DNA of 64,000 nucleotides from an uncultured Planctomycetaceae bacterium (lineage in GTDB: Bacteria > Planctomycetota > Planctomycetia > Gemmatales > Gemmataceae). Shown here one piece after another: positions 1 through 64,000 of the stretch (positions within the stretch are counted from its first letter, which is position 1; the number at the start of each line of letters is the position of its first letter). The notes beneath the pieces were generated by a model. It had not been told where the DNA came from, made no database searches, and saw only the letters and a list, made by a program, of their open reading frames with translations. Both the position numbers and the translations under genes were made by a program. Where the stretch lies: positions 1 through 64,000 of the forward strand of contig CALARU010000179.1 in NCBI GenBank assembly GCA_937888715.1. The letters run 5' to 3'.

Positions 1-96
1 GATGACGATAAGGTTTTTGCTACCATGATCATGGTCATAGGCAAAGATGCTACATTTAAACCACCCGTCGATAATTCGAAAACCAAAAAGAAGTAG
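1..96 (+). CDS. C-terminal end of an unidentified protein (cut by left edge)
   Basis: Frame 1 is open from the first base to a TAG at 94-96 and encodes a Lys/Asp-rich tail that begins DDDKVFATMIMVIGKDAT and ends in KKK. The start lies outside the window, so the protein cannot be identified. Evidence that this is coding is indirect: a second copy of the same 3' end at 1049-1144 keeps the same reading frame and the same stop codon, with substitutions that leave the frame open. The composition suggests a charged, flexible C-terminus. No function is assigned. Confidence 0.5.
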   Translation, partial: DDDKVFATMIMVIGKDATFKPPVDNSKTKKK

Positions 97-138
97 CCAC
101 CTTCCAAACCTCAACTGAGAACTTAAACACACGTAAAA
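1..138. repeat. Direct repeat, copy 1 (3' end of left-edge gene plus downstream DNA)
   Basis: Bases 1-138 match 1049-1186 almost base for base. I see about five substitutions in the first 96 bases, a two-base indel just after the stop codon, and similarity fading near 138. The match may extend left beyond the window. Together the two copies bracket the toxin-antitoxin pair at 318-937. Confidence 0.88.
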
Positions 139-289
139 GAAGGGCATACAACCGTACTCGCTTGCCTTTCTGAGGGGCTAGAGATTAAGGTGATAAGAGA
201 AATAAAACAACGAAATCATGGGAAAAATATTAATGCTGGAGATGGAAAGGCCCCCAAAAACATCTACCCATCTTTTGATAAAAAAGTTG

Positions 290-295
290 TATAAT
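290..295 (+). promoter_or_regulatory. Possible -10 box for the toxin-antitoxin pair
   Basis: TATAAT occurs 22 bases before the antitoxin ATG, in an AT-rich stretch. No convincing -35 box lies at 16-18 bases upstream, so this could be chance. AGTT and AACT flank the box as short inverted arms (285-301), where an autoregulating antitoxin might bind. That part is speculation. Confidence 0.3.
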
Positions 296-317
296 AAAAC
301 TGAAAGGAAATCTAACA

Positions 318-554
318 ATGGCTACCGTTACAATTTTAGAAGCACAATCTACACTTTCAGATCTTATCCATAGGGCCACCCTTGGTGAAGAAGTGGTGAT
401 AACTGAAAACAACCTACCCATAGCGAGGCTTGTTCCGGAATCGGTTTTACCTTTAAAGAAACCCCGCCTGGCTGGAACTCTTCGAGGAACCGTGCTGCAT
501 ATGGCGCCTGACTTTGACGCCCCGCTTGAAGACTTCAAGGAGTACATGGAGTGA
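318..554 (+). CDS. Phd/YefM-family antitoxin
   Basis: This 78-residue protein has the layout of a Phd-type antitoxin. The N-terminus (MATVTILEAQSTLSDLIHRA) is the DNA-binding part, followed by the EEVVITENNLPIARLVP strand-turn typical of the family. The C-terminal third would wrap the toxin. Phd antitoxins neutralise the partner toxin and repress their own operon. The stop overlaps the toxin start by four bases (GTGA, 551-554), which points to translational coupling. A purine-rich GAAAGGAAA stretch before the ATG can serve as the ribosome site. The pair is flanked by direct repeats of a neighbouring gene's 3' end. Confidence 0.9.
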   Translation: MATVTILEAQSTLSDLIHRATLGEEVVITENNLPIARLVPESVLPLKKPRLAGTLRGTVLHMAPDFDAPLEDFKEYME

Positions 555-937
555 GGTATTTATTGGATGCCCACGCCCTGATATGGTTCGTTGATCAGGA
601 TCATCTGCTAAGCCCCAATGCGCATGCGATAATGTCAAACTCAACCAACGATTTGGTTTTAAGTGCTGCAACTATTTGGGAAATAGGGATCAAAGTTGGT
701 TTGCAAAAATTACCTCTATCGATGCCATTTAAGCAATGGATGAACAAAGCAATTGCGGATCTTGGAATAGTAATTCTGCCAATCACCGTGGAATATATAG
801 ACAAACAGATTGGCCTGCTTCATCACCATCGGGATCCGTTTGACCGCATTTTGGCTTCCCAAGCGGTTGTCGAAGGAATACCACTCCTTAGCAAAGACGC
901 AACTTTCGATAACTATGGAGTTGTGCGCATCTGGTAA
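551..937 (+). CDS. VapC-family PIN-domain toxin
   Basis: A 128-residue single-domain PIN protein starting with GTG at 551, inside the antitoxin stop. The acidic residues that bind metal in PIN nucleases are visible: Asp6 in YLLDAHALIWF, Glu44 in SAATIWEIGIK, Asp95/Asp98 in HRDPFDRILASQA, and Asp116 or Asp120 near the C-terminus. PIN toxins of this group cut RNA, often tRNA or rRNA, when free of the antitoxin. The full set of acidic residues and the usual length suggest an intact enzyme. The RNA target cannot be read from the sequence. Confidence 0.9.
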   Translation: MRYLLDAHALIWFVDQDHLLSPNAHAIMSNSTNDLVLSAATIWEIGIKVGLQKLPLSMPFKQWMNKAIADLGIVILPITVEYIDKQIGLLHHHRDPFDRILASQAVVEGIPLLSKDATFDNYGVVRIW

Positions 938-979
938 AAAATATCCATGCATTATGTTTCGTCAAGAAAAACTGATTAA

Positions 980-1144
980 CTACCCTATCGTGGGCAAACT
1001 GTTGAAGTCACCTTAAATAGATCCCCCGGAAATAAAGATGATAAGAAAGATGACGATAAGGTTTTTGCTACCATGATCATGGTCATAGGCAAAGATGCTA
1101 CATCCAAACCACCCGTCGATAATTCAAAAAATAAAAAGAAGTAG
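980..1144 (+). pseudogene. Duplicated 3' fragment of the left-edge gene
   Basis: After a TAA at 977-979 one frame stays open to a TAG at 1142-1144. It encodes LPYRGQTVEVTLNRSPGNK followed by a Lys/Asp-rich stretch, then the same tail as bases 1-96 (VFATMIMVIGKDAT). No start codon or ribosome site precedes it, so it reads as a leftover C-terminal piece, not a gene. The first residues suggest a beta-rich secreted domain, but I do not recognise the family. It may reveal sequence just upstream of base 1 that the window does not show. Confidence 0.7.
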
Positions 1145-1186
1145 CACTTCCAAACCTCAACTGAGAACTTAAACACAAGTAAAAAC
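1049..1186. repeat. Direct repeat, copy 2
   Basis: Second copy of the 1-138 repeat, in the same orientation, about 110 bases downstream of the toxin gene. The reading frame and stop codon of the encoded tail are retained. The sequence from 1187 to the mfd start is not repeated in the window. Confidence 0.88.
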
Positions 1187-1320
1187 GAGAACCGTGTTAT
1201 TACCTTTTTATTGATTAGAAGTTTAATACTCAAATCACACTGCCACTCTTGATTCAAAGTAATGTTTCAAATTCGTCAATGAAAGTGAGATAAAGTGGTA
1301 AAAAGCACTGTTTTTTCACT

Positions 1321-1335
1321 ACACTAATCTAGTGT
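1321..1335. promoter_or_regulatory. Perfect 6-bp inverted repeat upstream of mfd
   Basis: ACACTA and TAGTGT are separated by ATC, 22 bases before the mfd ATG. It could be an operator half-site pair or a small leader hairpin. The stretch 1187-1357 otherwise holds only AT-rich DNA. No clear -35/-10 pair and no obvious Shine-Dalgarno sequence precede the mfd start. Function is not established. Confidence 0.3.
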
Positions 1336-1357
1336 GATGTAATCGGTTTTCTCAGAA

Positions 1358-4300
1358 ATGTATATGAACGAGCCTTCCACAATATCCGAAAATAAACAAC
1401 CTCTTCCAGGTAAAGGGGAAATCCGTGCACTTATCACAAAATTGCTCGAAGTAAAGGAAATGCACAAGGTTGCTGAAGCCCTAGCGAAGGGCCAAAGTGC
1501 CACCGTTGATGGGTGTTGGGGGTCTTCTGCTTCCATGGTGGTTGCAGCTTGCGCAAGCAGGATCAAGCACAATATCCTTATCGTGTTATCACACCCCTCA
1601 GATTTAGAATTCTGGGCATCAGAGATTGATACTTTCAGCGGCTTAGAAACAAAGATTTTTCCCGCAGATGATGATTTCGAAGGAAAGTTCAGCAACAAAT
1701 CCGAAGCAGCATGCGCAAGGCTTAGGCTCGCTTTATCACTTAACATCCCAACCAAACCCTCTATTGTGCTTGCATCAATACCCTCACTGTTACAACCATT
1801 GCCCAGTATAGAACAACTTGCCAAATCTAGCTTCCCTCTGAAAAATGGCACCACCATTCCCCCAGAAGATTTGACCAAATGGCTTGTAAAGCATGGGTAT
1901 GATCCAACAGAAGCCGTGGTTCAACCAGGACAGTTTTGCAAACGGGGAGGCATTGTTGATATTTATTCACCAGGAAGCGAATTGCCTCTTCGCCTTGAAT
2001 TCTTTGGCGATGAAATCGAATCACTTAGAAACTTCGCACCAGAAACCCAACGCAGTCTCGATGTGGTGCAGTCCTCTGAAATCATGGCAATGACCTTTGA
2101 AGAAAAAGGCACGCTGCCCAATGGTCATCTGGTTGATTATCTAGGTACCGCAACGGTAATCATGGTTGAACCGGAAGAGATAACAGATCAAGGCAAGCAT
2201 TACCTAGATCGCATGGGGAACATCCGTGGCTTGTTTACGATGCAGGGTGCATTTAAAATCTTGGCAACCAAGCCCAGCTTATTAGTAGCTGCTATGCCCC
2301 GCCATAGTGCGGAAATTTCCTACTCAATGAAAGTTGAATCCGTCGAGCGCTTTACAGGGGAAGTAGCAAAAGTTAAAACCGAATTGGATCATGCTGCAAG
2401 CAGTGATGATGTGGTTCTGGTTTGTGCAACTGAGGCAGAGGCCCATCGATTGCATGAAGTGCTAGCTACATCGCAAGTGGCGCAGCAAGGCAGGCTTTCT
2501 TTAGATGTGGGGCTGATACGAAAAGGCTTCAGGCTTGTAGGGGTAAAAAAAGACAGGCATATTCTGGTGCTTGGCGCTCAAACATTATTTCGCAGAGATG
2601 AAGTTGTCAGGCCGCACACTTCCGCAAGAAAACTTGAATCACGGGCAATCGATAGCTTTCTAGACCTTTCGCCTTCGGATTTAGTGGTGCATATCAGCCA
2701 TGGTATCGCCAGATATTTGGGCATGGAGCTTCTGGAAAAGAAAAAGAATCCAACGAGTGATTCAACCAATCCTGCGAACATGGTAGTGGAAGAACATCTG
2801 GTGTTGGAGTTTCGAGACAAAGTAAAAGTTTATGTTCCTGTATCGAAGATAGATCTGGTGCAGAAGTATGTTGGTGGTGGGAAACAAGAACCGGAGTTGT
2901 CAAAGTTTGGTGGCACTGGTTGGAACAGTCGTAAATCTAAAGTACAAGCCGCAGTAATCGATCTGGCCTGCGAAATGATTCAAATGCAAGCGGTTCGAGA
3001 ATCGCAAACGGGCAATGCATTCCCGGCTGACACCGAATGGCAAAAAGAATTCGAAGCGGCATTCCCCTATCAAGAAACACCCGATCAACTCGCATCGCTT
3101 ACAGAAATCAAAGCAGATTTAGAACGCGCCAAGCCTATGGATCGGCTTATTTGTGGCGATGTAGGGTATGGAAAAACTGAACTTGCAATCAGAGCAACAT
3201 TCAAATCAATTGATAATGGGAAGCAGGTTGCGGTATTGGTGCCTACCACAATACTTGCGGAGCAACATCTTCGCACCTTTACACAGCGAATTGCAGGCTA
3301 CCCCTTTGTTGTTGAATGCCTTAGCAGGTTCAGAACACCTTCCGAACAGCGAGATATCATCGCAAGGCTTGGAACAGGCAGCGTAGATATCGTAATAGGT
3401 ACGCATCGGTTGCTAAGTGAAGATGTGAAATTCAAGGATCTTGGATTAGTAATCATCGATGAGGAGCAACGGTTTGGGGTGGAACACAAAGAGAAACTGA
3501 AAAGGCTACGTGAGAAAATCGATATTCTCACCATGACAGCAACACCCATACCCAGAACCCTGCATCTATCGCTTCTAGGAATAAAAGATATAAGCAATCT
3601 TGAAACTCCACCTGTAGATCGTCATGCCATCGAAACGCGAATTATCCGCTGGGACCCAGAGTTAGTAAGACACGGGATACTAAGAGAGATGAACCGTGAA
3701 GGGCAGGTATACTTCGTGCATAATCGGGTACATGATATCCACAAAGTTGCGGATAAGCTTAAAAAGCTGGTTCCTGAAGCAGCCTTTGCCATAGTGCATG
3801 GGCAGATGAAGGAATCTGAACTCGAAGAAAACATGGTAAAATTCCTGACTCGTAAGGCAGATGTTTTGATTGCGACAACCATCATCGAAAGCGGTTTGGA
3901 TATACCCAATGCGAACACTATTTTCATCGATGAAGCAGATATCTATGGTCTAGCAGATTTGCACCAGTTAAGGGGCCGGGTAGGTAGGCAGCAACGCAGG
4001 GCATATGCCTACATGCTATTACCTACGGATAGGGTACTAAGCCCGGATTCAGGCAGAAGATTAAAAGCAATTGAAGAATTCACCGAGTTAGGTTCAGGGT
4101 TTAAAATCGCATTGAGAGATCTGGAAATCCGAGGCGCAGGAAACATTTTAGGAACCCAACAAAGCGGGCATATCGCTTCTGTAGGGTATGAAATGTATTG
4201 CCAACTGTTGGAAAACGCAGTGAGGGAAATGAAGAATCAGCCATTGCGAACCCCGTTGGAAGTGAACATCGATTTGGAATGGCCCGCATTCCTTCCAAGG

Positions 4301-4699
4301 GATTATGTAACAGGGCAGAAGAATCGGATCGAGGTGTATCGAAGGTTGGCCCGCATCAGGCAGTTGGAAAAGCTGACAGATTTCCGCACCGAATTAAAAG
4401 ACCGGTTCGGGAAGATTCCTGCAGTTTCAGAATGGCTTGTAAGGCTTGCTGAAGTACGAATTCTTGCTGCCAAATGGCAAATAAGCCAGATCCATATTGA
4501 AAGGCCAGCAGCGGGAATAACAGGGCCTATTGATCTGGTTTTCACCTACAGAAATGCCAAGAGGGCCCAAACCGTTGCAAACAAAAGCAAAGGCCGTCTT
4601 AGGGTGGTGGATTCTGAAAATATTTACTGCAGGCTGAGGCCCAATGAGGATAAACCTGAGAAGTTGTATAAATTACTGCATGAGCATTTGCAATCGTAG
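1358..4699 (+). CDS. mfd: Transcription-repair coupling factor Mfd
   Basis: Mfd pushes RNA polymerase stalled at DNA damage off the template and recruits UvrA. The 1113-residue length is normal. Domains in order: UvrB-like N-terminal region (to about 330), RNA-polymerase-interaction domain (about 430-520), superfamily 2 translocase with Walker A GDVGYGKTE near 598 and the DEEQ box (DEEQRFG) near 700, the TRG-type region with GRVGRQQRRAYAY, and the C-terminal TRCF domain. An alternative ATG lies two codons downstream. It is monocistronic in appearance and converges on glnE with only three bases between the stop codons. Confidence 0.97.
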   Translation: MYMNEPSTISENKQPLPGKGEIRALITKLLEVKEMHKVAEALAKGQSATVDGCWGSSASMVVAACASRIKHNILIVLSHPSDLEFWASEIDTFSGLETKIFPADDDFEGKFSNKSEAACARLRLALSLNIPTKPSIVLASIPSLLQPLPSIEQLAKSSFPLKNGTTIPPEDLTKWLVKHGYDPTEAVVQPGQFCKRGGIVDIYSPGSELPLRLEFFGDEIESLRNFAPETQRSLDVVQSSEIMAMTFEEKGTLPNGHLVDYLGTATVIMVEPEEITDQGKHYLDRMGNIRGLFTMQGAFKILATKPSLLVAAMPRHSAEISYSMKVESVERFTGEVAKVKTELDHAASSDDVVLVCATEAEAHRLHEVLATSQVAQQGRLSLDVGLIRKGFRLVGVKKDRHILVLGAQTLFRRDEVVRPHTSARKLESRAIDSFLDLSPSDLVVHISHGIARYLGMELLEKKKNPTSDSTNPANMVVEEHLVLEFRDKVKVYVPVSKIDLVQKYVGGGKQEPELSKFGGTGWNSRKSKVQAAVIDLACEMIQMQAVRESQTGNAFPADTEWQKEFEAAFPYQETPDQLASLTEIKADLERAKPMDRLICGDVGYGKTELAIRATFKSIDNGKQVAVLVPTTILAEQHLRTFTQRIAGYPFVVECLSRFRTPSEQRDIIARLGTGSVDIVIGTHRLLSEDVKFKDLGLVIIDEEQRFGVEHKEKLKRLREKIDILTMTATPIPRTLHLSLLGIKDISNLETPPVDRHAIETRIIRWDPELVRHGILREMNREGQVYFVHNRVHDIHKVADKLKKLVPEAAFAIVHGQMKESELEENMVKFLTRKADVLIATTIIESGLDIPNANTIFIDEADIYGLADLHQLRGRVGRQQRRAYAYMLLPTDRVLSPDSGRRLKAIEEFTELGSGFKIALRDLEIRGAGNILGTQQSGHIASVGYEMYCQLLENAVREMKNQPLRTPLEVNIDLEWPAFLPRDYVTGQKNRIEVYRRLARIRQLEKLTDFRTELKDRFGKIPAVSEWLVRLAEVRILAAKWQISQIHIERPAAGITGPIDLVFTYRNAKRAQTVANKSKGRLRVVDSENIYCRLRPNEDKPEKLYKLLHEHLQS

Positions 4700-4702
4700 T
4701 GC

Positions 4703-7700
4703 CTATCTGCACCCTTCAAGAATTTGCAAATAATGTTGCCTGACAATTTTCTGATGTCTTGAAAGGGTTTCTTGAAAAGCAACAAGCTCGAAACCCAATC
4801 TTCGGGCTAGCTTGGTTACTTCATCAGTTTTTTCAGGGATGGTATCAATCGCAAGATTTTTGACAATTCGTAACCTCGCCTGAACTCGAAAGAGAAAATC
4901 ATAAGCACTGGTTAGCTCGAAATGTTCGGTAGCTGAAACCAAACCACATAACTTCATTGCTTCAAGTGCAGACCAAACATTGGAATGCCTGATGGAGGAA
5001 TGACTTGGGCCAAATCGAATTTGTAATAATTCGACGAGGAATTCAACATCTGCCGTGCCTCCAATTCCCCGTTTCAAATCCCCAGGATTTCGACTAGCTA
5101 TAAGGCGATTGCGCATGGTTTTCATTTCGTCAATGAAAGCGCTTTGCCAGGGAACCATACAAACAGCATTATTAACAACCGCAGAAACATCGTTGGCAAA
5201 AGATGGATCGCCATGCACTACCCGGGCCCGCGAAAGCATGAGTCTTTCCCAAAGCTGAACATTAGCAGAATCGTGATAATATTTTTGGAACTCTTGGATG
5301 GGGATGACAAGGCTGCCTGATCGCCCTGTGGGTCGCAATCTAAAGTCCAGTTCATAAAGCCTGCCCAAAGGTCCGTGATTACTTAGGGTTTTAGTAATCC
5401 TTTGAGTGAGTTCGATAAAAAAAGAATTGTTATCTAGTTGCTGCTCATCAGGGTTTTGATTGTTAAGCCCCTGCGGTTTGCCTTCGCCTTCATAAAGAAT
5501 AATCAAGTCAAGGTCGCTATGGTAATTGATTTCTCTGCCGCCCAGTTTTCCGAGGCCAACAATAGCATATCTACAGGGTTTCCCAGCCCTTGGGCCAACA
5601 GAAAGAAGCGGTGGGCCAAACTTTAAAACCATGGAATTCATTTCAATATCAGCCACGGTGGAAAGAACCGTTTCAGCCAAATCGCTAAGAGAAGCAACCA
5701 TTAGGCGGATAGGATCTTTGCCAAGAATATCGCGCACCCCAATTCTAAGAAGTTCCTTATCTTGAAAGCTATGAAGGATTGGATCGAGATCGGTAGCATT
5801 TTTACAAAGGTCAGCCAGTTCGTGTTTGAGTTCAGAAAGTTTTCTGGGTTGATCAAGCACCAAGGAATCGAGAAGCTCATCGATCATGCCTGGGTTATTG
5901 GTAAGGATGCCTGAGAGGAACTGGCTCCAGGCGCAAATATCGACATAGAGTTTAAGGCTTGGAGGGTTAAAGCTAAAGAGTTCCCAGAGGATGGTTTTAG
6001 CCCCCAGAGATGCAGTAACTTTTTCAAGATTCATAAGAGCCATGTCTGGGTCTGGCGTCTCTCTAAGGCTTTTTAACAGTGCAGGAGCAATGGAAGCAAG
6101 GAAGTGTCTGCATCGTCTGGTTGAAAGGAACGGTGCGGATTCCTGAGCCAGAAGAAGAAGATTCTGATAGGCGACATCGATATTTTTAAAGCGATACTTT
6201 TCCAAAGCAGCGCGGATCAAATCGGGTTCAGGGTTGGGATCGAGAATGATATCTGATTCGGGCTCGGATTGATCCGCATCTCCGGAGAAAGTCTGATGCA
6301 AAAGATGTTCAAGAATTCTATGCGTAAGCGAGGTGCGATCTTTATATTCTTCAAGAAATAACTCTCTGGGAGATTTATGACCCTCAGAAAAGTATCCCAT
6401 TCTTTGTGCAAGCTTGTTGAGTTCATCTTCTTTATCTGGAAGCTTATGTGTTTGCAGGTCAAACAATACTTGAAGTCGATGCTCGGTTTTTCGTAAGAAA
6501 CGATAGGCATCATCAAGGACTCGAGATTCTTGATCTGTCAGGCAGCCTTCTTTTTCAAGTGCAAGCAGAGCCTTCAAGGTGTTTCGTTCGCGAACCATGG
6601 GAAGATCACCACCATTGAGTAGCTGAAGAAACTGAATGGTGAACTCAATATCCCGAATCCCACCCCGGCCTGTTTTAACCTCGGTTTGTTCAAGGCCCTG
6701 CTTGGATGTTTGTAGTTCGATTCTACGTTTAAGCGCTTTGATTTCGTTGATTTCAGCAAAGGAAAGATACCTGCGATAGACAAAAGACTCGATCGATTTA
6801 ATAAAGGCCGCACCGAGATTGAAATCGCCCGCAACAGTACGAACTTTGATAAGGGCCTGCCTTTCAAAAGTTCTACCAAGAGTATCGTAGTAAGCGAGAG
6901 TGCCCTCGAGAGAACGAGCCAACGGCCCGCGCTGCCCTTCTGGGCGAAGCCTTAGATCAACCCTATAGCAAGTACCCCTGTCGGTATGCGAGGAAAGCAG
7001 CCTGACAATTTCGGAAGCAAGCCTGCTAAAGAATTCGGAGTTATCAATGGGAGTCCCGCGAGAGATTTTGGTAATCCCATCGTCATCATAAACAAACATG
7101 AGATCGATATCAGAAGAATAGTTAAGCTCTTCACCGCCTAGTTTTCCAAATGCTAAAATGCAGCAAGATGCGGGAACATCAGAGGCATTGAAGGGTATGC
7201 CATATCTGCGTTCAAGGGTTTTACGTGCTAGGTTCATTGCAACTTCAAGGGCGGCTTCCGCAACTTGAGAGATATCCCTGGTAACTTCTTCAAGAGGCCT
7301 ATTGCGAAGAATATCATTGCCCCCGATTCTAAGAACCTGCCTTTGCTTATATCTGCGCAGTGTCCTAAGAACAGAAGCATCATCAGGATTTTTATCAACC
7401 TCTGCTTGAAGCTCTTGCACCAGTTGTTCTCTGGAAGGAGTTTGATGCAGGGGCACTCCAAGCATATCAATGCAATCTGGATAAGAGATCAAAAGATCGC
7501 TGAAGGATTGGCTGGTGCTGAAGATCTGCATGAGATCAAGAAGAGTGCCCGACTTATCAAGAAGAATGAAATCCCAATAAGGCTTGGAAGGCGATTGAGA
7601 AAAGAAGCGCTCAAGATTATTAAGCGAACGATCAGGGTCAGGGAGGGAAGAGAAAAACTCTTTAATACTCTCGTGAAGTAAGAGAAAAGAATCCCGATCA

Positions 7701-7801
7701 AGGTGTTTTGCAAGGAGAGAAAGATTCTTCTTGGCGCGAATAGGGTCAGATTGCTTGAAACCATTTAGCCAATCAAATTCAGGATTCACAGGGCTATTCA
7801 T
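4703..7801 (-). CDS. glnE: Bifunctional glutamine synthetase adenylyltransferase/deadenylase GlnE
   Basis: GlnE adds AMP to glutamine synthetase or removes it, tuning ammonium assimilation under PII control. Both nucleotidyltransferase halves are present: KLGGEELNYSSDIDLMFVY (Asp231/Asp233) in the N-terminal deadenylase-type half, and KLGGREINYHSDLDLIILY near residue 760 in the adenylyltransferase-type half. Each is followed by a helical linker. At 1032 residues it is somewhat longer than the E. coli enzyme. It is the last gene of a minus-strand run def-fmt-miaB-glnE, 31 bases after miaB. glnB and amtB are in the same window, but no glutamine synthetase gene is. Confidence 0.95.
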   Translation of the reverse strand: MNSPVNPEFDWLNGFKQSDPIRAKKNLSLLAKHLDRDSFLLLHESIKEFFSSLPDPDRSLNNLERFFSQSPSKPYWDFILLDKSGTLLDLMQIFSTSQSFSDLLISYPDCIDMLGVPLHQTPSREQLVQELQAEVDKNPDDASVLRTLRRYKQRQVLRIGGNDILRNRPLEEVTRDISQVAEAALEVAMNLARKTLERRYGIPFNASDVPASCCILAFGKLGGEELNYSSDIDLMFVYDDDGITKISRGTPIDNSEFFSRLASEIVRLLSSHTDRGTCYRVDLRLRPEGQRGPLARSLEGTLAYYDTLGRTFERQALIKVRTVAGDFNLGAAFIKSIESFVYRRYLSFAEINEIKALKRRIELQTSKQGLEQTEVKTGRGGIRDIEFTIQFLQLLNGGDLPMVRERNTLKALLALEKEGCLTDQESRVLDDAYRFLRKTEHRLQVLFDLQTHKLPDKEDELNKLAQRMGYFSEGHKSPRELFLEEYKDRTSLTHRILEHLLHQTFSGDADQSEPESDIILDPNPEPDLIRAALEKYRFKNIDVAYQNLLLLAQESAPFLSTRRCRHFLASIAPALLKSLRETPDPDMALMNLEKVTASLGAKTILWELFSFNPPSLKLYVDICAWSQFLSGILTNNPGMIDELLDSLVLDQPRKLSELKHELADLCKNATDLDPILHSFQDKELLRIGVRDILGKDPIRLMVASLSDLAETVLSTVADIEMNSMVLKFGPPLLSVGPRAGKPCRYAIVGLGKLGGREINYHSDLDLIILYEGEGKPQGLNNQNPDEQQLDNNSFFIELTQRITKTLSNHGPLGRLYELDFRLRPTGRSGSLVIPIQEFQKYYHDSANVQLWERLMLSRARVVHGDPSFANDVSAVVNNAVCMVPWQSAFIDEMKTMRNRLIASRNPGDLKRGIGGTADVEFLVELLQIRFGPSHSSIRHSNVWSALEAMKLCGLVSATEHFELTSAYDFLFRVQARLRIVKNLAIDTIPEKTDEVTKLARRLGFELVAFQETLSRHQKIVRQHYLQILEGCR

Positions 7802-7832
7802 GGGTTTGCAGTTTCAGTTTAAGAAAACTTTT

Positions 7833-9314
7833 TCATGAGATGACTTCAAGCGATTTCCTGCCTGCAGCAGGAGTAACGCTGGGTTTCGCAATCGTAGCCT
7901 CGCGGGAAACCAAAGCAGCCCCGGAAACTTCATCCGTTACGATCCTGCCAAAAAGAGTAAATGCGGTGGCATCTTCAATAAGCACCTTCACGGTGTTGCC
8001 AATCAACCTATCATTACCATCAAAAACTGTGATGTGATCGGTCATGGTATGGCCTGTAAGTTGTCGAGGGCCATCCGGATGCTTGATGGCTAATTTACTG
8101 GGGCCTTCAACTAAGATATCAACAACAGATCCGATTTTAGCACGATGATCGATAAGGCTGTTGGCATCTTGATAAGCGAGGAGGTCATTATTTCTGCGTT
8201 TTTTAGTGGCATCGCTAATATCATCAGGATAAAGGTCGTCAGCTTTAGTACCGGGCCTAGTGCTGTATTTAAAGATGTAGCTATTTTTGAACATGCTCTT
8301 TTCAACCAGATCACAACTGCGCCTAAAAGATTCTTCGGTCTCACCACAAAAGCCAACGATAAAATCGCTGGACACAGCAACGCCAGGAACTTTCTCTCTG
8401 CAACGCTGCAGCATCTCGATGTAATATTCAACCGTATAAAGGCGCTTCATTCGCTTGAGCACTTCGTTGCAACCCGATTGCACAGGCACATGAAGATACT
8501 TGCAAACCTTCGGTAGTTCACGCACCGCATCAAGAAGCTCATCATCCATATCCTTCGGATAATTAGTGACAAATTTAATCCGTTCAATACCAGGCGTATC
8601 ATGAATCAGATTAAAGAGCCCAGCAAGTGTGGTGGTTCTGCCATCGCCATGTTTGTAATAATAGCTATTAACAGTTTGGCCAAGGAAAGTGATTTCTTTG
8701 CAACCCTGATCTGCGAGAAGTCGAACTTCCGCAAGGATATGATCAGGAGATCTGCTTTGCTCTGGGCCTCTGGTACTGGGAACAATGCAATAGGTACAGA
8801 ATTTATCACAGCCAAACATGATGCGAACAAAAGCTTGAAAAGAATTGGGCCGCATCGCAGTTTCTCTGGATGGGTCGTAACTTTCGAAACTGCGTTCGAC
8901 TTCATCCTTGGAAGCATCAGATCTACCAAGGCTGAGAGCCAGTTGAGGTTTGCCTGATGATTTTGCATCTTCAATAAGTTCCGCAATCCTGCCCAACTGC
9001 CCTGTACCACAAACGACATCAACATGCGGGGCCCTGCGAAGAATCAACTCCTGATCTTTTTGAGCCATACACCCCAGCACGCCAAGGATCTTGTGCGGGT
9101 TTTCATCCATATGAATCCTGATCCGACCCAGGGCACTGTAAATTTTATCTTCTGCATGCTGACGCACACTACAAGTATTAAAGAGAATCACATCAGCATC
9201 AGTGGCCTCAGTTGCAAGCTCGTACCCCTGTTTTTTCAAAGTACCAACAACAATTTCGCTATCCAGAACATTCATCTGGCAGCCGACGGTTTCGATGAAA
9301 AGTTTCTTAGCCAT
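7833..9314 (-). CDS. miaB: tRNA-2-methylthio-N6-dimethylallyladenosine synthase MiaB
   Basis: MiaB is a radical-SAM enzyme that adds a methylthio group to i6A37 of tRNAs reading codons that begin with U. The N-terminal UPF0004 cysteines are at 12, 48 and 82. The radical-SAM motif C-x3-C-x2-C is at 169, 173 and 176 (FGCDKFCTYC). A TRAM RNA-binding domain occupies the end (about 375-445). At 493 residues it carries a short extra C-terminal tail. The order IETVGCQMNVLDSE favours MiaB over MtaB or RimO. It lies between fmt (68 bases upstream) and glnE. Confidence 0.95.
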   Translation of the reverse strand: MAKKLFIETVGCQMNVLDSEIVVGTLKKQGYELATEATDADVILFNTCSVRQHAEDKIYSALGRIRIHMDENPHKILGVLGCMAQKDQELILRRAPHVDVVCGTGQLGRIAELIEDAKSSGKPQLALSLGRSDASKDEVERSFESYDPSRETAMRPNSFQAFVRIMFGCDKFCTYCIVPSTRGPEQSRSPDHILAEVRLLADQGCKEITFLGQTVNSYYYKHGDGRTTTLAGLFNLIHDTPGIERIKFVTNYPKDMDDELLDAVRELPKVCKYLHVPVQSGCNEVLKRMKRLYTVEYYIEMLQRCREKVPGVAVSSDFIVGFCGETEESFRRSCDLVEKSMFKNSYIFKYSTRPGTKADDLYPDDISDATKKRRNNDLLAYQDANSLIDHRAKIGSVVDILVEGPSKLAIKHPDGPRQLTGHTMTDHITVFDGNDRLIGNTVKVLIEDATAFTLFGRIVTDEVSGAALVSREATIAKPSVTPAAGRKSLEVIS

Positions 9315-9382
9315 GAATAAGTTTAAACCTGCTCGAAAAGTAAAGGAGTATAAGAATAGTATACTAAACCCCGGGCCAAGGT

Positions 9383-10354
9383 TTAAGCCCTCGTAAGAGA
9401 GTCGCCCGAAAACCAGTGCCTTCCCCTCATAAATTCAGCCGCCGCCATCTTACGTTTGCCCGCAGGTTGAACCTCAAGAACATTCAAAATCGTGCGGTTT
9501 CCTGCAGCCACCTGCATCATGTTTAAATCTTTTGAAGGTTCAAGAATACTTCCAGGAGGCAAAGAGGTTGTGTCTTCAAGTGCAGGAGTAGCTTTTAAAA
9601 TCATAATCCGAACGGGGGGTTGCTCGGTCCGTTGCCACAAAGTAAAAGCCGTGGGCCATGGCTGCATTGCCCGAATATGAGCACTAATTTGCAAGGCATT
9701 GAGTTCCCAGTTGATGTTGCCATGCTCTTTACGAAGCTTGGGCGCCTTGGTCGCAAGAGAAATATCCTGCGGAACGCCGGTCACCGGGCCATGCTCCATT
9801 TTTTTAATAACCTCAAGGGCAATAGTTGCGCCCATAATAGAAAGCCTAGCCTCAAGATCCCCTGCGGTTTCTTCCGGGGAAACCGGGGTGACAACCGTTG
9901 CGACAATATTTCCGCCATCAAGTGTGGGAGTCATCTGGATAATGGAAACGCCTGTTTCTTTTTCGCAGTTGGCAATAGTCCATTGAACAGGAGCAGCGCC
10001 TCGGTATTTGGGAAGCAAAGAAGCATGAACATTAATACCGCCAAGAGTAGGAACAGTAAGAACTTCAGGGGAGAGAATTTGGCCATAGGCAGCAACGACA
10101 AAAAGATCAGGGCGAAGATCACGAAGAATTGCAAGCCCTTCGTCTGAGTTGATTTTAAAAGGTTGAAAGACAGGGATATGGTGCTGAAGGGCGATGTTTT
10201 TCATCCCTTTGCCAACCTGCCTGGTGGAAGCTTTTTCTTCCCCAATGGCGCGATCGGGTTGGGTGAAAAGTGCAACAACATTTTTTTTGTTGAGCAGGAG
10301 AGATTCAAAAGTGGGCTCGGAAAAAACACCAGTGCCCATCATGACGATTCGCAT
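9383..10354 (-). CDS. fmt: Methionyl-tRNA formyltransferase
   Basis: Fmt formylates initiator Met-tRNA using 10-formyl-THF. The 323-residue protein has the N-terminal formyltransferase fold, with the signature HASLLPKYRGAAPVQW around residues 110-125, then TGVSIIQMTPTLDGG, and a C-terminal OB-like tRNA-binding domain. It follows def by 21 bases, the classic def-fmt pair, so the two are co-transcribed. FolD, encoded at 54517-55380, belongs to the pathway that makes its cofactor. Confidence 0.96.
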   Translation of the reverse strand: MRIVMMGTGVFSEPTFESLLLNKKNVVALFTQPDRAIGEEKASTRQVGKGMKNIALQHHIPVFQPFKINSDEGLAILRDLRPDLFVVAAYGQILSPEVLTVPTLGGINVHASLLPKYRGAAPVQWTIANCEKETGVSIIQMTPTLDGGNIVATVVTPVSPEETAGDLEARLSIMGATIALEVIKKMEHGPVTGVPQDISLATKAPKLRKEHGNINWELNALQISAHIRAMQPWPTAFTLWQRTEQPPVRIMILKATPALEDTTSLPPGSILEPSKDLNMMQVAAGNRTILNVLEVQPAGKRKMAAAEFMRGRHWFSGDSLTRA

Positions 10355-10375
10355 GAATCAAACCCCCCGGGTAAA

Positions 10376-10954
10376 TTAAGATTCGGATAAAAGTGAATCG
10401 ATGAGAGCTTTGATTTCAGTCTCTGGTGGGATATCCCCGCGCTGCTGGGCATACTTGAATTCTTCTTCAAGTTCTTTAAGGGCGCCCCGAGAAGCAAGTT
10501 TGCCGATAATACCAAGCTTATCAACAAAAAGAACGCCATTGAGATGATCAATTTCGTGCTGCCAAGCTCTGGAGGCAAGATCGGAAGCAACCACTTCCAC
10601 CTTTTCACCCAGAAGGTTATAAGCATGAATTTTGATGGTTTTAGCCCTGCGAACTTTTTGAAACAAACCAGGAAAGCTAAGGCAGCCCTCTTCACCATCC
10701 ATGGTGCCCTTACGCTCAACCAAGGTGGGGTTGATGTAAACAAATTCATGTTCTTTTTTATCTGGGTCTCCTGAAACATTCATCACCAATAATTGAAAAG
10801 GAAGTGCAACCTGAGTTGCAGCAAGCCCGAGCCCCTTAGCTTCATACATGAGATCAAACATTTCACCTATCTGAAGTTTGATCTTCTTATCGATTGAAGA
10901 AATCGGCTTTGCCTGACAGCGCAAAGCAGGGTGTGGGTAGTGAACAATTTTCAT
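10376..10954 (-). CDS. def: Peptide deformylase
   Basis: Def removes the formyl group from nascent proteins. All three motifs are present in the 192-residue protein: GLGLAATQ (motif 1), EGCLSFPG (motif 2, metal-ligand Cys) and QHEIDHLNG (motif 3, metal-ligand His residues and catalytic Glu). The C-terminus is slightly extended and charged. It begins the def-fmt-miaB-glnE run and lies 70 bases downstream of the transhydrogenase gene, so read-through from the redox operon is possible. Confidence 0.96.
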   Translation of the reverse strand: MKIVHYPHPALRCQAKPISSIDKKIKLQIGEMFDLMYEAKGLGLAATQVALPFQLLVMNVSGDPDKKEHEFVYINPTLVERKGTMDGEEGCLSFPGLFQKVRRAKTIKIHAYNLLGEKVEVVASDLASRAWQHEIDHLNGVLFVDKLGIIGKLASRGALKELEEEFKYAQQRGDIPPETEIKALIDSLLSES

Positions 10955-11024
10955 CGTAACGAACCTTGGTAAAAAACTGGGTGTCCTGAGTTATTATAAG
11001 GCTAAACAAACAAAAGCCTAATGA

Positions 11025-12443
11025 TCAGGCAGGTTCTTTCGAGGATTTGTTGATTTTATCTAATTTTGAGAGCGCATCATAACAAGCATATTTATAAATT
11101 TCACTAATGGTTGGATAGTTATAGCAGGTATCAATAAAAACATCGACGCCACCACCCATCACCATAACCGTAAGACCAATATGAACAATTTCGGTAGCCC
11201 CTTCCCCGATGACATGAACACCAAGAAGTTTTTTAGTATCTCGATGAAAAAGCAATTTAAGGAAGCCTTCGGTATCACCAATGATCTGCCCCCTAGCATT
11301 GTTGGCATAACTAGCCTTGCCTGAAACATAAGGGATTTGAGCTTCGTCAAGATGCTCTTCCGACTGCCCAGCAGAGGAACATTCGGGGATGGTGTACAAA
11401 CCACTGGGAAGAAGAGAAGGGAAGTGCACCGATTGCTTAAGATCAAAAGCATGATAAACAGCAATACGCCCCTGAGCCATTGCGGTAGAAGCAAGGGAAG
11501 GATTCCCGATGACATCGCCAGCGGCATAAATATGGGGTTGCTTGGTTTGGAAGTTTTCATTGACAAGAATGTGGCCACGGGAATTGGTGGGGATGTCAAC
11601 ATTTTCAAGACCAATAGAGCCAGATTGCCCAGATCTTCCAGAAGAAACCAAAACCGCATGGGTCTGAATGGTTGTGCCCGATTCGAGTTCGACCTCAACG
11701 ATTTTACCGCACTCAATTTTCATTACCGAATCACCCATGAAGAATTTGATGCCTGCGGATTCCATTCGTGATTTCAAAGAGCTAGAAATTTCACTATCCA
11801 TCCCTCCAACAATCTTCTCGGATTTTTCCACCACGCAAACACGAACCCCTAAAGCCGCAAACATACATGCATATTCGCAACCAATAACACCACCACCAAT
11901 AACCAACATACTTTCAGGAATAACATCAAGAGTTAAGATAGTGTCGGAATCAAGAATCCTCGGGTCGTGAAAGGGGAAATTCTTGGGCCTGAAAGGATAA
12001 GAACCTGTTGCAATGAGAAACCGATCCGCCTTCAATTGAATCTCAGGACAACGATCAGGCTTTATAACAACAGTTTCCGAATCAACAAAAGAAGACATCC
12101 CACGGTATACAGTGATACCATGCCTGGCGAGATTTTCGCGAATGCGCTGGCGTTCATGATCGGTGACAAAGCGTTCATGCGCCATGAAATCACTGATATG
12201 AATGGTTTTCATCATATCAACCTGAAACCCAAACAGTTTTCTTTGCTTAAACCCCGAGAGGTAAAGGGCCGATTCCCGCAAAGTTTTAGAAGGCAGGGTG
12301 CCAGTGTTGGCAGCAGCACCGCCGAGCACATTTTCTTTTTCAATAAGCGCAACTTTTTTACCAAAGTACGCAGCAGCAGCAGCACCCTTTTCACCTGCAG
12401 GTCCAGAGCCGAGTACTACCAAATCAAACTTTTCAACGCTCAT
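11025..12443 (-). CDS. sthA: Soluble pyridine nucleotide transhydrogenase (SthA-like)
   Basis: A 472-residue flavoprotein disulfide reductase fold: FAD motif GSGPAGEKGAAAAA near 12, NAD(P) motif GGGVIGCEYACMFAALG near 180, second FAD motif YAAGDVIG, and a C-terminal dimer domain with CYNYPTISEIYKYA. The redox-active cysteine pair of lipoamide dehydrogenases is absent; the position reads GGAAANTGTLPSK. That loss, with the SthA-like C-terminus, supports transfer of hydride between NADPH and NAD+. It is the last gene of the redox operon, 28 bases after the Fe-S/cNMP-domain gene, so it may set the NADH supply of that complex. Confidence 0.88.
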   Translation of the reverse strand: MSVEKFDLVVLGSGPAGEKGAAAAAYFGKKVALIEKENVLGGAAANTGTLPSKTLRESALYLSGFKQRKLFGFQVDMMKTIHISDFMAHERFVTDHERQRIRENLARHGITVYRGMSSFVDSETVVIKPDRCPEIQLKADRFLIATGSYPFRPKNFPFHDPRILDSDTILTLDVIPESMLVIGGGVIGCEYACMFAALGVRVCVVEKSEKIVGGMDSEISSSLKSRMESAGIKFFMGDSVMKIECGKIVEVELESGTTIQTHAVLVSSGRSGQSGSIGLENVDIPTNSRGHILVNENFQTKQPHIYAAGDVIGNPSLASTAMAQGRIAVYHAFDLKQSVHFPSLLPSGLYTIPECSSAGQSEEHLDEAQIPYVSGKASYANNARGQIIGDTEGFLKLLFHRDTKKLLGVHVIGEGATEIVHIGLTVMVMGGGVDVFIDTCYNYPTISEIYKYACYDALSKLDKINKSSKEPA

Positions 12444-12471
12444 TATTTATTCTTTTCCAACCATCAAGGCT

Positions 12472-14814
12472 TTAATTTTTAACGGATTCAACTTTTTTGA
12501 TCAACTCTGCACCACTCATACGATGTGCAGCATCATGAGGACAAGCGTAAACACAACTAGGCTGGCCATCAACCGATTCGCAAAGGTCACACATGGTTGC
12601 TTTTTGCTGAACAACCGCAACCTTGTAACCTGGCCTGTTAATATCATCAATCTTTTCATTGGTTTCGAAAGGCTGCATGTTGATATTACCATAGGGGCAA
12701 TTCTGAGCGCATTTCCCACACCCGATGCACCAGTTTTCGATGGTCATCTCGCGTTTTTTGCCACGGTGAATTGCATCCACCGGGCACCCAACCATGCAAT
12801 AAGGATCAAGGCAAGATCTGCAGGAACTTGCAACAAGGAAATTTTCGAAGCGAAGGCCTTCACGAACCAATCTGGTCACCCCTTGATGCGTATCAGCGCA
12901 AGCCTTGGTGCATTCATCGCAGCGAGTGCATTTTTCGAGATCCAACACCAATAAACTACGAGCTTCCATCAAGCCCTGTTTAAGAAAATCATTTAGGTTG
13001 TTGCTCTCAACTTTTTGAACCTGCCTTTGAATTTCGGTAATTCTTTCCAAAGCAATTGCGACCATCTTTTCACGAATCTTTGGAAAATTCTCGAGGATGA
13101 GTTTAAAATCTTGACCACTGATGCTGACGAGATCCACATGATCCAAAGCAGTAGCGCTGGCAGTTCTACCTTGAGTAAGCAATTTGCCTTTCAACTCTGC
13201 AAGATGTCCCATGAGTGCGATTTCGCCAACCATGCCGCCTGGGCCGGTGTAATTGATAACATGATCACCGCCTGGTTGCTTGAGCCAGATTTTGACAAAA
13301 CCAATGCGCACCAAGTAGAAATTATTTTCCGCATCACCCTGCCTGAAAAGAACATCACCCGGATTCAAGCGAACGAGATTCGCCTTCTCTCGCACGAGAT
13401 CAACAAACTTTTCAAAATCCTTATCATCAGTAAATTGCTCAGCAAACAAGGGGATGCTGCGCAAATGAGTACTGATGGATCTTTTGTTATATACCCCATC
13501 GAGAATGGCCTTGCTCTCTTTATTTCGTTGCAGAATGTAAAGCACATTCCTGCGGATTTCAAGAAGGCTTACATCCGTTTTAGCACGAACCGTTGCAGAC
13601 CTTGGATAATTATTCATGCAGGTCATTTCGCCAAATAAAACATCTTCCTTGGTCAACTGAGCAATGGGATTGCTGGTGTTAAGGCTTACAGGCGCATCAA
13701 TGGAAATGTAGCGGGCTTTTTTCTCTTCCTCCCTTGAAGCGGTGGAGAGCGTCGTGGTGAACTTTTTGATCAAACCTAGAAACCCACTCGATTGCGTGTT
13801 CTTAATATGATTCAAAGGGCTTTTTAAAAACACATCAACCACACCCTCTTCAATGATGAATGCGGTCGAGCCAGATTCACCTTCATTACAGATGATTTCG
13901 CCCTGCTTGAATTTCCTTCGTATGACCGATCCTTGATTCCATTCCATAAAGGGCTTGCTGATGCCCTTAAAAAGTTCATGCGTGAATAGATCGTCCAACG
14001 AAACAGGCAATGCCCCGGGTTGATCACCAAGATTAGAACTTACAAGTTTCTTATTCGTAAGCGCACCCGTAGGGCAGGAAGCCATGCATTCGCCACACGA
14101 TACGCACGAAGAATTCCCCATCGGATCATTAAGATCAAATGAAATCCTAGTCTTGAAACCTTTGTTCATTCTGCCAAGGACTTCATTATGGCGAACTTCA
14201 TTGCATGCCCTGACACAGCGATCGCAAAGAATACAAGCATTATGATCAACCGAAATAATCATCGAGCTATCATCGGTGCCACGGTCGTTGGGGTTTTTAG
14301 GAAAGCGGGAAGCATGGGGATCCATGCCAAGTTTTTTGGCAATGGTGCGAAGCTCATTGTCGCCGTACTCCCTGTTTACTACACGAGGAACTTCATTATC
14401 AACCAGGAGAAGTTCGGTAAGAATCTTGACGGAGTTTTTAACTTTGTCGCTGGTTGCGCCTGTGGAAACTTTCATGCCCTCTTCAACGGGTCGATGGCAA
14501 GCAGCAACCAGGGTGCGAGCACCAATATCAACAGCACAAAACCTACATACTGCAACGGGTTCCATATGTTCGCGATGACAAAGAATAGGGATGAAAACCC
14601 CCGCTTTCTGTGCCGCATCTAAAATGGTGGTCAACTTGGGTTTCAATTCGCCAGTAATCGGATTCTTAGAAAGAGTGGCGCGGGCGATCTCCACCTCTTT
14701 GCCATCAATTGTAATTTTGATGGGAGGCGCCTTTAATAAATCCGAGGCAATGCGGTCGAGTTCAACAACCCTGCCATCCACCACCATAGGGAACAATTCT
14801 TCAGCTACATTCAT
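12472..14814 (-). CDS. Multi-cluster Fe-S protein with two cyclic-nucleotide-binding domains
   Basis: A 780-residue cytoplasmic protein without signal peptide. Order: NuoG-type [2Fe-2S] ferredoxin domain (Cys 79, 90, 93, 106); two [4Fe-4S] motifs (194/197/200/204 and 237/240/243/247); two cNMP-binding-type domains (about 295-445 and 470-605, the second with GEIALMG); then a four-cluster ferredoxin domain like the beta subunits of DMSO reductase or formate dehydrogenase (motifs starting at 629, 665, 696 and 742). The Cys/His motif for the NuoG N5 cluster is missing. The start is the ATG at 14814, which has GGAGG six bases upstream; a TTG seven codons earlier is less likely. It presumably accepts electrons from the NuoE-NuoF protein encoded just upstream. 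Whether the cNMP domains bind a ligand is unknown. Confidence 0.85.
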   Translation of the reverse strand: MNVAEELFPMVVDGRVVELDRIASDLLKAPPIKITIDGKEVEIARATLSKNPITGELKPKLTTILDAAQKAGVFIPILCHREHMEPVAVCRFCAVDIGARTLVAACHRPVEEGMKVSTGATSDKVKNSVKILTELLLVDNEVPRVVNREYGDNELRTIAKKLGMDPHASRFPKNPNDRGTDDSSMIISVDHNACILCDRCVRACNEVRHNEVLGRMNKGFKTRISFDLNDPMGNSSCVSCGECMASCPTGALTNKKLVSSNLGDQPGALPVSLDDLFTHELFKGISKPFMEWNQGSVIRRKFKQGEIICNEGESGSTAFIIEEGVVDVFLKSPLNHIKNTQSSGFLGLIKKFTTTLSTASREEEKKARYISIDAPVSLNTSNPIAQLTKEDVLFGEMTCMNNYPRSATVRAKTDVSLLEIRRNVLYILQRNKESKAILDGVYNKRSISTHLRSIPLFAEQFTDDKDFEKFVDLVREKANLVRLNPGDVLFRQGDAENNFYLVRIGFVKIWLKQPGGDHVINYTGPGGMVGEIALMGHLAELKGKLLTQGRTASATALDHVDLVSISGQDFKLILENFPKIREKMVAIALERITEIQRQVQKVESNNLNDFLKQGLMEARSLLVLDLEKCTRCDECTKACADTHQGVTRLVREGLRFENFLVASSCRSCLDPYCMVGCPVDAIHRGKKREMTIENWCIGCGKCAQNCPYGNINMQPFETNEKIDDINRPGYKVAVVQQKATMCDLCESVDGQPSCVYACPHDAAHRMSGAELIKKVESVKN

Positions 14815-14853
14815 CGCCAACCTCCAAGGCCGCAAGGGCCCCTATCTTTAAAA

Positions 14854-16560
14854 TCAAACTTGTTTTAAATAGTTTTCAACTTCTTCAGGGAAGAACTTCA
14901 ACAGACTAGTGATGGGATTGGATGCCACCTGCCCCAACCCGCAAATCGAGGTTATCCCCATTGTCTCACCCAGTTCATTAATAAGCCCAAGCTCTTTACG
15001 GCCCGACTTACCTTCCATCAAATTCGTGATGATATCGACTAACTTTTGTGAACCGGTTCTGCAAGGAACACATTTTCCACACGATTCATTCCGGTAAAAA
15101 GAAACACAATTCAAGGCGTTGTCGAGCATGTCTCTGCGATCATCATAAACGATAAAAGCAGCACCCAACATGCCGCCCATCTGCCCAACCGTATTAAGAT
15201 CCAAAGGCAGTTCAAGAATATCATAAAGCTTGACCCCAGCAGGAACTTTATCTTGTACGAATTTAACGGGCAACTTTTCGACAGGAACCTTCGCAGGTAA
15301 AAATCCACCCGAAGGCCCTGAGGTTGCAATCGCTTTAAGCGTATGCCCCTGCAACATTCCACCCGCTGTATCAAAAATCAACTCTTTAACCGTCTGGCCA
15401 AAAGGCACTTCGTAAACACCAGGCTTTTGCACATCGCCACTGATCGAAACAATGCGCATCCCTGTCGCTCCACGGATGCCCTTATCGCGATACCATTCTC
15501 CGCCATTGAGTGCTATTCCCGGAATCCAAGAAAGTGTTTCAACATTATTGATGACAGTAGGTTTACCAAACAGCCCTTCAAAAACTGGGAAAGGTGGCTT
15601 GTTCCTAGGTTCGCCACGCTTATCTTCGATGGCTTCTAAAAGCGCACTTTCCTCACCCTGCACATAACCCCCTGGGCTGATGAAAAGCTCGAGCATGAAC
15701 TTTTTCCCAGTGCCCAATACATTTTTACCTATCACACCTAAACCTGCTGCAGTGATTAAAGCCTCTTTGAGTACTTTAACTTCATCGATGTATTCATGGC
15801 GGATGTAGAGGTAACCTTTTTCAGCACCAGTGATGAGAGCAGCTAAAACCATACCTTCAATCACAAGGTAAGGTGCTCTGCGCATGAGTTCGCGATCTTT
15901 GAAAGTACCTGGTTCGCTTTCATCTGCATTGCAAACGATGTATTTTACATTTCCGGGAGCTCCCTTAACAGCAGACCATTTACGAAAGGTAGGGAACCCT
16001 GCACCTCCCATGCCTCGAAGCACCGAAACTTCCATCTTTTTCAGCAACGCTGCATGATCCATGCCCCCAGCAACAAACTGTTTCACAGCCTCATAAGGCT
16101 CGCCATTCTGATAGGGATTGATTTGAAAAGGAAGGGTAGAATTATCCAAATGCTGATGGGGAAGCTCTTCTTTCGCAGCAGCTTTTCTTGCCAACTCGGA
16201 TAAGCTCTTAAGATCCATACCACGATAAACATGATGATCGTTGATCAACGCAGCGACGGTTGCATCGCACTGTCCCAGGCAGGAAACACCACAAACTTCG
16301 ATTTTCCCGGGCCCAAGTTCCCTCGAAAGATTCTCCAGCCCTTGGGTGATTTCTGGTGCACCATGAATATGGCACGCCATATCCCTGCAAACTTTAATGC
16401 TTGCGCCTTTGGCTGGCTCCAACCTGTACAGCGGATAAAAACTTGCCACTTCATGTATGCGATGCAAGGGTACACCCGTGCGCTTGGAAAGCGAATGCAT
16501 TTCATCATGGGGCAAATAGCCACATCTATCCTGAATTTCTTTTAATGCCTGAACTAACAT
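14854..16560 (-). CDS. NuoE-NuoF fusion, NADH-oxidising flavoprotein subunit
   Basis: A 568-residue natural fusion of the two subunits that oxidise NADH in complex I and related hydrogenases. Residues 1-130 are NuoE-like, with [2Fe-2S] ligands Cys58, Cys63, Cys94 and Cys98. The remainder is NuoF-like: NADH-site glycine-rich RGMGGAGFPTF at 182-192, FMN region GGYVQGEESALLEAIEDKRG, and [4Fe-4S] ligands Cys494, Cys497, Cys500 and Cys540. A good ribosome site (GGGAGAAAG) precedes the ATG. No proton-pumping Nuo subunits are nearby, so this is not complex I. Gene order places it between the cytochromes and the Fe-S hub. Confidence 0.9.
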   Translation of the reverse strand: MLVQALKEIQDRCGYLPHDEMHSLSKRTGVPLHRIHEVASFYPLYRLEPAKGASIKVCRDMACHIHGAPEITQGLENLSRELGPGKIEVCGVSCLGQCDATVAALINDHHVYRGMDLKSLSELARKAAAKEELPHQHLDNSTLPFQINPYQNGEPYEAVKQFVAGGMDHAALLKKMEVSVLRGMGGAGFPTFRKWSAVKGAPGNVKYIVCNADESEPGTFKDRELMRRAPYLVIEGMVLAALITGAEKGYLYIRHEYIDEVKVLKEALITAAGLGVIGKNVLGTGKKFMLELFISPGGYVQGEESALLEAIEDKRGEPRNKPPFPVFEGLFGKPTVINNVETLSWIPGIALNGGEWYRDKGIRGATGMRIVSISGDVQKPGVYEVPFGQTVKELIFDTAGGMLQGHTLKAIATSGPSGGFLPAKVPVEKLPVKFVQDKVPAGVKLYDILELPLDLNTVGQMGGMLGAAFIVYDDRRDMLDNALNCVSFYRNESCGKCVPCRTGSQKLVDIITNLMEGKSGRKELGLINELGETMGITSICGLGQVASNPITSLLKFFPEEVENYLKQV

Positions 16561-16612
16561 ATCTTTCTCCCAAAGCCTGTCACAATTACAGTGTGCTTAA
16601 TACATCATCCCT

Positions 16613-18241
16613 TTATGGAATTGGTTTTTGCATCTGCTCGATGGTGCGAAGTATTTTCGGATCCCACGCAGCAGCACCAACACCCTGGTATGGTTGATCC
16701 CCATGATGATAGTTATGGCATTCCACACAATCATGATTAACCCCGGCTTGCGCCACCCCTGCAACAAATTTGGCAGGCGCATGGCAACTTCTGCAGTTAT
16801 CAATTCCGGGAAGTAAAATATCATTTTTCGTAATGGAGTTATTCGCAGCACCATGGCATGAAGCACAATCCATGAACCGATGGGCAGAATGATCGAACTT
16901 GGCATGAGGCATCCAAAGCGAAGGGATGGAAGGCCAAACAATCTTAGCAGGATCGCCTGCTCTCGAATCTTTAAACCATTGGAAGGCCTTGCTATCAGGG
17001 TCTAAGCCCGTTTGGATCAGCTTTGGAATCTGAGTGAAACCAGGGTTGATACTCTTCGTGGCACCTTTTTCATAATGACATTCGCCACAGGTTTTCTTGC
17101 CCAAAAACAGATTGTTCATTGCGACAGAAACCTTGGCATCAACTTGCTTTTTCACCGATTCAACCACAGGCGCCAAAGGGTTCTTTCCCGGAATGGGTAC
17201 AGGCAATACTTCTCTTGGTTTTGAAAACTCCTTAGTTTCAAGCACCAATTGCTTGGAGTAAAAACCTTCTAAGTAAGAGCGTATTTCTTCAGGTTGATAT
17301 CGATGGGGTACGGATTCGTTTTTATTCGAATCATCAAAGGAAAGCGGATGGCAGGCTTTGCAATGCACATCGTAAACAATCGGTTGATAAACCCCACCCT
17401 TGGATCTTTCCGCATGAACCGATTTAGGCATGTTGGCAAATGTACCGGGCGAAGGCTTGGCATCTGCAGATTCAAGGTTATGGCAAGCCTTGCAATCAAG
17501 AGCGATAGCAGTCTTTAAATCCATACCCTTCTGATATCCAAATCTCTCTCGTTCAAGCTCTGGAATATCTGAGTAAGTCCAAGGCTTGCCCTTGGGGTCA
17601 AGGGATACACCAGGCGTCAGGTGCAACTTGTGGTTGAATTTAACGGTACCTGGGTCGGTCATTTTCTCTGCCAACAATCTGAAATCAGGGTGCCCCTGCG
17701 AGGCTGTTGCAAAAGAGGTTATATTCGGAGCGTATTTCGGAGTGGCACCTGCTGTAAGATGGCCCTGCATATTCGTATGACACGAAATACAATCAGAATC
17801 GGGCAGGCGCACAATGCTGGCATCTAAGCCACGATGCTCACGATGGCAACCACCACAACTAGGAGTTGATTCAAGCTTTTGATTGGCATGATGCACTGGT
17901 GCGACATGGCAACTTTCGCAGCGTGCATCGCCTGAAAGATTTTTACCTGCTTCGTGGCCCAACCAACTCATGCTGAAACTATTTTTGCTGATGGGTTCAA
18001 AATCGGAATGGCAGACGGTGCAATTATCATTCCAGGCAGCGTGAAACTTAGTCACCTGGCCTCTGGAAAATGCAACCTGACCTTTTTCACCCTGCGCATA
18101 TACCAACGCCATCCAACCAACTGCGACCAATAAACAGATAAGAGCCAAGGTCGACTTGGTACGATCCAAATAGGTCGACTTTTTGTAATAGTCGAGCTGG
18201 ATTCTTGTCGCGCGCTGTTTTCCGCTTTCTTGGAAAGCCAT
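16613..18241 (-). CDS. Membrane-anchored decahaem cytochrome c
   Basis: A 542-residue protein with ten CxxCH motifs: CTVCH, CESCH, CGGCH, CISCH, CKACH, CKACH, CGECH, CASCH, CRSCH and CVECH. A basic N-terminus followed by a hydrophobic segment at about 29-50 should anchor it in the membrane with the haem part outside the cytoplasm. GAGGGATCC directly before the ATG is a fair ribosome site. It starts 12 bases after the membrane b-type gene, so the two are coupled. It likely receives electrons from the b-type subunit, or gives electrons to it. The terminal acceptor or donor cannot be told from sequence. Confidence 0.88.
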   Translation of the reverse strand: MAFQESGKQRATRIQLDYYKKSTYLDRTKSTLALICLLVAVGWMALVYAQGEKGQVAFSRGQVTKFHAAWNDNCTVCHSDFEPISKNSFSMSWLGHEAGKNLSGDARCESCHVAPVHHANQKLESTPSCGGCHREHRGLDASIVRLPDSDCISCHTNMQGHLTAGATPKYAPNITSFATASQGHPDFRLLAEKMTDPGTVKFNHKLHLTPGVSLDPKGKPWTYSDIPELERERFGYQKGMDLKTAIALDCKACHNLESADAKPSPGTFANMPKSVHAERSKGGVYQPIVYDVHCKACHPLSFDDSNKNESVPHRYQPEEIRSYLEGFYSKQLVLETKEFSKPREVLPVPIPGKNPLAPVVESVKKQVDAKVSVAMNNLFLGKKTCGECHYEKGATKSINPGFTQIPKLIQTGLDPDSKAFQWFKDSRAGDPAKIVWPSIPSLWMPHAKFDHSAHRFMDCASCHGAANNSITKNDILLPGIDNCRSCHAPAKFVAGVAQAGVNHDCVECHNYHHGDQPYQGVGAAAWDPKILRTIEQMQKPIP

Positions 18242-18253
18242 GGATCCCTCGAT

Positions 18254-19207
18254 TTACCAGTATTTCATAGCCACAAAAACATGAACAAACATCAACACGA
18301 TCAAAGCAACAGAAAGGGGCAGATGCACCCATAACCAGCTATGAAGCCAGAAGTGGATTTTCGCCTGAGTAATGATTTGCCTGCGTTGATTGCAAAGATC
18401 TTCCAAAACTGCAACCACTTCATGGGCCGCGGGAGGTAACTTTGTCCGCAAAGAATTAAACATCGAATGAGCCCGGGCAGGATTTTGCAAAGGCGACTTT
18501 GCAATCTCGCCATTCTTCAAAAACCCATAAATATGCTCGTTGAAAAAATCATACAACGGCTTACTATCAGGCACGCTTTCCTGCAAGCTGGAAGTTACCA
18601 CCACCCGGCCCTGGATTGCGCCTGTACTACGAACCGCACCGACCACCATATGGGAACCGTCTGAAAACTTTTCTGCATCATCGGAATCTGAAGTGATGTT
18701 GCAAACAGATCGAACTAGGCGAGAAGCTTCCGCAGCCATCAATTCTGAAACATAATTAATTTGCGAAAAAATTGTTTCAGCAGGGACTTCTTTCAACATC
18801 TTTTCAGGCAAAAACTGTTGCAATACCAAACCCCATACTCCACTCGCAATCACCACCAAAAACAAAGTCATCAAAGTGCTGCTAAAAGGCCCACCCCAGC
18901 GGAAGCCTGTATGAAGTACCAACAGGGGCACCGCAAGTAATCCAAGCCAGATATGGGCACGCATCCAAGTAGAGACTTTTCCTATGCGCCACGATCTTAA
19001 TTTTTTTCGAGGCCAGATTAGAAATTCGAACAAACAAATCAGACCACCTATGACACCGAAAGTAAACCCAGGTAAACTACTACCACTAGGCCATTCTGCT
19101 TGGCCTACTGAAGCAAAAATAAACCAGACTACAGCCAAGGCAAGTACAACCGAGGAAGCAAGAACCCAAGGGTAATGTTCTGCAAAGTTTGATTTGCGTA
19201 TTAACAC
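18254..19207 (-). CDS. Cytochrome b561-like integral membrane protein
   Basis: A 317-residue protein with hydrophobic segments near 11-34, 44-64, 84-100, 110-132 and 290-313. Histidines fit haem b ligation: His85 and His99 in AHIWLGLLAVPLLVLHTGF, and His289/His295 and His309 in the last membrane helix region. A soluble loop (about 140-280) separates the helices. I infer a b-type membrane anchor linking the cytoplasmic Fe-S proteins to the exported decahaem cytochrome. The start is GTG at 19207. This is the first gene of the operon. Family assignment rests on His placement, so a non-haem membrane protein is possible. Confidence 0.65.
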   Translation of the reverse strand: MLIRKSNFAEHYPWVLASSVVLALAVVWFIFASVGQAEWPSGSSLPGFTFGVIGGLICLFEFLIWPRKKLRSWRIGKVSTWMRAHIWLGLLAVPLLVLHTGFRWGGPFSSTLMTLFLVVIASGVWGLVLQQFLPEKMLKEVPAETIFSQINYVSELMAAEASRLVRSVCNITSDSDDAEKFSDGSHMVVGAVRSTGAIQGRVVVTSSLQESVPDSKPLYDFFNEHIYGFLKNGEIAKSPLQNPARAHSMFNSLRTKLPPAAHEVVAVLEDLCNQRRQIITQAKIHFWLHSWLWVHLPLSVALIVLMFVHVFVAMKYW

Positions 19208-19368
19208 TGATTTTTAATCCTTCACTCAATAAAATTCAGATAAAAGAATTAACTTTAATATATCGAATATTTCCTACCACCCTATCATAATATTGACTAA
19301 AAATAGAATAACTGTTGATACCGTAAAATGTAAATTTTCAGTGAGAAATATTAAAAGAAATACCGTTT
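19208..19368. promoter_or_regulatory. Divergent promoter region of the cytochrome operons
   Basis: This AT-rich gap lies between two divergent genes and must hold promoters for both. A TTGACT (19293-19298) could be a -35 element for the rightward gene, but no good -10 box is correctly spaced. No clear operator palindrome was found. Confidence 0.4.
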
Positions 19369-20799
19369 ATGAACCCTTTAAATTTAAAGCCCCTAAATTT
19401 GATTAAAGCACTCAGCTTTTGCATGCTGTTTTGGGCTCTTTCTTATTTTCTCACAAGCCAAGACTTATTCTCTCAGGAAAAGAACAACTCTTCTAATAAC
19501 TCACCCGTTTCAGATGGTAAACACCCCCCCATTGCCTCATCCTCTTCTTGTTCTGGCCGCGGCTGCCATGGTGGTTCCGAACCCGTTTTAGGACAAATAG
19601 TTCAGCAAAATGAATTTTCAACCTGGTTGGCCCATGATAAACACGCAAAAGCCTACGAATCACTGCTTTCAGACCGTGCTAAAACCATGGCTAAAAATCT
19701 GGGAATCCCAGAAGCCCACAAAGACCTTCGCTGCTTGGCTTGCCACACAACCCCGCAAATTGCTCAAGAACAATCTAAAATAGATTATCCATTAGACCTA
19801 GGGGTTGGTTGCGAATCATGTCATGGCTCCGCTTCACCAAAATGGCTAGGAATTCATACCACGGAAGCTTGGAAAAACACACCCTCCATTGCTAAGAAAG
19901 CGCTTTATGATAACGAAGGCATGAACTATTTGGGAAATGCCATGGTGCAAGCACAAGTTTGCATGGGTTGCCATGTGGGAGCACCTGCCAACCCCATAAC
20001 CGGAATACCCACCCGCGATGCAAACCATGACATCATGGCTGCGGGCCACCCAAGGCTAACCTTCGAAGCATTGTCCTACCAAGCAAATATGCCCCCTCAT
20101 TGGAACCAAAAGAAATACGACTCCAATTCCAATCGCGATTTAGAAATATGGGTAACAGGGCAATTGGCGAGCTTATCCTCAAGCATTGAGCTGTCTTCGC
20201 ATCGCGCAGAGCTTGCTCTTAATAATCTAGGAATATGGCCTGAATTTGCAGAATCATCCTGCCTTTCTTGCCATGCTGATTTTCAACAACCCAGTTGGCG
20301 TAACAAAAAGAATTATTACGAAGGCAGAAAACCTGGCTCACTTCCCTACGACTCTTGGACTGGAGTTTTACTTTCAGAAGCCCTTTTGATTTCTGGCCAA
20401 GATAAGCAAATTACGAGCCTCTACTCTGATTTTGTGAAAGCTAAAAACAATTTTAAAACCAGCCCCAAACAAACTAAGGCTGCTGCGGATACTCTGGCAA
20501 GTCAACTTGCCAACATTCAAAAAGAACTGGTTACCAAAGGTATTAATCCTCCAAAAGAATGGCGTACCCTTTTGCTTGATCAGCTTTCCAAGCATAATCT
20601 GGAAACTGCAACTTGGAATGAATCCACACAGATAACCTTGGCACTTTCCATGCTCAGTTCCAAAAAGCCTGAACAAGCAATCTTGCAAAACCTATGGGAA
20701 AACCTTGCATACCCCTCGGGTTACGAAAGCCCCAAAGGCTATAGCCCAAACCCCAAATCGCTTGAAGGTATATTGCAAAAGCTGAAAAGCTCGAAGTGA
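19369..20799 (+). CDS. Exported multihaem cytochrome c (cytochrome c554-like)
   Basis: A 476-residue protein with an N-terminal hydrophobic segment (about 12-30) that is a signal peptide or anchor. It has four standard haem motifs (CLACH, CESCH, CMGCH, CLSCH) and one unusual CX4CH motif, CSGRGCH at 61-67. The pattern resembles the cytochrome c554 group found in hydroxylamine and nitrogen-oxide metabolism, though the substrate is unknown here. It diverges from the NADH/cytochrome operon and probably shares its regulation. The C-terminal third is helical without haem motifs. No Shine-Dalgarno sequence is evident before the ATG. Confidence 0.82.
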   Translation: MNPLNLKPLNLIKALSFCMLFWALSYFLTSQDLFSQEKNNSSNNSPVSDGKHPPIASSSSCSGRGCHGGSEPVLGQIVQQNEFSTWLAHDKHAKAYESLLSDRAKTMAKNLGIPEAHKDLRCLACHTTPQIAQEQSKIDYPLDLGVGCESCHGSASPKWLGIHTTEAWKNTPSIAKKALYDNEGMNYLGNAMVQAQVCMGCHVGAPANPITGIPTRDANHDIMAAGHPRLTFEALSYQANMPPHWNQKKYDSNSNRDLEIWVTGQLASLSSSIELSSHRAELALNNLGIWPEFAESSCLSCHADFQQPSWRNKKNYYEGRKPGSLPYDSWTGVLLSEALLISGQDKQITSLYSDFVKAKNNFKTSPKQTKAAADTLASQLANIQKELVTKGINPPKEWRTLLLDQLSKHNLETATWNESTQITLALSMLSSKKPEQAILQNLWENLAYPSGYESPKGYSPNPKSLEGILQKLKSSK

Positions 20800-20805
20800 T
20801 AAAAT

Positions 20806-21093
20806 CTACCCGCCTGCATCTGCCGAAATAATCAAAAGTTGCTGCCCCTCTGTAAGAATCGTATCGGGATCATTTAAAAAATAATCCCCATTGAGGGAAT
20901 AAAGCACATGGCTTTTCCCTGAAGGGGAGGGCAAGAATTCCTGTGAAAGCTTTGGGAATCGAATCTTTAAATTATTAATGACTGAAGATAAAGAGCCAGC
21001 GGGTGCTTTGCAAAAAGGCACACCCGCTTTTAGTTTCGGAATGCCAAGAAATTCCACGGTGATAAAGCCCGGGGTAATTTCTGGATTAACCAT
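20806..21093 (-). CDS. MoaD/ThiS-family ubiquitin-fold protein
   Basis: A 95-residue protein with the MoaD/ThiS pattern: an opening beta strand (FITVEFLGIPKL), a helix (SLSSVINNLKIRFPKLSQ), a strand around YSLNGDYFLNDPDTILTEGQ, and a C-terminus ending exactly in Gly-Gly (ISADAGG). In this family the terminal Gly is adenylated and thiocarboxylated to carry sulfur for molybdopterin, thiamine or other products. moaC is elsewhere in the window (43837-44310), but no MoaE or E1-like activating enzyme lies next to this gene. The upstream gene (21100-21537) is six bases away and probably in the same operon. Confidence 0.75.
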   Translation of the reverse strand: MVNPEITPGFITVEFLGIPKLKAGVPFCKAPAGSLSSVINNLKIRFPKLSQEFLPSPSGKSHVLYSLNGDYFLNDPDTILTEGQQLLIISADAGG

Positions 21094-21099
21094 AAGTGA

Positions 21100-21537
21100 T
21101 TACGATTCGGGATTGTTGCCTAGGTCTGCAAGCGGGGCAACCAAATTAAGCAGGGTACCAATCTGGGCAAGCCGCATTCCATACCGATCAAGAAACTCTT
21201 GCAGGCCAAATTCATTGTCGATGCAATCGGAATCATCAGAAATCCGCTCGACAATATCATAGATCATTTTGCCATATGCTTTTTCCAAATGAGGTAAAGC
21301 ATTTTTGCTCATATCTGGAAGGCCCGGAAAATCATCAGGCCAGCGAGAAATGAAGGATTTCCAACGGGCTGCGTGATCATGTGCAGCTAATGCAGCACGC
21401 TGATGATTCAACATTTCTTTTTGAATATCAAGAATCTGTTTAAGGATTTCTGAAAGTTCGTTTTGGGGTGCCACTACAGGTGGCGATTCAATGTTGCCTG
21501 GAGTTACTCCGCCGCCCATTTCAACAGGATAGTTCAT
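21100..21537 (-). CDS. Conserved-looking hypothetical protein upstream of the MoaD-like gene
   Basis: I do not recognise this protein of 145 residues. It has a Pro/Gly-rich start, then helices including NELSEILKQILDIQKEMLNHQRAAL (a likely coiled coil, about residues 25-55) and an acidic C-terminal half. No signal peptide or membrane segment is seen. The ATG at 21537 is preferred over a TTG four codons upstream. The gap of six bases to the MoaD-like gene suggests joint expression, so it may be a partner or target of that small carrier. That is inference only. Confidence 0.6.
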   Translation of the reverse strand: MNYPVEMGGGVTPGNIESPPVVAPQNELSEILKQILDIQKEMLNHQRAALAAHDHAARWKSFISRWPDDFPGLPDMSKNALPHLEKAYGKMIYDIVERISDDSDCIDNEFGLQEFLDRYGMRLAQIGTLLNLVAPLADLGNNPES

Positions 21538-21686
21538 ATTAGGTTCCAAGTAAAATCACCCAAGTTAAAATAATATTGCAAGTAAAGTTCTTCCACTAAA
21601 TAATAACGTGCGTCGCCCTAACTTGAAAGCTTTCAATGCCCTAAATAATCAAAATATTAAAAATAACAAATTTAGAAGACGGAAGT

Positions 21687-22661
21687 CTAATAGGTATAGG
21701 GAAGATCGAGCTCAAAGCTTTCAGCTTTATGAAAAAGGCCAGTAACAGGATTAAAAGATCGACATTGAACCCCGAGTTTCCCATGTAGGATAGAGTAGCG
21801 GGAGTAAGACCATTTACCATTCTGTGTGGCACTACCAGCACATAAAACCGGAAATGGAACATCAGAACTTGTGGGATGATAAAACTGGTCATGTCGATGG
21901 CCATGGAGCCAAAGTGAAACCTTGCCCTTGGTAGCAATGTGCAAAAGAGAATCAAGATCGCGAAGAGCGCGGATTTTTCGTTCTTTCTGGCCACTTGCAA
22001 TTTTGACTGGGTAATGTGTCACAAGAATTCTACGGCTGTCATCAAGTTGATCGAACAACATTTTCAAGCGCTGCAATTGATCACTACCCACACAACCCCT
22101 GGCATCCCAAGGCAGACGATTGGGCGTCGAAGAATTCACCGCAACAACCCAGATATTACCAATCTTTTGGGCGAAGGGATAAGTATGAGTGCCAATGCGC
22201 TCACCTTGTTGCCAAGGAGAGAAATGGTTTTCGAAATGGTTTTGCTCCACGCAACTTGCGGTTTGATAATCATGGTTGCCTGGTACTGCAAGTCCGGGGT
22301 GCCTATCAGGGCCATTCAGGCCCAGAAGTTCTGCAGCTTTTGCCATCTCTTCTTCGAAACCCAAAGCAGTTGCATCGCCCGAAAAAACAATGCTGTCTAA
22401 ATTCTGAGACTTGATATCTTTCATCAAGGCATTGAGAATTTCGTTGGTGTTACGAAAGCGAAAACCCCTGCCAAAAATTTTGAGGTTAATCCAGCCTGTA
22501 AATCGCTTGCTGAATAGATCACTTTTTGTCCATGAACTATGCGCAGTAACATGAATATCACTTAAGTGCGCCAGATATACGGGCCTGTTTTGGCCATCGT
22601 AGGATCTTGATAAAGGGGTGTCAACCAAAGTAGTATCATCCTTAATAATGCTCGAGCTCAA
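21687..22661 (-). CDS. Calcineurin-like metallophosphoesterase
   Basis: All five metal and phosphate motifs of the family are in order: HLSDIHV, FSGDAT, PGNHDY, VTHYPV and HGHRHDQF. The 324-residue protein lacks a signal peptide and is probably cytoplasmic or membrane-associated through its partner. The start is a TTG overlapping the stop of the upstream lipoprotein gene (TTGA, 22658-22661), so the two are translationally coupled. Family members cleave phosphomonoesters or diesters, including UDP-diacylglucosamine and cyclic nucleotides. The substrate cannot be chosen from sequence. Confidence 0.85.
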   Translation of the reverse strand: MSSSIIKDDTTLVDTPLSRSYDGQNRPVYLAHLSDIHVTAHSSWTKSDLFSKRFTGWINLKIFGRGFRFRNTNEILNALMKDIKSQNLDSIVFSGDATALGFEEEMAKAAELLGLNGPDRHPGLAVPGNHDYQTASCVEQNHFENHFSPWQQGERIGTHTYPFAQKIGNIWVVAVNSSTPNRLPWDARGCVGSDQLQRLKMLFDQLDDSRRILVTHYPVKIASGQKERKIRALRDLDSLLHIATKGKVSLWLHGHRHDQFYHPTSSDVPFPVLCAGSATQNGKWSYSRYSILHGKLGVQCRSFNPVTGLFHKAESFELDLPYTY

Positions 22662-23344
22662 GGTTTTTTATCTCCGCCCTCATACTGTAATTTTAAATCC
22701 CACTGGGCCTTGGCTGCATCAGCGAACTCATTCAAGCGAAAAGTCCGCATGGATCGCTCTGAAACCTTTTCCTGTTTTGCACCTTGGGGTTTATCAAGGT
22801 CGTATTTGAATATTACAGCAACCTTTTCATCAATGGCCAAGAAAAGATGAATAGTTTCTGAAGAAGAATTCGTGAAGTAATATTGATCCGTTTTCACATT
22901 ATCCTTGAGTTTTAAGCCAGGCAACTTCTTCTTTTCAGTCTTGGCTTCGAAGTGCTCAAGCACTCCATCCTTAAAAACGCCTCCCTCAGTTTCATCAGAA
23001 AAAGCCAGAAATACAGCACGCGGAATCACCGTGCTCCCTTTCTGCTTGCCATATTTAATCAACAACATCCCCTTTTCCCTAACAAAATCTGGATAAGGGC
23101 GGGAGTAATTTTCCCTAGGAAGGCGCAGGAAGATAGGCTTAGTCACCTCCTTATTATTTCCATCTTTGGCAGTAGGGACTTGCACAGGGTAGCCTAACAA
23201 TTTGTCTGATTCATCTGCTTCTGCAACAAAATCTATAGTTTGATTGGCTTGCTCTTCGTATTCAGCGATACCACAACCCAAAATGAGAATACATAGGCAG
23301 AAAGTTAAGCTCGTCTTTTTTAAAATTGAAGATTGGGCAGTCAT
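22658..23344 (-). CDS. Putative lipoprotein of unknown function
   Basis: The 228-residue protein starts with a lipoprotein signal: Lys-containing n-region, hydrophobic core and lipobox LILGC at about 20-24, so it should be lipidated by Lgt (encoded at 29756-30841) and held in a membrane. The mature part is rich in charged residues and short predicted strands. I see no recognised domain. It is coupled by overlap to the metallophosphoesterase gene. Confidence 0.7.
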   Translation of the reverse strand: MTAQSSILKKTSLTFCLCILILGCGIAEYEEQANQTIDFVAEADESDKLLGYPVQVPTAKDGNNKEVTKPIFLRLPRENYSRPYPDFVREKGMLLIKYGKQKGSTVIPRAVFLAFSDETEGGVFKDGVLEHFEAKTEKKKLPGLKLKDNVKTDQYYFTNSSSETIHLFLAIDEKVAVIFKYDLDKPQGAKQEKVSERSMRTFRLNEFADAAKAQWDLKLQYEGGDKKP

Positions 23345-23448
23345 ACAATAACTCTTAATAAAAGCTTAAATGCGCCAGCAAACATTGCCAGTTAAGATTA
23401 TCATATCAGCATTATAGAGGTAGTAGACTGATAAAAGGGGTATGAAAG

Positions 23449-24201
23449 ATGATTCAATTTGATTTTAAAGACAAAGTTGTACTTGTAACAGGAGCTAGCA
23501 GGGGTATGGGGGCCCAGATTTTAAGGCAATTTGTCAATGCAGGGGCCCATGGTTTGCTCAATTTTCTCCCAAACGAGCAAAATCTCGCAGATGCCAACGC
23601 CCTTCTCCAAGAATTTCACTCTCAAGGTAAAAAGTGCAACCTCGCTGGTTTTGATGTCAGCCAAGAACTCGAAGTGCAACAACATCTGGCTATGCTAGGC
23701 AAAAAGCATGGAAAATTAGATGTACTGATCAATAACGCAGGAGTTTTACGCGACAAAACCATCCGAAAAATGACCTCCGAGGATTGGTTTACCGTCATGC
23801 GAACCAATCTCGATGGCGTCTTTTTCTGCTGTAAATACGCAGCGGAAATCCTCGCAGAAAAAGGCCGTATTGTTAACATTGCATCCATATCGGGAATCGT
23901 TGGCTTTCCCGGGCAGGCCAATTATTCCTCTGCCAAGGCAGGCGTTATTGCCCTCACCAAAGTACTTTCCAAAGAACTCGCATCGCGAAATATCACCGTG
24001 AATGCAGTTGCCCCAGGTATGATCGAAACCCCGATGTTAACAGGCGTGCGAGAAGAAGTTTTGCAAGAATACAAAAAACAAATTCCCTTAAAACGCTTTG
24101 GACACCCAGAAGAAGTCGCAAACGCTATTTTATTTCTTGCCTCTGAAGAAGCTTCTTACATAACAGGCCAGGTTTTACCCATTACAGGGGGCTGGAACTA
24201 A
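23449..24201 (+). CDS. 3-oxoacyl-[acyl-carrier-protein] reductase-type SDR (FabG-like)
   Basis: A classical short-chain dehydrogenase of 250 residues. The cofactor motif is TGASRGMG at 14-21, NNAG lies at 95-98, and the catalytic set is Ser146 or Ser148, Tyr159 and Lys163 (YSSAKAG). The ending ITGQVLPITGGW is typical of FabG. The likely reaction is NADPH-dependent reduction of a 3-oxoacyl thioester. No other fatty-acid genes adjoin it, so a different keto substrate is possible. It diverges from the lipoprotein gene. Confidence 0.85.
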   Translation: MIQFDFKDKVVLVTGASRGMGAQILRQFVNAGAHGLLNFLPNEQNLADANALLQEFHSQGKKCNLAGFDVSQELEVQQHLAMLGKKHGKLDVLINNAGVLRDKTIRKMTSEDWFTVMRTNLDGVFFCCKYAAEILAEKGRIVNIASISGIVGFPGQANYSSAKAGVIALTKVLSKELASRNITVNAVAPGMIETPMLTGVREEVLQEYKKQIPLKRFGHPEEVANAILFLASEEASYITGQVLPITGGWN

Positions 24202-24312
24202 CCCAAACACTCCAAATTAACCGTCTTTGCTTAAAGTTGATCTTTCCTGATTTCTTTGTTTGAGGTATCGATTTCTCTTAAGACCAATATTGTTTCCCGG
24301 AGAAGTTGTGCC

Positions 24313-25701
24313 ATGAGATTAAAACCCTTTGTCTTTGATTCGATTTTAAGTTGTGCCTTGGTGGGGTTGCCCACTGCGATGCTATTCCAGTTTTCCCAAA
24401 TTCCTGTGAATGCAGCGATCTTGGATTCCAGCGACCCGATCGAAGTTTTGGGCAAGGCGTTGCAACTTCCTCACGATGTTTCAGGAAATCGCGATAAAGC
24501 TATTGCTGAGGCCAGCGTTAAAATTCAGTATCCCGCAGATATTTGGCGGGCTGCCTGCCTAGCAGATTGGCGCGAATTCCACTCCGATGGCTCCCCTGCA
24601 AATGCTGATCGCGAGGCAAAAAATCTCCTCGTCTCACGATTCCAATCTAAACTCGACACCATCCTAACCACTGCGCCACCCGAGGAAACAGAATCCCTGT
24701 TAGAACTCGTTCTTACCATTGCCAAAGAAGAACGCCTGGGGGGCAACTACCGACCCTTTTCCAAAGCTGCTGCTGCAGTTTTTGCAAAGGATTCGCTTAA
24801 AGGAACCGTTGCTGAACGAGTTGCAAGAATTCGGGTTTATGGCATGTTGAACCCTGAAACCGCACAAGGGTTGCAGTTGTTCACCGCCCTTCTGGGCGAA
24901 AAAGAAATGCGTATTCGCAGAGCCGCACTCGATGGCATTTCTTATTGGGTCGAAACCAGCGGGCCCGCAGAAGAATCTAAAGATCAAGGCAATAACGCCC
25001 GTAGAAGAACCCAGGCAATTTTATGTATCAGCACCCTACCTTTGGTGCAAAACGCATTACAAGACACCGAACCCGAAGTTCGTAAACGCGCTGCCAACCA
25101 TGCCCGTATTAGTGGCTATGTTCTTACCTCGATGATTGCAGATCCCCTCGGGAAAACCGTTCTAGGCTCAAGCGATCCAGGATTGCCCACATTCGTCATG
25201 GATCGAAAGGCAGCTTATGATCTTGCGGTTGTGCTTGAAAAAACAAGACCCGCTTTGTTGCTGATGGTGAGAGATACAGATTTGGAAACTCGTCTTTCAA
25301 TCCATCGTGCAATGGAAGAACTTGCGATGGCACGCAAAGCATGGAAGAGCCAAACCGCTGCCTACGATATCAAAGATGCACCCGTATTTCCTGTAACCAT
25401 GAAAGAAATCATCGAAGAGTTATCGAAATCAGTATCCGATTCTAATTTCAGAGTACGAAGAACTGCACTGGAAACCTTCGAGCTTCTAGGACCCGAAGGC
25501 GCTGCTTTTACCAGCAATATTATTAAAGCGCTGGACGATTCCGATCGGTTTGTACGCTGGACTGCGATAAGAACCTTGGTTGAAATTGGCTCTAGTTCCA
25601 GCGCACAAGCATTACCAAAACTCCGAGATTTGCTTCAAGATCCCGATGGCGATGTGCGCAAAGCAGCATCGCTTGCTTTATCCAAGTTGCAGGATAAGTA
25701 A
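24313..25701 (+). CDS. Secreted HEAT-repeat protein
   Basis: 462 residues from the ATG at 24313, chosen because GGAGAAG lies seven bases upstream; a TTG 19 codons earlier lacks such a site. The N-terminus (about 1-34) looks like a signal peptide ending near VNAA. The C-terminal half holds HEAT-type helical repeats with the recurring D-x-x-x-x-VR-x-x-A pattern (for example DTEPEVRKRAANHA, DSNFRVRRTALETF, DDSDRFVRWTAIRTL, DPDGDVRKAASLAL). Such repeats bind proteins; no catalytic motif is seen. It converges on der with two bases between the stops. Confidence 0.78.
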   Translation: MRLKPFVFDSILSCALVGLPTAMLFQFSQIPVNAAILDSSDPIEVLGKALQLPHDVSGNRDKAIAEASVKIQYPADIWRAACLADWREFHSDGSPANADREAKNLLVSRFQSKLDTILTTAPPEETESLLELVLTIAKEERLGGNYRPFSKAAAAVFAKDSLKGTVAERVARIRVYGMLNPETAQGLQLFTALLGEKEMRIRRAALDGISYWVETSGPAEESKDQGNNARRRTQAILCISTLPLVQNALQDTEPEVRKRAANHARISGYVLTSMIADPLGKTVLGSSDPGLPTFVMDRKAAYDLAVVLEKTRPALLLMVRDTDLETRLSIHRAMEELAMARKAWKSQTAAYDIKDAPVFPVTMKEIIEELSKSVSDSNFRVRRTALETFELLGPEGAAFTSNIIKALDDSDRFVRWTAIRTLVEIGSSSSAQALPKLRDLLQDPDGDVRKAASLALSKLQDK

Positions 25702-25703
25702 GG

Positions 25704-27341
25704 CTAATCGTTCTTCCAAAGCCTGCCTTTAGCCGACTTATTATCGGGCTTCTTCTTTTTAGGAGGAGCCTTTGATTTTGTTTGTTTCTCGGGTGGGGAC
25801 TTTTTACTAACGCCTTTTTTGGGCCCACCTATTTTCGGAGGCGGACCTTTACGCCCAGCTATCCTAGGCGGCGCACTCGTTTCAACCACATCTTCGGATA
25901 CATCGTCCAAGCCTTTATTCTCATTCGCTGATTTTGAGAATCGTGCTTTTTTCACAGGCTCGATTGCGTATTCTTTTTCTTCTACACCATCACCCTCAAA
26001 CTTGTCGCCTGGCCCCAAGCGGGATTCTTTTCCTCGCATCACCAAGCGGATTGGCACATCGTTAAATGCCAGTTTATCTCGGATATTCTTCAGCAAATAG
26101 CGCAGGTAGGGTGGGTCAAAAAGATCCGACTTATTGGTAAACAACACCACCGTGGGCGGGTTCGCATCCACCTGGCTTGCAAAAAATATTCTAGGCGTGC
26201 GATTCTGCCTGATAGGCGGGGGAATATCTTGAAATGCTTGAACCACAACATTGGTAATATCTGCGGTGCTAACCCGCTGGCACGCTTGTTTAAACAGGGT
26301 TTGCGCCAAATTTAAAACGGGGTAAACATTCTTACTAGTCTTTGCGGTAACAAATGCAATGGGAACAAAATCTAAACTAGGGAATGTTTTTCGCACATAT
26401 TCCGCCATCTTTCCCGTCTCGATTCCCTTCTCGATCACCAGATCCCATTTGTTGATCACAAAAACCGCAGGCTTGTGATACATCAGGATGTATTCTGCAA
26501 GCTGCTTATCAACCCTGCTGATTTTAAATTGCGGATCCATGAACAATAACACCACATCCGCCCTGCGAATCGAACGCTCTGCACGCGCAATCGAATAAAA
26601 CTCGATATCACCCTTGATCGATCTCTTCTTGCGTACACCCGCAGTATCAATTGCAATGAATGTTTGATTATCGCGCTCAAACCGAACATCCACACTATCG
26701 CGCGTGGTTCCCGCAACTTCACTTACGATAACCCGCTCTTCCTGCGCAAGCGCATTAATAAAAGTACTTTTCCCCGTATTCCTTCGCCCTACGATAGCAA
26801 TCTTCAACGGTTCATGCTCAGGAGGCGCAAAGGTATCTCCACCCTTGGGCAACAACCTTAATACCCACCTTAAAACATCTTCTTTATGTCTTTTCTGCAT
26901 CGCACTAACGCAGATCATCTCGGGAAACCCGAGCTGAAAGAAATCATTCGCCTGCATATCCAGGCCTTCGTGATCACATTTGTTAACCAATAGCAACACC
27001 GGCTTGCCATAGGTTCTTAAGGTTGCAGCCACCTTCATGTCGGCATGCAACAATCCACTGCGTACATCCACTAAAAACAGAATAATGCACGCTTGCTTAA
27101 GAGCTTCCGCAATCTGCCCTTCGATATAATTGGTGAGGTTATCAACATCATGGTTGCCCATGCCACCCGTGTCGACCAGTTCAAAATAGCGTTCATCCGC
27201 TTCGATCAAGCATTTGATGCGATCGCGGGTAACCCCGGCTGTCGGATCGACTATAGATATGCGTTTGCCCGCAAGCCAATTAAAAAAGGATGACTTGCCT
27301 ACATTGGGCCTGCCCACGATTGCAACCGAAGGAAAAGCCAA
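25704..27341 (-). CDS. der: Ribosome-assembly GTPase Der (EngA)
   Basis: Der has two tandem G domains and helps 50S ribosome assembly. G1 motifs are GRPNVGKS at 10-17 and GRRNTGKS at 185-192, each followed by its TRD switch and DTGG/DTAG motif. NKCD (120-123) and NKWD are the base-specificity motifs. A KH-like domain follows (about 370-445). The TTG start has GGAG upstream (CAGGAGATTCCC), and the protein begins AFPSVAIVG. At 545 residues it is longer than usual because of a Lys/Pro-rich tail (about 450-545), which probably binds RNA. Confidence 0.95.
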   Translation of the reverse strand: MAFPSVAIVGRPNVGKSSFFNWLAGKRISIVDPTAGVTRDRIKCLIEADERYFELVDTGGMGNHDVDNLTNYIEGQIAEALKQACIILFLVDVRSGLLHADMKVAATLRTYGKPVLLLVNKCDHEGLDMQANDFFQLGFPEMICVSAMQKRHKEDVLRWVLRLLPKGGDTFAPPEHEPLKIAIVGRRNTGKSTFINALAQEERVIVSEVAGTTRDSVDVRFERDNQTFIAIDTAGVRKKRSIKGDIEFYSIARAERSIRRADVVLLFMDPQFKISRVDKQLAEYILMYHKPAVFVINKWDLVIEKGIETGKMAEYVRKTFPSLDFVPIAFVTAKTSKNVYPVLNLAQTLFKQACQRVSTADITNVVVQAFQDIPPPIRQNRTPRIFFASQVDANPPTVVLFTNKSDLFDPPYLRYLLKNIRDKLAFNDVPIRLVMRGKESRLGPGDKFEGDGVEEKEYAIEPVKKARFSKSANENKGLDDVSEDVVETSAPPRIAGRKGPPPKIGGPKKGVSKKSPPEKQTKSKAPPKKKKPDNKSAKGRLWKND

Positions 27342-27484
27342 GGGAATCTCCTGAAAAAAAAGGTTATGTTTCTATTCTAGGTACTATTGGCTAGAAATAC
27401 ATACCTTAAATATTCTTCGACCCCTATTGCCAGACGGTATAATCCGAACTCATGGAAATTCCCAGACCTTGATATGAACCCCAA

Positions 27485-27901
27485 ATGAGGCCTTTTTCCT
27501 TGTCAAAACAGACGGTTTTATTGTGGTGGGCCTGCTGGTGGCTACTTCTGATTTTATGGACAATAGGCCTACTTCGCCCCGAACCCATCCAATTGCAACA
27601 CCACCTAATCAGCCCATCTCTTGGCTGGATTATTGCAAAGGGGCTGCATCTAGGGGTTTACGCCCTGTTAGCACTCTTTGCATCTCTTCTTCCTAGCTCA
27701 CCCTCGTTCAAACTTTTCTGCTTTATTATTCTAATCGTGCATGCTTTCGCAACCGAATTTCTACAGCAATGGGTCAAGGAACGCACCGGTTCCCTTTCTG
27801 ATGTTGCAATCGATTTACTTGGTGTCGCTTTGGGAACCAGCTTCTGGAAACTTTACTGCTGGTTCGGGAAAGCATTAAAATCGAATGGCATTCAGAAATA
27901 A
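27485..27901 (+). CDS. VanZ-like membrane protein
   Basis: A 138-residue protein with three to four hydrophobic segments. It has the VanZ-family pattern of a conserved Glu in a membrane helix (HAFATEFLQQWVKERTG) followed by SLSDVAIDLLGVALG. VanZ from glycopeptide-resistance operons gives mild teicoplanin tolerance, but most chromosomal homologues have no known role. No resistance genes adjoin it here. The ATG at 27485 is preceded by weak ribosome-site sequence. Confidence 0.7.
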   Translation: MRPFSLSKQTVLLWWACWWLLLILWTIGLLRPEPIQLQHHLISPSLGWIIAKGLHLGVYALLALFASLLPSSPSFKLFCFIILIVHAFATEFLQQWVKERTGSLSDVAIDLLGVALGTSFWKLYCWFGKALKSNGIQK

Positions 27902-28219
27902 TTACAACACTTTCTCTTGGCGATGCACTTCGCTTTTGCACCCAAAATAGCCTACCCTTAGCCGCCTATATTTTTTGATTTCTCAACTACCCGGGAATAA
28001 TCCATTTCAAAAAAATCAACTTAACCATGCAATCAATTCTTACTGACCCAAGGTTAAATGGACTACGATAAGCGTTAAAGGAAAACCCAAATGTTAAACT
28101 GAGAGTTCTCCGCAAACAAGAACGTTTCAAACACGATTATTAAGTTAAAATTAAAACTTTTAAGTTATCATCTAAGCTTGCAATCTTTCCCAAATCAGTT
28201 AACTAATCAGCAGCTAAAC
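27902..28219. other. Intergenic region upstream of the beta-barrel gene
   Basis: No gene is evident. The right part is very AT-rich and contains two near copies of an AAGTTA motif (around 28142-28167), which could lie in a promoter. A short in-frame extension of the next gene starts with TTG at 28178, but it lacks a ribosome site. Confidence 0.4.
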
Positions 28220-29125
28220 ATGAATATACACAACACTATAGCAACATTAACCTGTGTTGCCTTGGGCTTATTGATGCCAACTTATTTAGTTGCGGAAGAA
28301 TCATTTTTCAAAGAAAAAGAAAGTGAAAAAAAAGGCTCCTTTGAAGATGCAACTTTTTTTTACAATCTCTCTCAGTTTCTTATTCCGGAGCCAACTAAAA
28401 GTTTCACAACACCCTCCATCAGAAAACCTTTGCCTGATTCCGAAGTCTTTGCAAGCAATCCTTATACTCTACCCAAAGGAATGGTTTATCTAGAATCCAA
28501 CCCTGTTTTTATCTCAGGCAAATCCAGTTCTGATCCGAAAACTTACAATTCTCCGACTTTGCTTCGTTATGGTTTGAATGATAATGTTGAGTTGCAATTA
28601 TTTTCAAATTCATTAACGGTTGAATTCGATCATTCGAATCGAACGGGATTTTCGCCTATTGTCTTTGGGATGAAACTCCACTTTTGGGATGAGAACGCGG
28701 CTCTTTATTTACCCTCGGTCGGTTTGGAAGTCTTTCTTCAAAGTAGTTTTGGTTCTAGCTTTCTGAATACTGGGGTACAACCTTCGTTGAACCTTTTATT
28801 TGGCAAGGAATTACCATGGGATATGATTTTAGATACCAGCGTGGGTTTTCAGAGTAACAATATTGGATTAGATCGTGGTGGGGATGGATTTGAATTAGAG
28901 GTATCTGGCGCACTGACCAAGAAAATCACCCATCGATTATCCTTTTTTACCCAAGCACTTTATGACGGCGCAGTTAACCCAGACTTATCCAACAATATTC
29001 TTGTAGGTGGTGGAGCGATTATTTATTTAACCAACTCCATCGCCATTTGGGGAAGTTACAATGCTGGTTTAGTAAAAGATCTACCACCCTATATTTCTTA
29101 TTTTGGTACGGCCTTCGCTTTTTAA
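28220..29125 (+). CDS. Probable outer-membrane beta-barrel protein (MetA-pathway-like)
   Basis: 301 residues from the ATG at 28220, with a signal peptide (hydrophobic core TCVALGLLMPTYLVA, likely cleaved after VAEE). The mature part starts with a charged segment and then alternates hydrophobic and polar residues in many short strands, ending in the aromatic SYFGTAFAF. A final Phe after a strand is typical of outer-membrane barrels. The pattern LLRYGLNDNVELQLFSN resembles proteins annotated as transporters or MetA-pathway of phenol degradation. The substrate is unknown. Confidence 0.6.
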   Translation: MNIHNTIATLTCVALGLLMPTYLVAEESFFKEKESEKKGSFEDATFFYNLSQFLIPEPTKSFTTPSIRKPLPDSEVFASNPYTLPKGMVYLESNPVFISGKSSSDPKTYNSPTLLRYGLNDNVELQLFSNSLTVEFDHSNRTGFSPIVFGMKLHFWDENAALYLPSVGLEVFLQSSFGSSFLNTGVQPSLNLLFGKELPWDMILDTSVGFQSNNIGLDRGGDGFELEVSGALTKKITHRLSFFTQALYDGAVNPDLSNNILVGGGAIIYLTNSIAIWGSYNAGLVKDLPPYISYFGTAFAF

Positions 29126-29755
29126 TTTTTTTAATACTCAACCAAGTGGCCAACCCCAAGATAAGGTTTAAATCTACATTGGCAGGAAGGCATTATTAAA
29201 GATTAATTTGTTGACGCTTACAAGAAAAAAGCCCCGCCACGATCCCTCTGAAAGTGTTGTTTCTAGATAAGTCCACTTCCAGCCTTTCTTCGAAAGATCT
29301 TCCGTAGATAATGAAACTGCTGCGCAAGCTAGCAGATAATGGCGGTACCATTATACTTAGGATCATCAATTCAGCCTTGAAGCCTTTTAAATTCTTGATC
29401 ATTTAGTATTGATGAGCATAAATGCCAACAAACCTGAACCCGATTCAAAGTCAAAAGCAGAAAACCCGAGGCCTAGGCAAAGGCCTTCCCCGACTGCGAT
29501 GAAGACAGTGGACTTTACAGAATCTTATTTCCCGAAGGAAAAGGATAGAATTGAAATTCCATTAATTGAGGTAACTCTAATCATTCAGTTGGGTGCACTT
29601 AACACATGCATACTCGGGATACTAAAATCCAGACATATCTTGTAGCGAACCTAGAAATGCCTCTAACAAGCCATCAGGTTTTCCTTCCGCCAGGTTCTTA
29701 TGGGTGCACTTTCGAGGCAATTCATTAGCAATAAACGAAATCGAAAAAGATATAT
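29126..29755. other. 630-base gap without a supported gene
   Basis: Three short open frames occur: a 68-codon frame on the minus strand (29196-29402), a 78-codon frame on the plus strand (29409-29645), and a short minus frame at about 29636-29740 that encodes ELPRKCTHKNLAEGKPDG. None has a ribosome site or a family I recognise. Scattered coding-like stretches in different frames would fit a decayed gene, but this cannot be shown. No terminator or clear promoter was found. Confidence 0.45.
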
Positions 29756-30841
29756 TCAAACAACCACAGGGGAAGTATTACTGACCCGGGTGCCTTTCCA
29801 TTGCAGATAGGCAAGAAGCAGAGCGCCCGCAAGGAATAGAAATAGGCTAACATTGCTTTCTAAAGAAACCGGCCTAGGGTCGCTGCGTAACAACTCATTA
29901 AGAAACCTATGCATTGCATAGAACATCATCAAAATAGCAGTTAACTGACCCACCCTGGTTTGAAACGGTTCGAAGGAAAGAAGAAAAAACAAAAGCAAAG
30001 CCATGCTTATGGTTTCGTAAAGTTGTGCAGGATGAAGGCCCAAGCCATGGGGTTGCAAAACCAATTCTTGTTTGCCTTGGATTTTGAGTTGCAGAGTTTT
30101 CTTGCCTCTGGGCCAATCATTGTTAAGAATCATCCCGAGATCGAATGGGTTCTTAACCATCTGGCCTTCGGCTTCGATGATGATATCACCTTCAGAGATG
30201 CCTAGTTTTTTTGCAGGGGAATCGGGTTCAACTTTACCAACGACAGCTCCCTGCCCTTTTTGATTCTCTGAAAAGGTAAAGCCCGTTGCAGTTTGCAAAC
30301 CAGCGCGCACAAGATCATAGCGGGCCGGAGCAGATAACGGAAAATGAATCGCAATCGCTGGTTGCGAGGGCTCCACGATCTGACCAAAACAACAGCCATT
30401 CATGAGGCAGCCAATTCTTCCAATTGCAATACCCAAGGCAACCGAGGGTGCGAGGATATCGATAACCAAAAGGGGCTCAATGCGTTTTGGCCTAAGCACC
30501 ATGAACCAATAGGCAAAAAATCCGAGAGTGCCTCCCAAAACCGAGCCATAGAGAATGATGCCACCATCCCAGATGCGGGGGAAATTCATCAGAAATTCTG
30601 TAAAGGTGAGTTTTTGTTCGTAGAGGAAAAGAGTTCTAGCGCCTAGAAGGCCCGCAACAAATATCCACACGGATAAATCATGCACGATTTGTGCATCAAT
30701 ACCTTTTGCTACCGCTCGTTTTCCTGCAAGCCAGGTGCAAACGATGAAGGCAATAAAAAGCATCATACCAAAGCCATAAACCGGAATACCTTCGGGTGTA
30801 AAGCTGGTATAAACAGGTATACGAAAAAGAATCTGCATCAT
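29756..30841 (-). CDS. lgt: Prolipoprotein diacylglyceryl transferase with an inserted PDZ-like domain
   Basis: Lgt moves diacylglycerol from phosphatidylglycerol to the lipobox Cys of prolipoproteins in the cytoplasmic membrane. Features of the family: ILYGSVLGG near 97, GRIGCLMNGCCFG at 141-153, HPAQLYE at 270-276, and several membrane helices on both sides. At 361 residues it is about 70-90 longer than usual. The excess is an insertion at about 185-262 that reads as a PDZ domain (VVGKVEPDSPAKKLGISEGD, then a GQMVKN-type strand), a fold that binds peptide C-termini. The reading frame is continuous through the junctions. Confidence 0.9.
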   Translation of the reverse strand: MMQILFRIPVYTSFTPEGIPVYGFGMMLFIAFIVCTWLAGKRAVAKGIDAQIVHDLSVWIFVAGLLGARTLFLYEQKLTFTEFLMNFPRIWDGGIILYGSVLGGTLGFFAYWFMVLRPKRIEPLLVIDILAPSVALGIAIGRIGCLMNGCCFGQIVEPSQPAIAIHFPLSAPARYDLVRAGLQTATGFTFSENQKGQGAVVGKVEPDSPAKKLGISEGDIIIEAEGQMVKNPFDLGMILNNDWPRGKKTLQLKIQGKQELVLQPHGLGLHPAQLYETISMALLLFFLLSFEPFQTRVGQLTAILMMFYAMHRFLNELLRSDPRPVSLESNVSLFLFLAGALLLAYLQWKGTRVSNTSPVVV

Positions 30842-30952
30842 GCCTAAGGTTCCTTAACGGGTGCAGGAATGATTCCCACAGGTTTTCTTATATCGTAAAT
30901 TAAAGGACTTATCGAGTCGGATCACCAGTATTCTTCCCTTGGGGCTTTTTTC

Positions 30953-32587
30953 ATGGCATTGGAACCTAATAACCCGCAATTGAACTCTTCGAGAATAAGC
31001 ATTCGCATTAGCCCTAAAGTCTGGCCTTTTCTTACCACTTTTGCATTTTCCTGTGCCATTCTTGTCGCTGTTGCTTGGTCTCTGCCCGATTCAGAACATA
31101 AAAACATAGTCTTTGGCATTCTGATGCTTCTAATTGCATTATCCTCATGGGTTCAATGGAAAAAAAGCTTAAAGCTTCATGTAACCAAAGGGACTTTGAC
31201 CTTTCAATCCCCGCTGGGAATTATCACGCCCATCACCAATATTAGCCATGTTGCATTTGATCCCAAAGGGACTTTGTACTTTTCGCTTTATGATCCGCAA
31301 TTGATTTACCCACCCGAGAAAGTTGGCTTGATAGATCAAACGATGGAAGAAGGGGGATATCACTTTGCGATTCAGGGTATTAGCAAACCTGTTGCGTTAC
31401 AAATCTGCAAGGCTTGCAACCTGAGCCCGGATTATTTAATTGAAAATGAATTGGAACCAGACGAAATACGAGATATAGAATCCTTTCAATCCTTACTAGC
31501 GCAAAAACAACCTTGGGCCCCCATAAGCTACACCTTGTTTGCGATTAACATTCTTGTTTTTATAGCAATGTTGTATGCAGGGGTTGATCTATTCCAACCT
31601 ACCACAGAACAACTTCTTGCTTGGGGCGCCAACGCAGGTACAAAAACCATGGATGGTGAAGCTTGGCGGCTTCTTTCAAGCGCATTTTTGCACATTGGAT
31701 TAGTCCACCTTGGTGTGAATATGTTTGTGCTCTGGAAAGTTGGGCCCTTTCTTGAAAGGCTATTTGGAAGTGTCACCTTTCTGATTTTTTATTTTGTAAG
31801 CGCAATAGGGGGTAGTGAAGCCAGCCTTTGGTGGAACGAATTTGGAGTAAGTGCAGGAGCATCCGGGGCGTTGTTTGGGATATTCGGAAGCTTGCTGGGA
31901 TATTTATTGGTCAAGCCCCCGGGGATGTCTGCAGCAATTATGACCCAGCTTCGATTTTGGGCATTAAACTTCATCGTTTTAAATATCGCATTTGTGTTTT
32001 TTCTGGCGGGGGTGGATCAGGCTGCGCATGGGGGTGGAGCGCTGGCAGGATTGCTAATTGGTCTTCTTGCGGGGGCGATGCAAAAGAACTCGGTTTTAAA
32101 AACCCGGATTCTCAAGCATGGCATTTTGTTGCTTGCTGGGGTTGGGTTATGTTGGGCGAGTTGGGTTACGCTGCAAAAAGAAACTGCAGATAAATTTATA
32201 GCAATTAAAACCTTTGAACGATTCGGGAAAGAAGAAGAATCCCTGCTCGAGAAGTTTACTAATGGGCAAAACCAACTGAGAAAAACCCAACTGACAGAAG
32301 ATGGATTTGCAACACTTTTGGAAACAGAAATAACCCCGGTTTGGTCGAACTATGCGACAAAGTTTAATGGCTTTAAAAAGGTTCCAAACCGTTGGTCAGG
32401 TTGGTATCCCGATTTTGTTGTGTACTTGAACACTCAAGTGATGGCTCAGACCCTTTTAATGGAAGGGATAAAAACAAAAGACAAAAGCAAGGTGGAAAAA
32501 GCACACGAGAAGTTTTCAGAAGCAGGAGATTTGGTAATGAAAATAACCACCGAGATGAAAGCAAAGAGTAAGAACAAAAGCGAATAA
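30953..32587 (+). CDS. Rhomboid-family intramembrane serine protease
   Basis: Rhomboids cleave transmembrane proteins inside the membrane. The catalytic Ser lies in GASGALFG (Ser about 304) and the His in DQAAHGGGALAG (about 361). EAWRLLSSAFLHIGLVHLGVN marks helix 2 with its conserved His/Asn. The 544-residue protein has a long N-terminal part with two membrane helices and a soluble region (to about 190), and a soluble C-terminal tail (about 400-544) rich in Lys and Glu. Both extensions exceed a minimal rhomboid and may select partners. It diverges from lgt, with 111 bases between. Confidence 0.88.
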   Translation: MALEPNNPQLNSSRISIRISPKVWPFLTTFAFSCAILVAVAWSLPDSEHKNIVFGILMLLIALSSWVQWKKSLKLHVTKGTLTFQSPLGIITPITNISHVAFDPKGTLYFSLYDPQLIYPPEKVGLIDQTMEEGGYHFAIQGISKPVALQICKACNLSPDYLIENELEPDEIRDIESFQSLLAQKQPWAPISYTLFAINILVFIAMLYAGVDLFQPTTEQLLAWGANAGTKTMDGEAWRLLSSAFLHIGLVHLGVNMFVLWKVGPFLERLFGSVTFLIFYFVSAIGGSEASLWWNEFGVSAGASGALFGIFGSLLGYLLVKPPGMSAAIMTQLRFWALNFIVLNIAFVFFLAGVDQAAHGGGALAGLLIGLLAGAMQKNSVLKTRILKHGILLLAGVGLCWASWVTLQKETADKFIAIKTFERFGKEEESLLEKFTNGQNQLRKTQLTEDGFATLLETEITPVWSNYATKFNGFKKVPNRWSGWYPDFVVYLNTQVMAQTLLMEGIKTKDKSKVEKAHEKFSEAGDLVMKITTEMKAKSKNKSE

Positions 32588-32607
32588 TAAAGCTTACTGT
32601 GTACAGC

Positions 32608-33546
32608 TCAAGGCTTGGTTTTTTGACCTAAAGGCATCAGATTAATTTCCAAACCACCCGCGCCTAAGTTTTGATCCAACAAACCTAAGTTCCCCTGATC
32701 GCGAAGTTTTGCAAAGATTTTACCCCGCTCTTCCTGCCAGATTTGAAGGAGATAATCGGGATTGGTTTTTCGGCCTTCAAGATATTGCTGAAGCCTTGCG
32801 AGAAAGCGTTCTGCATCTTTACTAGCTTGTAGAATCATGTTGTTGGTAATAGCCAAGGTTTCTTGTTCGAGCCTGAATTTATCGGATTCTGACTGCCTAA
32901 GTTTACTTTCGGTGTCCTGCTCTGCCTTATTAAGCATTGTGGTTACGGAAGTTTGGGCCCTAGCAACAGAATCAAAAGAAGGTTTAACTTCATCAGGCGG
33001 CGCAACAAGAGAAACACGAACGTCCAAGAGTTGGACTCCGAGATTACAGTCTTGGATTCTCTGTGTAGTTTTATTAAGGATTGCAGGGCCCATCGAAATC
33101 TTGCCAGCTAGCAATGCTTCATCAACGGTTTTACTTGCAATCCACATTGCAGTTTCAGATTCAACATAGCGTTTCAAAAATTCGGGAATGATGGGAGCAT
33201 TGATCGCGAAATCAACTTCCATGCCCGGCTCTACTTTATAATAAACAGTCACTTGAACATTAACGAGGTTGTTATCGCCTGTAAGCATCTGGCCTGGGGG
33301 CAGAGGTTTGCCTCCATCATCTTCAAAAAATCCAACAGCAATATTATTCACCTTATCAACAGCAATTCGATCAACGCGATCCATGCCATAAGGAAGACCG
33401 ATGAAAAGGCCAGGGTCCGCAAGTTGGGGCAACGGCTTACCAAAGCGCCTGATAACTCCCTTTTCACCCGGCCTAATCTGAGTAAATCCAGTCAGCAGAT
33501 AGAAACCTAGAACGAGGGCAATTAAAACCAGCAGTGTTTTTCTCAT
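32608..33546 (-). CDS. SPFH/band-7 protein, HflK-like
   Basis: A 312-residue membrane-anchored SPFH protein: N-terminal helix (about 4-22), then the band-7 domain with GEKGVIRRFGKPL, followed by a helical region with Glu/Lys repeats. GQMLTGDNNLVNVQVTVYYKV resembles HflK more than HflC. HflK/HflC form ring assemblies that hold and restrain the FtsH protease. This is the third gene of the operon; its ATG overlaps the stop of the HflC-like gene (ATGA, 33543-33546). It is a second HflK-like unit besides the one fused to the ATPase. Confidence 0.85.
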   Translation of the reverse strand: MRKTLLVLIALVLGFYLLTGFTQIRPGEKGVIRRFGKPLPQLADPGLFIGLPYGMDRVDRIAVDKVNNIAVGFFEDDGGKPLPPGQMLTGDNNLVNVQVTVYYKVEPGMEVDFAINAPIIPEFLKRYVESETAMWIASKTVDEALLAGKISMGPAILNKTTQRIQDCNLGVQLLDVRVSLVAPPDEVKPSFDSVARAQTSVTTMLNKAEQDTESKLRQSESDKFRLEQETLAITNNMILQASKDAERFLARLQQYLEGRKTNPDYLLQIWQEERGKIFAKLRDQGNLGLLDQNLGAGGLEINLMPLGQKTKP

Positions 33547-34532
33547 GGCTTAGCCCCTTTGGTTTCGGGGGCTTTAATAGAGCCTTGTGGGGGTGAAAAA
33601 AGCAGGTCGAACAATTCTCTATGGGTTCCTAGAAGTAAAACTGTTTTGTTATCACCCAAGATGCGTTGATACTCTTCCAACTTTTTGAGGAAGGTATAAA
33701 ACTGGGGATCACGAGATTGCGCCTGAGACCGCAAGCGATCGGATTGAGCTTCTGCCTGGCCTTTCATGCGGATGGATTCTGCTTCGCTAGAGGCACGAAG
33801 TTGAGCGACATTTTTCTCGCCCGCACTGCGTATATCTGCAGCTTTTCGTTCGCCCTCGCTTTGGTACTGAGCCGCTTTTTTATCCCGCTCGCTGATAATG
33901 CGATCGAAAATAGCCTGCCTAACCGCAGGCGGATGATTCGCTCTTCGCAACCTGATATCAACCACCTCAATACCATAATCAGCAGATGCAGATTCTTGAA
34001 GAGATTTTCCATTGGCCCTGCCTGGTTCAAGCAAAAGCTTAGTGCGTAGAATCTCGCGTTGTTTTTCAACCTTGCCCTCTTCGATACTTACAAGATCATC
34101 AAGTTCCATGGTGCCAATGGCTGCGCCAAGCTCTGAATTAATGCGCTGGGCTAAAATAGCTTTAGCGCCTTCAATGGTGTTCACGGTGCGAAGAAAAGTA
34201 TCAACGCCCTTGGCATCGCGGATACGCCAGCAGATGTAGGCATCGAGGCTAAGAGTTTTATCGATGGTATTGCGTTGGGTATCGCGGGTAAGAAGTTCAA
34301 CACTTGGAAGGTCGAAGAATTGTATTCTGCGATCAAGGCGAAGCACAGCTTGAATGGGCCAGGGCAATTTGAAATGCAATCCTGCCTGCGAAGAATCAGC
34401 GCCATCAAAAGTTTCGAGGTGTCTGCCAAATTGAGTAAGGTAAACAAACTCAGCCCGATCAACAGTAAAAATGCACTGGGGCATTACGGATAAAAGAACT
34501 AGTATGGCGAGTGATATTAAGAAAGTTTTCAT
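33543..34532 (-). CDS. SPFH/band-7 protein, HflC-like
   Basis: A 329-residue protein with an N-terminal membrane helix (about 3-22), then TVDRAEFVYLTQFGR, LTRDTQRNTIDKTLSLDAYICWRI and YGIEVVDIRLRRANHPPAV, which follow HflC closely. A long helical Ala/Glu/Arg-rich region (about 215-275) should form the coiled-coil wall of the SPFH ring. It begins within the stop of the ATPase-HflK gene (ATGA, 34529-34532) and overlaps the next gene by four bases. Tight coupling suggests the three proteins assemble in fixed ratio. Confidence 0.88.
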   Translation of the reverse strand: MKTFLISLAILVLLSVMPQCIFTVDRAEFVYLTQFGRHLETFDGADSSQAGLHFKLPWPIQAVLRLDRRIQFFDLPSVELLTRDTQRNTIDKTLSLDAYICWRIRDAKGVDTFLRTVNTIEGAKAILAQRINSELGAAIGTMELDDLVSIEEGKVEKQREILRTKLLLEPGRANGKSLQESASADYGIEVVDIRLRRANHPPAVRQAIFDRIISERDKKAAQYQSEGERKAADIRSAGEKNVAQLRASSEAESIRMKGQAEAQSDRLRSQAQSRDPQFYTFLKKLEEYQRILGDNKTVLLLGTHRELFDLLFSPPQGSIKAPETKGAKP

Positions 34533-37500
34533 GGTGAAAGTCCTCCGTCATTGCTTTTGGGGGCAGGTTTTTGCCTATCCACAGGAGCAGAAGAAAAGCC
34601 GGGCATGCGGAAAAAGTCTGAAGGCATCAGCCAAAGGTTGCTTTTAACGGGTTTATCAGAATCGAGGATGATTTTATCCCTGCCAGCAAGAGCAGAAGAG
34701 ATAGCGTTCCAGAACCTTCTAAAGTCCGCGAGGGACTTCCAAGAATCTCTACGGGCCTTGAGTTGTTCCAAGGTAATGCGGGCAGCCTCATCAGGCTTCA
34801 TCCCTTCTAAAACTTCGATCAAAGAACTGGTGATAAGAAGAAAATCATCGTAGGCAGAAGGGCCAACTCTACTGGAAAGAAGAGCCAAAGTAACATCGGC
34901 CTGAGCTTTGGTTTTATCGATAACCTCATCCTTAAAAGCTTGCGCGAGCCTCTCTTTTAGAAGTGCCCTGCCTTGTTCATCTGCAAGTTTGATCAACACT
35001 GCGCCTTGGGCATCGTTGATTTTTCTATCTCGCATTTCCATGGCTTGGGTAACTGCGTAATAAGATCGCACCACTTCTTGCGGGGGATGCAAATCGTGAA
35101 GAGATAAACCTTCAAGCCTGATGCCCATGACTGAAGCATCAAGATTTGTAATGCGAGTTTCCAAGAGATTAGCAGCTTGAAATTGAAACTTGCCCCGATC
35201 TTCTGTCAACAAAGCACCCAACGATTTTGAGCCTACCAACTCACGCAAAATCGATTCAGTATTGGCGCGAAGGATGGCTTCGACATCATTGCAATTGAAA
35301 AGGAACTTACGATGATCGGTGATTGCGTAACGAATGCTTCCCTGGATTTCCATGAGGTTGCCATCGCCTGTGATCATGACGGATTCATCAGGGACTCTGT
35401 AAAACCCTTCGCTTTCATGCCTGCTGTTCCATGCGCCCGACTCTGATGTAACCTTACCGTTGGAGAGAGTGCGGAACCCGATTTCGAGGGTGCGTACTTT
35501 GGAAGGTTGAATGCGGGTGACTTTTTCGAAGGGGAAGGGCAAGCGCCAGTGCAAGCCGGGTTCCAATTGATCCTCCAAGAGGCGACCCATCCGTTGCACC
35601 AACCCGATTTCATTGGATTGGATTTGCGTAAACCCAAAAGAAAGCCATATCAAAAGCAATGTTGCAAAGGTGCCTGTAAGAACTTTTTGCCAGTTGTGGA
35701 AGATGAAGTCGAAATGCTCATCGATATCGAGCAGACGATCTACAAAGGTGCCAACTTTATCGGTGAACTTCGCCAACGAATTAGAAGCTGAAAGATTGGA
35801 TTCCCGTTGATACCATAAAAGCCGCATCGAGTTCAACAACACAGCAAAGGAACCGAATTGATGATAAACCACTGCAAATAGGGGTGATTGTTCCATCCAA
35901 TCGGTGGGGGCAAACAAAGGCCAAAGCCAGCCTGTGATGACAATACCAACAATGTTGACACCAAAAGCGAAGTAAAGAATGTTCTGGTTGATGGTTTGCA
36001 AAGTTGCCCGAGAAAGCCCTATCAACAAAGGAAGAGAGCGAAGCGGATCGCCTAAAAGAACCACATCGCCAGATTCTGCAACGACCTCGATCCCGGAGGG
36101 GCCACCCACAGCAAGGCCCACATTAGAACGCGCCAATGCTGGAGCATCATTAATCCCATCGCCCACCATTGCAACCCGATGCGTGGAAGACATCTCTACG
36201 ATAATTTTCTCTTTATCTGCGGGAAGCAATCCGCCATGACATTCATCAATTCCTAGATATTTTGCAACTTGATCCGCAACGATAGGTCGATCGCCAGAGA
36301 GAAGGGCGATGCGCTCGATTCCCATTTCGCGCAGTTTAGAAATAACGCCTGCAGCTTCTGGGCGAATGCGATCGCGGGCCCCAAATAACGCTTGAACTTT
36401 TGCATCGATACACGCCACCATCACGGTCTGGCCTGTAGTTTCAAAACTCTTGATTGCATCATCTACAGATACGGGGATGGTAATACCACGCTCAAGAAAA
36501 AGCCTTGGAGTACCAACAAGAATGTTTTTACCATCAATAAAAGCTTCGACCCCAAATCCAGGAAGTGCTTTAAAATCAATTGCTTGCGAAAGAGCTAGCC
36601 CTTTTATTTTTGCAGAGTGAACGAGAAGCTTTGCTAGTGGATGTTCGCTAGATTGCTCAACACTTGCAACCAAGCGCAAGGCCTCATCAGCATTAAAACC
36701 ATCCTCTGCAAACCAAGTTTGGCCGAGTTCTAATCTGCCCTCGGTAAGGGTGCCGGTTTTATCAAAAGCGAAGGCATTGATTTGTGCAAGTTGTTCGAGT
36801 GAGTTTCCGCCTTTGATTAAAATTCCCGTGCCTGCAAGCCTGCCCATTGCTGCAATCATTGCTGCAGGAGTAGCAAGGATAAGTGCGCACGGGCATGCAA
36901 CAACAAGGATGGAAAGAGCAGGATAAAGTGCTGCGCGAAGGGCGGTATAAAATCCAGGCTTGGGAAGTTCGGGATTACGAAACCAACCCAACTGACTTAC
37001 GATTAAGAACGCAAGAAAAGTGATTGCAGCGAGGCCAAGAACAACAGGAAGGAACCATCGTGCAAGTCGGTCTGCAGTTCGCTCAAGTTTATTTTTCGAA
37101 GCCAGGGCTTTTACGGTAAGGTCGAAAACCCTGCCAGCAGCGGTATCATTTCCAACTTTAAGAACCGTGAAGGTGAGTGCGCCCAAGCCATTCAAACAGC
37201 CTGCAAGAATGGTGTCACCCGAAGTTTTCAGATGAGGAATACTTTCACCTGTAAGGGCAGCGGTGTTGACTTCGGAAGTGCCATCAAGGATAAGGCCATC
37301 CGCAGGAATGCGAGCGCCCGGCTTAACTCTGACGGTATCGCCAACTTTAAGATCTTCAACAAGAATGCGTTCTTCATTACCCGAGGCGTCGACCCGCCAG
37401 CATCTGCGCGGAAAAAGTTCGAGCATCCCCCTCAGCGCTTTTTGTGTGCGATCAAAAGTAATGCCTTCCAAGCATTCACCAACAAGGCCAATGAATACAA

Positions 37501-37837
37501 CTTCTGCAGCAACGAGGGGTTCCCTAATTAGAATCGCAGCAATGCAAGCAATAGCGAGTGCGAGGTCTGCGCCCATTCTTCCCTGAAGAAGAGAATCGAG
37601 CGAGCCATAAAGCACCCGGGCCCCGCCAAGGATTGCAGCAATAAGAGCAATCCGAAAACCACGAACCTCATTGGGAAAAGCTGGGATGGCCAAACCCGTC
37701 CAGAGTTCGATGCGGGATGAAACCCAGGGAAGAATATCCCACCCGATTAAGAAGCCAAGTATAATTGTAAGGAGATAGAGTGAAGTTCTACTTTCACTTT
37801 GAAAAGCCTTGTCCGATTGAGAGATTTCACGATGCAT
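34529..37837 (-). CDS. P1B-type metal ATPase fused to an HflK-like SPFH domain
   Basis: 1102 residues from the ATG at 37837; a TTG at 37912 would add 25 residues and is possible. Residues 1-680 form a P-type ATPase: TGES (196-199), CPC metal site (315-317), phosphorylated Asp in DKTGT (359-363), the HP motif (399-400) and GDGINDAP (559-566). There is no N-terminal CxxC metal-binding domain. The last helices carry FGVN (625-628) and YHQFGSFAVLLNS (658-670), which match neither the standard copper nor zinc signatures, so metal choice is open. A membrane helix (718-738) and an SPFH domain (about 737-935) with MITGDGNLMEIQGSIRYAI then follow, HflK-like. Both parts look complete. First gene of the three-gene SPFH operon. 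Confidence 0.9.
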   Translation of the reverse strand: MHREISQSDKAFQSESRTSLYLLTIILGFLIGWDILPWVSSRIELWTGLAIPAFPNEVRGFRIALIAAILGGARVLYGSLDSLLQGRMGADLALAIACIAAILIREPLVAAEVVFIGLVGECLEGITFDRTQKALRGMLELFPRRCWRVDASGNEERILVEDLKVGDTVRVKPGARIPADGLILDGTSEVNTAALTGESIPHLKTSGDTILAGCLNGLGALTFTVLKVGNDTAAGRVFDLTVKALASKNKLERTADRLARWFLPVVLGLAAITFLAFLIVSQLGWFRNPELPKPGFYTALRAALYPALSILVVACPCALILATPAAMIAAMGRLAGTGILIKGGNSLEQLAQINAFAFDKTGTLTEGRLELGQTWFAEDGFNADEALRLVASVEQSSEHPLAKLLVHSAKIKGLALSQAIDFKALPGFGVEAFIDGKNILVGTPRLFLERGITIPVSVDDAIKSFETTGQTVMVACIDAKVQALFGARDRIRPEAAGVISKLREMGIERIALLSGDRPIVADQVAKYLGIDECHGGLLPADKEKIIVEMSSTHRVAMVGDGINDAPALARSNVGLAVGGPSGIEVVAESGDVVLLGDPLRSLPLLIGLSRATLQTINQNILYFAFGVNIVGIVITGWLWPLFAPTDWMEQSPLFAVVYHQFGSFAVLLNSMRLLWYQRESNLSASNSLAKFTDKVGTFVDRLLDIDEHFDFIFHNWQKVLTGTFATLLLIWLSFGFTQIQSNEIGLVQRMGRLLEDQLEPGLHWRLPFPFEKVTRIQPSKVRTLEIGFRTLSNGKVTSESGAWNSRHESEGFYRVPDESVMITGDGNLMEIQGSIRYAITDHRKFLFNCNDVEAILRANTESILRELVGSKSLGALLTEDRGKFQFQAANLLETRITNLDASVMGIRLEGLSLHDLHPPQEVVRSYYAVTQAMEMRDRKINDAQGAVLIKLADEQGRALLKERLAQAFKDEVIDKTKAQADVTLALLSSRVGPSAYDDFLLITSSLIEVLEGMKPDEAARITLEQLKARRDSWKSLADFRRFWNAISSALAGRDKIILDSDKPVKSNLWLMPSDFFRMPGFSSAPVDRQKPAPKSNDGGLSP

Positions 37838-38014
37838 GTTCAGGAAGCTACGGGTTAGTGTAAGATCAATTCCAACGCAGCCGAGCTTCCTTGACAGATT
37901 GCGTACCTCCAATTTATGGGGTAAGTCGGGATGCAGTCAAGGAAACAATGCGAAGTATGAAAGAGAGATTTGTGTAGGCAGCGTCATAAATAAACCGGAT
38001 ATTGATGTTAAGGA

Positions 38015-38992
38015 ATGAAGGAAAAGGTGAAAAAGATGTCATATTTCCTGTTAATACTGCTGATATTGGGGCAAACAGGGCCGATTCAAGCCAAAAGGGA
38101 GCCCCACCCCCTTGCGCCAAGCCTTCCCCTGCTTAGCGAAGCAGAAGAGGCCCGCTATGATAAAATCGTCAATCAATTCATCAAATATGATGTAGGCCAA
38201 TTGCCAGGCGCTGAGGGCCTAAAGGCAAAAAACGATTTTTTGAAGCTTAGATCAGAATCCATACCAGCATTATTCCGAGGTCTGCAAATATCCGCAAAAC
38301 TAGAACATAGCTGCCCAGTCGCCATGATCAGCCAGAAGTTAAAAAGTTTCCTTCTGAAATCAGAGGATGATGAATTGCTTGATTACGCACGCGATGAGTT
38401 GACTTCCGCCTTGGAAGGAAGCAGGCATGCGCCCTTGCTGCAAGACATGAGGCTGGGGGTGACCATAAGAAGAAAAGTGGTGCTTGCAAACAAGCCACAA
38501 GTTCCCAAATGGTTGTTGACCATGACAGTCGCAGAAATGATCAAATCATTGCAGGAAGAAGAAAACCAACAGAAGCATAAATTGATGGCACAAGAATTAG
38601 GAAGGCGTGGCGATCATGAATCGCTCCAAGGGTTGGGACTATTTGCAGTAAGTTTTTATCCTGAAGTAAAAGAGCCATCAATAAAGTTGCTGCAGGAAAA
38701 GATGGGGAAATTAAAGACCGTAGAGCTGCAAGAGTTTTTAAAAGACGCCAACCCATTGTTAAGACAAAAAGCTTCAGAAACCATGGGTAACCTAAAAGCA
38801 ATCAAGGGTGCGGAAGATTTGGTGCCTTTGCTTTTAGATTCGAATGCGGGAGTACAAAAGGCGGTGCGAGAGGCATTAATTAAAATAGCGGGTGGAAAAG
38901 ACTTCGGTCCGGATGATTTCTCAATTTCTGAGAAGGTGAAGAAATCGCAATCGGATTGGAAACAATGGCTGACAGAGCAAGGCATGAAATAA
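38015..38992 (+). CDS. Secreted helical-repeat protein of unknown function
   Basis: A 325-residue protein with a signal peptide (MKEKVKKMSYFLLILLILG, likely cleaved near IQA). The mature part is almost entirely helical. The last third fits HEAT-type repeats (ANPLLRQKASETMGNL, DSNAGVQKAVREALIKI). No catalytic motif is visible. It diverges from the ATPase-HflK gene and shares the 38991-39030 terminator with the glnB side. The stop codon lies at the left edge of that hairpin. Confidence 0.7.
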   Translation: MKEKVKKMSYFLLILLILGQTGPIQAKREPHPLAPSLPLLSEAEEARYDKIVNQFIKYDVGQLPGAEGLKAKNDFLKLRSESIPALFRGLQISAKLEHSCPVAMISQKLKSFLLKSEDDELLDYARDELTSALEGSRHAPLLQDMRLGVTIRRKVVLANKPQVPKWLLTMTVAEMIKSLQEEENQQKHKLMAQELGRRGDHESLQGLGLFAVSFYPEVKEPSIKLLQEKMGKLKTVELQEFLKDANPLLRQKASETMGNLKAIKGAEDLVPLLLDSNAGVQKAVREALIKIAGGKDFGPDDFSISEKVKKSQSDWKQWLTEQGMK

Positions 38993-39030
38993 AGAAAAGA
39001 CAGGAGCATCCGTGCCCCTGTCTTTTCTTT
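38991..39030. terminator. Bidirectional terminator between HEAT-like gene and glnB
   Basis: AAAGAAAAGACAGG (38991-39004) pairs perfectly with CCTGTCTTTTCTTT (39017-39030), a 14-bp stem with A-runs on one side and T-runs on the other, so it can work on either strand. The left arm begins inside the TAA stop of the plus-strand gene. Confidence 0.88.
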
Positions 39031-39049
39031 GATTAGAATGAAGAGAAAA

Positions 39050-39403
39050 TCATGGCCCAATAGCGATGGCGCCTTTTTCCCCTGTGCGGATGCGGACACA
39101 ATCTTCGAGGGAAAGGACAAATATTTTCCCATCTCCAACTTTGCCGGTTTCGGGTGTTCTTGCAGCATGAACAATGGCTTCGATGGTAGCTTCCACAAAA
39201 GCATCGGTAACCGCAATTTCGATTTTAAGTTTGGGAAGCAACTTGATCTGAATCTCGGTGCCTCGATAAACTTCGGTGTAGCCCCGCTGCCTGCCGCAGC
39301 CACGAACTTCGGTTACAGTCATGAGGTAAACATCTCGTTCATTAAGAGCAGCTTGGACTTCCTCAAGCCTTTCGGGACGAATAATCGCAACTATCATTTT
39401 CAT
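39050..39403 (-). CDS. glnB: Nitrogen regulatory protein P-II
   Basis: PII senses 2-oxoglutarate, ATP and ADP and controls AmtB, GlnE and other nitrogen proteins. The 117-residue protein has the T-loop with the modifiable Tyr in GRQRGYTEVYRGTE, the B-loop TGKVGDGKIFV and the C-loop VRIRTGEKG. It follows amtB in the same direction, as glnK does in many bacteria, so a GlnK role (capping AmtB) is plausible. GlnE, the usual PII client in control of glutamine synthetase, is also in this window. Confidence 0.95.
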   Translation of the reverse strand: MKMIVAIIRPERLEEVQAALNERDVYLMTVTEVRGCGRQRGYTEVYRGTEIQIKLLPKLKIEIAVTDAFVEATIEAIVHAARTPETGKVGDGKIFVLSLEDCVRIRTGEKGAIAIGP

Positions 39404-39457
39404 TTTTAAATACTCACTTCTAATAAGAAATATGGGATGAAGAGTTAGGGAGGAATT

Positions 39458-39483
39458 CCAGCCAGCTAGATAAGGCTGGCTGG
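39458..39483. terminator. Strong hairpin between amtB and glnB
   Basis: CCAGCCAGC (39458-39466) and GCTGGCTGG (39475-39483) form a perfect 9-bp stem with an 8-base loop, 13 bases past the amtB stop. No T-run follows on the minus strand, so it is not a standard terminator. It may instead be a processing or mRNA-stability site, or partly reduce read-through from amtB to glnB. Confidence 0.6.
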
Positions 39484-39496
39484 TCTTCCAAGGAAA

Positions 39497-41368
39497 TTAC
39501 GCTTCCACAGTAGCCTTGACAGGAGTGTTCAATTTTTTCTGGAACAAATGCGACAGAGAATCCTTGATGTGATTCGGGTCGCCTCCCCTGAACTTGAACT
39601 TATTCCCATCGATGGTTGTAAGATAAGGATAAACCTTCTTAAAATCATCCGTTGGTGGGGTTTTCCCAGCCTGACACATTTCAGACCAAACTTTTCGAAC
39701 ATCCTCTTCCTTAGGGCCATCAAGGGCTATGACATATCCCTTGCCCTTATTAGGAGGAGAAAGAGCGGAACGAGGTTGACTAGATTTAGCGGATGAGAAT
39801 GTGGTGCCGAAGTCGAAACCTGTTTCTCCATGCTCCGTTTCATCAAGCCCCTCGGATTCAGAATTAAGATCGGTGGTAAAGTTAAAACCGGTCATAACTT
39901 GAACGCCCATTGCAAGAGCATAGCTAAGTACGAAGGCAAATAAAGCTGAAAAAACGCTAGCTTTAATTTGAATCATCACCTGCCCGGTAGGAGTCCAATC
40001 CTTGAGCTTTGCGATATTAGCTTTATCGCCAGCGGAACGATCAGCTTCGGCCTTCTTTTCAAGTTCAGCAATTTGGTTCTTAACAGTTGCTTCAGGGGTG
40101 ACGAAACCATCCGTACCCATGGAGTTAACTGAGTAAAAGCAAAATACGCCAGTTAATATCGCACCTAGGAAACCGCCCACACCATGCACACCAAATGCAT
40201 CGAGCGAATCATCATAACCCAGGATTGATTTAACCTGAACTGCACCATAACAAACAGCTCCAGCAATTAAGCCGATAAACAAACCACCCCAAATGTAGAC
40301 AAATCCAGCAGCGGGGGTGACCGCGACCAAACCAGCAACAATACCGGAGGCGAGGCCAAGAGCGGTAGGTTTACCTTTATGAAGGTATTCCACCAACATC
40401 CAGCTTAACCCAGCAGCAGCGGCTGCAGCTTGCGTAGCAGCAAAAGCAGAAGTAGCAAGGAAGTTAGAAGCAACTGCGCTACCACCGTTAAAGCCAAACC
40501 ATCCAAACCATAAAAGGCCTGCGCCAAGAAGGGTAAGCACCATACTGTTAGGTCGAACAACATGGGAAGGGAAACCAATGCGTTTACGAAGCGCTAAGCA
40601 ACAAGCCAAGCCAGCAAAGCCTGCTGAAATGTGGACAACCGTTCCACCTGCAAAGTCGAGAGCACCCCATTTGCCCAAGAGGCCGATTGCGGAACCACCC
40701 AAGCCAAGCCCTTCATCAAGTGGTTTGTCATAAAACCAGTCGAATGCCCAAACCATGTGAGCCAAGGGGCAATAAACGATGGTAACCCAGAGAATTGAAA
40801 ATATCGTGAAAGGAATAAATCGAATGCGTTCAGCAATCGCACCGCTGATCAGCGCAGGAGTGATGATTGCAAACATTCCTTGAAAAAGCACATGGGTATA
40901 AACAGGAGTGCTAGTTGCAGGAAGAATATCTCCAGTTTCCACACCCTGCAGAAAGAAAAACTTGGAATGCCAGCCAATTAAGCCCCCATCACCCCATTGA
41001 ATTACGGAAGGGCCAAAGGCCAAACCATAGCCGCATACAACCCAAAAAACACCCACCACGGAAAGAGAAGCCATGCTTTCCATCATGGTTGCAAGAACAT
41101 TCTTTCGCTGCACCATGCCACCATAAAACAAAGCCAAGCCAGGAACCATGAGCATGACCAATGCGGAGGAGGTAAGCATCCAGGCGTTATGGCCACCGAG
41201 CTTGGCCTCAGCAATAGCTGTGTCAGCTTCTTCTTTAACTTTTTTGAGCTCTTCGGCTAATTCAGCAATCGTAGGTACAGGTTTTTCCTTTTCAGGAGCC
41301 TGTGCATGGAGAGATGAGAGGTTGCTTAAAAGCAGAAATCCCACCAAAGAAAAAAGAACCCTTTTCAT
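39497..41368 (-). CDS. amtB: Ammonium transporter AmtB with extra C-terminal domain
   Basis: 623 residues from the ATG at 41368, which has GAGGA at fitting distance; an upstream frame extension lacks support. A signal peptide (1-24, ending HAQA) precedes a coiled-coil-like linker (about 30-57) and the Amt core. The pore twin histidines are His246 (GGTVVHISAG) and His395 (DAFGVHGVGG). The cytoplasmic tail has the usual GLDETEHGETGFDF (508-521), which contacts PII. Two additions are unusual: a charged insert before the last membrane helix (about 420-460) and an extra 95-residue C-terminal domain (about 530-623). A sigma-54 promoter precedes the gene and glnB follows. Confidence 0.92.
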   Translation of the reverse strand: MKRVLFSLVGFLLLSNLSSLHAQAPEKEKPVPTIAELAEELKKVKEEADTAIAEAKLGGHNAWMLTSSALVMLMVPGLALFYGGMVQRKNVLATMMESMASLSVVGVFWVVCGYGLAFGPSVIQWGDGGLIGWHSKFFFLQGVETGDILPATSTPVYTHVLFQGMFAIITPALISGAIAERIRFIPFTIFSILWVTIVYCPLAHMVWAFDWFYDKPLDEGLGLGGSAIGLLGKWGALDFAGGTVVHISAGFAGLACCLALRKRIGFPSHVVRPNSMVLTLLGAGLLWFGWFGFNGGSAVASNFLATSAFAATQAAAAAAGLSWMLVEYLHKGKPTALGLASGIVAGLVAVTPAAGFVYIWGGLFIGLIAGAVCYGAVQVKSILGYDDSLDAFGVHGVGGFLGAILTGVFCFYSVNSMGTDGFVTPEATVKNQIAELEKKAEADRSAGDKANIAKLKDWTPTGQVMIQIKASVFSALFAFVLSYALAMGVQVMTGFNFTTDLNSESEGLDETEHGETGFDFGTTFSSAKSSQPRSALSPPNKGKGYVIALDGPKEEDVRKVWSEMCQAGKTPPTDDFKKVYPYLTTIDGNKFKFRGGDPNHIKDSLSHLFQKKLNTPVKATVEA

Positions 41369-41420
41369 GTTTACAATCCTCAAAAGATGCAAAGTATTAA
41401 GAAAACACTGAAGATATGTT

Positions 41421-41437
41421 CTGCAAACGGTATGCCA
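41421..41437 (-). promoter_or_regulatory. Sigma-54 promoter for amtB-glnB
   Basis: On the minus strand, TGGCAT-ACCGT-TTGCAG matches the -24/-12 consensus TGGCAC-N5-TTGCA with correct spacing. Transcription would begin about 12 bases past the -12 element, near 41411, some 43 bases before the amtB ATG. Sigma-54 control of amtB and glnB/glnK under nitrogen shortage is common in bacteria, which supports the call. Confidence 0.75.
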
Positions 41438-41835
41438 GCAGCGCCAAAAACCCAGACAATAAACCATAAAGCCTTACCAAATATAGACTTAAATATTTTC
41501 AAAATAAACATGCTACTCAAAGAATTAGGAGTTCGCTCAAAAGGCAGGCTGCAGATGCTCAACATCTAGGCGCCAAAAAGGAGTTTTGGAAGCAGGTATA
41601 AAGCGTTTAAAGGTCAAATCAGTACCAATAATCTTCGATTTTAAAGAATTAAGACTTTGGCATTAACTTTGCTAGTTAGATACCTGAATTAAGTTTGAGT
41701 CAGGCTCAAAAATAGAGATTTCGTTGTAAAGCAGGTGAAAGAACGCCCCGTAGCCTACCTATAATTAAGTAGGCCAGCATTGATCTCGGTTCATGTTTTG
41801 TTGCATTCCGGTAACTTTCATGAGGAGAAACAGTC
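41438..41835. other. Upstream region of amtB, with one candidate activator site
   Basis: No gene is supported. An inverted repeat AGATG-CTCAA-CATCT lies at 41553-41567, about 145 bases upstream of the sigma-54 start, where an enhancer-binding protein could sit. It does not match the NtrC consensus. The right part must also hold the promoter of the rightward gene at 41836; GAGGAG at 41821-41826 is that gene's ribosome site. Confidence 0.4.
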
Positions 41836-42393
41836 ATGGCACTATCAGAGTTCATTCTTGGAGCAATGTTATTATTATCCCCATTAGAAATTTCGTACTC
41901 AGAGAAATTAATTCAAGACGAAGCTGATCTCTCCCCATTTGTACAGGCAATCGCCTTAAACTTCGAAATTCTAGATCCGCGTGAATACCAATACATTCTG
42001 TTAAGGTCATCTGATTTTCAATCGGATGTAAAGCTCCTAAAAAAACGCTACAACGAGCTATATGATGCACCTTTGGTATTTGATTCCATGCGATTCCCTG
42101 ATCGCTTAGTCATTCAAGAAATGCTCGGGTTCAACCGGGCTTATAGGCATCACCTTAGCGCAAGAGTGCATCTCGAGCCTGCATTTGGTGAAGATCTTCA
42201 TGCAGTTATTAAAGAAACCGATCAACTCTACCAAGTTTGGGATTACATCAGGGATTCACGATGTGAGTACTACTACATAACGGTTCGCAGGCATGCGCTT
42301 AAGAAAGTATTAGAATCTATTGGAACCGAAGCCTTTTATAATGGCGTGTACCCACCCAGCGTTCCAACCTGGAGATTCGCAGCAATCGATTGA
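41836..42393 (+). CDS. Hypothetical protein
   Basis: I do not recognise this 185-residue protein. A hydrophobic N-terminus (SEFILGAMLLLSPLEI) may be a membrane segment, but it lacks the positive charge of a normal signal. The rest is rich in Tyr, Arg and Leu and appears mainly helical. The GAGGAG ribosome site with eight-base spacing supports the ATG. The VF530-like gene follows in the same direction 127 bases on. Confidence 0.6.
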   Translation: MALSEFILGAMLLLSPLEISYSEKLIQDEADLSPFVQAIALNFEILDPREYQYILLRSSDFQSDVKLLKKRYNELYDAPLVFDSMRFPDRLVIQEMLGFNRAYRHHLSARVHLEPAFGEDLHAVIKETDQLYQVWDYIRDSRCEYYYITVRRHALKKVLESIGTEAFYNGVYPPSVPTWRFAAID

Positions 42394-42520
42394 TTTTCCA
42401 ATTAGCAAAATCCGAACTACTTTGCCAGTATCTTTTGGATAAATTAAAGCGAACCATACAATTGCCTAAGGCTTCGGCCCAGCAATTTAGATTTCGTTCG
42501 CAAGCTAAAAGGTTTAGATC

Positions 42521-42742
42521 ATGGATAACTATCAAGAAAATAATCCGCTGCACGGAATCACCCTCGAGAAAATTCTGACCGAGTTGGTTGAATATTATGG
42601 CTGGCAGGAACTTGGAACCCGTATCACCATTAATTGCTTCACGCACGATCCAAGCATTAAATCGAGCCTGAAGTTTCTGCGTAAAACGGATTGGGCGCGC
42701 AAGAAAGTGGAAAACCTCTATGTTTGGCATAACCTCAAATAA
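42521..42742 (+). CDS. VF530-family (DUF2132) small DNA-binding protein
   Basis: The 73-residue protein matches the VF530 family over its whole length: [26 protein letters not shown], then [18 protein letters not shown] and WARKKVE. The family fold is a small four-helix protein reported to bind DNA, with no clear cellular role. It is best known from proteobacteria, so presence here could mean transfer. It has no ribosome site of note. Confidence 0.85.
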
Positions 42743-42791
42743 ATGAATTCAAAGAATCCACTTCACTCAAGCGAACTCTGCGAGATTTTAA

Positions 42792-43880
42792 TTAGCAAGA
42801 ACGGTTTAATATTTGATCTGTAATATCATGCAGAATGTTTCTAAAAGCTGAGGGAGCAAGTGCCTGCAAATCCCTCTTACCCGCAGCAATAAATTGTTCC
42901 GCCTTGTTCTTGGCGTAATCAATTGCACCCGAATCACTAAGAAGCTTTTTTATCTGGACTCTCTGTGCCGAAGAATCTTTCTCAAGCAAACTTTTTATCT
43001 TATTCTTTTCTACATCAGGGCCATTTTGCAAAAGCCAAATAAGTGGTAAGGTAAGCTTCTTCTGATCGAGATCGGTTCCAAGAGATTTGCCTGTTTGATT
43101 TTCATGGCCAACAAGATCAAGAATATCATCAGCGATTTGAAAAGCCATGCCAAGATTACGGCCAAAACTAGCCATCGATTCAATCACCGCTTCACTCGCC
43201 CCAGCGTAAGCAGCTCCAAGTTCACAACTTGCAGAAATCATTTCTGCGGTTTTGCCATCGATGATATCAAAGTAAGTGGCTTCAGTGATGTTAATATCAC
43301 CCGAATGAAAGCTTTGCAAAAGTTCGCCCTCGCAAATGCGGTGTGCACTTCTGCCAATAACCTTGCAAGCCCGGTTGTTTTCTAAATTACTAGTCATTTG
43401 GAAGGCGTTAGTGAAAAGGCAATCTCCAAGTAAAACAGCAGATTTGGTGCCCCAAAGGGTATGAACAGCGGGCAAATGCCTGCGCATATGGGCCGAATCC
43501 AAAACATCATCATGAACCAAGGAAGCTGTATGAATCAGTTCGACAGCAGCGCCCAAAACCCAATGGCTTTCATTGACTAAACCACAGGCATGAGCACAGG
43601 CAAGAAGAAGTGCGGGTCGAAGCCTTTTGCCTTTGTATTGGCTTACATGATCAAGGATGTCGGTGAATTCTTTATGCCTAGAAATAAGCTCGCGGGAGAT
43701 AATATGTTCGACTTGTTCAAGGTCTGAACGAATTGGGAGCATTGAGTCATATCGTTCAGGAGTAAAAAATGTGGAATACATCAATGAGGCGTTCATATTA
43801 TGGCCCATTTCATGGAGATCGGAATGCGGTTTGTCATTATTGCCTGACAAAGGAACCGCTCTTTCCACCAGTCTTTTCAT
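42792..43880 (-). CDS. Polyprenyl (all-trans) diphosphate synthase
   Basis: A class I prenyl synthase: first Asp-rich motif LVHDDVLDSAHMRR with KGKRLRPALLLA before it, second Asp-rich motif QIADDILDLVG, and QKKLTLPLIWLL. It joins isopentenyl diphosphate units to make the long chain of a quinone or carrier lipid; chain length cannot be read. As given, the 362-residue protein overlaps moaC by 44 bases. In-frame ATGs at 43808 and 43796 would remove the overlap and give a more usual N-terminus, but none has a clear ribosome site. Confidence 0.9.
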   Translation of the reverse strand: MKRLVERAVPLSGNNDKPHSDLHEMGHNMNASLMYSTFFTPERYDSMLPIRSDLEQVEHIISRELISRHKEFTDILDHVSQYKGKRLRPALLLACAHACGLVNESHWVLGAAVELIHTASLVHDDVLDSAHMRRHLPAVHTLWGTKSAVLLGDCLFTNAFQMTSNLENNRACKVIGRSAHRICEGELLQSFHSGDINITEATYFDIIDGKTAEMISASCELGAAYAGASEAVIESMASFGRNLGMAFQIADDILDLVGHENQTGKSLGTDLDQKKLTLPLIWLLQNGPDVEKNKIKSLLEKDSSAQRVQIKKLLSDSGAIDYAKNKAEQFIAAGKRDLQALAPSAFRNILHDITDQILNRSC

Positions 43881-44310
43881 CTAACCGGATTTCCGTAATG
43901 GTCATAACTTTATCCACAGATTTACACATATCATAAACCGTAAGGGCAGCAACACTAACAGCCGTTAGGGCTTCCATTTCAACCCCGGTTCTGCCAAATA
44001 CTTTTACCACCGCAGTTATTCTAAGCAAGTTTTTCTCAAAAAACGAAAAATCAAGTTTTACCCCCGTAATTGCCAAGGGATGGCATAGCGGAATGAGATC
44101 CCAAGTTTTCTTGGCAGCCTGAATGCCAGCAAGCCTTGCGACCTCTAAAACATCGCCCTTGGAAAGCTCTTTGTTCCGAATTAATTCTGCAGTGGATTCT
44201 TCCATTCGAACAATGGCACTAGCCCTAGCCAGGCGTTGGGTTTCCTCTTTATTCGAAGTATCCACCATTCTGCTAGCGCCCTGATCATCAAAATGACTTA
44301 AAGAAGCCAT
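43837..44310 (-). CDS. moaC: Cyclic pyranopterin monophosphate synthase MoaC
   Basis: MoaC makes cyclic pyranopterin monophosphate, the first stable intermediate of molybdenum cofactor. The 157-residue protein has MVDTSNKEETQRLARA, KTWDLIPLCHPLAITGV (active-site region), GRTGVEMEALTAVSVAALT and YDMCKSVDK, all typical. The other moa genes are not adjacent. The MoaD-like gene is 22 kb away. The 3' end overlaps the annotated 5' end of the prenyl synthase gene. Confidence 0.95.
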   Translation of the reverse strand: MASLSHFDDQGASRMVDTSNKEETQRLARASAIVRMEESTAELIRNKELSKGDVLEVARLAGIQAAKKTWDLIPLCHPLAITGVKLDFSFFEKNLLRITAVVKVFGRTGVEMEALTAVSVAALTVYDMCKSVDKVMTITEIRLDEKTGGKSGSFVRQ

Positions 44311-44323
44311 ATGTGCCCCTTAT

Positions 44324-44653
44324 TTAGCGATATCTGGGAATATTGGGATCAATTTCACAGGACCAAGCCTCAATGCCGCCTGCAAGTGAATAAGCAGGGG
44401 TTATGCCTGCATTTTCGAGGATTGCAGCCCCCGATAAGCTTCGGACCCCATGATGACAATAAACCACGACTTTAGCATCTTTAGGTGGTGTTACCTCATC
44501 CAAACTATTGGAAAGGTCGCCCAAAGATACCAAAACGCTATTAGGGATGGCAGCGAACTGATTTTCCCAAGGTTCTCGGACATCAAGAAGATAAACACTA
44601 AGCCCCTGATCGAGCCATTCTTTAAGGGTTGCAGGGGAAATTTGAACCGGCAT
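44324..44653 (-). CDS. Single-domain rhodanese
   Basis: A 109-residue rhodanese with active-site Cys66 in the loop CHHGVRS, plus YLLDVREPWE near the start and SLAGGIEAW near the end. Such proteins carry sulfane sulfur. The ATG at 44653 has GGAGAG five bases upstream and is preferred to a GTG at 44713 inside gdhA. It sits between glutamate dehydrogenase and moaC, and a sulfur-transfer role for molybdenum cofactor is possible but not shown. Confidence 0.85.
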   Translation of the reverse strand: MPVQISPATLKEWLDQGLSVYLLDVREPWENQFAAIPNSVLVSLGDLSNSLDEVTPPKDAKVVVYCHHGVRSLSGAAILENAGITPAYSLAGGIEAWSCEIDPNIPRYR

Positions 44654-44681
44654 AAACTCTCCAGATTGATCTAAAAGTATT

Positions 44682-45989
44682 TTAGGGAAACAAGCCCCGT
44701 TTGATCTTTTCACGGGCTATTTTCTCTACCCCCAAGGATAGAGCCGCCAACCTCATCGATATTTTCTTATTCAATGCCAAATCTCGCACCCGCCTAAATG
44801 CATTAATCATCAACTCATATAATTTATGATTAACCTGCTCTTCGCTCCATAACAATTGTTGAATATCCTGCACCCATTCAAAGTACGAAACCGTAACACC
44901 ACCCGCATTACACAAAATGTCCGGGATTACATAAATATCAGTCTTGCTAATGATGGCATCTGCTTCCGGAGTGGTCGGGCCATTGGCAGCTTCCGCAAGT
45001 ATCTTGCACTTAAGCTGTGCAGCATTCTTTAAATGAATCACTCTTTCAAGTGCAGCAGGCACCAAAACCGTGCAGGGAAGTATCAGCATTTCATCCGCAT
45101 CAATCTGCTTTGCTTTGGGGAAGCCCTTAAGTAAGTTGCCCCCTGATACAAAATTTTGCAGTTCCAAGATATCAATGCCAAGGGCATTATGAATTGCGCC
45201 ATACCTATCCGAAACAGCAATAATCTTAATACCTTTTTGAGAAAGTTCAGCACAGGTGATCGCCCCAACATTACCAAACCCCTGAACCACAGCAGTAGCT
45301 TCCTCAGGTTTAATGTTGAGATCCTTCAGCGCTTCCAAAATACAAAAGGTAACACCTCTTCCTGTAGCTTCTCTGCGCCCTAAACACCCCCCCAACTCAA
45401 CGGGCTTCCCTGTCACAATCTCCGGGCACGCATACCCCACCTTCATGCTGTAGGTATCCATGATCCAAGCCATGGTTTGCTCATCGGTGCCCATATCAGG
45501 CGCCATTACATCCATTCTCGGACCAATAATGGAAAGCAATTCTTCGGTAAACCTTCGGGTAAGGCGTTCTTTTTCACCAATTGAAAGAGCCTCCGGGTCA
45601 CAAGTGATACCGCCCTTGGCACCGCCAAAAGGCAGATTCATAATGCCACACTTCCACGACATCCACATGGAAAGTGCCGCAACTTCGCCCAAATCTACAG
45701 AAGGATGATAGCGCAATCCGCCCTTGGAAGGGCCGCTGGTAAGGCTATGTTGCACTCTGTAACCATTGAAAATCCGGGTGGCCCCGTCATCCATGCGAAC
45801 CGGCACACTGACAATCATTGCTCGCTTCGGCACCGAAAGCCTTTGCAGAATACCCCGGTCGATTTTCAAAAGGTGAGCTACCGATTCCAATTGGCTTAAT
45901 GCCATACGATAAGTGGCAGAGGATTCAAAAACAGAGTTTGGAGAATGCTGATTTTCGCTAGAATGACTATCGTTGTTGGTCATGGGCAT
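44682..45989 (-). CDS. Glutamate dehydrogenase (Glu/Leu/Phe/Val family)
   Basis: The 435-residue protein has the active-site block LPFGGAKGGI with its Lys, the SKGGLRYHPSVD region, and a Rossmann motif GFGNVGAITCAELSQ around 236. It interconverts glutamate and 2-oxoglutarate plus ammonium. The length and sequence resemble the NAD or dual-cofactor hexameric type, but a leucine dehydrogenase-like activity cannot be fully excluded. GGAG lies five bases before the ATG. Together with amtB, glnB and glnE it forms the nitrogen part of this window. Confidence 0.93.
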   Translation of the reverse strand: MPMTNNDSHSSENQHSPNSVFESSATYRMALSQLESVAHLLKIDRGILQRLSVPKRAMIVSVPVRMDDGATRIFNGYRVQHSLTSGPSKGGLRYHPSVDLGEVAALSMWMSWKCGIMNLPFGGAKGGITCDPEALSIGEKERLTRRFTEELLSIIGPRMDVMAPDMGTDEQTMAWIMDTYSMKVGYACPEIVTGKPVELGGCLGRREATGRGVTFCILEALKDLNIKPEEATAVVQGFGNVGAITCAELSQKGIKIIAVSDRYGAIHNALGIDILELQNFVSGGNLLKGFPKAKQIDADEMLILPCTVLVPAALERVIHLKNAAQLKCKILAEAANGPTTPEADAIISKTDIYVIPDILCNAGGVTVSYFEWVQDIQQLLWSEEQVNHKLYELMINAFRRVRDLALNKKISMRLAALSLGVEKIAREKIKRGLFP

Positions 45990-46106
45990 TAAATCTCCAC
46001 AAGCATTAAAGAATCAAGCGTACCAAAGATCAACGACTGGTTTAACAGCATAATAATAATTCTATGGGCATAGCCTACAATGGAGTGAGAGGATGGTAGA
46101 AAAGGT

Positions 46107-46973
46107 ATGAAAGAAATTCTAATCATTGGATGCGGTTATTTGGGAAATGTCATTGCAGCTAATGCAATAGCCAAGGGGATCAAGGTGTTTGCAACCACGC
46201 GAAACCGTGCAGATGCTTTGCTATCCAAAGGTATAACCCCGGTTATTTGCGATGTAACTAATCAGGATAGTTATGCCAACCTTCCTATGGTAGACGGCGT
46301 GGTTCATTGCGTGGGCATGGATCGCAGCGCAGGAAAATCAATGCGCGAGGTTTATGTTGATGGCCTTGCAGGCATTGCAACTTACCTGCAATCTAAAAAC
46401 TTCAAAGGTAGATTTGTGCATGTCAGCAGCACCAGCGTATATGGCCAAAACGAGGGCGAAGTGGTGGATGAAAAATCGCCAACCATTCCTGCAGAGGGCT
46501 CGGGTGGAATCGTGCTGGAAGCCGAAAACAAATTAAGAAGCATACTTCCCGAAGCGATCATACTAAGGTTTGCAGGAATCTATGGCCCGGGCAGATTAAT
46601 TCGAGGCAAAGCTATTTTAGCAGGCGAACCAATCGTTTGCTCCCCAGATAGGTATTTAAATCTGATGCATGTAGCAGATGGCGCAAATGCATGCTTGGCA
46701 GCATTGAGTGAAGGAAAACCCTGCGAAACCTATAATGCAAGTGATGATGAACCAGCACTAAGGCGCGATTTTTACAACCATCTTGCCCTACTGTTAAAGG
46801 CAGTTCCCCCTAAGTTCACCCTTCCCAGTACTGAGCACCCCGCACCCCCGCATGAAGGAACCAACAGGCGTATTTCCAACCTCAAATTGAAGAGAGAGCT
46901 GGTTAATGCACTGCAATTTCCTTCCTTTCGAGAAGGGCTAGAAAACTGCGTCAACCTTGGAGCTTTCGCTTAA
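46107..46973 (+). CDS. NAD-dependent epimerase/dehydratase-family protein
   Basis: An extended or atypical SDR of 288 residues: Rossmann motif GCGYLG at 8-13, VHVSSTSVYGQNEG around residue 110, RFAGIYGPGR near 165 and NLMHVADGANAC near 195. The usual active-site Tyr-x3-Lys is altered (YGQNE). It resembles YeeZ-type proteins of unknown reaction. It diverges from the glutamate dehydrogenase gene. Confidence 0.8.
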   Translation: MKEILIIGCGYLGNVIAANAIAKGIKVFATTRNRADALLSKGITPVICDVTNQDSYANLPMVDGVVHCVGMDRSAGKSMREVYVDGLAGIATYLQSKNFKGRFVHVSSTSVYGQNEGEVVDEKSPTIPAEGSGGIVLEAENKLRSILPEAIILRFAGIYGPGRLIRGKAILAGEPIVCSPDRYLNLMHVADGANACLAALSEGKPCETYNASDDEPALRRDFYNHLALLLKAVPPKFTLPSTEHPAPPHEGTNRRISNLKLKRELVNALQFPSFREGLENCVNLGAFA

Positions 46974-47039
46974 CACTTGTTAATACCCTTACAATCAAAT
47001 AAGATGCTAGAAATACAACTCACTCAGGTTTAATCAATT

Positions 47040-47834
47040 ATGTTGAAACGAAAATATCTGTTCCCCAATGTCATCGAACTTAACTACCAAGCGGGTAGAA
47101 GACTTGGTGTTAATGTTTACCTCATTGATGGGGGGTCTGAATTCATTCTAATCGATATCGGCTTTGAAGATAGTCTGGATACCATCGTCGATCTGCTTCG
47201 AAAAATGGATTTCAATCTATCCAACTGCAAGATGATCATTGCAACCCATGCAGATGCAGACCACATCCAAGGCTCTGCAAAGGCACGCGAACTACTTAAA
47301 ACCAAAATTGCAGCGCACCCCGCAAGCGTCGAACCGATTGAAACAGGCGATGAAATAGTCACCTACGCCACCATCAAGGCCCAGGGAATAGAAATCCCCA
47401 TGCCCAAGTGCAAGATTGATATCGTTCTAAACGAAGGTGATAAAATCCAAGTAGGCGATCAAACATTGGAAGTCTGGCACACCCCAGGCCATACCCAAGG
47501 GCAACTTAGTTTCAAAATGGGCAACCTGCTTTTCAGTGGTGATAACATTTATAAAGATAGCTGCGTGGGCGTGATCGATGCGCATCATGGTTCCAACATA
47601 CCTGACTTTATTACATCGTTGAAACGAATCCTTGCAGATGACTCGCAGTTTCTGCTTCCAAGCCATGGCCCTGTTTTCAAACGCGATCAAAAAATCATTA
47701 CCAAGGCCATCAATCGGTTGACCGAGTACCAATACATGGCGGATTTTGGCACTTGCGCCATCGGTTGGCCATTACTCGACGAATGGGAAAAAGAAGTAAC
47801 CGCAGGCAAGATGCCCGACTTCTCGAAAAAATAA
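47040..47834 (+). CDS. Metallo-beta-lactamase-fold hydrolase
   Basis: A 264-residue MBL protein. Zinc motifs: THADADHIQG (the HxHxDH motif with Asp for the second His), WHTPGHTQGQ, FSGDNIYKD and PSHGPVF. The Asp in place of the usual second His is seen in several MBL subgroups. Substrates range from glyoxalase II thioesters to lactones. No pathway is indicated by the neighbours. It converges on the histidine kinase gene with only seven bases between the stops. Confidence 0.85.
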   Translation: MLKRKYLFPNVIELNYQAGRRLGVNVYLIDGGSEFILIDIGFEDSLDTIVDLLRKMDFNLSNCKMIIATHADADHIQGSAKARELLKTKIAAHPASVEPIETGDEIVTYATIKAQGIEIPMPKCKIDIVLNEGDKIQVGDQTLEVWHTPGHTQGQLSFKMGNLLFSGDNIYKDSCVGVIDAHHGSNIPDFITSLKRILADDSQFLLPSHGPVFKRDQKIITKAINRLTEYQYMADFGTCAIGWPLLDEWEKEVTAGKMPDFSKK

Positions 47835-47841
47835 CCCGGCC

Positions 47842-49650
47842 TTATACTCCAATTGCAGCATAAGCTTCTTTGATTAAAGGTGCAGGTAAATCAATTTTAA
47901 ATATTGATCCCTGACCTAGTTCACTAGTAACCTCAAGGCCTGCACCTAGTAACTCTGCATAACCTTTTACAATGGCTAACCCCAATCCACAGTTCGTGGA
48001 ATCGCCATGGCTTCTGGAAGCATCCACCCGGTAAAAGCGTTCAAAAATCCTATTCTTTTTGGAAGCTTCAATTCCGATGCCGTTGTCTTCGATTTCAATG
48101 ATGATTGATCCAGGGCGCGAACTTAATCTTAAAAACACATTGCCCGAAGGCTTATTATATTGAACAGCGTTATGAAGCAGATTAACTAGAATCTCTTTTA
48201 ATTTGCCCGGATCAGATTGAATCTCAAGATTTGGTTCCCCCTCAAACTGAAGTTCAATCCCCTTGGATTGAGCCAGAGGAGAAAGCATCTTGACACAATC
48301 AGAAGCCAGATGAGAAAGATCAAATAACTCTGGCCGGAGCGGATCTGCCCCCGCATCCAATCGCGCAAGCGTAAGCAACCTTTCAACATCCTTGTGCATG
48401 TTGGTGCAACTTTCCCTGCAATCTTCCAACATCACCCGATATTCTTCCACGGTTCTAGTTTTTCGCAGTGCCAAATCCAGTGTTGCAAGCATTGCAGAAA
48501 GCGGTGTTCGTAATTCATGAGAGATATCTGCGGTGGCTTGTTTCTCTCTGGCAAATGCTTTTTTCAATTGATCGAGCGTCAGGCCCAACCTGATTGCAAT
48601 GGGTTTTAACTCTTCAGGTAATTGTTTATCAGTGATATCAAGATTAAAATCTTTTTCATTGATACGGCTTACTGCAACCGTAAGAAGATTTAACGGAGCC
48701 AAGCCAAGCCTTACAAGCCAAAAGCAAATGCCCCCACCTGCAAGAAAGGTGAGCAGATTAATCGCAGCAAGCATGCCACGAAACCCCTCGAGATCTTTTT
48801 TATGTTCGCTTGCAAAGTTAAGAATGTCTTCATCTCTTTGCTGTGCGAAAGAAGCAAACAAAGCATCGCGTTTGGCTAAGTCATAGGCACACTGGATAAA
48901 AATTGCAGGCCTGAAGGAAGCATCTGCACCATTATTATTGCGGAGCGGAGGCGGAAGTTCTACGCCCCTGTTTGGCCCGGAATTGCGATTGCGAGGAAAC
49001 GCAGTTAAAGGAGTAGGCCCAAGCAAAAACCGCGATGCCTTCAACACAACCCTGCGCACTTTCAAACTTTCACTCAACTGCATATCTTCATATTCCCAAT
49101 GAAATACTTCGTTTGGTGCAAATGAAGCAAAGTTGATTTCCATGCTCATTGCTTCGAGTGAATTGGATTTGTAAGAGGCATTCCAAGCGGTATCAATTTG
49201 GAAAAACTCTGCAACCTGACCATCTAGGCGGGTTAAAAGTTCAGCAGGATCGAACCGAATTGCGGGAGTTGCCCTTCGAAATAAATCAACAGCAAAACTG
49301 CGGGTACCTTGAAGCGCCCATACCGGGACTTGAACATAAGCACTGGAATTGGCAGGAGAAGTCAGCAAGCCAAGCGTGTGTAATTCTAGGAATCTTAATT
49401 TGCCCCAATCAACATGAAATTGCACAAGCCTTGCGAGTGTCTGGGCCTGAAATAAAAGAGCATCATCAAGCCTGTTTTCCTCATCTCTGCAGCGGTCTTT
49501 GTAAGTGGTTTGGGCGAGTTCTTTTTGAATGCTAAGACGGCCTTCCAGATTACGCGAGGCACTTCGATACGCCATCAACGAAGCACCGCCCAGCGAAAAC
49601 GCCAGCAGTGCAAGAAAACATATCGTTAGTGAAAACCGGATCGATCGCAT
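47842..49650 (-). CDS. Membrane sensor histidine kinase
   Basis: A 602-residue kinase: N-terminal membrane helix (about 6-28), a large extracytoplasmic sensor region, a second helix (about 287-310), HAMP, HisKA with DISHELRTPLSA (His about 378), and a HATPase domain with NLLHNAVQYN, DNGIGI and GLGLAIVKG. The ATG at 49650 is preferred because AAGGG lies eight bases upstream; a GTG three codons earlier would overlap the regulator gene. It follows the response regulator gene directly and must be its partner. The stimulus is unknown. Confidence 0.92.
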   Translation of the reverse strand: MRSIRFSLTICFLALLAFSLGGASLMAYRSASRNLEGRLSIQKELAQTTYKDRCRDEENRLDDALLFQAQTLARLVQFHVDWGKLRFLELHTLGLLTSPANSSAYVQVPVWALQGTRSFAVDLFRRATPAIRFDPAELLTRLDGQVAEFFQIDTAWNASYKSNSLEAMSMEINFASFAPNEVFHWEYEDMQLSESLKVRRVVLKASRFLLGPTPLTAFPRNRNSGPNRGVELPPPLRNNNGADASFRPAIFIQCAYDLAKRDALFASFAQQRDEDILNFASEHKKDLEGFRGMLAAINLLTFLAGGGICFWLVRLGLAPLNLLTVAVSRINEKDFNLDITDKQLPEELKPIAIRLGLTLDQLKKAFAREKQATADISHELRTPLSAMLATLDLALRKTRTVEEYRVMLEDCRESCTNMHKDVERLLTLARLDAGADPLRPELFDLSHLASDCVKMLSPLAQSKGIELQFEGEPNLEIQSDPGKLKEILVNLLHNAVQYNKPSGNVFLRLSSRPGSIIIEIEDNGIGIEASKKNRIFERFYRVDASRSHGDSTNCGLGLAIVKGYAELLGAGLEVTSELGQGSIFKIDLPAPLIKEAYAAIGV

Positions 49651-49651
49651 G

Positions 49652-50323
49652 TTAATCACCCTTGATCATGTATCCTTCGCCCCAGCGCGTGAGAATCAAA
49701 GGCGGGGTAAAGTTCTTGTCAATTTTATTGCGCAGATACCTGATATATACATCCACTACATTGGAGGTATTATCATCATTTTCATCATACAAATGTTCCC
49801 ACACCATAGATCTTGTTACAACCTTACCCCGATGGTAACAAAGAAACCGGAGCAATGAAAATTCTCTGGGAGTAAGATAGATATCTTTGCCCGCCCTGCG
49901 AACACTTCGTGCCCCCGTATCTATTTCCAAATCATGAATGCGAAGAATTGGATCCTTCGCTTGATGCCCCCTGCGAACCAAAGCTCGAACCCTGGCAAGA
50001 AATTCAGTCAATTCAAAAGGCTTCGGAAGGTAATCATCCGCTCCAAGGTTTAATCCCAGCACTTTATCTTCCAATGTGCCCATCGCTGTTAAAATAAGAA
50101 CATGAAAGGTAAACCCATCCTTGCGCCAACCTTTTAACAAGGTCAGCCCATCAATCTTCGGAAGCATGAGGTCCAAAATGACAACATCATAAATAGCGCC
50201 ACGAGCTTTAGCATCGGCCTCGTCCCCTGCAACAGCAAGGTCAACAGCAAAGCCATCTTCCTCTAGAGCTTGTTTTAAAGATCTTGACAGCAATTTGTGG
50301 TCTTCAACCAGAAGAATTTTCAC
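49652..50323 (-). CDS. OmpR-family response regulator
   Basis: 223 residues: receiver domain with phosphoacceptor Asp51 (LDLMLP), Thr in LILTAMGT and Lys in DDYLPKPF, then an OmpR/PhoB winged-helix DNA-binding domain with DVYIRYLRNKID. The start is GTG at 50323 with GGGGAAA upstream. Regulator and kinase genes are adjacent, so they form one two-component system. The targets are unknown. Confidence 0.93.
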   Translation of the reverse strand: MKILLVEDHKLLSRSLKQALEEDGFAVDLAVAGDEADAKARGAIYDVVILDLMLPKIDGLTLLKGWRKDGFTFHVLILTAMGTLEDKVLGLNLGADDYLPKPFELTEFLARVRALVRRGHQAKDPILRIHDLEIDTGARSVRRAGKDIYLTPREFSLLRFLCYHRGKVVTRSMVWEHLYDENDDNTSNVVDVYIRYLRNKIDKNFTPPLILTRWGEGYMIKGD

Positions 50324-50469
50324 GACATTTCCCCATTCGGCTTTTTAATCACACTCATATCTATTATCCTCGATAACAGATCACTCGTGAATAAATCATG
50401 AGAGAAATTCTGATTTTTTATGTTAAACCATCATTATGAAGAAATTTTAATCTTTCTCCGGAGTTTGCA

Positions 50470-51243
50470 ATGACTGTCAATCTTGATGAAAAATGGGATG
50501 TTGTTGCTGTAGCTGCGCACCCCGATGATCTCGAAATAACCTGCGGGGGCACCCTTGCAATGCTTACCTCGCAAGGCTACAAAGTCGCAATTATAGACCT
50601 AACCACTGGCGAACCAACCCCAAGGGGATCTGAAGAAATAAGGGCAAAAGAAGCTGAACAAGCTAGATTAACTCTTGGAGTGCAGGCCCGATTTCAACTA
50701 GGCTTGCCCAACCGCATTCTCATGGATAGCCCTGAAAATCGCTTTGCACTCGCAACTCTTTTACGAAAACTTAAGCCCGATATCCTTCTAGGCACCAGTG
50801 GCAGAACACCCGCAGCTTCGCCTGATCATTACCAGGCACAATTACTCATCGAAGCTTCCAGATTTTCTTCCCAACTCACCAAATGGGATGAGAAATTTGG
50901 CAACACCCCGCCTCATCGCATCACCCATCTGGTTTATGCCCCTTTTCCCTTTGATGCAGAAATCCGACACTTCCCCGGCTCCTTCACCATTGATATAAGC
51001 TCTACGATTGAAAAGAAAATGGCTTCAGTCCAATGCTATCAATCGCAGTTTGATGAAAAACGTTTTCACAAAATCAGACATACTGTGATGGGCCTTAATA
51101 ACGCAATGGGTAGCCGTTGTGGTTTTGAGTATGGCGAAGTATTTCAGATGGCAGTGCCAGTTGGAGGCAGCGATTTAGTGGGAATAGTGAAAGGATCGAA
51201 GGGCAGCCCCGCGCCGGTGCAATTACCCGGCCAACCGAATTAG
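50470..51243 (+). CDS. PIG-L family deacetylase, BshB1-like
   Basis: A 257-residue LmbE/PIG-L protein: zinc motif AHPDDLEITCGG near 18, LTTGEPTPRGS, REA-like block AKEAEQARLTLG, and SPDHYQA around residue 119. This pattern is nearest to BshB1, which removes acetyl from N-acetylglucosamine-malate in bacillithiol synthesis. No bshA or bshC gene is seen here, so other acetamido sugars are possible. CGGAG lies seven bases before the ATG. Confidence 0.8.
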   Translation: MTVNLDEKWDVVAVAAHPDDLEITCGGTLAMLTSQGYKVAIIDLTTGEPTPRGSEEIRAKEAEQARLTLGVQARFQLGLPNRILMDSPENRFALATLLRKLKPDILLGTSGRTPAASPDHYQAQLLIEASRFSSQLTKWDEKFGNTPPHRITHLVYAPFPFDAEIRHFPGSFTIDISSTIEKKMASVQCYQSQFDEKRFHKIRHTVMGLNNAMGSRCGFEYGEVFQMAVPVGGSDLVGIVKGSKGSPAPVQLPGQPN

Positions 51244-51274
51244 AAGTGATTGTTTAAAGTTAAAGTGGTTTTAA

Positions 51275-51304
51275 GCCCATCCCACTGCGGTGGGTGGGTT
51301 GTAT
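51275..51304 (+). terminator. Probable terminator after the PIG-L gene
   Basis: CCCAC-TGCG-GTGGG (51281-51294) is the core of a longer imperfect hairpin (about 51276-51300), followed by TTGTATTTCATTT. It is placed right for ending the rightward transcript, although the T-run is interrupted. Confidence 0.55.
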
Positions 51305-51426
51305 TTCATTTACTCCCATCATTCAAAATAAGCGACCCATGAAACGCAGTCCTCGCTCTTACCCACAATTTTCTTTCAGAGCCGGAAGGGTTAGCGACGG
51401 TGGTCCATTCTTGGCTGAATGTCTAT

Positions 51427-51462
51427 CTGGATTCCCTGCTTTCGCAGAGAATGACGGAATGG
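51427..51462. repeat. REP-like hairpin
   Basis: ATTCCCTGC-TTTC-GCAGAGAAT with flanking CTGG and GACGGAATGG resembles the widespread palindromic repeat with core ATTCCCGC and GCGGGAAT. The stem has one mismatch. It lies between two convergent genes, where REP elements usually occur. Confidence 0.6.
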
Positions 51463-51500
51463 GGCACTTACCCTGCACCCTCGCCCACTTACATTCGTCA

Positions 51501-51520
51501 CCCTCGCTGCAAAGCGGGGG
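51501..51520. repeat. Second REP-like hairpin
   Basis: CCCTCGCT-GCAA-AGCGGGGG can form an 8-bp stem with one G-T pair. Flanks CGTCA and TCCATGC resemble those of the neighbouring hairpin at 51427-51462, suggesting diverged copies of one family. The gap 51244-51591 holds only such hairpins; I see no gene in it. Confidence 0.5.
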
Positions 51521-51591
51521 TCCATGCTTCACTTTCCTCGCCAAAAATTTCCTTCGGGGATACTTTCTAATACAGAAGCAGCAAGCAGTAA

Positions 51592-52356
51592 TTACGGAGT
51601 CCTCGCCAAACGAAACCCAAGGTAGAAGTACCGATTGGACGGCGTGCCGGCGCTCCGGTTGGAAGAACGAGCATACAAACCATTGGCGTAGAACGACCCG
51701 CCACGCAACACACGGTAAGTTCCAGTTGCTGGTCCCTTCGGATCTGTTACCGCTCCCGCTGGGTAGTCTGCTTTCCAATCTTCACACCACTCCCACACAT
51801 TACCATGTAAATCGTATAGACCAAATGCATTGGGTTTATAACTCCCTACTGCTTTTGTGCTTTCACCATTAATATTTGCATCACTCTTCGTTAAGCTGTC
51901 TCCAAACGAATAAGCAGTACTTGTTCCCGCCCTGCATGCATGTTCCCATTCTGCTTCCGTTGGAAGCCTATAACCACCATTCGGCTTTGCATTCAACTTC
52001 TTAATAAACTCTTGGCAATCTTCCCATGATACATTCGTTACTGGGTACTTGGCCCCTTTGATTTTACTCGGGTTATTCTCCATCAATCCTTCCCACTGCT
52101 CCTGCGTCACTTCATACTTCCCCATGTAAAAGGGCTTGGTTAGTGTTACCTCATGCTGCGTTTCATTATCATTTCGGCCCTTTTCAGAGGCAGGTGAACC
52201 CATCTTAAACTTCCCTGCTGGTACTAACACCATTTCAAGTTTCACATCTTTGCCGAGATCAACCACATCTACCTTCCCTGGCTTCACTTCCTGTGCCATC
52301 ACTGTCAATCCACCCACCAAACCTAACACCATGGCTATGCCTAGTATTCTTTTCAT
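51592..52356 (-). CDS. Secreted FGE/SUMF1-domain protein lacking the catalytic cysteines
   Basis: A 254-residue protein with a signal peptide (about 1-21, MKRILGIAMVLGLVGG). The SUMF1 fold is clear: MVLVPAGKFKMGS, KYEVTQEQWEGLM, YPVTNVSWEDCQEF, RLPTEAEWEHACRAG, GNVWEWCEDW and RVLRGGSF. In true formylglycine-generating enzymes the region after RGGS has two cysteines that oxidise sulfatases. Here the region reads YARSSNRSAG without cysteine. I infer a binding or structural role, not formylglycine formation. Such proteins are abundant in planctomycetes. Confidence 0.85.
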   Translation of the reverse strand: MKRILGIAMVLGLVGGLTVMAQEVKPGKVDVVDLGKDVKLEMVLVPAGKFKMGSPASEKGRNDNETQHEVTLTKPFYMGKYEVTQEQWEGLMENNPSKIKGAKYPVTNVSWEDCQEFIKKLNAKPNGGYRLPTEAEWEHACRAGTSTAYSFGDSLTKSDANINGESTKAVGSYKPNAFGLYDLHGNVWEWCEDWKADYPAGAVTDPKGPATGTYRVLRGGSFYANGLYARSSNRSAGTPSNRYFYLGFRLARTP

Positions 52357-52591
52357 TTCTCACCTACTTGGGGATAAAGTTAAACCTTCTATTTTCTGGA
52401 TTCAATTTACCAAGCCTATATCTAAAAACACTTTTAAACCGCCTTAGCTAACCAACTATTTCCTTCACCCACACCAACCACCGCTTTATAATCCACCCAT
52501 GAACCAACATCGCCACCAATAAGGTGCCTTTGTTTGAGACTTTATCTGGCCTAGCTGTTAAGACGAAGCAAATCGGGTTGCACAAGCGATG

Positions 52592-53689
52592 TTAGCTTTC
52601 AGAACCTGAAGCGCAGGAGGTTTTGTCTGGTTCAACCATGTGAAGGCCGGCAAGCATGCCACACCCTGCGTTGATATCTTGCCCGCCACTATAACGCCTG
52701 ACCACCGGTTGACGAAGCTCTACATTAAGAGCATCACGGAAGGTTTTCAGCTCTTCAGCACTCGGTTTTAAAAACACCCCTGTTGGATCGTTGACATCAA
52801 TTAAATCGATTTTCACGGGCATTCCTGCAGTCAGCCGAGCGATTTCCTTAGCATCTTCAGGCGAAGTGTTGATTCCAGACATCATCGTCCAAGCAAGCAT
52901 CATTCGCACTCCGGAATATGCTTGATATTCCCTCACCGCGCTCATAAGTTCTTCAAGCGAGTGCGTGTTTTCAACAGGAAGAAGCGCCTTGCGTTTTTCA
53001 GAATTAGCAGAGGTGAGGGAAACAACAAGCCTGTAAGGTTGTTTCTCACGGGTGAATCTTCGTATGCCAGGAACCACCCCAACGGTGGAGATTGTGATAT
53101 TGCGAGCATCTATGGCCAAGCCACATGGCTCACGCAAAATCGATGCAGCTTGAATCACTTTGTCGTAATTCAACATGGGTTCGCCCATGCCCATGAAAAC
53201 CACGCCCCTTACTGGATGTGAGGAGTCTTTACGAATTTGAATCACTTGATCGACAATTTCCCAGGGTTGTAGGTTCCTTCGAAAGCCCATCTTAGCGGTG
53301 GCGCAAAAAGCACAGCCCATGGCGCAACCAACTTGGGAACTAACGCAGACAACATATTTTTCCTGCCCCTTCACATGCAAAAGAGGGATGCGAACCGTTT
53401 CAAAAGGCTCATCCCCTTCGCCTTTGAAAAGGTACTTGGTAAACCCATCGCGTGGGGAAACTTGTTTATCGATTAACTGAAGTGTGGGAATCCGGGTGGC
53501 ATTTTCAACTTTTTTCAGCACCCGCCAAGAAGTCTGCTCCATTACTTTGGGAACTTCCTCAAGGGCGTTCCTAAGAACCGCAGACTGTAGTTTTCCTGCC
53601 AACTTAGGGTTAACCCCAAAAGGCGCAAGCAAAACTGCAAGCTCTTCGCCTGTATGGTTCTTAAACAAAATGGTTGGAGTTGGTTCCAT
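52592..53689 (-). CDS. rlmN: Dual-specificity rRNA/tRNA methyltransferase RlmN
   Basis: RlmN is a radical-SAM enzyme that methylates C2 of A2503 in 23S rRNA and A37 in some tRNAs. The 365-residue protein has the cluster motif CAMGCAFC (C-x3-C-x2-C), MGMGEPMLNYD, and the C-terminal Cys in GCGMLAGLH that forms the methyl-carrier disulfide. An RQPVVRRYSGGQDINAGCG block is typical of RlmN rather than Cfr. The ATG at 53689 diverges from the peroxiredoxin gene. Confidence 0.95.
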   Translation of the reverse strand: MEPTPTILFKNHTGEELAVLLAPFGVNPKLAGKLQSAVLRNALEEVPKVMEQTSWRVLKKVENATRIPTLQLIDKQVSPRDGFTKYLFKGEGDEPFETVRIPLLHVKGQEKYVVCVSSQVGCAMGCAFCATAKMGFRRNLQPWEIVDQVIQIRKDSSHPVRGVVFMGMGEPMLNYDKVIQAASILREPCGLAIDARNITISTVGVVPGIRRFTREKQPYRLVVSLTSANSEKRKALLPVENTHSLEELMSAVREYQAYSGVRMMLAWTMMSGINTSPEDAKEIARLTAGMPVKIDLIDVNDPTGVFLKPSAEELKTFRDALNVELRQPVVRRYSGGQDINAGCGMLAGLHMVEPDKTSCASGSES

Positions 53690-53765
53690 GCTTCTATGCT
53701 AGTGGTTAAAATCTAGGTGTCATTACCTTTAACACCATTCTTTTCGAAAATACGACCAACAAAAC

Positions 53766-53819
53766 TTGTGCAATTCATAATAACATCTAGTAATATAACG
53801 AAGGGCTAACTAAAAGCCC
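53766..53819 (+). promoter_or_regulatory. Possible promoter and leader hairpin of the peroxiredoxin gene
   Basis: TTGTGC (53766-53771) and TAATAT (53791-53796) are 19 bases apart, a weak -35/-10 pair. GGGCT-AACTAAA-AGCCC (53803-53819) follows and could form a small leader hairpin. No OxyR or PerR site was recognised. Confidence 0.3.
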
Positions 53820-53852
53820 CATTTATCAATCAACATCACTGGAGGATTATCC

Positions 53853-54440
53853 ATGTCAGCAAAAGTAACTATGCCTGCCCCTGATTTCGCAGCCACCGCC
53901 CTTGTAGGCGAAGAATTCAAGAACATCAAGCTTTCCGATTACAAGGGAAAGTATGTCCTTCTTTACTTCTACCCACTCGACTTTACTTTTGTCTGCCCCA
54001 CCGAAATCATCGCATTCGATGAAAAACTCGCAGAATTCAAAAAACGCAACACCGAAGTGCTGGGCGTCAGCGTTGACAGCCAGTTCTCACATCTTGCATG
54101 GAACAAATTAGAACGCACCAAAGGCGGCCTTGGTGGCGTGCGCTATCCCCTTATCGCAGACCTTAACAAAAACATCGCAAGATCTTATGGCGTGCTTTTG
54201 GAAGATGCGGGAATTGCTTTACGCGGTTTGTTCATCATCGACAAGGAAGGCATTATTCGCCATCTTTTGGTTAACGATCTGCCTTTGGGCCGTAGCGTTG
54301 ATGAAGCCATTCGCGTTCTTGATGCCTTGCAATTTGTAGAAAAGCATGGCGAAGTTTGCCCTGCCAACTGGCAACCAGGCGAAGCCACCATGAAGCCTGA
54401 TCCCAAGGGTTCCCAGGATTATTTCCAAAAGGTCAAGTAA
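53853..54440 (+). CDS. 2-Cys peroxiredoxin (AhpC/TSA family)
   Basis: A typical 2-Cys peroxiredoxin of 195 residues. The peroxidatic Cys48 is in FTFVCPTE, Arg and Thr of the active site are conserved, and the resolving Cys169 is in EVCPANW. It reduces hydrogen peroxide and organic peroxides with thioredoxin or AhpF-like partners; none is adjacent. GGAGG precedes the ATG by eight bases. The strong terminator at 54459-54502 ends the transcript. Confidence 0.95.
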
Positions 54441-54458
54441 GCGCTTAATGGTTTTACC

Positions 54459-54502
54459 ATGGGCATGAAGTTTACCCTTCGTGCCCATGTTTTTTAATTT
54501 TT
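54459..54502 (+). terminator. Rho-independent terminator after the peroxiredoxin gene
   Basis: ATGGGCATGAAG (54459-54470) pairs with CTTCGTGCCCAT (54477-54488), a 12-bp stem with one G-T pair and a 6-base loop, followed by GTTTTTTAATTTTT. This is a textbook form. Confidence 0.92.
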
Positions 54503-54516
54503 AGGGTGAGAGAATC

Positions 54517-55380
54517 ATGGCAGCCCAAATCATCGACGGCAAAGCACTTAGCCTTATCATCCAAGCTGAACTCGCACTTGATGCCTCTGCTATGCTCAAA
54601 GAAACAGGCACGAAACCCGGCCTAGCTGCAGTACTCGTTGGCGACAACCCTGCAAGTCAGGTTTATGTTAGAAACAAACAAAAGGCTTGCGAGAAAGCTG
54701 GCTTTGAAAGCTGGCTCTACAAACTTGATTCAAATTCAACTCAAGAAGATCTCCTTAATCTTATATCAAAACTTAATCACGATCCTAAAGTTCATGGCAT
54801 ATTGGTGCAACTCCCCCTGCCCAAACATTTAAATACCGATCTCATCCTTGATGCAGTAACTGCGCTTAAAGATGTGGATGGTTTTGGCCCAGAAAACCTT
54901 GGGCTTCTAACTTCAGGCAGGCCACGGCTTCTTCCCTGCACTCCCCATGGCGTTCTTGTCATGTTGCAGCGCTACAATATCCCCGTTGCAGGCAAACATG
55001 TTGTTGTTCTTGGTAGAAGTACCATCGTGGGTAAACCCATGGGCCTGATCCTTTTGCAAAATGGCATCGATGCAACCGTCACCATCTGCCATAGCAAAAC
55101 TGCAAACCTCAAAGAGATTACCAAGCAGGCGGATATCCTTGTGGCTGCGATTGGCAGGCCTTGCTTTGTGACCGCAGACATGGTGAAACCAGGTGCTGTG
55201 GTTATCGATGTAGGTATCAACAGGCTAGAAGATGGCAAACTGGTGGGCGATGTTGATTACGAACAGGTTTTGCCTTTATGTGGTGCAATTACCCCAGTGC
55301 CAGGAGGCGTTGGCCCCATGACTATCACCATGCTTCTTCATAACACATTACTAGCAGCCAAGTTACAGTCAAATTCTTAA
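54517..55380 (+). CDS. folD: Methylenetetrahydrofolate dehydrogenase/cyclohydrolase FolD
   Basis: FolD converts 5,10-methylene-THF to 10-formyl-THF in two steps, supplying Fmt and purine synthesis. The 287-residue protein has YVRNKQKACEKAG with the catalytic Lys, VQLPLPKHLN, DVDGFGPENLG, GRSTIVGKPMGLILL (NADP site) and PVPGGVGPMTITMLL. A ribosome site (GGGTGAGAG) lies before the ATG. It follows the peroxiredoxin terminator and appears to be transcribed alone. Confidence 0.96.
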   Translation: MAAQIIDGKALSLIIQAELALDASAMLKETGTKPGLAAVLVGDNPASQVYVRNKQKACEKAGFESWLYKLDSNSTQEDLLNLISKLNHDPKVHGILVQLPLPKHLNTDLILDAVTALKDVDGFGPENLGLLTSGRPRLLPCTPHGVLVMLQRYNIPVAGKHVVVLGRSTIVGKPMGLILLQNGIDATVTICHSKTANLKEITKQADILVAAIGRPCFVTADMVKPGAVVIDVGINRLEDGKLVGDVDYEQVLPLCGAITPVPGGVGPMTITMLLHNTLLAAKLQSNS

Positions 55381-55400
55381 TTGACTGGTGAACTTATAAT

Positions 55401-55436
55401 CTGCCGAAGAGCGCTAGCGCTTTTCCTACCTTTTTG
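55401..55436 (+). terminator. Possible terminator after folD
   Basis: GAAGAGCGCTAGCGCTTTTC contains the palindrome AGCGCTAGCGCT (55410-55421), which can fold into a short tight hairpin followed by a T-rich stretch (CCTACCTTTTTG). The loop is very small, so the call is tentative. Confidence 0.4.
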
Positions 55437-55508
55437 TTTACAATCTCTTATTGCTAAACCAACGGATCAAACTTTAATAGTTGATCCAACAGCAAGGGAA
55501 ATAAAAGC

Positions 55509-57749
55509 ATGATGATTCTATCTCCTTACATTCTGATATTAATGCAATTATTAATGACAACTTCGATGCAGTTTCAGTTAGAAGATGCGCCCAAGAAGGT
55601 CGGGCCTCTTCCTAAACTTACCAGTGATAGCAAACGCGAAGAAGCCATCAAGCTTTATGGCTCTGGGTTGCTTTATGAAAAAGAAAATCGCCTACTCGAT
55701 GCCTTGAGGTCTTTCGAAAAAGCAATGGAATTAGACCCGGGCGCCCTTTCACCCAGAAAAGCTCTCATCCCCATTTACATGTCCTTGGATCGTATTGAAG
55801 ATGCGTTGGTTCAGTGCAGATATGTTTTAGATCGTGATGATTCAAGCTTGGAAACCTTCGCACTCTATGCCAAGCAACTTGCAGCACTCGGAAAAATAGA
55901 AGAAGTCACCGAGATTCTTGAAAAGCTTATAAAGAACCCAGCATCGAAAGATAAACCTGAATTGCGACTTCAAGTGCTGAGAGAACTTTCGCTGCGCTAC
56001 GAGCAAGCTAGCAATTGGGAAAAGTCCGAAGAGAAAAGCAAAGGTGTCGCAGAAATTCTTGAAATGCCCTCTGCAGAAGACGTGCTCGAACTTACTGAAG
56101 ATTCGTATCGAAAACTGAAGGCGGAGAACTATGAAATGCTGGGTAGGATGGCGCTGAAACGCAAAGATACCAAAACAGCAATCGAATATTATTTAAAAGC
56201 TCAGAAGCTCGACATTGTAAGATCGGGCAGACTTGGATTAAACCTCGCCCAAGTTTATGCAAGTGAAGGAAAAAACGAAGAAGCTCTGCTTCGTATTGAT
56301 GAGTTTTTACAAACCCAACCTTTAGGCACAGAGGCCTACGAATTAAAAATCTCTCTGCAAAAGAAAATGGGTAAAAGTAAAGATATCGTTCCGGAAATCG
56401 AACTCGCATCTAGCAGAGATAATCACAACAATTCCTTGAAACTAATCCTTGCACGGGAACTTCGAATCAATGGGCAGATACCCCGCGCAGAGGCTATTTA
56501 CGAAGAAATTGCCAATCAAGCACCTTCGACCGAAGTGTATCATGCCTTGTTTGATCTCTACCGCGAAAATAAAGAATCAGGGGCTTCTCGTGCTTTAGCA
56601 AGGCTTGAATCTTCCATCCAAGCCGTTTCGCGTAAAGGTGGTATTCCACCCGACCCTTCCCAAGGCATGCAAGTCAAAGCCATGCTTCTTGCACTAAAAA
56701 AAGATCCCGAGATGCTTCGAAAAATTTTAGATCAAGCTTACAATCAACTTGTCAAAGGCGGCAAAATTGGGTTGGAAACCAAAGTTGCATTAGGCACACT
56801 CGCTTCCAGGGCATCTGAATTAAAAGCAGGCGAAAAACTCCTCCTCATTTCCCTTACTGAATCTGCACCTAACTCTGCAACGGAATCCGAAGTCTATTCC
56901 GGGTTGCTTCGCATCTACCGCATGGCTCACAAGTATCAGGAAATTATCACCATTTGCAAAGAGGGCCTCGATAAAGCCAAAAATACAAGCAGAGTGCTTT
57001 TTCATGTAGAGATGGCGGGAGCTTACACCCACCTCGAAAAAGATATCGAAGCCCTCGCTGCAATCGATCTCGCAATCAATGAATCTCAAGATCGAGAAAA
57101 ATTATTTTCCAAGCGCTACCGCGCCAGCTTGCTTGCACAAATGGGGAAACTTCAAGAGGCTGAAAAAGAAGCTCTCACACTCTTACGAGATTACGATCAA
57201 CCAAGCGAAGTACGCGATATCCGTTACACACTCAGTTCGATTTATTCGGGCATGAAGAACCATGAGAAATCTGAGGCGTTGTTGAAACAAATTCTTGAGG
57301 CGGATCCTGCAGATGCTACTGCAAACAACGATCTTGGGTACCAATGGGCGGATAGGTCGCATAATTTGGAAGAAGCGGAAAAATTAATTCGCAAGGCTCT
57401 TGACCTCGATCAGAAATTGCGCGACACCAGCAATAGGCTGACCTTTGAACCCGAGAATGCTGCTTATATCGATAGCTTGGGTTGGGTCATATTCCGTAGG
57501 GGAAAACTCAAGGAAGCTCGGATAGAGCTTGAAAAAGCCTCTAATCTTCCTGAAGGATCTGATGATCCTGTGGTCTGGGATCATCTGGGGGATGTCTATT
57601 TCAGCCTCAAAGAAAAGCAAAAGAGTCTCGAATCCTACCTGAAAGCGATTAACCTTTACCAGGTTGTGCGCACCCGTAGAGATGCAGAGCGGGTTAAAGA
57701 TATAAAACAAAAGATACAATTACTGGAACTCGAGCCTTCTAAGAAGTAG
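55509..57749 (+). CDS. Tetratricopeptide-repeat protein
   Basis: A 746-residue protein with an N-terminal hydrophobic stretch (about 3-18) that may be a signal peptide or anchor. TPR units recur through most of the chain, for example LYEKENRLLDALRSFEKAME near 50, LGRMALKRKDTKTAIEYYLKA near 225, and NHEKSEALLKQILEADP and RGKLKEARIELEKA toward the end. The C-terminal repeats resemble those of secretion or assembly TPR proteins. No enzyme motif is present. Its partners are unknown. Confidence 0.85.
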   Translation: MMILSPYILILMQLLMTTSMQFQLEDAPKKVGPLPKLTSDSKREEAIKLYGSGLLYEKENRLLDALRSFEKAMELDPGALSPRKALIPIYMSLDRIEDALVQCRYVLDRDDSSLETFALYAKQLAALGKIEEVTEILEKLIKNPASKDKPELRLQVLRELSLRYEQASNWEKSEEKSKGVAEILEMPSAEDVLELTEDSYRKLKAENYEMLGRMALKRKDTKTAIEYYLKAQKLDIVRSGRLGLNLAQVYASEGKNEEALLRIDEFLQTQPLGTEAYELKISLQKKMGKSKDIVPEIELASSRDNHNNSLKLILARELRINGQIPRAEAIYEEIANQAPSTEVYHALFDLYRENKESGASRALARLESSIQAVSRKGGIPPDPSQGMQVKAMLLALKKDPEMLRKILDQAYNQLVKGGKIGLETKVALGTLASRASELKAGEKLLLISLTESAPNSATESEVYSGLLRIYRMAHKYQEIITICKEGLDKAKNTSRVLFHVEMAGAYTHLEKDIEALAAIDLAINESQDREKLFSKRYRASLLAQMGKLQEAEKEALTLLRDYDQPSEVRDIRYTLSSIYSGMKNHEKSEALLKQILEADPADATANNDLGYQWADRSHNLEEAEKLIRKALDLDQKLRDTSNRLTFEPENAAYIDSLGWVIFRRGKLKEARIELEKASNLPEGSDDPVVWDHLGDVYFSLKEKQKSLESYLKAINLYQVVRTRRDAERVKDIKQKIQLLELEPSKK

Positions 57750-57813
57750 AATAACATCTTGTTGTTTTACTTAAGGTTGCGCTTTAAATAGCGCTTGCAA
57801 GGAGGTCGAGGCA

Positions 57814-58566
57814 ATGTCAGGCCACTCCCATTGGGCAAACATAAAGCATTATAAAGGTGCTGCAGACGCCAAACGAGGCAAAGTTTGGAGCAAACTTAGT
57901 CGCTTAATTATCATTGCTTCCCGTGCAGGCGGTGGCGATCCCATAACAAATCTCAAATTACGCTACGCAATCGATAAAGCACGCGCAATAAGTATGCCCA
58001 AAGATAACATCGAACGGGCTATCCGCAGAGGTACAGGCGAAGCAGAAGGCATCACCTTTGAAGAATTGGTTTATGAAGGATTTGGCTCGGGTGGCACCGC
58101 CATCGTGGTTGATCTTCTCACCGACAATCGCAACCGCAGCAATGGCGAAATCAGAAAGATTTTTGAAAAAGGCGGAGGCAACATGGGTGCGCCAGGGTGC
58201 GCGGCCCATTTCTTCGATCGCAAAGGTGTATTTGTCATCCTTGCAAAAGGAATTGATGAAGACAGCCTGATGTCGATTGTGCTTGATGCGGGCGCAGATG
58301 ACATGCAAAACGAACGAGGTAGATTCACCGTCACTTGCGACCCAGCTTCCTTTCAAAAAGTGCAGGAAGCACTTGCAAAAAACAATATCGTTTCTGAATC
58401 TGCTGAAATCACTATGGTCGCTAAAATGAATGTCGATGTGGATGCGGAGATCGCCAGGAAAGTTACCAAACTTCTCCTAAACCTTGATGATCATGATGAT
58501 GTGCAGAATGTTTATTGCAATGTGCACATGTCTCCAGAAGTTTTGGCAGAACTCGAAAACGAGTAA
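57814..58566 (+). CDS. YebC/PmpR-family protein
   Basis: The 250-residue protein matches YebC over its length: MSGHSHWANIKHYKGAADAK at the start, GKVWSKLSRLI, KARAISMPKDNIERAIRRG, GSGGTAIVVDLLTDNRNR and GGNMGAPGCAAHFF. Members were described as DNA-binding regulators and more recently as translation factors that help ribosomes at proline-rich sites. The strong AAGGAGG sits before the ATG. A terminator follows at 58584-58624. Confidence 0.95.
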   Translation: MSGHSHWANIKHYKGAADAKRGKVWSKLSRLIIIASRAGGGDPITNLKLRYAIDKARAISMPKDNIERAIRRGTGEAEGITFEELVYEGFGSGGTAIVVDLLTDNRNRSNGEIRKIFEKGGGNMGAPGCAAHFFDRKGVFVILAKGIDEDSLMSIVLDAGADDMQNERGRFTVTCDPASFQKVQEALAKNNIVSESAEITMVAKMNVDVDAEIARKVTKLLLNLDDHDDVQNVYCNVHMSPEVLAELENE

Positions 58567-58583
58567 TCCGCTCTCACCCAATA

Positions 58584-58624
58584 AAAAAGGATCGCGCCTA
58601 CTTTCGGCTCGATCCTTTTTCTTT
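58584..58624. terminator. Bidirectional terminator between yebC-like gene and DUF1501 gene
   Basis: AAAAAGGATCG (58584-58594) pairs with CGATCCTTTTT (58610-58620), with further GCC/GGC pairing inside the loop, and CTTTT follows. A-rich and T-rich sides let it act on both convergent genes. Confidence 0.9.
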
Positions 58625-58639
58625 TACATCTCTCAATCT

Positions 58640-60067
58640 TTAACTGATGATATCGTGAACCACATTGCCATGCACATCGGTTAGGCGGAAATCACGCCCA
58701 TCCAATTTAAATGTAAGTTTCTGATGATCCAATCCAAGTAAATGCAGCATCGTTGCATGAAGATCATGCATGTGAACACAGCCATCAATTGCATTGAAAC
58801 CAAAGTCATCGGTTTTGCCATGCGTGTATCCAGCCTTCACCCCGCCGCCCGCCAGCCATACCGTAAAGCCATTGGGATTATGATCACGGCCTGTGCCATT
58901 GCGTTCGGAATAAGGGGTTCTGCCAAACTCGCCACCAAACCAAACCAAAGTATCTTCGAGCAACCCTCGTTTTTTAAGATCACCCAAAAGAGCAGCAATC
59001 GGCTTATCAACTGCTTTGGCATGATCAGCATGCTTGGGAAGATTAGAATGCTGGTCCCAAGCTGGGTTGTTGGTATTATCACCGTAATTAACTTGAATGT
59101 ATCGGACATCCGCTTCCGCAAGCCTTCGAGCCATCAAACAAAGCCTGCCATAGTTATCAGTTGTAGCATTCCCGATGCCATAATCATCGAGAGTGGACTT
59201 GGTTTCGCGGGAAAGGTCCAAAACCTCTGGGGCGAAGTTTTGCATTCTCCAACCAAGCTCGAAAGAATTCAGAGTGGCTTCGTAATCTTTATCCGCCTGA
59301 CTTTTAACAGACTGCTCTGCATTAAGAGACCGAAGGAAATCAAGGTACTTTCCTTGATCCCCAATTTTCATGGAAGGATGATAAAGATTTTTGATGGTAG
59401 CATCCTTAGCGGTGATGCCCGCACGACCCACCGCAGTGCCCTGAAAGACCGTAGGCAAAAAAGCATTGCTGAAATTTCTGGGCCCACCATTGCCCATCGA
59501 AGGGCACAAAGTCACAAAGCCAGGCAGGTTTTTATTTTCGCTTCCTAAACCATAATTGACCCAACTACCCATCGAAGGACGGATCAAATTAATCGAACCT
59601 GTATGCATGAATAAAGTAGCAGGGCCGTGAGCAACCCCATCCGTTCGCATTCCATGCAACATGCAAAGATCATCAATATGGGTTGCGATATTTGGAAAAA
59701 GATCGGAGACTTGGCGACCCGTTTCGCCATACTGATTAAACTTCCACAATGATTTCATCACCCGATGTTTGATGACAGTTCCTGTTTTGGCAAGCACCCG
59801 TGCATCGCGGAACTCTTCCATATCCCCATCGCGTTTTTCAAGCAAGGGTTTGTAATCGAATGAATCAACCTGACTAGGCCCGCCCTGCATAAACAGGAAG
59901 ATAATACGCTTTGCCTTAGGGGTATGATGAGGTTGCTTGGGGGCTAATGGATCCATACTCGGTTGGGTAGCAGCCTTGGCTTGTGTACCAGCAAGGCCCA
60001 ACAATGCTAGGTTTCCAAAACCACAGGAGGTTGTTTCCAGAAATTTTCTTCGATTGAACATGTTCAA
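58640..60067 (-). CDS. DUF1501 protein with Tat signal
   Basis: A 475-residue DUF1501 protein, a sulfatase/alkaline-phosphatase-like family very abundant in planctomycetes. The twin-arginine signal is MFNRRKFLETTSCGFGNLAL at the start, so it is exported folded. FLFMQGGPSQVDSFDYKP is the family signature, and GGEFGRTPYSERNGTGRDHN is the C-terminal block. It follows the cytochrome-type gene by 45 bases, and the two form the usual DUF1549/DUF1553-DUF1501 pair, thought to act in breakdown of complex polymers. The substrate is unknown. Confidence 0.93.
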   Translation of the reverse strand: MNMFNRRKFLETTSCGFGNLALLGLAGTQAKAATQPSMDPLAPKQPHHTPKAKRIIFLFMQGGPSQVDSFDYKPLLEKRDGDMEEFRDARVLAKTGTVIKHRVMKSLWKFNQYGETGRQVSDLFPNIATHIDDLCMLHGMRTDGVAHGPATLFMHTGSINLIRPSMGSWVNYGLGSENKNLPGFVTLCPSMGNGGPRNFSNAFLPTVFQGTAVGRAGITAKDATIKNLYHPSMKIGDQGKYLDFLRSLNAEQSVKSQADKDYEATLNSFELGWRMQNFAPEVLDLSRETKSTLDDYGIGNATTDNYGRLCLMARRLAEADVRYIQVNYGDNTNNPAWDQHSNLPKHADHAKAVDKPIAALLGDLKKRGLLEDTLVWFGGEFGRTPYSERNGTGRDHNPNGFTVWLAGGGVKAGYTHGKTDDFGFNAIDGCVHMHDLHATMLHLLGLDHQKLTFKLDGRDFRLTDVHGNVVHDIIS

Positions 60068-60112
60068 GTTCCTAAATACTGTAAAGTCTGCCCTGTAATA
60101 GCATGACTAATC

Positions 60113-62947
60113 TTAATGTAAATATCGAAAATCCAGAGTGCTAAACATGGCTTGAAAGACTAAAGGCCATGCCTGAGCTTTCTCTTTTTCGGATTTTTCC
60201 TGTAAAAACGACAAAACTTTAGCTTGTTCTGCGGGGCTTGGTGCCCTTCCCAACACTTGAAAATAAACGCTCTCAATTTTTTGCGTTTCAGAAAGATTGC
60301 TCTCTTTAAGTAAATGCAAAGCAGCTTCACCCGATTTTTCGATGATGAAAGGATTGTTCATCAAATACAAAGCCTGGGGTGCAATGGTACTTACATTGCG
60401 CTTTCCAACCACCAAATTGGGATCGGGAAAGTCAAAGACTTCAAAAATCTCGGGCAGGTTGTTTCGGAAAATCGGAGTGTAAACGCTGCGCCTGTAGTCC
60501 GTAAACTTATACCCGTATTCACTACTGGTGCCGGGGGTTATCGTCGAACCACCCATCGCCAAATCCAACTTGCCCGACACCATTAAAATGGCATCTCGGA
60601 TGGATTCGACTTCCAGCCTTTTGCGATTCATATGGCTGAAGGTTTTATTCTCGGGATCTTTCTGCTGGGCCAAAGTGCTTTCTTCGGAGGATTGCCTGTA
60701 GGTATGGGAAGTTACAATCTTGCGAACTAATTTTTTAGTCGACCAATTATCCTTGATGAATCCTGATGCGAGAAAGTCGAGAAGTTCAGGGTGGGAAGGG
60801 GCTTCACCAGTAGTACCAAAGTTATCGGTAGTACGAACCAAGCCCGAACCAAGCAACCAACTCCAAACCCTATTTGCATAAACTCGGGCAGTCAAAGGGT
60901 TCGAATCATCACCAAGCCATAGGCCAAATTCTTTGCGACCACTTGCATTATCAGGAATATTAGGCGAATTCTTAACTTTTACTGCAGATAAAAACCCGCG
61001 TGAAACCAAGGCACCTGGGGCATTAACATTTCCCCGAATACAAATGTTAATGCCTGCTGGTTTTTTCTCTTCTTCAACAGACATCGCAACCGGCCTGACA
61101 GGCCCTTTCGCCTTCAATTCCTTTAACTCAACTTCCATTTTCTTGAGTTCTTTTGCATCGACTGTTTCGCCCTTCGCAGGGGTTTTTACGACTTTTTCAG
61201 TTTCCCCCACAGGTAAGAATTGCAACGCGTCAACAGTGACATGCCCCTTGGTATCCATGTTGGAAATCAAAACAAAATTTTGCCCAGAGTTTTCAAATCT
61301 GAACTGCCCAAGACTAACGAATCTCGCATCGATTGGCGGATTCTTCTGCATGTTAACATGCACTACCGTTTCGCCATCTCCGTGGAAAATAGTAACAGGA
61401 ACATCATTAGCCCTTGTAGGTCCAGCCTGATAGGCAAGCAACACTTCGTACTTGCCCGCCTTGGGAAAATCTGGTGTGAAACTAAGAGTAAGTTCACCTT
61501 TGTTTTTGTTTTCATCGTGCAGATAACCCGTACCAATGAAAAAATTACTGAACTTAGAAACAGTCCATGAGCCTACTTTCTTGGCCTTGGTATCATCAAT
61601 CACGATGCCATCAAGATCTTTCGGGTCGATGACCTTTTTTACTGCATCCACCTTGGTGGTAGTCTTCTTCTTGAGTTCCTTGATTTTATTATCCAGAAGT
61701 GCAACCTTGACATCGTGCTCACTAATTTTTTTCTCGGTTTCAGCATCCACAGGAAGCTTGCGCTCAACCCATCTCGAAACATTATCGTGAATCAGAGTCT
61801 TGGTACTTTTGAAAATCCCTGCAAGAGCGTAATAATCATGCGTTGGAATAGGATCAAACTTGTGATCATGGCACCGTGCACAACCAATGGTCATCCCCAA
61901 AATGGCTTTCCCCAAGGTGTCAAGTTGTTCATCAATAACATCCATCTCCAGATTTTTTTTATCTTGTCTTTCGAAGTTGGTGGGGCCCAATGCAAGGAAA
62001 GATGTAGCAATGAAATTATCCGCCTGTTCCGAATTATCCTTGGCAGGAAGAAGATCTCCTGCTATTTGCTCAAGTAAAAATCGATTGAAAGATTTATCGC
62101 TGTTAAAAGCTTGGATGACATAATCACGATAACGCCAAGAATCTGGGAATAATGCGGTACGCCCCCCGCCGCTCGATTCTGAAAAGCGTGCAATATCCAA
62201 CCAATGCCTGCCCCATTTTTCACCAAAGTGCTGCGACTTAAGAAGATTATCCACCAACTTTTCATACGCATCCGCACTGTTATCTGAAAGAAAAGCTTTC
62301 ACTTGCTCAGGGGTGGGGGGTAAACCAATCAGATCAAAATACAATCTTCGAACCAAAATTGCTTTCGAAGCTTCGGGTGAAGGGGTCAGGTGATCTTTCT
62401 CTAAACGAGAAAGAATAAAATTATCAATTTCGTTGCGGCTAAGATTATTTGCTACCGCAGGAACTTTAACATTGGCAATGGGAGCAAACGACCACCAGTT
62501 TTCCCCCTTCAAGGTTTTCTTCTCATTTTTAACAACATCCGCATTTTTTTCAGATCTAGGATCTGGCGCACCCATTTTCACCCACTGGGTCAAATCTGCA
62601 ATTAGCTCTGCAGATAATTTACCTTTCGGGGGCATCTTCAAATCGCCATCGTATAGAATTACTTTTACCAATAAGCTTAATTCAGGTTTTCCAGGAACAA
62701 CCGCAGGCCCGGTTTCCCCACCCCGCGCAACGCCTTCCTTGCTATCCAAGGCCAAGCCACCTTTAACTTTTTTATCTGCGGAGCTATGGCACTTGATACA
62801 ATTCTCAACCAACGCAGGCCGTATTTTCTTTTCAAAAAATTCTATATCCCGCGCATCTTCTGCCTTAAGGTTTTGAAATGCGAAAGCTACTACACCCAGA
62901 GTTAATACTCCAAAGCGAGCCAACATTATTAGCAGATAATTATTCAT
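60113..62947 (-). CDS. Planctomycete cytochrome c-type protein (PSCyt1, DUF1549, DUF1553)
   Basis: 944 residues from the ATG at 62947; a TTG four codons earlier is less likely. A signal peptide (about 1-29) leads to a PSCyt1 haem-c domain with CIKCH near 52 and MPPKGKLS as axial Met region. DUF1549 follows, with LDIARFSESSGGGRT and GCARCHDHKFDPIPTHDYYA, which holds a second CxxCH. A carbohydrate-binding-like central part and a C-terminal DUF1553 (NRVWSWLLGSGLVRT, YRQSSEESTLAQ) complete it. It is encoded upstream of the DUF1501 gene and likely works with it outside the cytoplasm. Exact function is not known for the family. Confidence 0.93.
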   Translation of the reverse strand: MNNYLLIMLARFGVLTLGVVAFAFQNLKAEDARDIEFFEKKIRPALVENCIKCHSSADKKVKGGLALDSKEGVARGGETGPAVVPGKPELSLLVKVILYDGDLKMPPKGKLSAELIADLTQWVKMGAPDPRSEKNADVVKNEKKTLKGENWWSFAPIANVKVPAVANNLSRNEIDNFILSRLEKDHLTPSPEASKAILVRRLYFDLIGLPPTPEQVKAFLSDNSADAYEKLVDNLLKSQHFGEKWGRHWLDIARFSESSGGGRTALFPDSWRYRDYVIQAFNSDKSFNRFLLEQIAGDLLPAKDNSEQADNFIATSFLALGPTNFERQDKKNLEMDVIDEQLDTLGKAILGMTIGCARCHDHKFDPIPTHDYYALAGIFKSTKTLIHDNVSRWVERKLPVDAETEKKISEHDVKVALLDNKIKELKKKTTTKVDAVKKVIDPKDLDGIVIDDTKAKKVGSWTVSKFSNFFIGTGYLHDENKNKGELTLSFTPDFPKAGKYEVLLAYQAGPTRANDVPVTIFHGDGETVVHVNMQKNPPIDARFVSLGQFRFENSGQNFVLISNMDTKGHVTVDALQFLPVGETEKVVKTPAKGETVDAKELKKMEVELKELKAKGPVRPVAMSVEEEKKPAGINICIRGNVNAPGALVSRGFLSAVKVKNSPNIPDNASGRKEFGLWLGDDSNPLTARVYANRVWSWLLGSGLVRTTDNFGTTGEAPSHPELLDFLASGFIKDNWSTKKLVRKIVTSHTYRQSSEESTLAQQKDPENKTFSHMNRKRLEVESIRDAILMVSGKLDLAMGGSTITPGTSSEYGYKFTDYRRSVYTPIFRNNLPEIFEVFDFPDPNLVVGKRNVSTIAPQALYLMNNPFIIEKSGEAALHLLKESNLSETQKIESVYFQVLGRAPSPAEQAKVLSFLQEKSEKEKAQAWPLVFQAMFSTLDFRYLH

Positions 62948-63095
62948 AGTAATAAGCAAAAAAGGCAGGTAAAATCTCGGACACTTACTCTATTTTGCTT
63001 CAAATTCGAGACTTTTACAAGATAGAAACCCCAGTAACTCATGCTTTTTCATAAGTACCAGGGTCATATACTGCCCCTTGCGAGCAACCTAATCG

Positions 63096-64000
63096 TTAAG
63101 CTTTACCTGCTTTTTCCACCTCAATAAGGGCAGCAAGGAAATGTACAGGGTCATCTTGGGCCTGAGCAGCGTGCTGCATAGGCTTGAAATTCCCAGCTTT
63201 ACTGCACATTCCATAAAGCCCCGAAGCATTTAAGGTTTTTCCTGCAAGCTCCAAGGCTTCTTCCGATTTTCCCAACTTTTCGAGCAGCTGCAAAAGAACC
63301 TCTGCAGGATAACTGCTGCCATCCGGTTCGTTTTCCTTCGCAATATTTCTGAAATAATCTAAGTTTTTTTCTACATCGCGCCCTGCGTTAATTTCCAAGT
63401 ACTTCCCATAAGATTCATAAAGATTTTCAAAAGGCGGTTCACTTTTTCCCAAGAACCTTGATGAAAGGTTTTTCCCGTACGCACATAACTCTAACGCCAT
63501 CTCTAACTCTTTACACCCAGGCAAATGAATACTCATCTGTACCGCAGAACTCAAATGCGAAAGATCGATATGGTAGTTATCTTCTTCAAACAACCAAGGG
63601 CGGCTTTCAATCAGCTTTTTAATTTCCCCTGCTTCTCCAACTGGAATTTTTTCAACAGCAGAACTATTCCCATCGTGCTTTTCAATTTCATTTCTCAGCC
63701 TGATTGCTAATTCTCCGTACAAAGCACGAATAAGTTTTTGCAAGCAATATTCCCTTACCGCTGGCATTTGCGAAAAATCCTGACTTGTCAAAGTGGTTAT
63801 AGCATTGCAAAGACCATAACGTTCGAGAATCCAATCAAAACCTAGGGGCATGTTCAAACCTTCATAAAACGCAAGCCTGATGGGAACTTCCATTTCATCT
63901 TCAGGTTTGGGTTCCATCGCATCAATCGCAGCTTTGATGGGTTCCGTCTCGCCAATCATTCGATAAAAATTCCACGCTTGCTCGAGATTGTTTTCCTTAA
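63096..64000 (-). CDS. Hypothetical helical protein (5' end cut by right edge)
   Basis: The frame is open to the window end; upstream of the first ATG at 63959 it continues as NNLEQAWNFYR, which fits the helical pattern, so the true start lies outside. The 287 residues after that ATG are mostly helices; the last part (EKLGKSEEALELAGKTLNA) looks like a TPR unit. No signal or catalytic motif is seen in the visible part. I do not recognise the family. It is transcribed toward the cytochrome-type gene, with 148 bases between. Confidence 0.65.
   Translation of the reverse strand, partial: KENNLEQAWNFYRMIGETEPIKAAIDAMEPKPEDEMEVPIRLAFYEGLNMPLGFDWILERYGLCNAITTLTSQDFSQMPAVREYCLQKLIRALYGELAIRLRNEIEKHDGNSSAVEKIPVGEAGEIKKLIESRPWLFEEDNYHIDLSHLSSAVQMSIHLPGCKELEMALELCAYGKNLSSRFLGKSEPPFENLYESYGKYLEINAGRDVEKNLDYFRNIAKENEPDGSSYPAEVLLQLLEKLGKSEEALELAGKTLNASGLYGMCSKAGNFKPMQHAAQAQDDPVHFLAALIEVEKAGKA

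Follow-up and report, generated by a model that had tools for sequence, protein, structure and literature searches.

What might an NADH-oxidizing module do in an operon that also encodes a cytochrome b-like membrane protein and an exported decahaem cytochrome, and that has no proton-pumping subunit? The question is raised by five genes in the window, the 64,000-nucleotide stretch of planctomycete DNA analyzed here (contig CALARU010000179.1 of assembly GCA_937888715.1), which an earlier note had proposed to encode a single electron-transfer complex. Our analysis suggests, with about even confidence, that the operon encodes a non-pumping, NADH-oxidizing complex that would export electrons across the inner membrane to an outer-membrane conduit. 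This reading draws on cofactor motifs, gene sets, conservation, co-occurrence and a predicted barrel, all derived from sequence.

Organization and conservation of the operon

The minus-strand genes follow the order CYB-MHC-NuoEF-FES-SthA (Table 1), with gaps of 12, 52, 39 and 28 bases when ATG 14814 is taken as the FES start. All five lie at the coordinates and with the short spacing first described, and Pfam and NCBIfam domain scans agree with the protein identities proposed at that time. The FES ATG is preceded by GGAGG at 14825-14821 and most homologues begin near the same ATG; the upstream TTG is probably not the true start. Beyond the five genes first noted, the divergent C554 belongs to the gene set. 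The region between CYB and C554 is a probable promoter region, and a sigma-70-type promoter scan found sites in it no commoner than chance.

Table 1. Coordinates of the operon genes and the adjoining features in the window
Feature	Position	Strand	Description
SthA-type NAD(P)+ transhydrogenase	11025..12443	-	accessory neighbour; NF003585
FES	12472..14814	-	780 aa from ATG 14814 (787 aa from TTG 14835)
NuoE-NuoF fusion (NuoEF)	14854..16560	-	568 aa; NADH, FMN, 2Fe-2S and 4Fe-4S sites
MHC	16613..18241	-	542 aa; decahaem c-type cytochrome, single N-terminal membrane/signal helix
CYB	18254..19207	-	317 aa, GTG start; integral membrane di-haem cytochrome b-like protein
CYB/C554 divergent intergenic region	19208..19368	.	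basis: position only
C554	19369..20799	+	476 aa; exported, divergent; four CXXCH and a conserved CX4CH; PF13435

Each of the seven genomes available for the window's genus carries the operon; in one, the contig stops inside MHC, and another has an interrupted transhydrogenase frame. Other Gemmataceae retain CYB-MHC-NuoEF-FES, followed in some by the transhydrogenase. Conservation in other planctomycetes, proposed earlier as a check, holds, and it reaches Acidobacteriota and Rokubacteria as well: when the FES alignment was scanned against 84,980 species genomes and the best 80 loci were taken, more than half were from Acidobacteriota and a few from Rokubacteria, with the remainder mostly from Planctomycetota. 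A system confined to planctomycetes was rejected on these matches. The operon is also present in the cultured species Tautonia sociabilis, Roseiconus nitratireducens and Rhodopirellula sallentina. Among the 53 well-flanked loci (at least 5 kb on either side), NuoEF adjoined FES in every case, CYB and MHC were present and adjacent to one another in 48, the four genes were co-located in 48, and a C554-type gene lay near the operon in 43. Three arrangements of these four genes were seen in all, NuoEF-FES-CYB-MHC (47), CYB-MHC-NuoEF-FES (15) and a convergent form (2). Since the neighbouring genes played no part in the search, their recurrence is independent evidence, and the recurrence of the gene set in several phyla is more than chance. 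In more distant genomes, FES has no NuoG-like part and NuoEF is absent, and CYB, MHC and often a tetrahaem gene are still present; it follows that the NADH part is an added module and the core itself more general.

The record titles of five loci (L088, L108, L109, L139 and L159) name Candidatus Kuenenia, Actinobacteria or Rhodanobacteraceae, in conflict with their FES, which groups with Gemmataceae/Isosphaeraceae, Rokubacteria or Acidobacteriota; these are probably mislabelled or misbinned MAGs.

The transhydrogenase is of the SthA type (NF003585, 548 bits, above the curated cut-off of 465), and its proximity to FES is rare, within 400 bases in 5 of the 53 well-flanked loci. It was rejected as a core part for this reason, and the complex of five genes first proposed is reduced to a core of CYB, MHC, NuoEF and FES with the transhydrogenase as a loose neighbour. 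In some Gemmataceae, this neighbour could convert NADPH to NADH for export.

Elsewhere in the window, a P-type ATPase is fused to an SPFH/Band 7 domain (34529-37912, minus strand), with a further pair of Band 7 genes after it (33543-34532 and 32608-33546), an unusual fusion and cluster. A prolipoprotein diacylglyceryl transferase (Lgt; 29756-30841, minus strand) carries a PDZ insertion at roughly residues 184-252.

The NADH and iron-sulfur module

Pfam/NCBIfam scans of NuoEF identified the 2Fe-2S thioredoxin-like (PF01257), Complex1_51K (PF01512) and NADH_4Fe-4S (PF10589) domains. Its NADH, FMN and cluster residues are retained in an alignment of 69 rows, at least 95% of which conserve the cluster cysteines C58, C63, C94 and C98, and C494, C497, C500 and C540. 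For FES, the same scans gave Fer2_4, Fer4, cNMP and again Fer4, an architecture in which a NuoG/HoxU-like N-terminus leads to two cNMP domains and then to a C-terminal part with four 4Fe-4S clusters. Cysteine motifs indicate one 2Fe-2S and two 4Fe-4S clusters in the NuoG-like part and four 4Fe-4S clusters at the C-terminus, in agreement with the seven counted in the earlier note, and the C-terminal cluster cysteines, sixteen ligands in total, are all invariant across 26 diverse homologues.

The first cNMP domain of FES carries the motif FGEM...PRSATV, a phosphate-binding cassette with its ribose Glu and phosphate Arg, and G402, E403, R412 and A414 of this cassette are invariant in 26 rows. A cyclic-nucleotide ligand is plausible because the window genome contains eleven cyclase domains; with the cassette also intact, the sequence makes control of FES by cAMP or cGMP plausible. 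In one Rokubacteria and one Acidobacteriota genome, genes downstream of the operon encode an NDH-2 that itself ends in a cNMP domain at the C-terminus and an FHA-GAF-cyclase (L148, 14796-16397, plus strand; L136, 7653-9275, plus strand); they may have some connection with the cNMP domains in FES.

The NuoE/NuoF sites and the N-terminal 2Fe-2S/4Fe-4S part of FES are shared with NuoEFG, HoxEFU, HydABC and NAD-dependent formate dehydrogenase. Unlike these complex I relatives, the operon has no NuoBCDI, membrane arm, hydrogenase or molybdopterin domain, and FES runs on into cNMP and four 4Fe-4S domains, with the N5 His-Cys3 site degenerate or lost. This N5-type ligand set of NuoG (window about 14260-14420) is gone in the window's lineage, reads H-x3-C-x2-[H/Q]-x5-C in 46 relatives, and is degenerate in most FES members.

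Several familiar identities could be set aside. No complex I membrane arm or quinone module was found among the operon genes or their recurrent neighbours, and the Pfam/NCBIfam scans upheld the earlier observation that the operon contains no membrane arm, hydrogenase or formate dehydrogenase subunit. A complex I remnant was rejected because the genome has a separate complex I (NuoL/M/N-type genes on other contigs, and another NuoEF) and because the operon is accompanied by conserved partners of its own; two haem-copper oxidases are also encoded in the genome. The diaphorase of a hydrogenase or formate dehydrogenase was rejected because Pfam detected no H-cluster or molybdopterin catalytic domain, and a match to TIGR02512 covers the ferredoxin-like part only (positions 2-74 of 375). 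HydB carries an extra ferredoxin domain, which the operon NuoEF lacks; NuoEF ends after the N3 cluster, so that nothing supports electron bifurcation of the HydB type.

Haem proteins and a proposed path through the membrane

CYB was assigned to no significant Pfam family (DUF4405 scored 17.9 bits against a cut-off of 26.7), matches no NrfD-like or DsrM-like model of Pfam or NCBIfam, and has no solved-structure relatives by sequence search or Foldseek (E 1e-3). When CYB was considered against the known cytochrome b fold families (b561, DUF4405), duodenal cytochrome b reached a Z of 7.6 over 132 residues, in the midst of unrelated helical rows of middling Z. Four histidines are invariant in 41-53 homologues and form two pairs, H85/H99 and H295/H309, each 14 apart, and the AlphaFold2 model (pLDDT 90) consists of long helices. 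As judged from sequence and model, the two pairs would lie on two helices with the spacing expected of two membrane-stacked b haems.

Many di-haem cytochromes b react with quinones. With a quinone site in CYB, the complex would act either as an NADH:quinone oxidoreductase that does not pump or as an exporter fed by quinol, NADH being an extra input in the latter case. Such a source would also suit the older cores without NuoEF, which must draw their electrons from elsewhere. However, no known quinone-site motif was identified in CYB, and in every form of the core FES, with its C-terminal cluster ligands, is an evident source of electrons for CYB on the cytoplasmic side; we therefore consider a quinone-reactive CYB unlikely.

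All ten CXXCH motifs of MHC are invariant in 47 homologues, as are nine further histidines, with one more nearly invariant. These ten additional histidines would suffice for ten bis-His haems, with ligands assigned by inference, which argues for electron transfer rather than catalysis. The Pfam matches of MHC are of the c7/c3 type (Cytochrome_C7-type decahaem), and its score against the DmsE decahaem family is 17 bits, where the cut-off is 192. C554 matches the cytochrome c554 family, with haem motifs conserved in 58 rows, and is a probable periplasmic relay. The numbers of CXXCH motifs, exactly ten in MHC and four in C554, are constant in nearly all loci.

Direction of electron flow

Gene context supports the earlier proposal that an NADH-oxidizing FMN/Fe-S module is tied to the di-haem CYB in the membrane and to the exported decahaem MHC. 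In the mechanism that we propose, NuoEF would accept electrons from cytoplasmic NADH onto FMN and pass them through the NuoE and NuoF clusters to the three N-terminal and then the four C-terminal clusters of FES. CYB would be the docking partner of FES, its two b haems conducting electrons through the membrane, and the ten haems of MHC, followed by C554, would carry them through the periplasm. A beta-barrel and a large ten-haem LVIVD cytochrome, encoded on contig C120 of the same genome, could then deliver them at the cell surface to an acceptor outside. The flow may be set by cAMP or cGMP through the cNMP domains. We infer that the proteins form a complex, that flow is outward and may be gated, and that the large cytochrome is placed where it could serve such an acceptor.

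The outward direction is favoured because the membrane potential draws electrons from the cytoplasm to the periplasm and opposes the reverse. In a complex with no proton-pumping subunit, export could thus deliver electrons below the potential of NADH, and inward reduction of NAD+ would need donors of very low potential. The same chain might nevertheless run inward, with a donor in the periplasm or outside the cell supplying electrons by way of the outer conduit, MHC and CYB for the reduction of NAD+ on NuoEF: the chemistry of NuoEF is reversible, an identical gene set would serve, and the porin-cytochrome chains of known bacteria operate in both directions. Inward flow would have to overcome the energetic barrier just described; no donor-specific enzyme recurs among the operon neighbours, and the SthA neighbour suits a consumer of NADH better. 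On this balance, we regard an electron-importing function as improbable, and export from NADH as the preferred reading.

A predicted outer-membrane pair

Clustering of the genes that neighbour the operon revealed two recurrent partners in Acidobacteriota, Rokubacteria and Planctomycetota. The first encodes an exported LVIVD cytochrome of about 1250-1370 residues, with LVIVD repeats and nine CXXCH plus one CX4CH (or ten CXXCH). The second encodes a protein of about 600-800 residues with CarboxypepD_reg as its only Pfam match and a C-terminal aromatic residue that resembles an outer-membrane beta-signal; its AlphaFold2 model, of moderate quality (pLDDT 71, pTM 0.62), is a beta-barrel behind an N-terminal beta domain, and among solved structures it is most like AlgE, a barrel of the outer membrane (E 1.7e-15, TM 0.68 on target). 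In the window genome, both genes stand side by side on contig C120, unlinked to the operon, with the cytochrome cut by the contig end and a divergent HbpS-like gene beside the pair, as in a relative.

The two parts of the proposed chain are distributed together. In co-occurrence tests, whose significance is overstated because related genomes are counted as independent, FES-type and large-cytochrome genes each occurred in 63 of 95 genomes of the family (both in 61, one only in 2 and 2, neither in 30; p = 5e-20), and the large cytochrome accompanied 13 of the 15 strong FES matches among 199 Planctomycetota against 12 of the 184 others (p = 6e-12), and 7 of the 9 FES among 199 Acidobacteriota against 13 of the 190 others (p = 1e-6). 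The large cytochrome was present in 38 of 43 FES-bearing genomes taken from the named scan; many of the five that gave no match are incomplete MAGs. Thirteen of the 20 Acidobacteriota with the large cytochrome have no close FES, which indicates that this cytochrome also serves other inner modules.

The complex might alternatively stop in the periplasm and feed a reductase or detoxification enzyme there, for example through the C554-type proteins that are usually nearby and match the cytochrome c554 family, with the outer pair, on its separate contig in the window genome, having a distinct function and a similar distribution; we give this little weight, given that operon and pair adjoin in many genomes and that their co-occurrence within the family is exact at the genus level (26 genera with both, 13 with neither, zero exceptions). 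The earlier description of a complex ending at the periplasm was incomplete: the core of NADH module, CYB and MHC stands, and comparative data point to a longer chain that would run via C554 to the outer pair.

A secreted HbpS-like protein recurs beside the barrel and LVIVD pair or the operon (L188, 4930-7530, plus strand; L192, 1880-4465, minus strand; L102, 5387-6883, minus strand). Other planctomycetes encode the LVIVD cytochrome and the barrel near a different inner module without NuoEF (L214, 78-7317; L215, 3616-9805), with 18-haem and 15-haem cytochromes (range 15-18), a remote FES and a cytochrome b on the same contig.

Origin of the NADH-linked form

FES proteins with a nearby NuoEF all grouped together when 109 FES cores were placed in a maximum-likelihood tree; their single clade (85 rows, SH-aLRT 99) is nested within cores that lack NuoEF. 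This topology suggests that an older transmembrane core gained its NADH input once, and the mixture of Planctomycetota, Acidobacteriota and Rokubacteria near the base of the clade points to gene transfer; the deepest forks of the tree are unsure because of long branches. A more tentative reading, one possibility among others, is that the system performs quinone-independent, second-messenger-gated extracellular electron transfer drawing directly on NADH. It would have arisen once, when a complex I-type NADH module docked onto the older core of cNMP-FeS protein, cytochrome b and decahaem cytochrome, and would later have been dispersed through Planctomycetota, Acidobacteriota and Rokubacteria, of which many are presumed to be aerobes.

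Relation to known systems and implications

In Hmc, Tmc and DsrMKJOP of sulfate reducers, a cytoplasmic Fe-S protein, a membrane cytochrome b and a periplasmic multihaem cytochrome c are linked across the inner membrane. The operon resembles them in this layout and differs in having no NrfD-like subunit and in possessing the NADH module and cNMP domains. Flavin-based extracellular electron transfer in Listeria (Ndh2/Eet) feeds outside acceptors from cytoplasmic NADH through NDH-2, quinone and flavins; the NADH source is alike, whereas the Listeria route is without decahaem or outer-membrane parts.

Like MtrCAB of Shewanella, Omb/Oma/Omc of Geobacter and PioAB/MtoAB, the chain proposed here combines an outer-membrane barrel and multihaem cytochrome with periplasmic cytochromes and an inner-membrane module. 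The predicted barrel gene adjoins an exported LVIVD multihaem gene, as is general for porin-cytochrome conduits, but in the searches made the barrel and cytochrome match neither the MtrB nor the MtrA/DmsE families. The surveyed inner-membrane entries to electron export in Gram-negative bacteria, CymA, CbcL/MtoC/MtrH and ImcH, act on the quinone pool as quinol oxidases or quinone reductases (PMC6295460); in contrast to the quinol oxidases CymA, CbcL and ImcH, the inner module here is NADH-linked. Comparable porin-multihaem clusters with a proposed role in electron export were described by He et al. 2017 (PMC5615132) in Verrucomicrobia, PVC bacteria of soil and freshwater, with eight-haem periplasmic cytochromes and an undefined inner-membrane step. 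Conduits of the MtrB and Ext type are reported from Holophaga (PMC7399161). These two reports were the nearest found in the open-access full-text literature (subscription papers and preprints lie outside it), which yielded no published description of the gene set. Our best reading, held with moderate confidence, is a novel version of electron transfer across the envelope in which electrons enter directly from NADH.

If this reading is true, direct NADH entry bypassing the quinone pool would be a different bioenergetic design, one in which the reducing power of the exported electrons would depend in part on the membrane potential. Conservation of the cNMP domains suggests cAMP or cGMP as possible switches for such export. 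Redox exchange with humics or iron is suspected, and unexplained, in soil Acidobacteria and in Planctomycetes of freshwater and soil; the gene set would provide named genes to test there.
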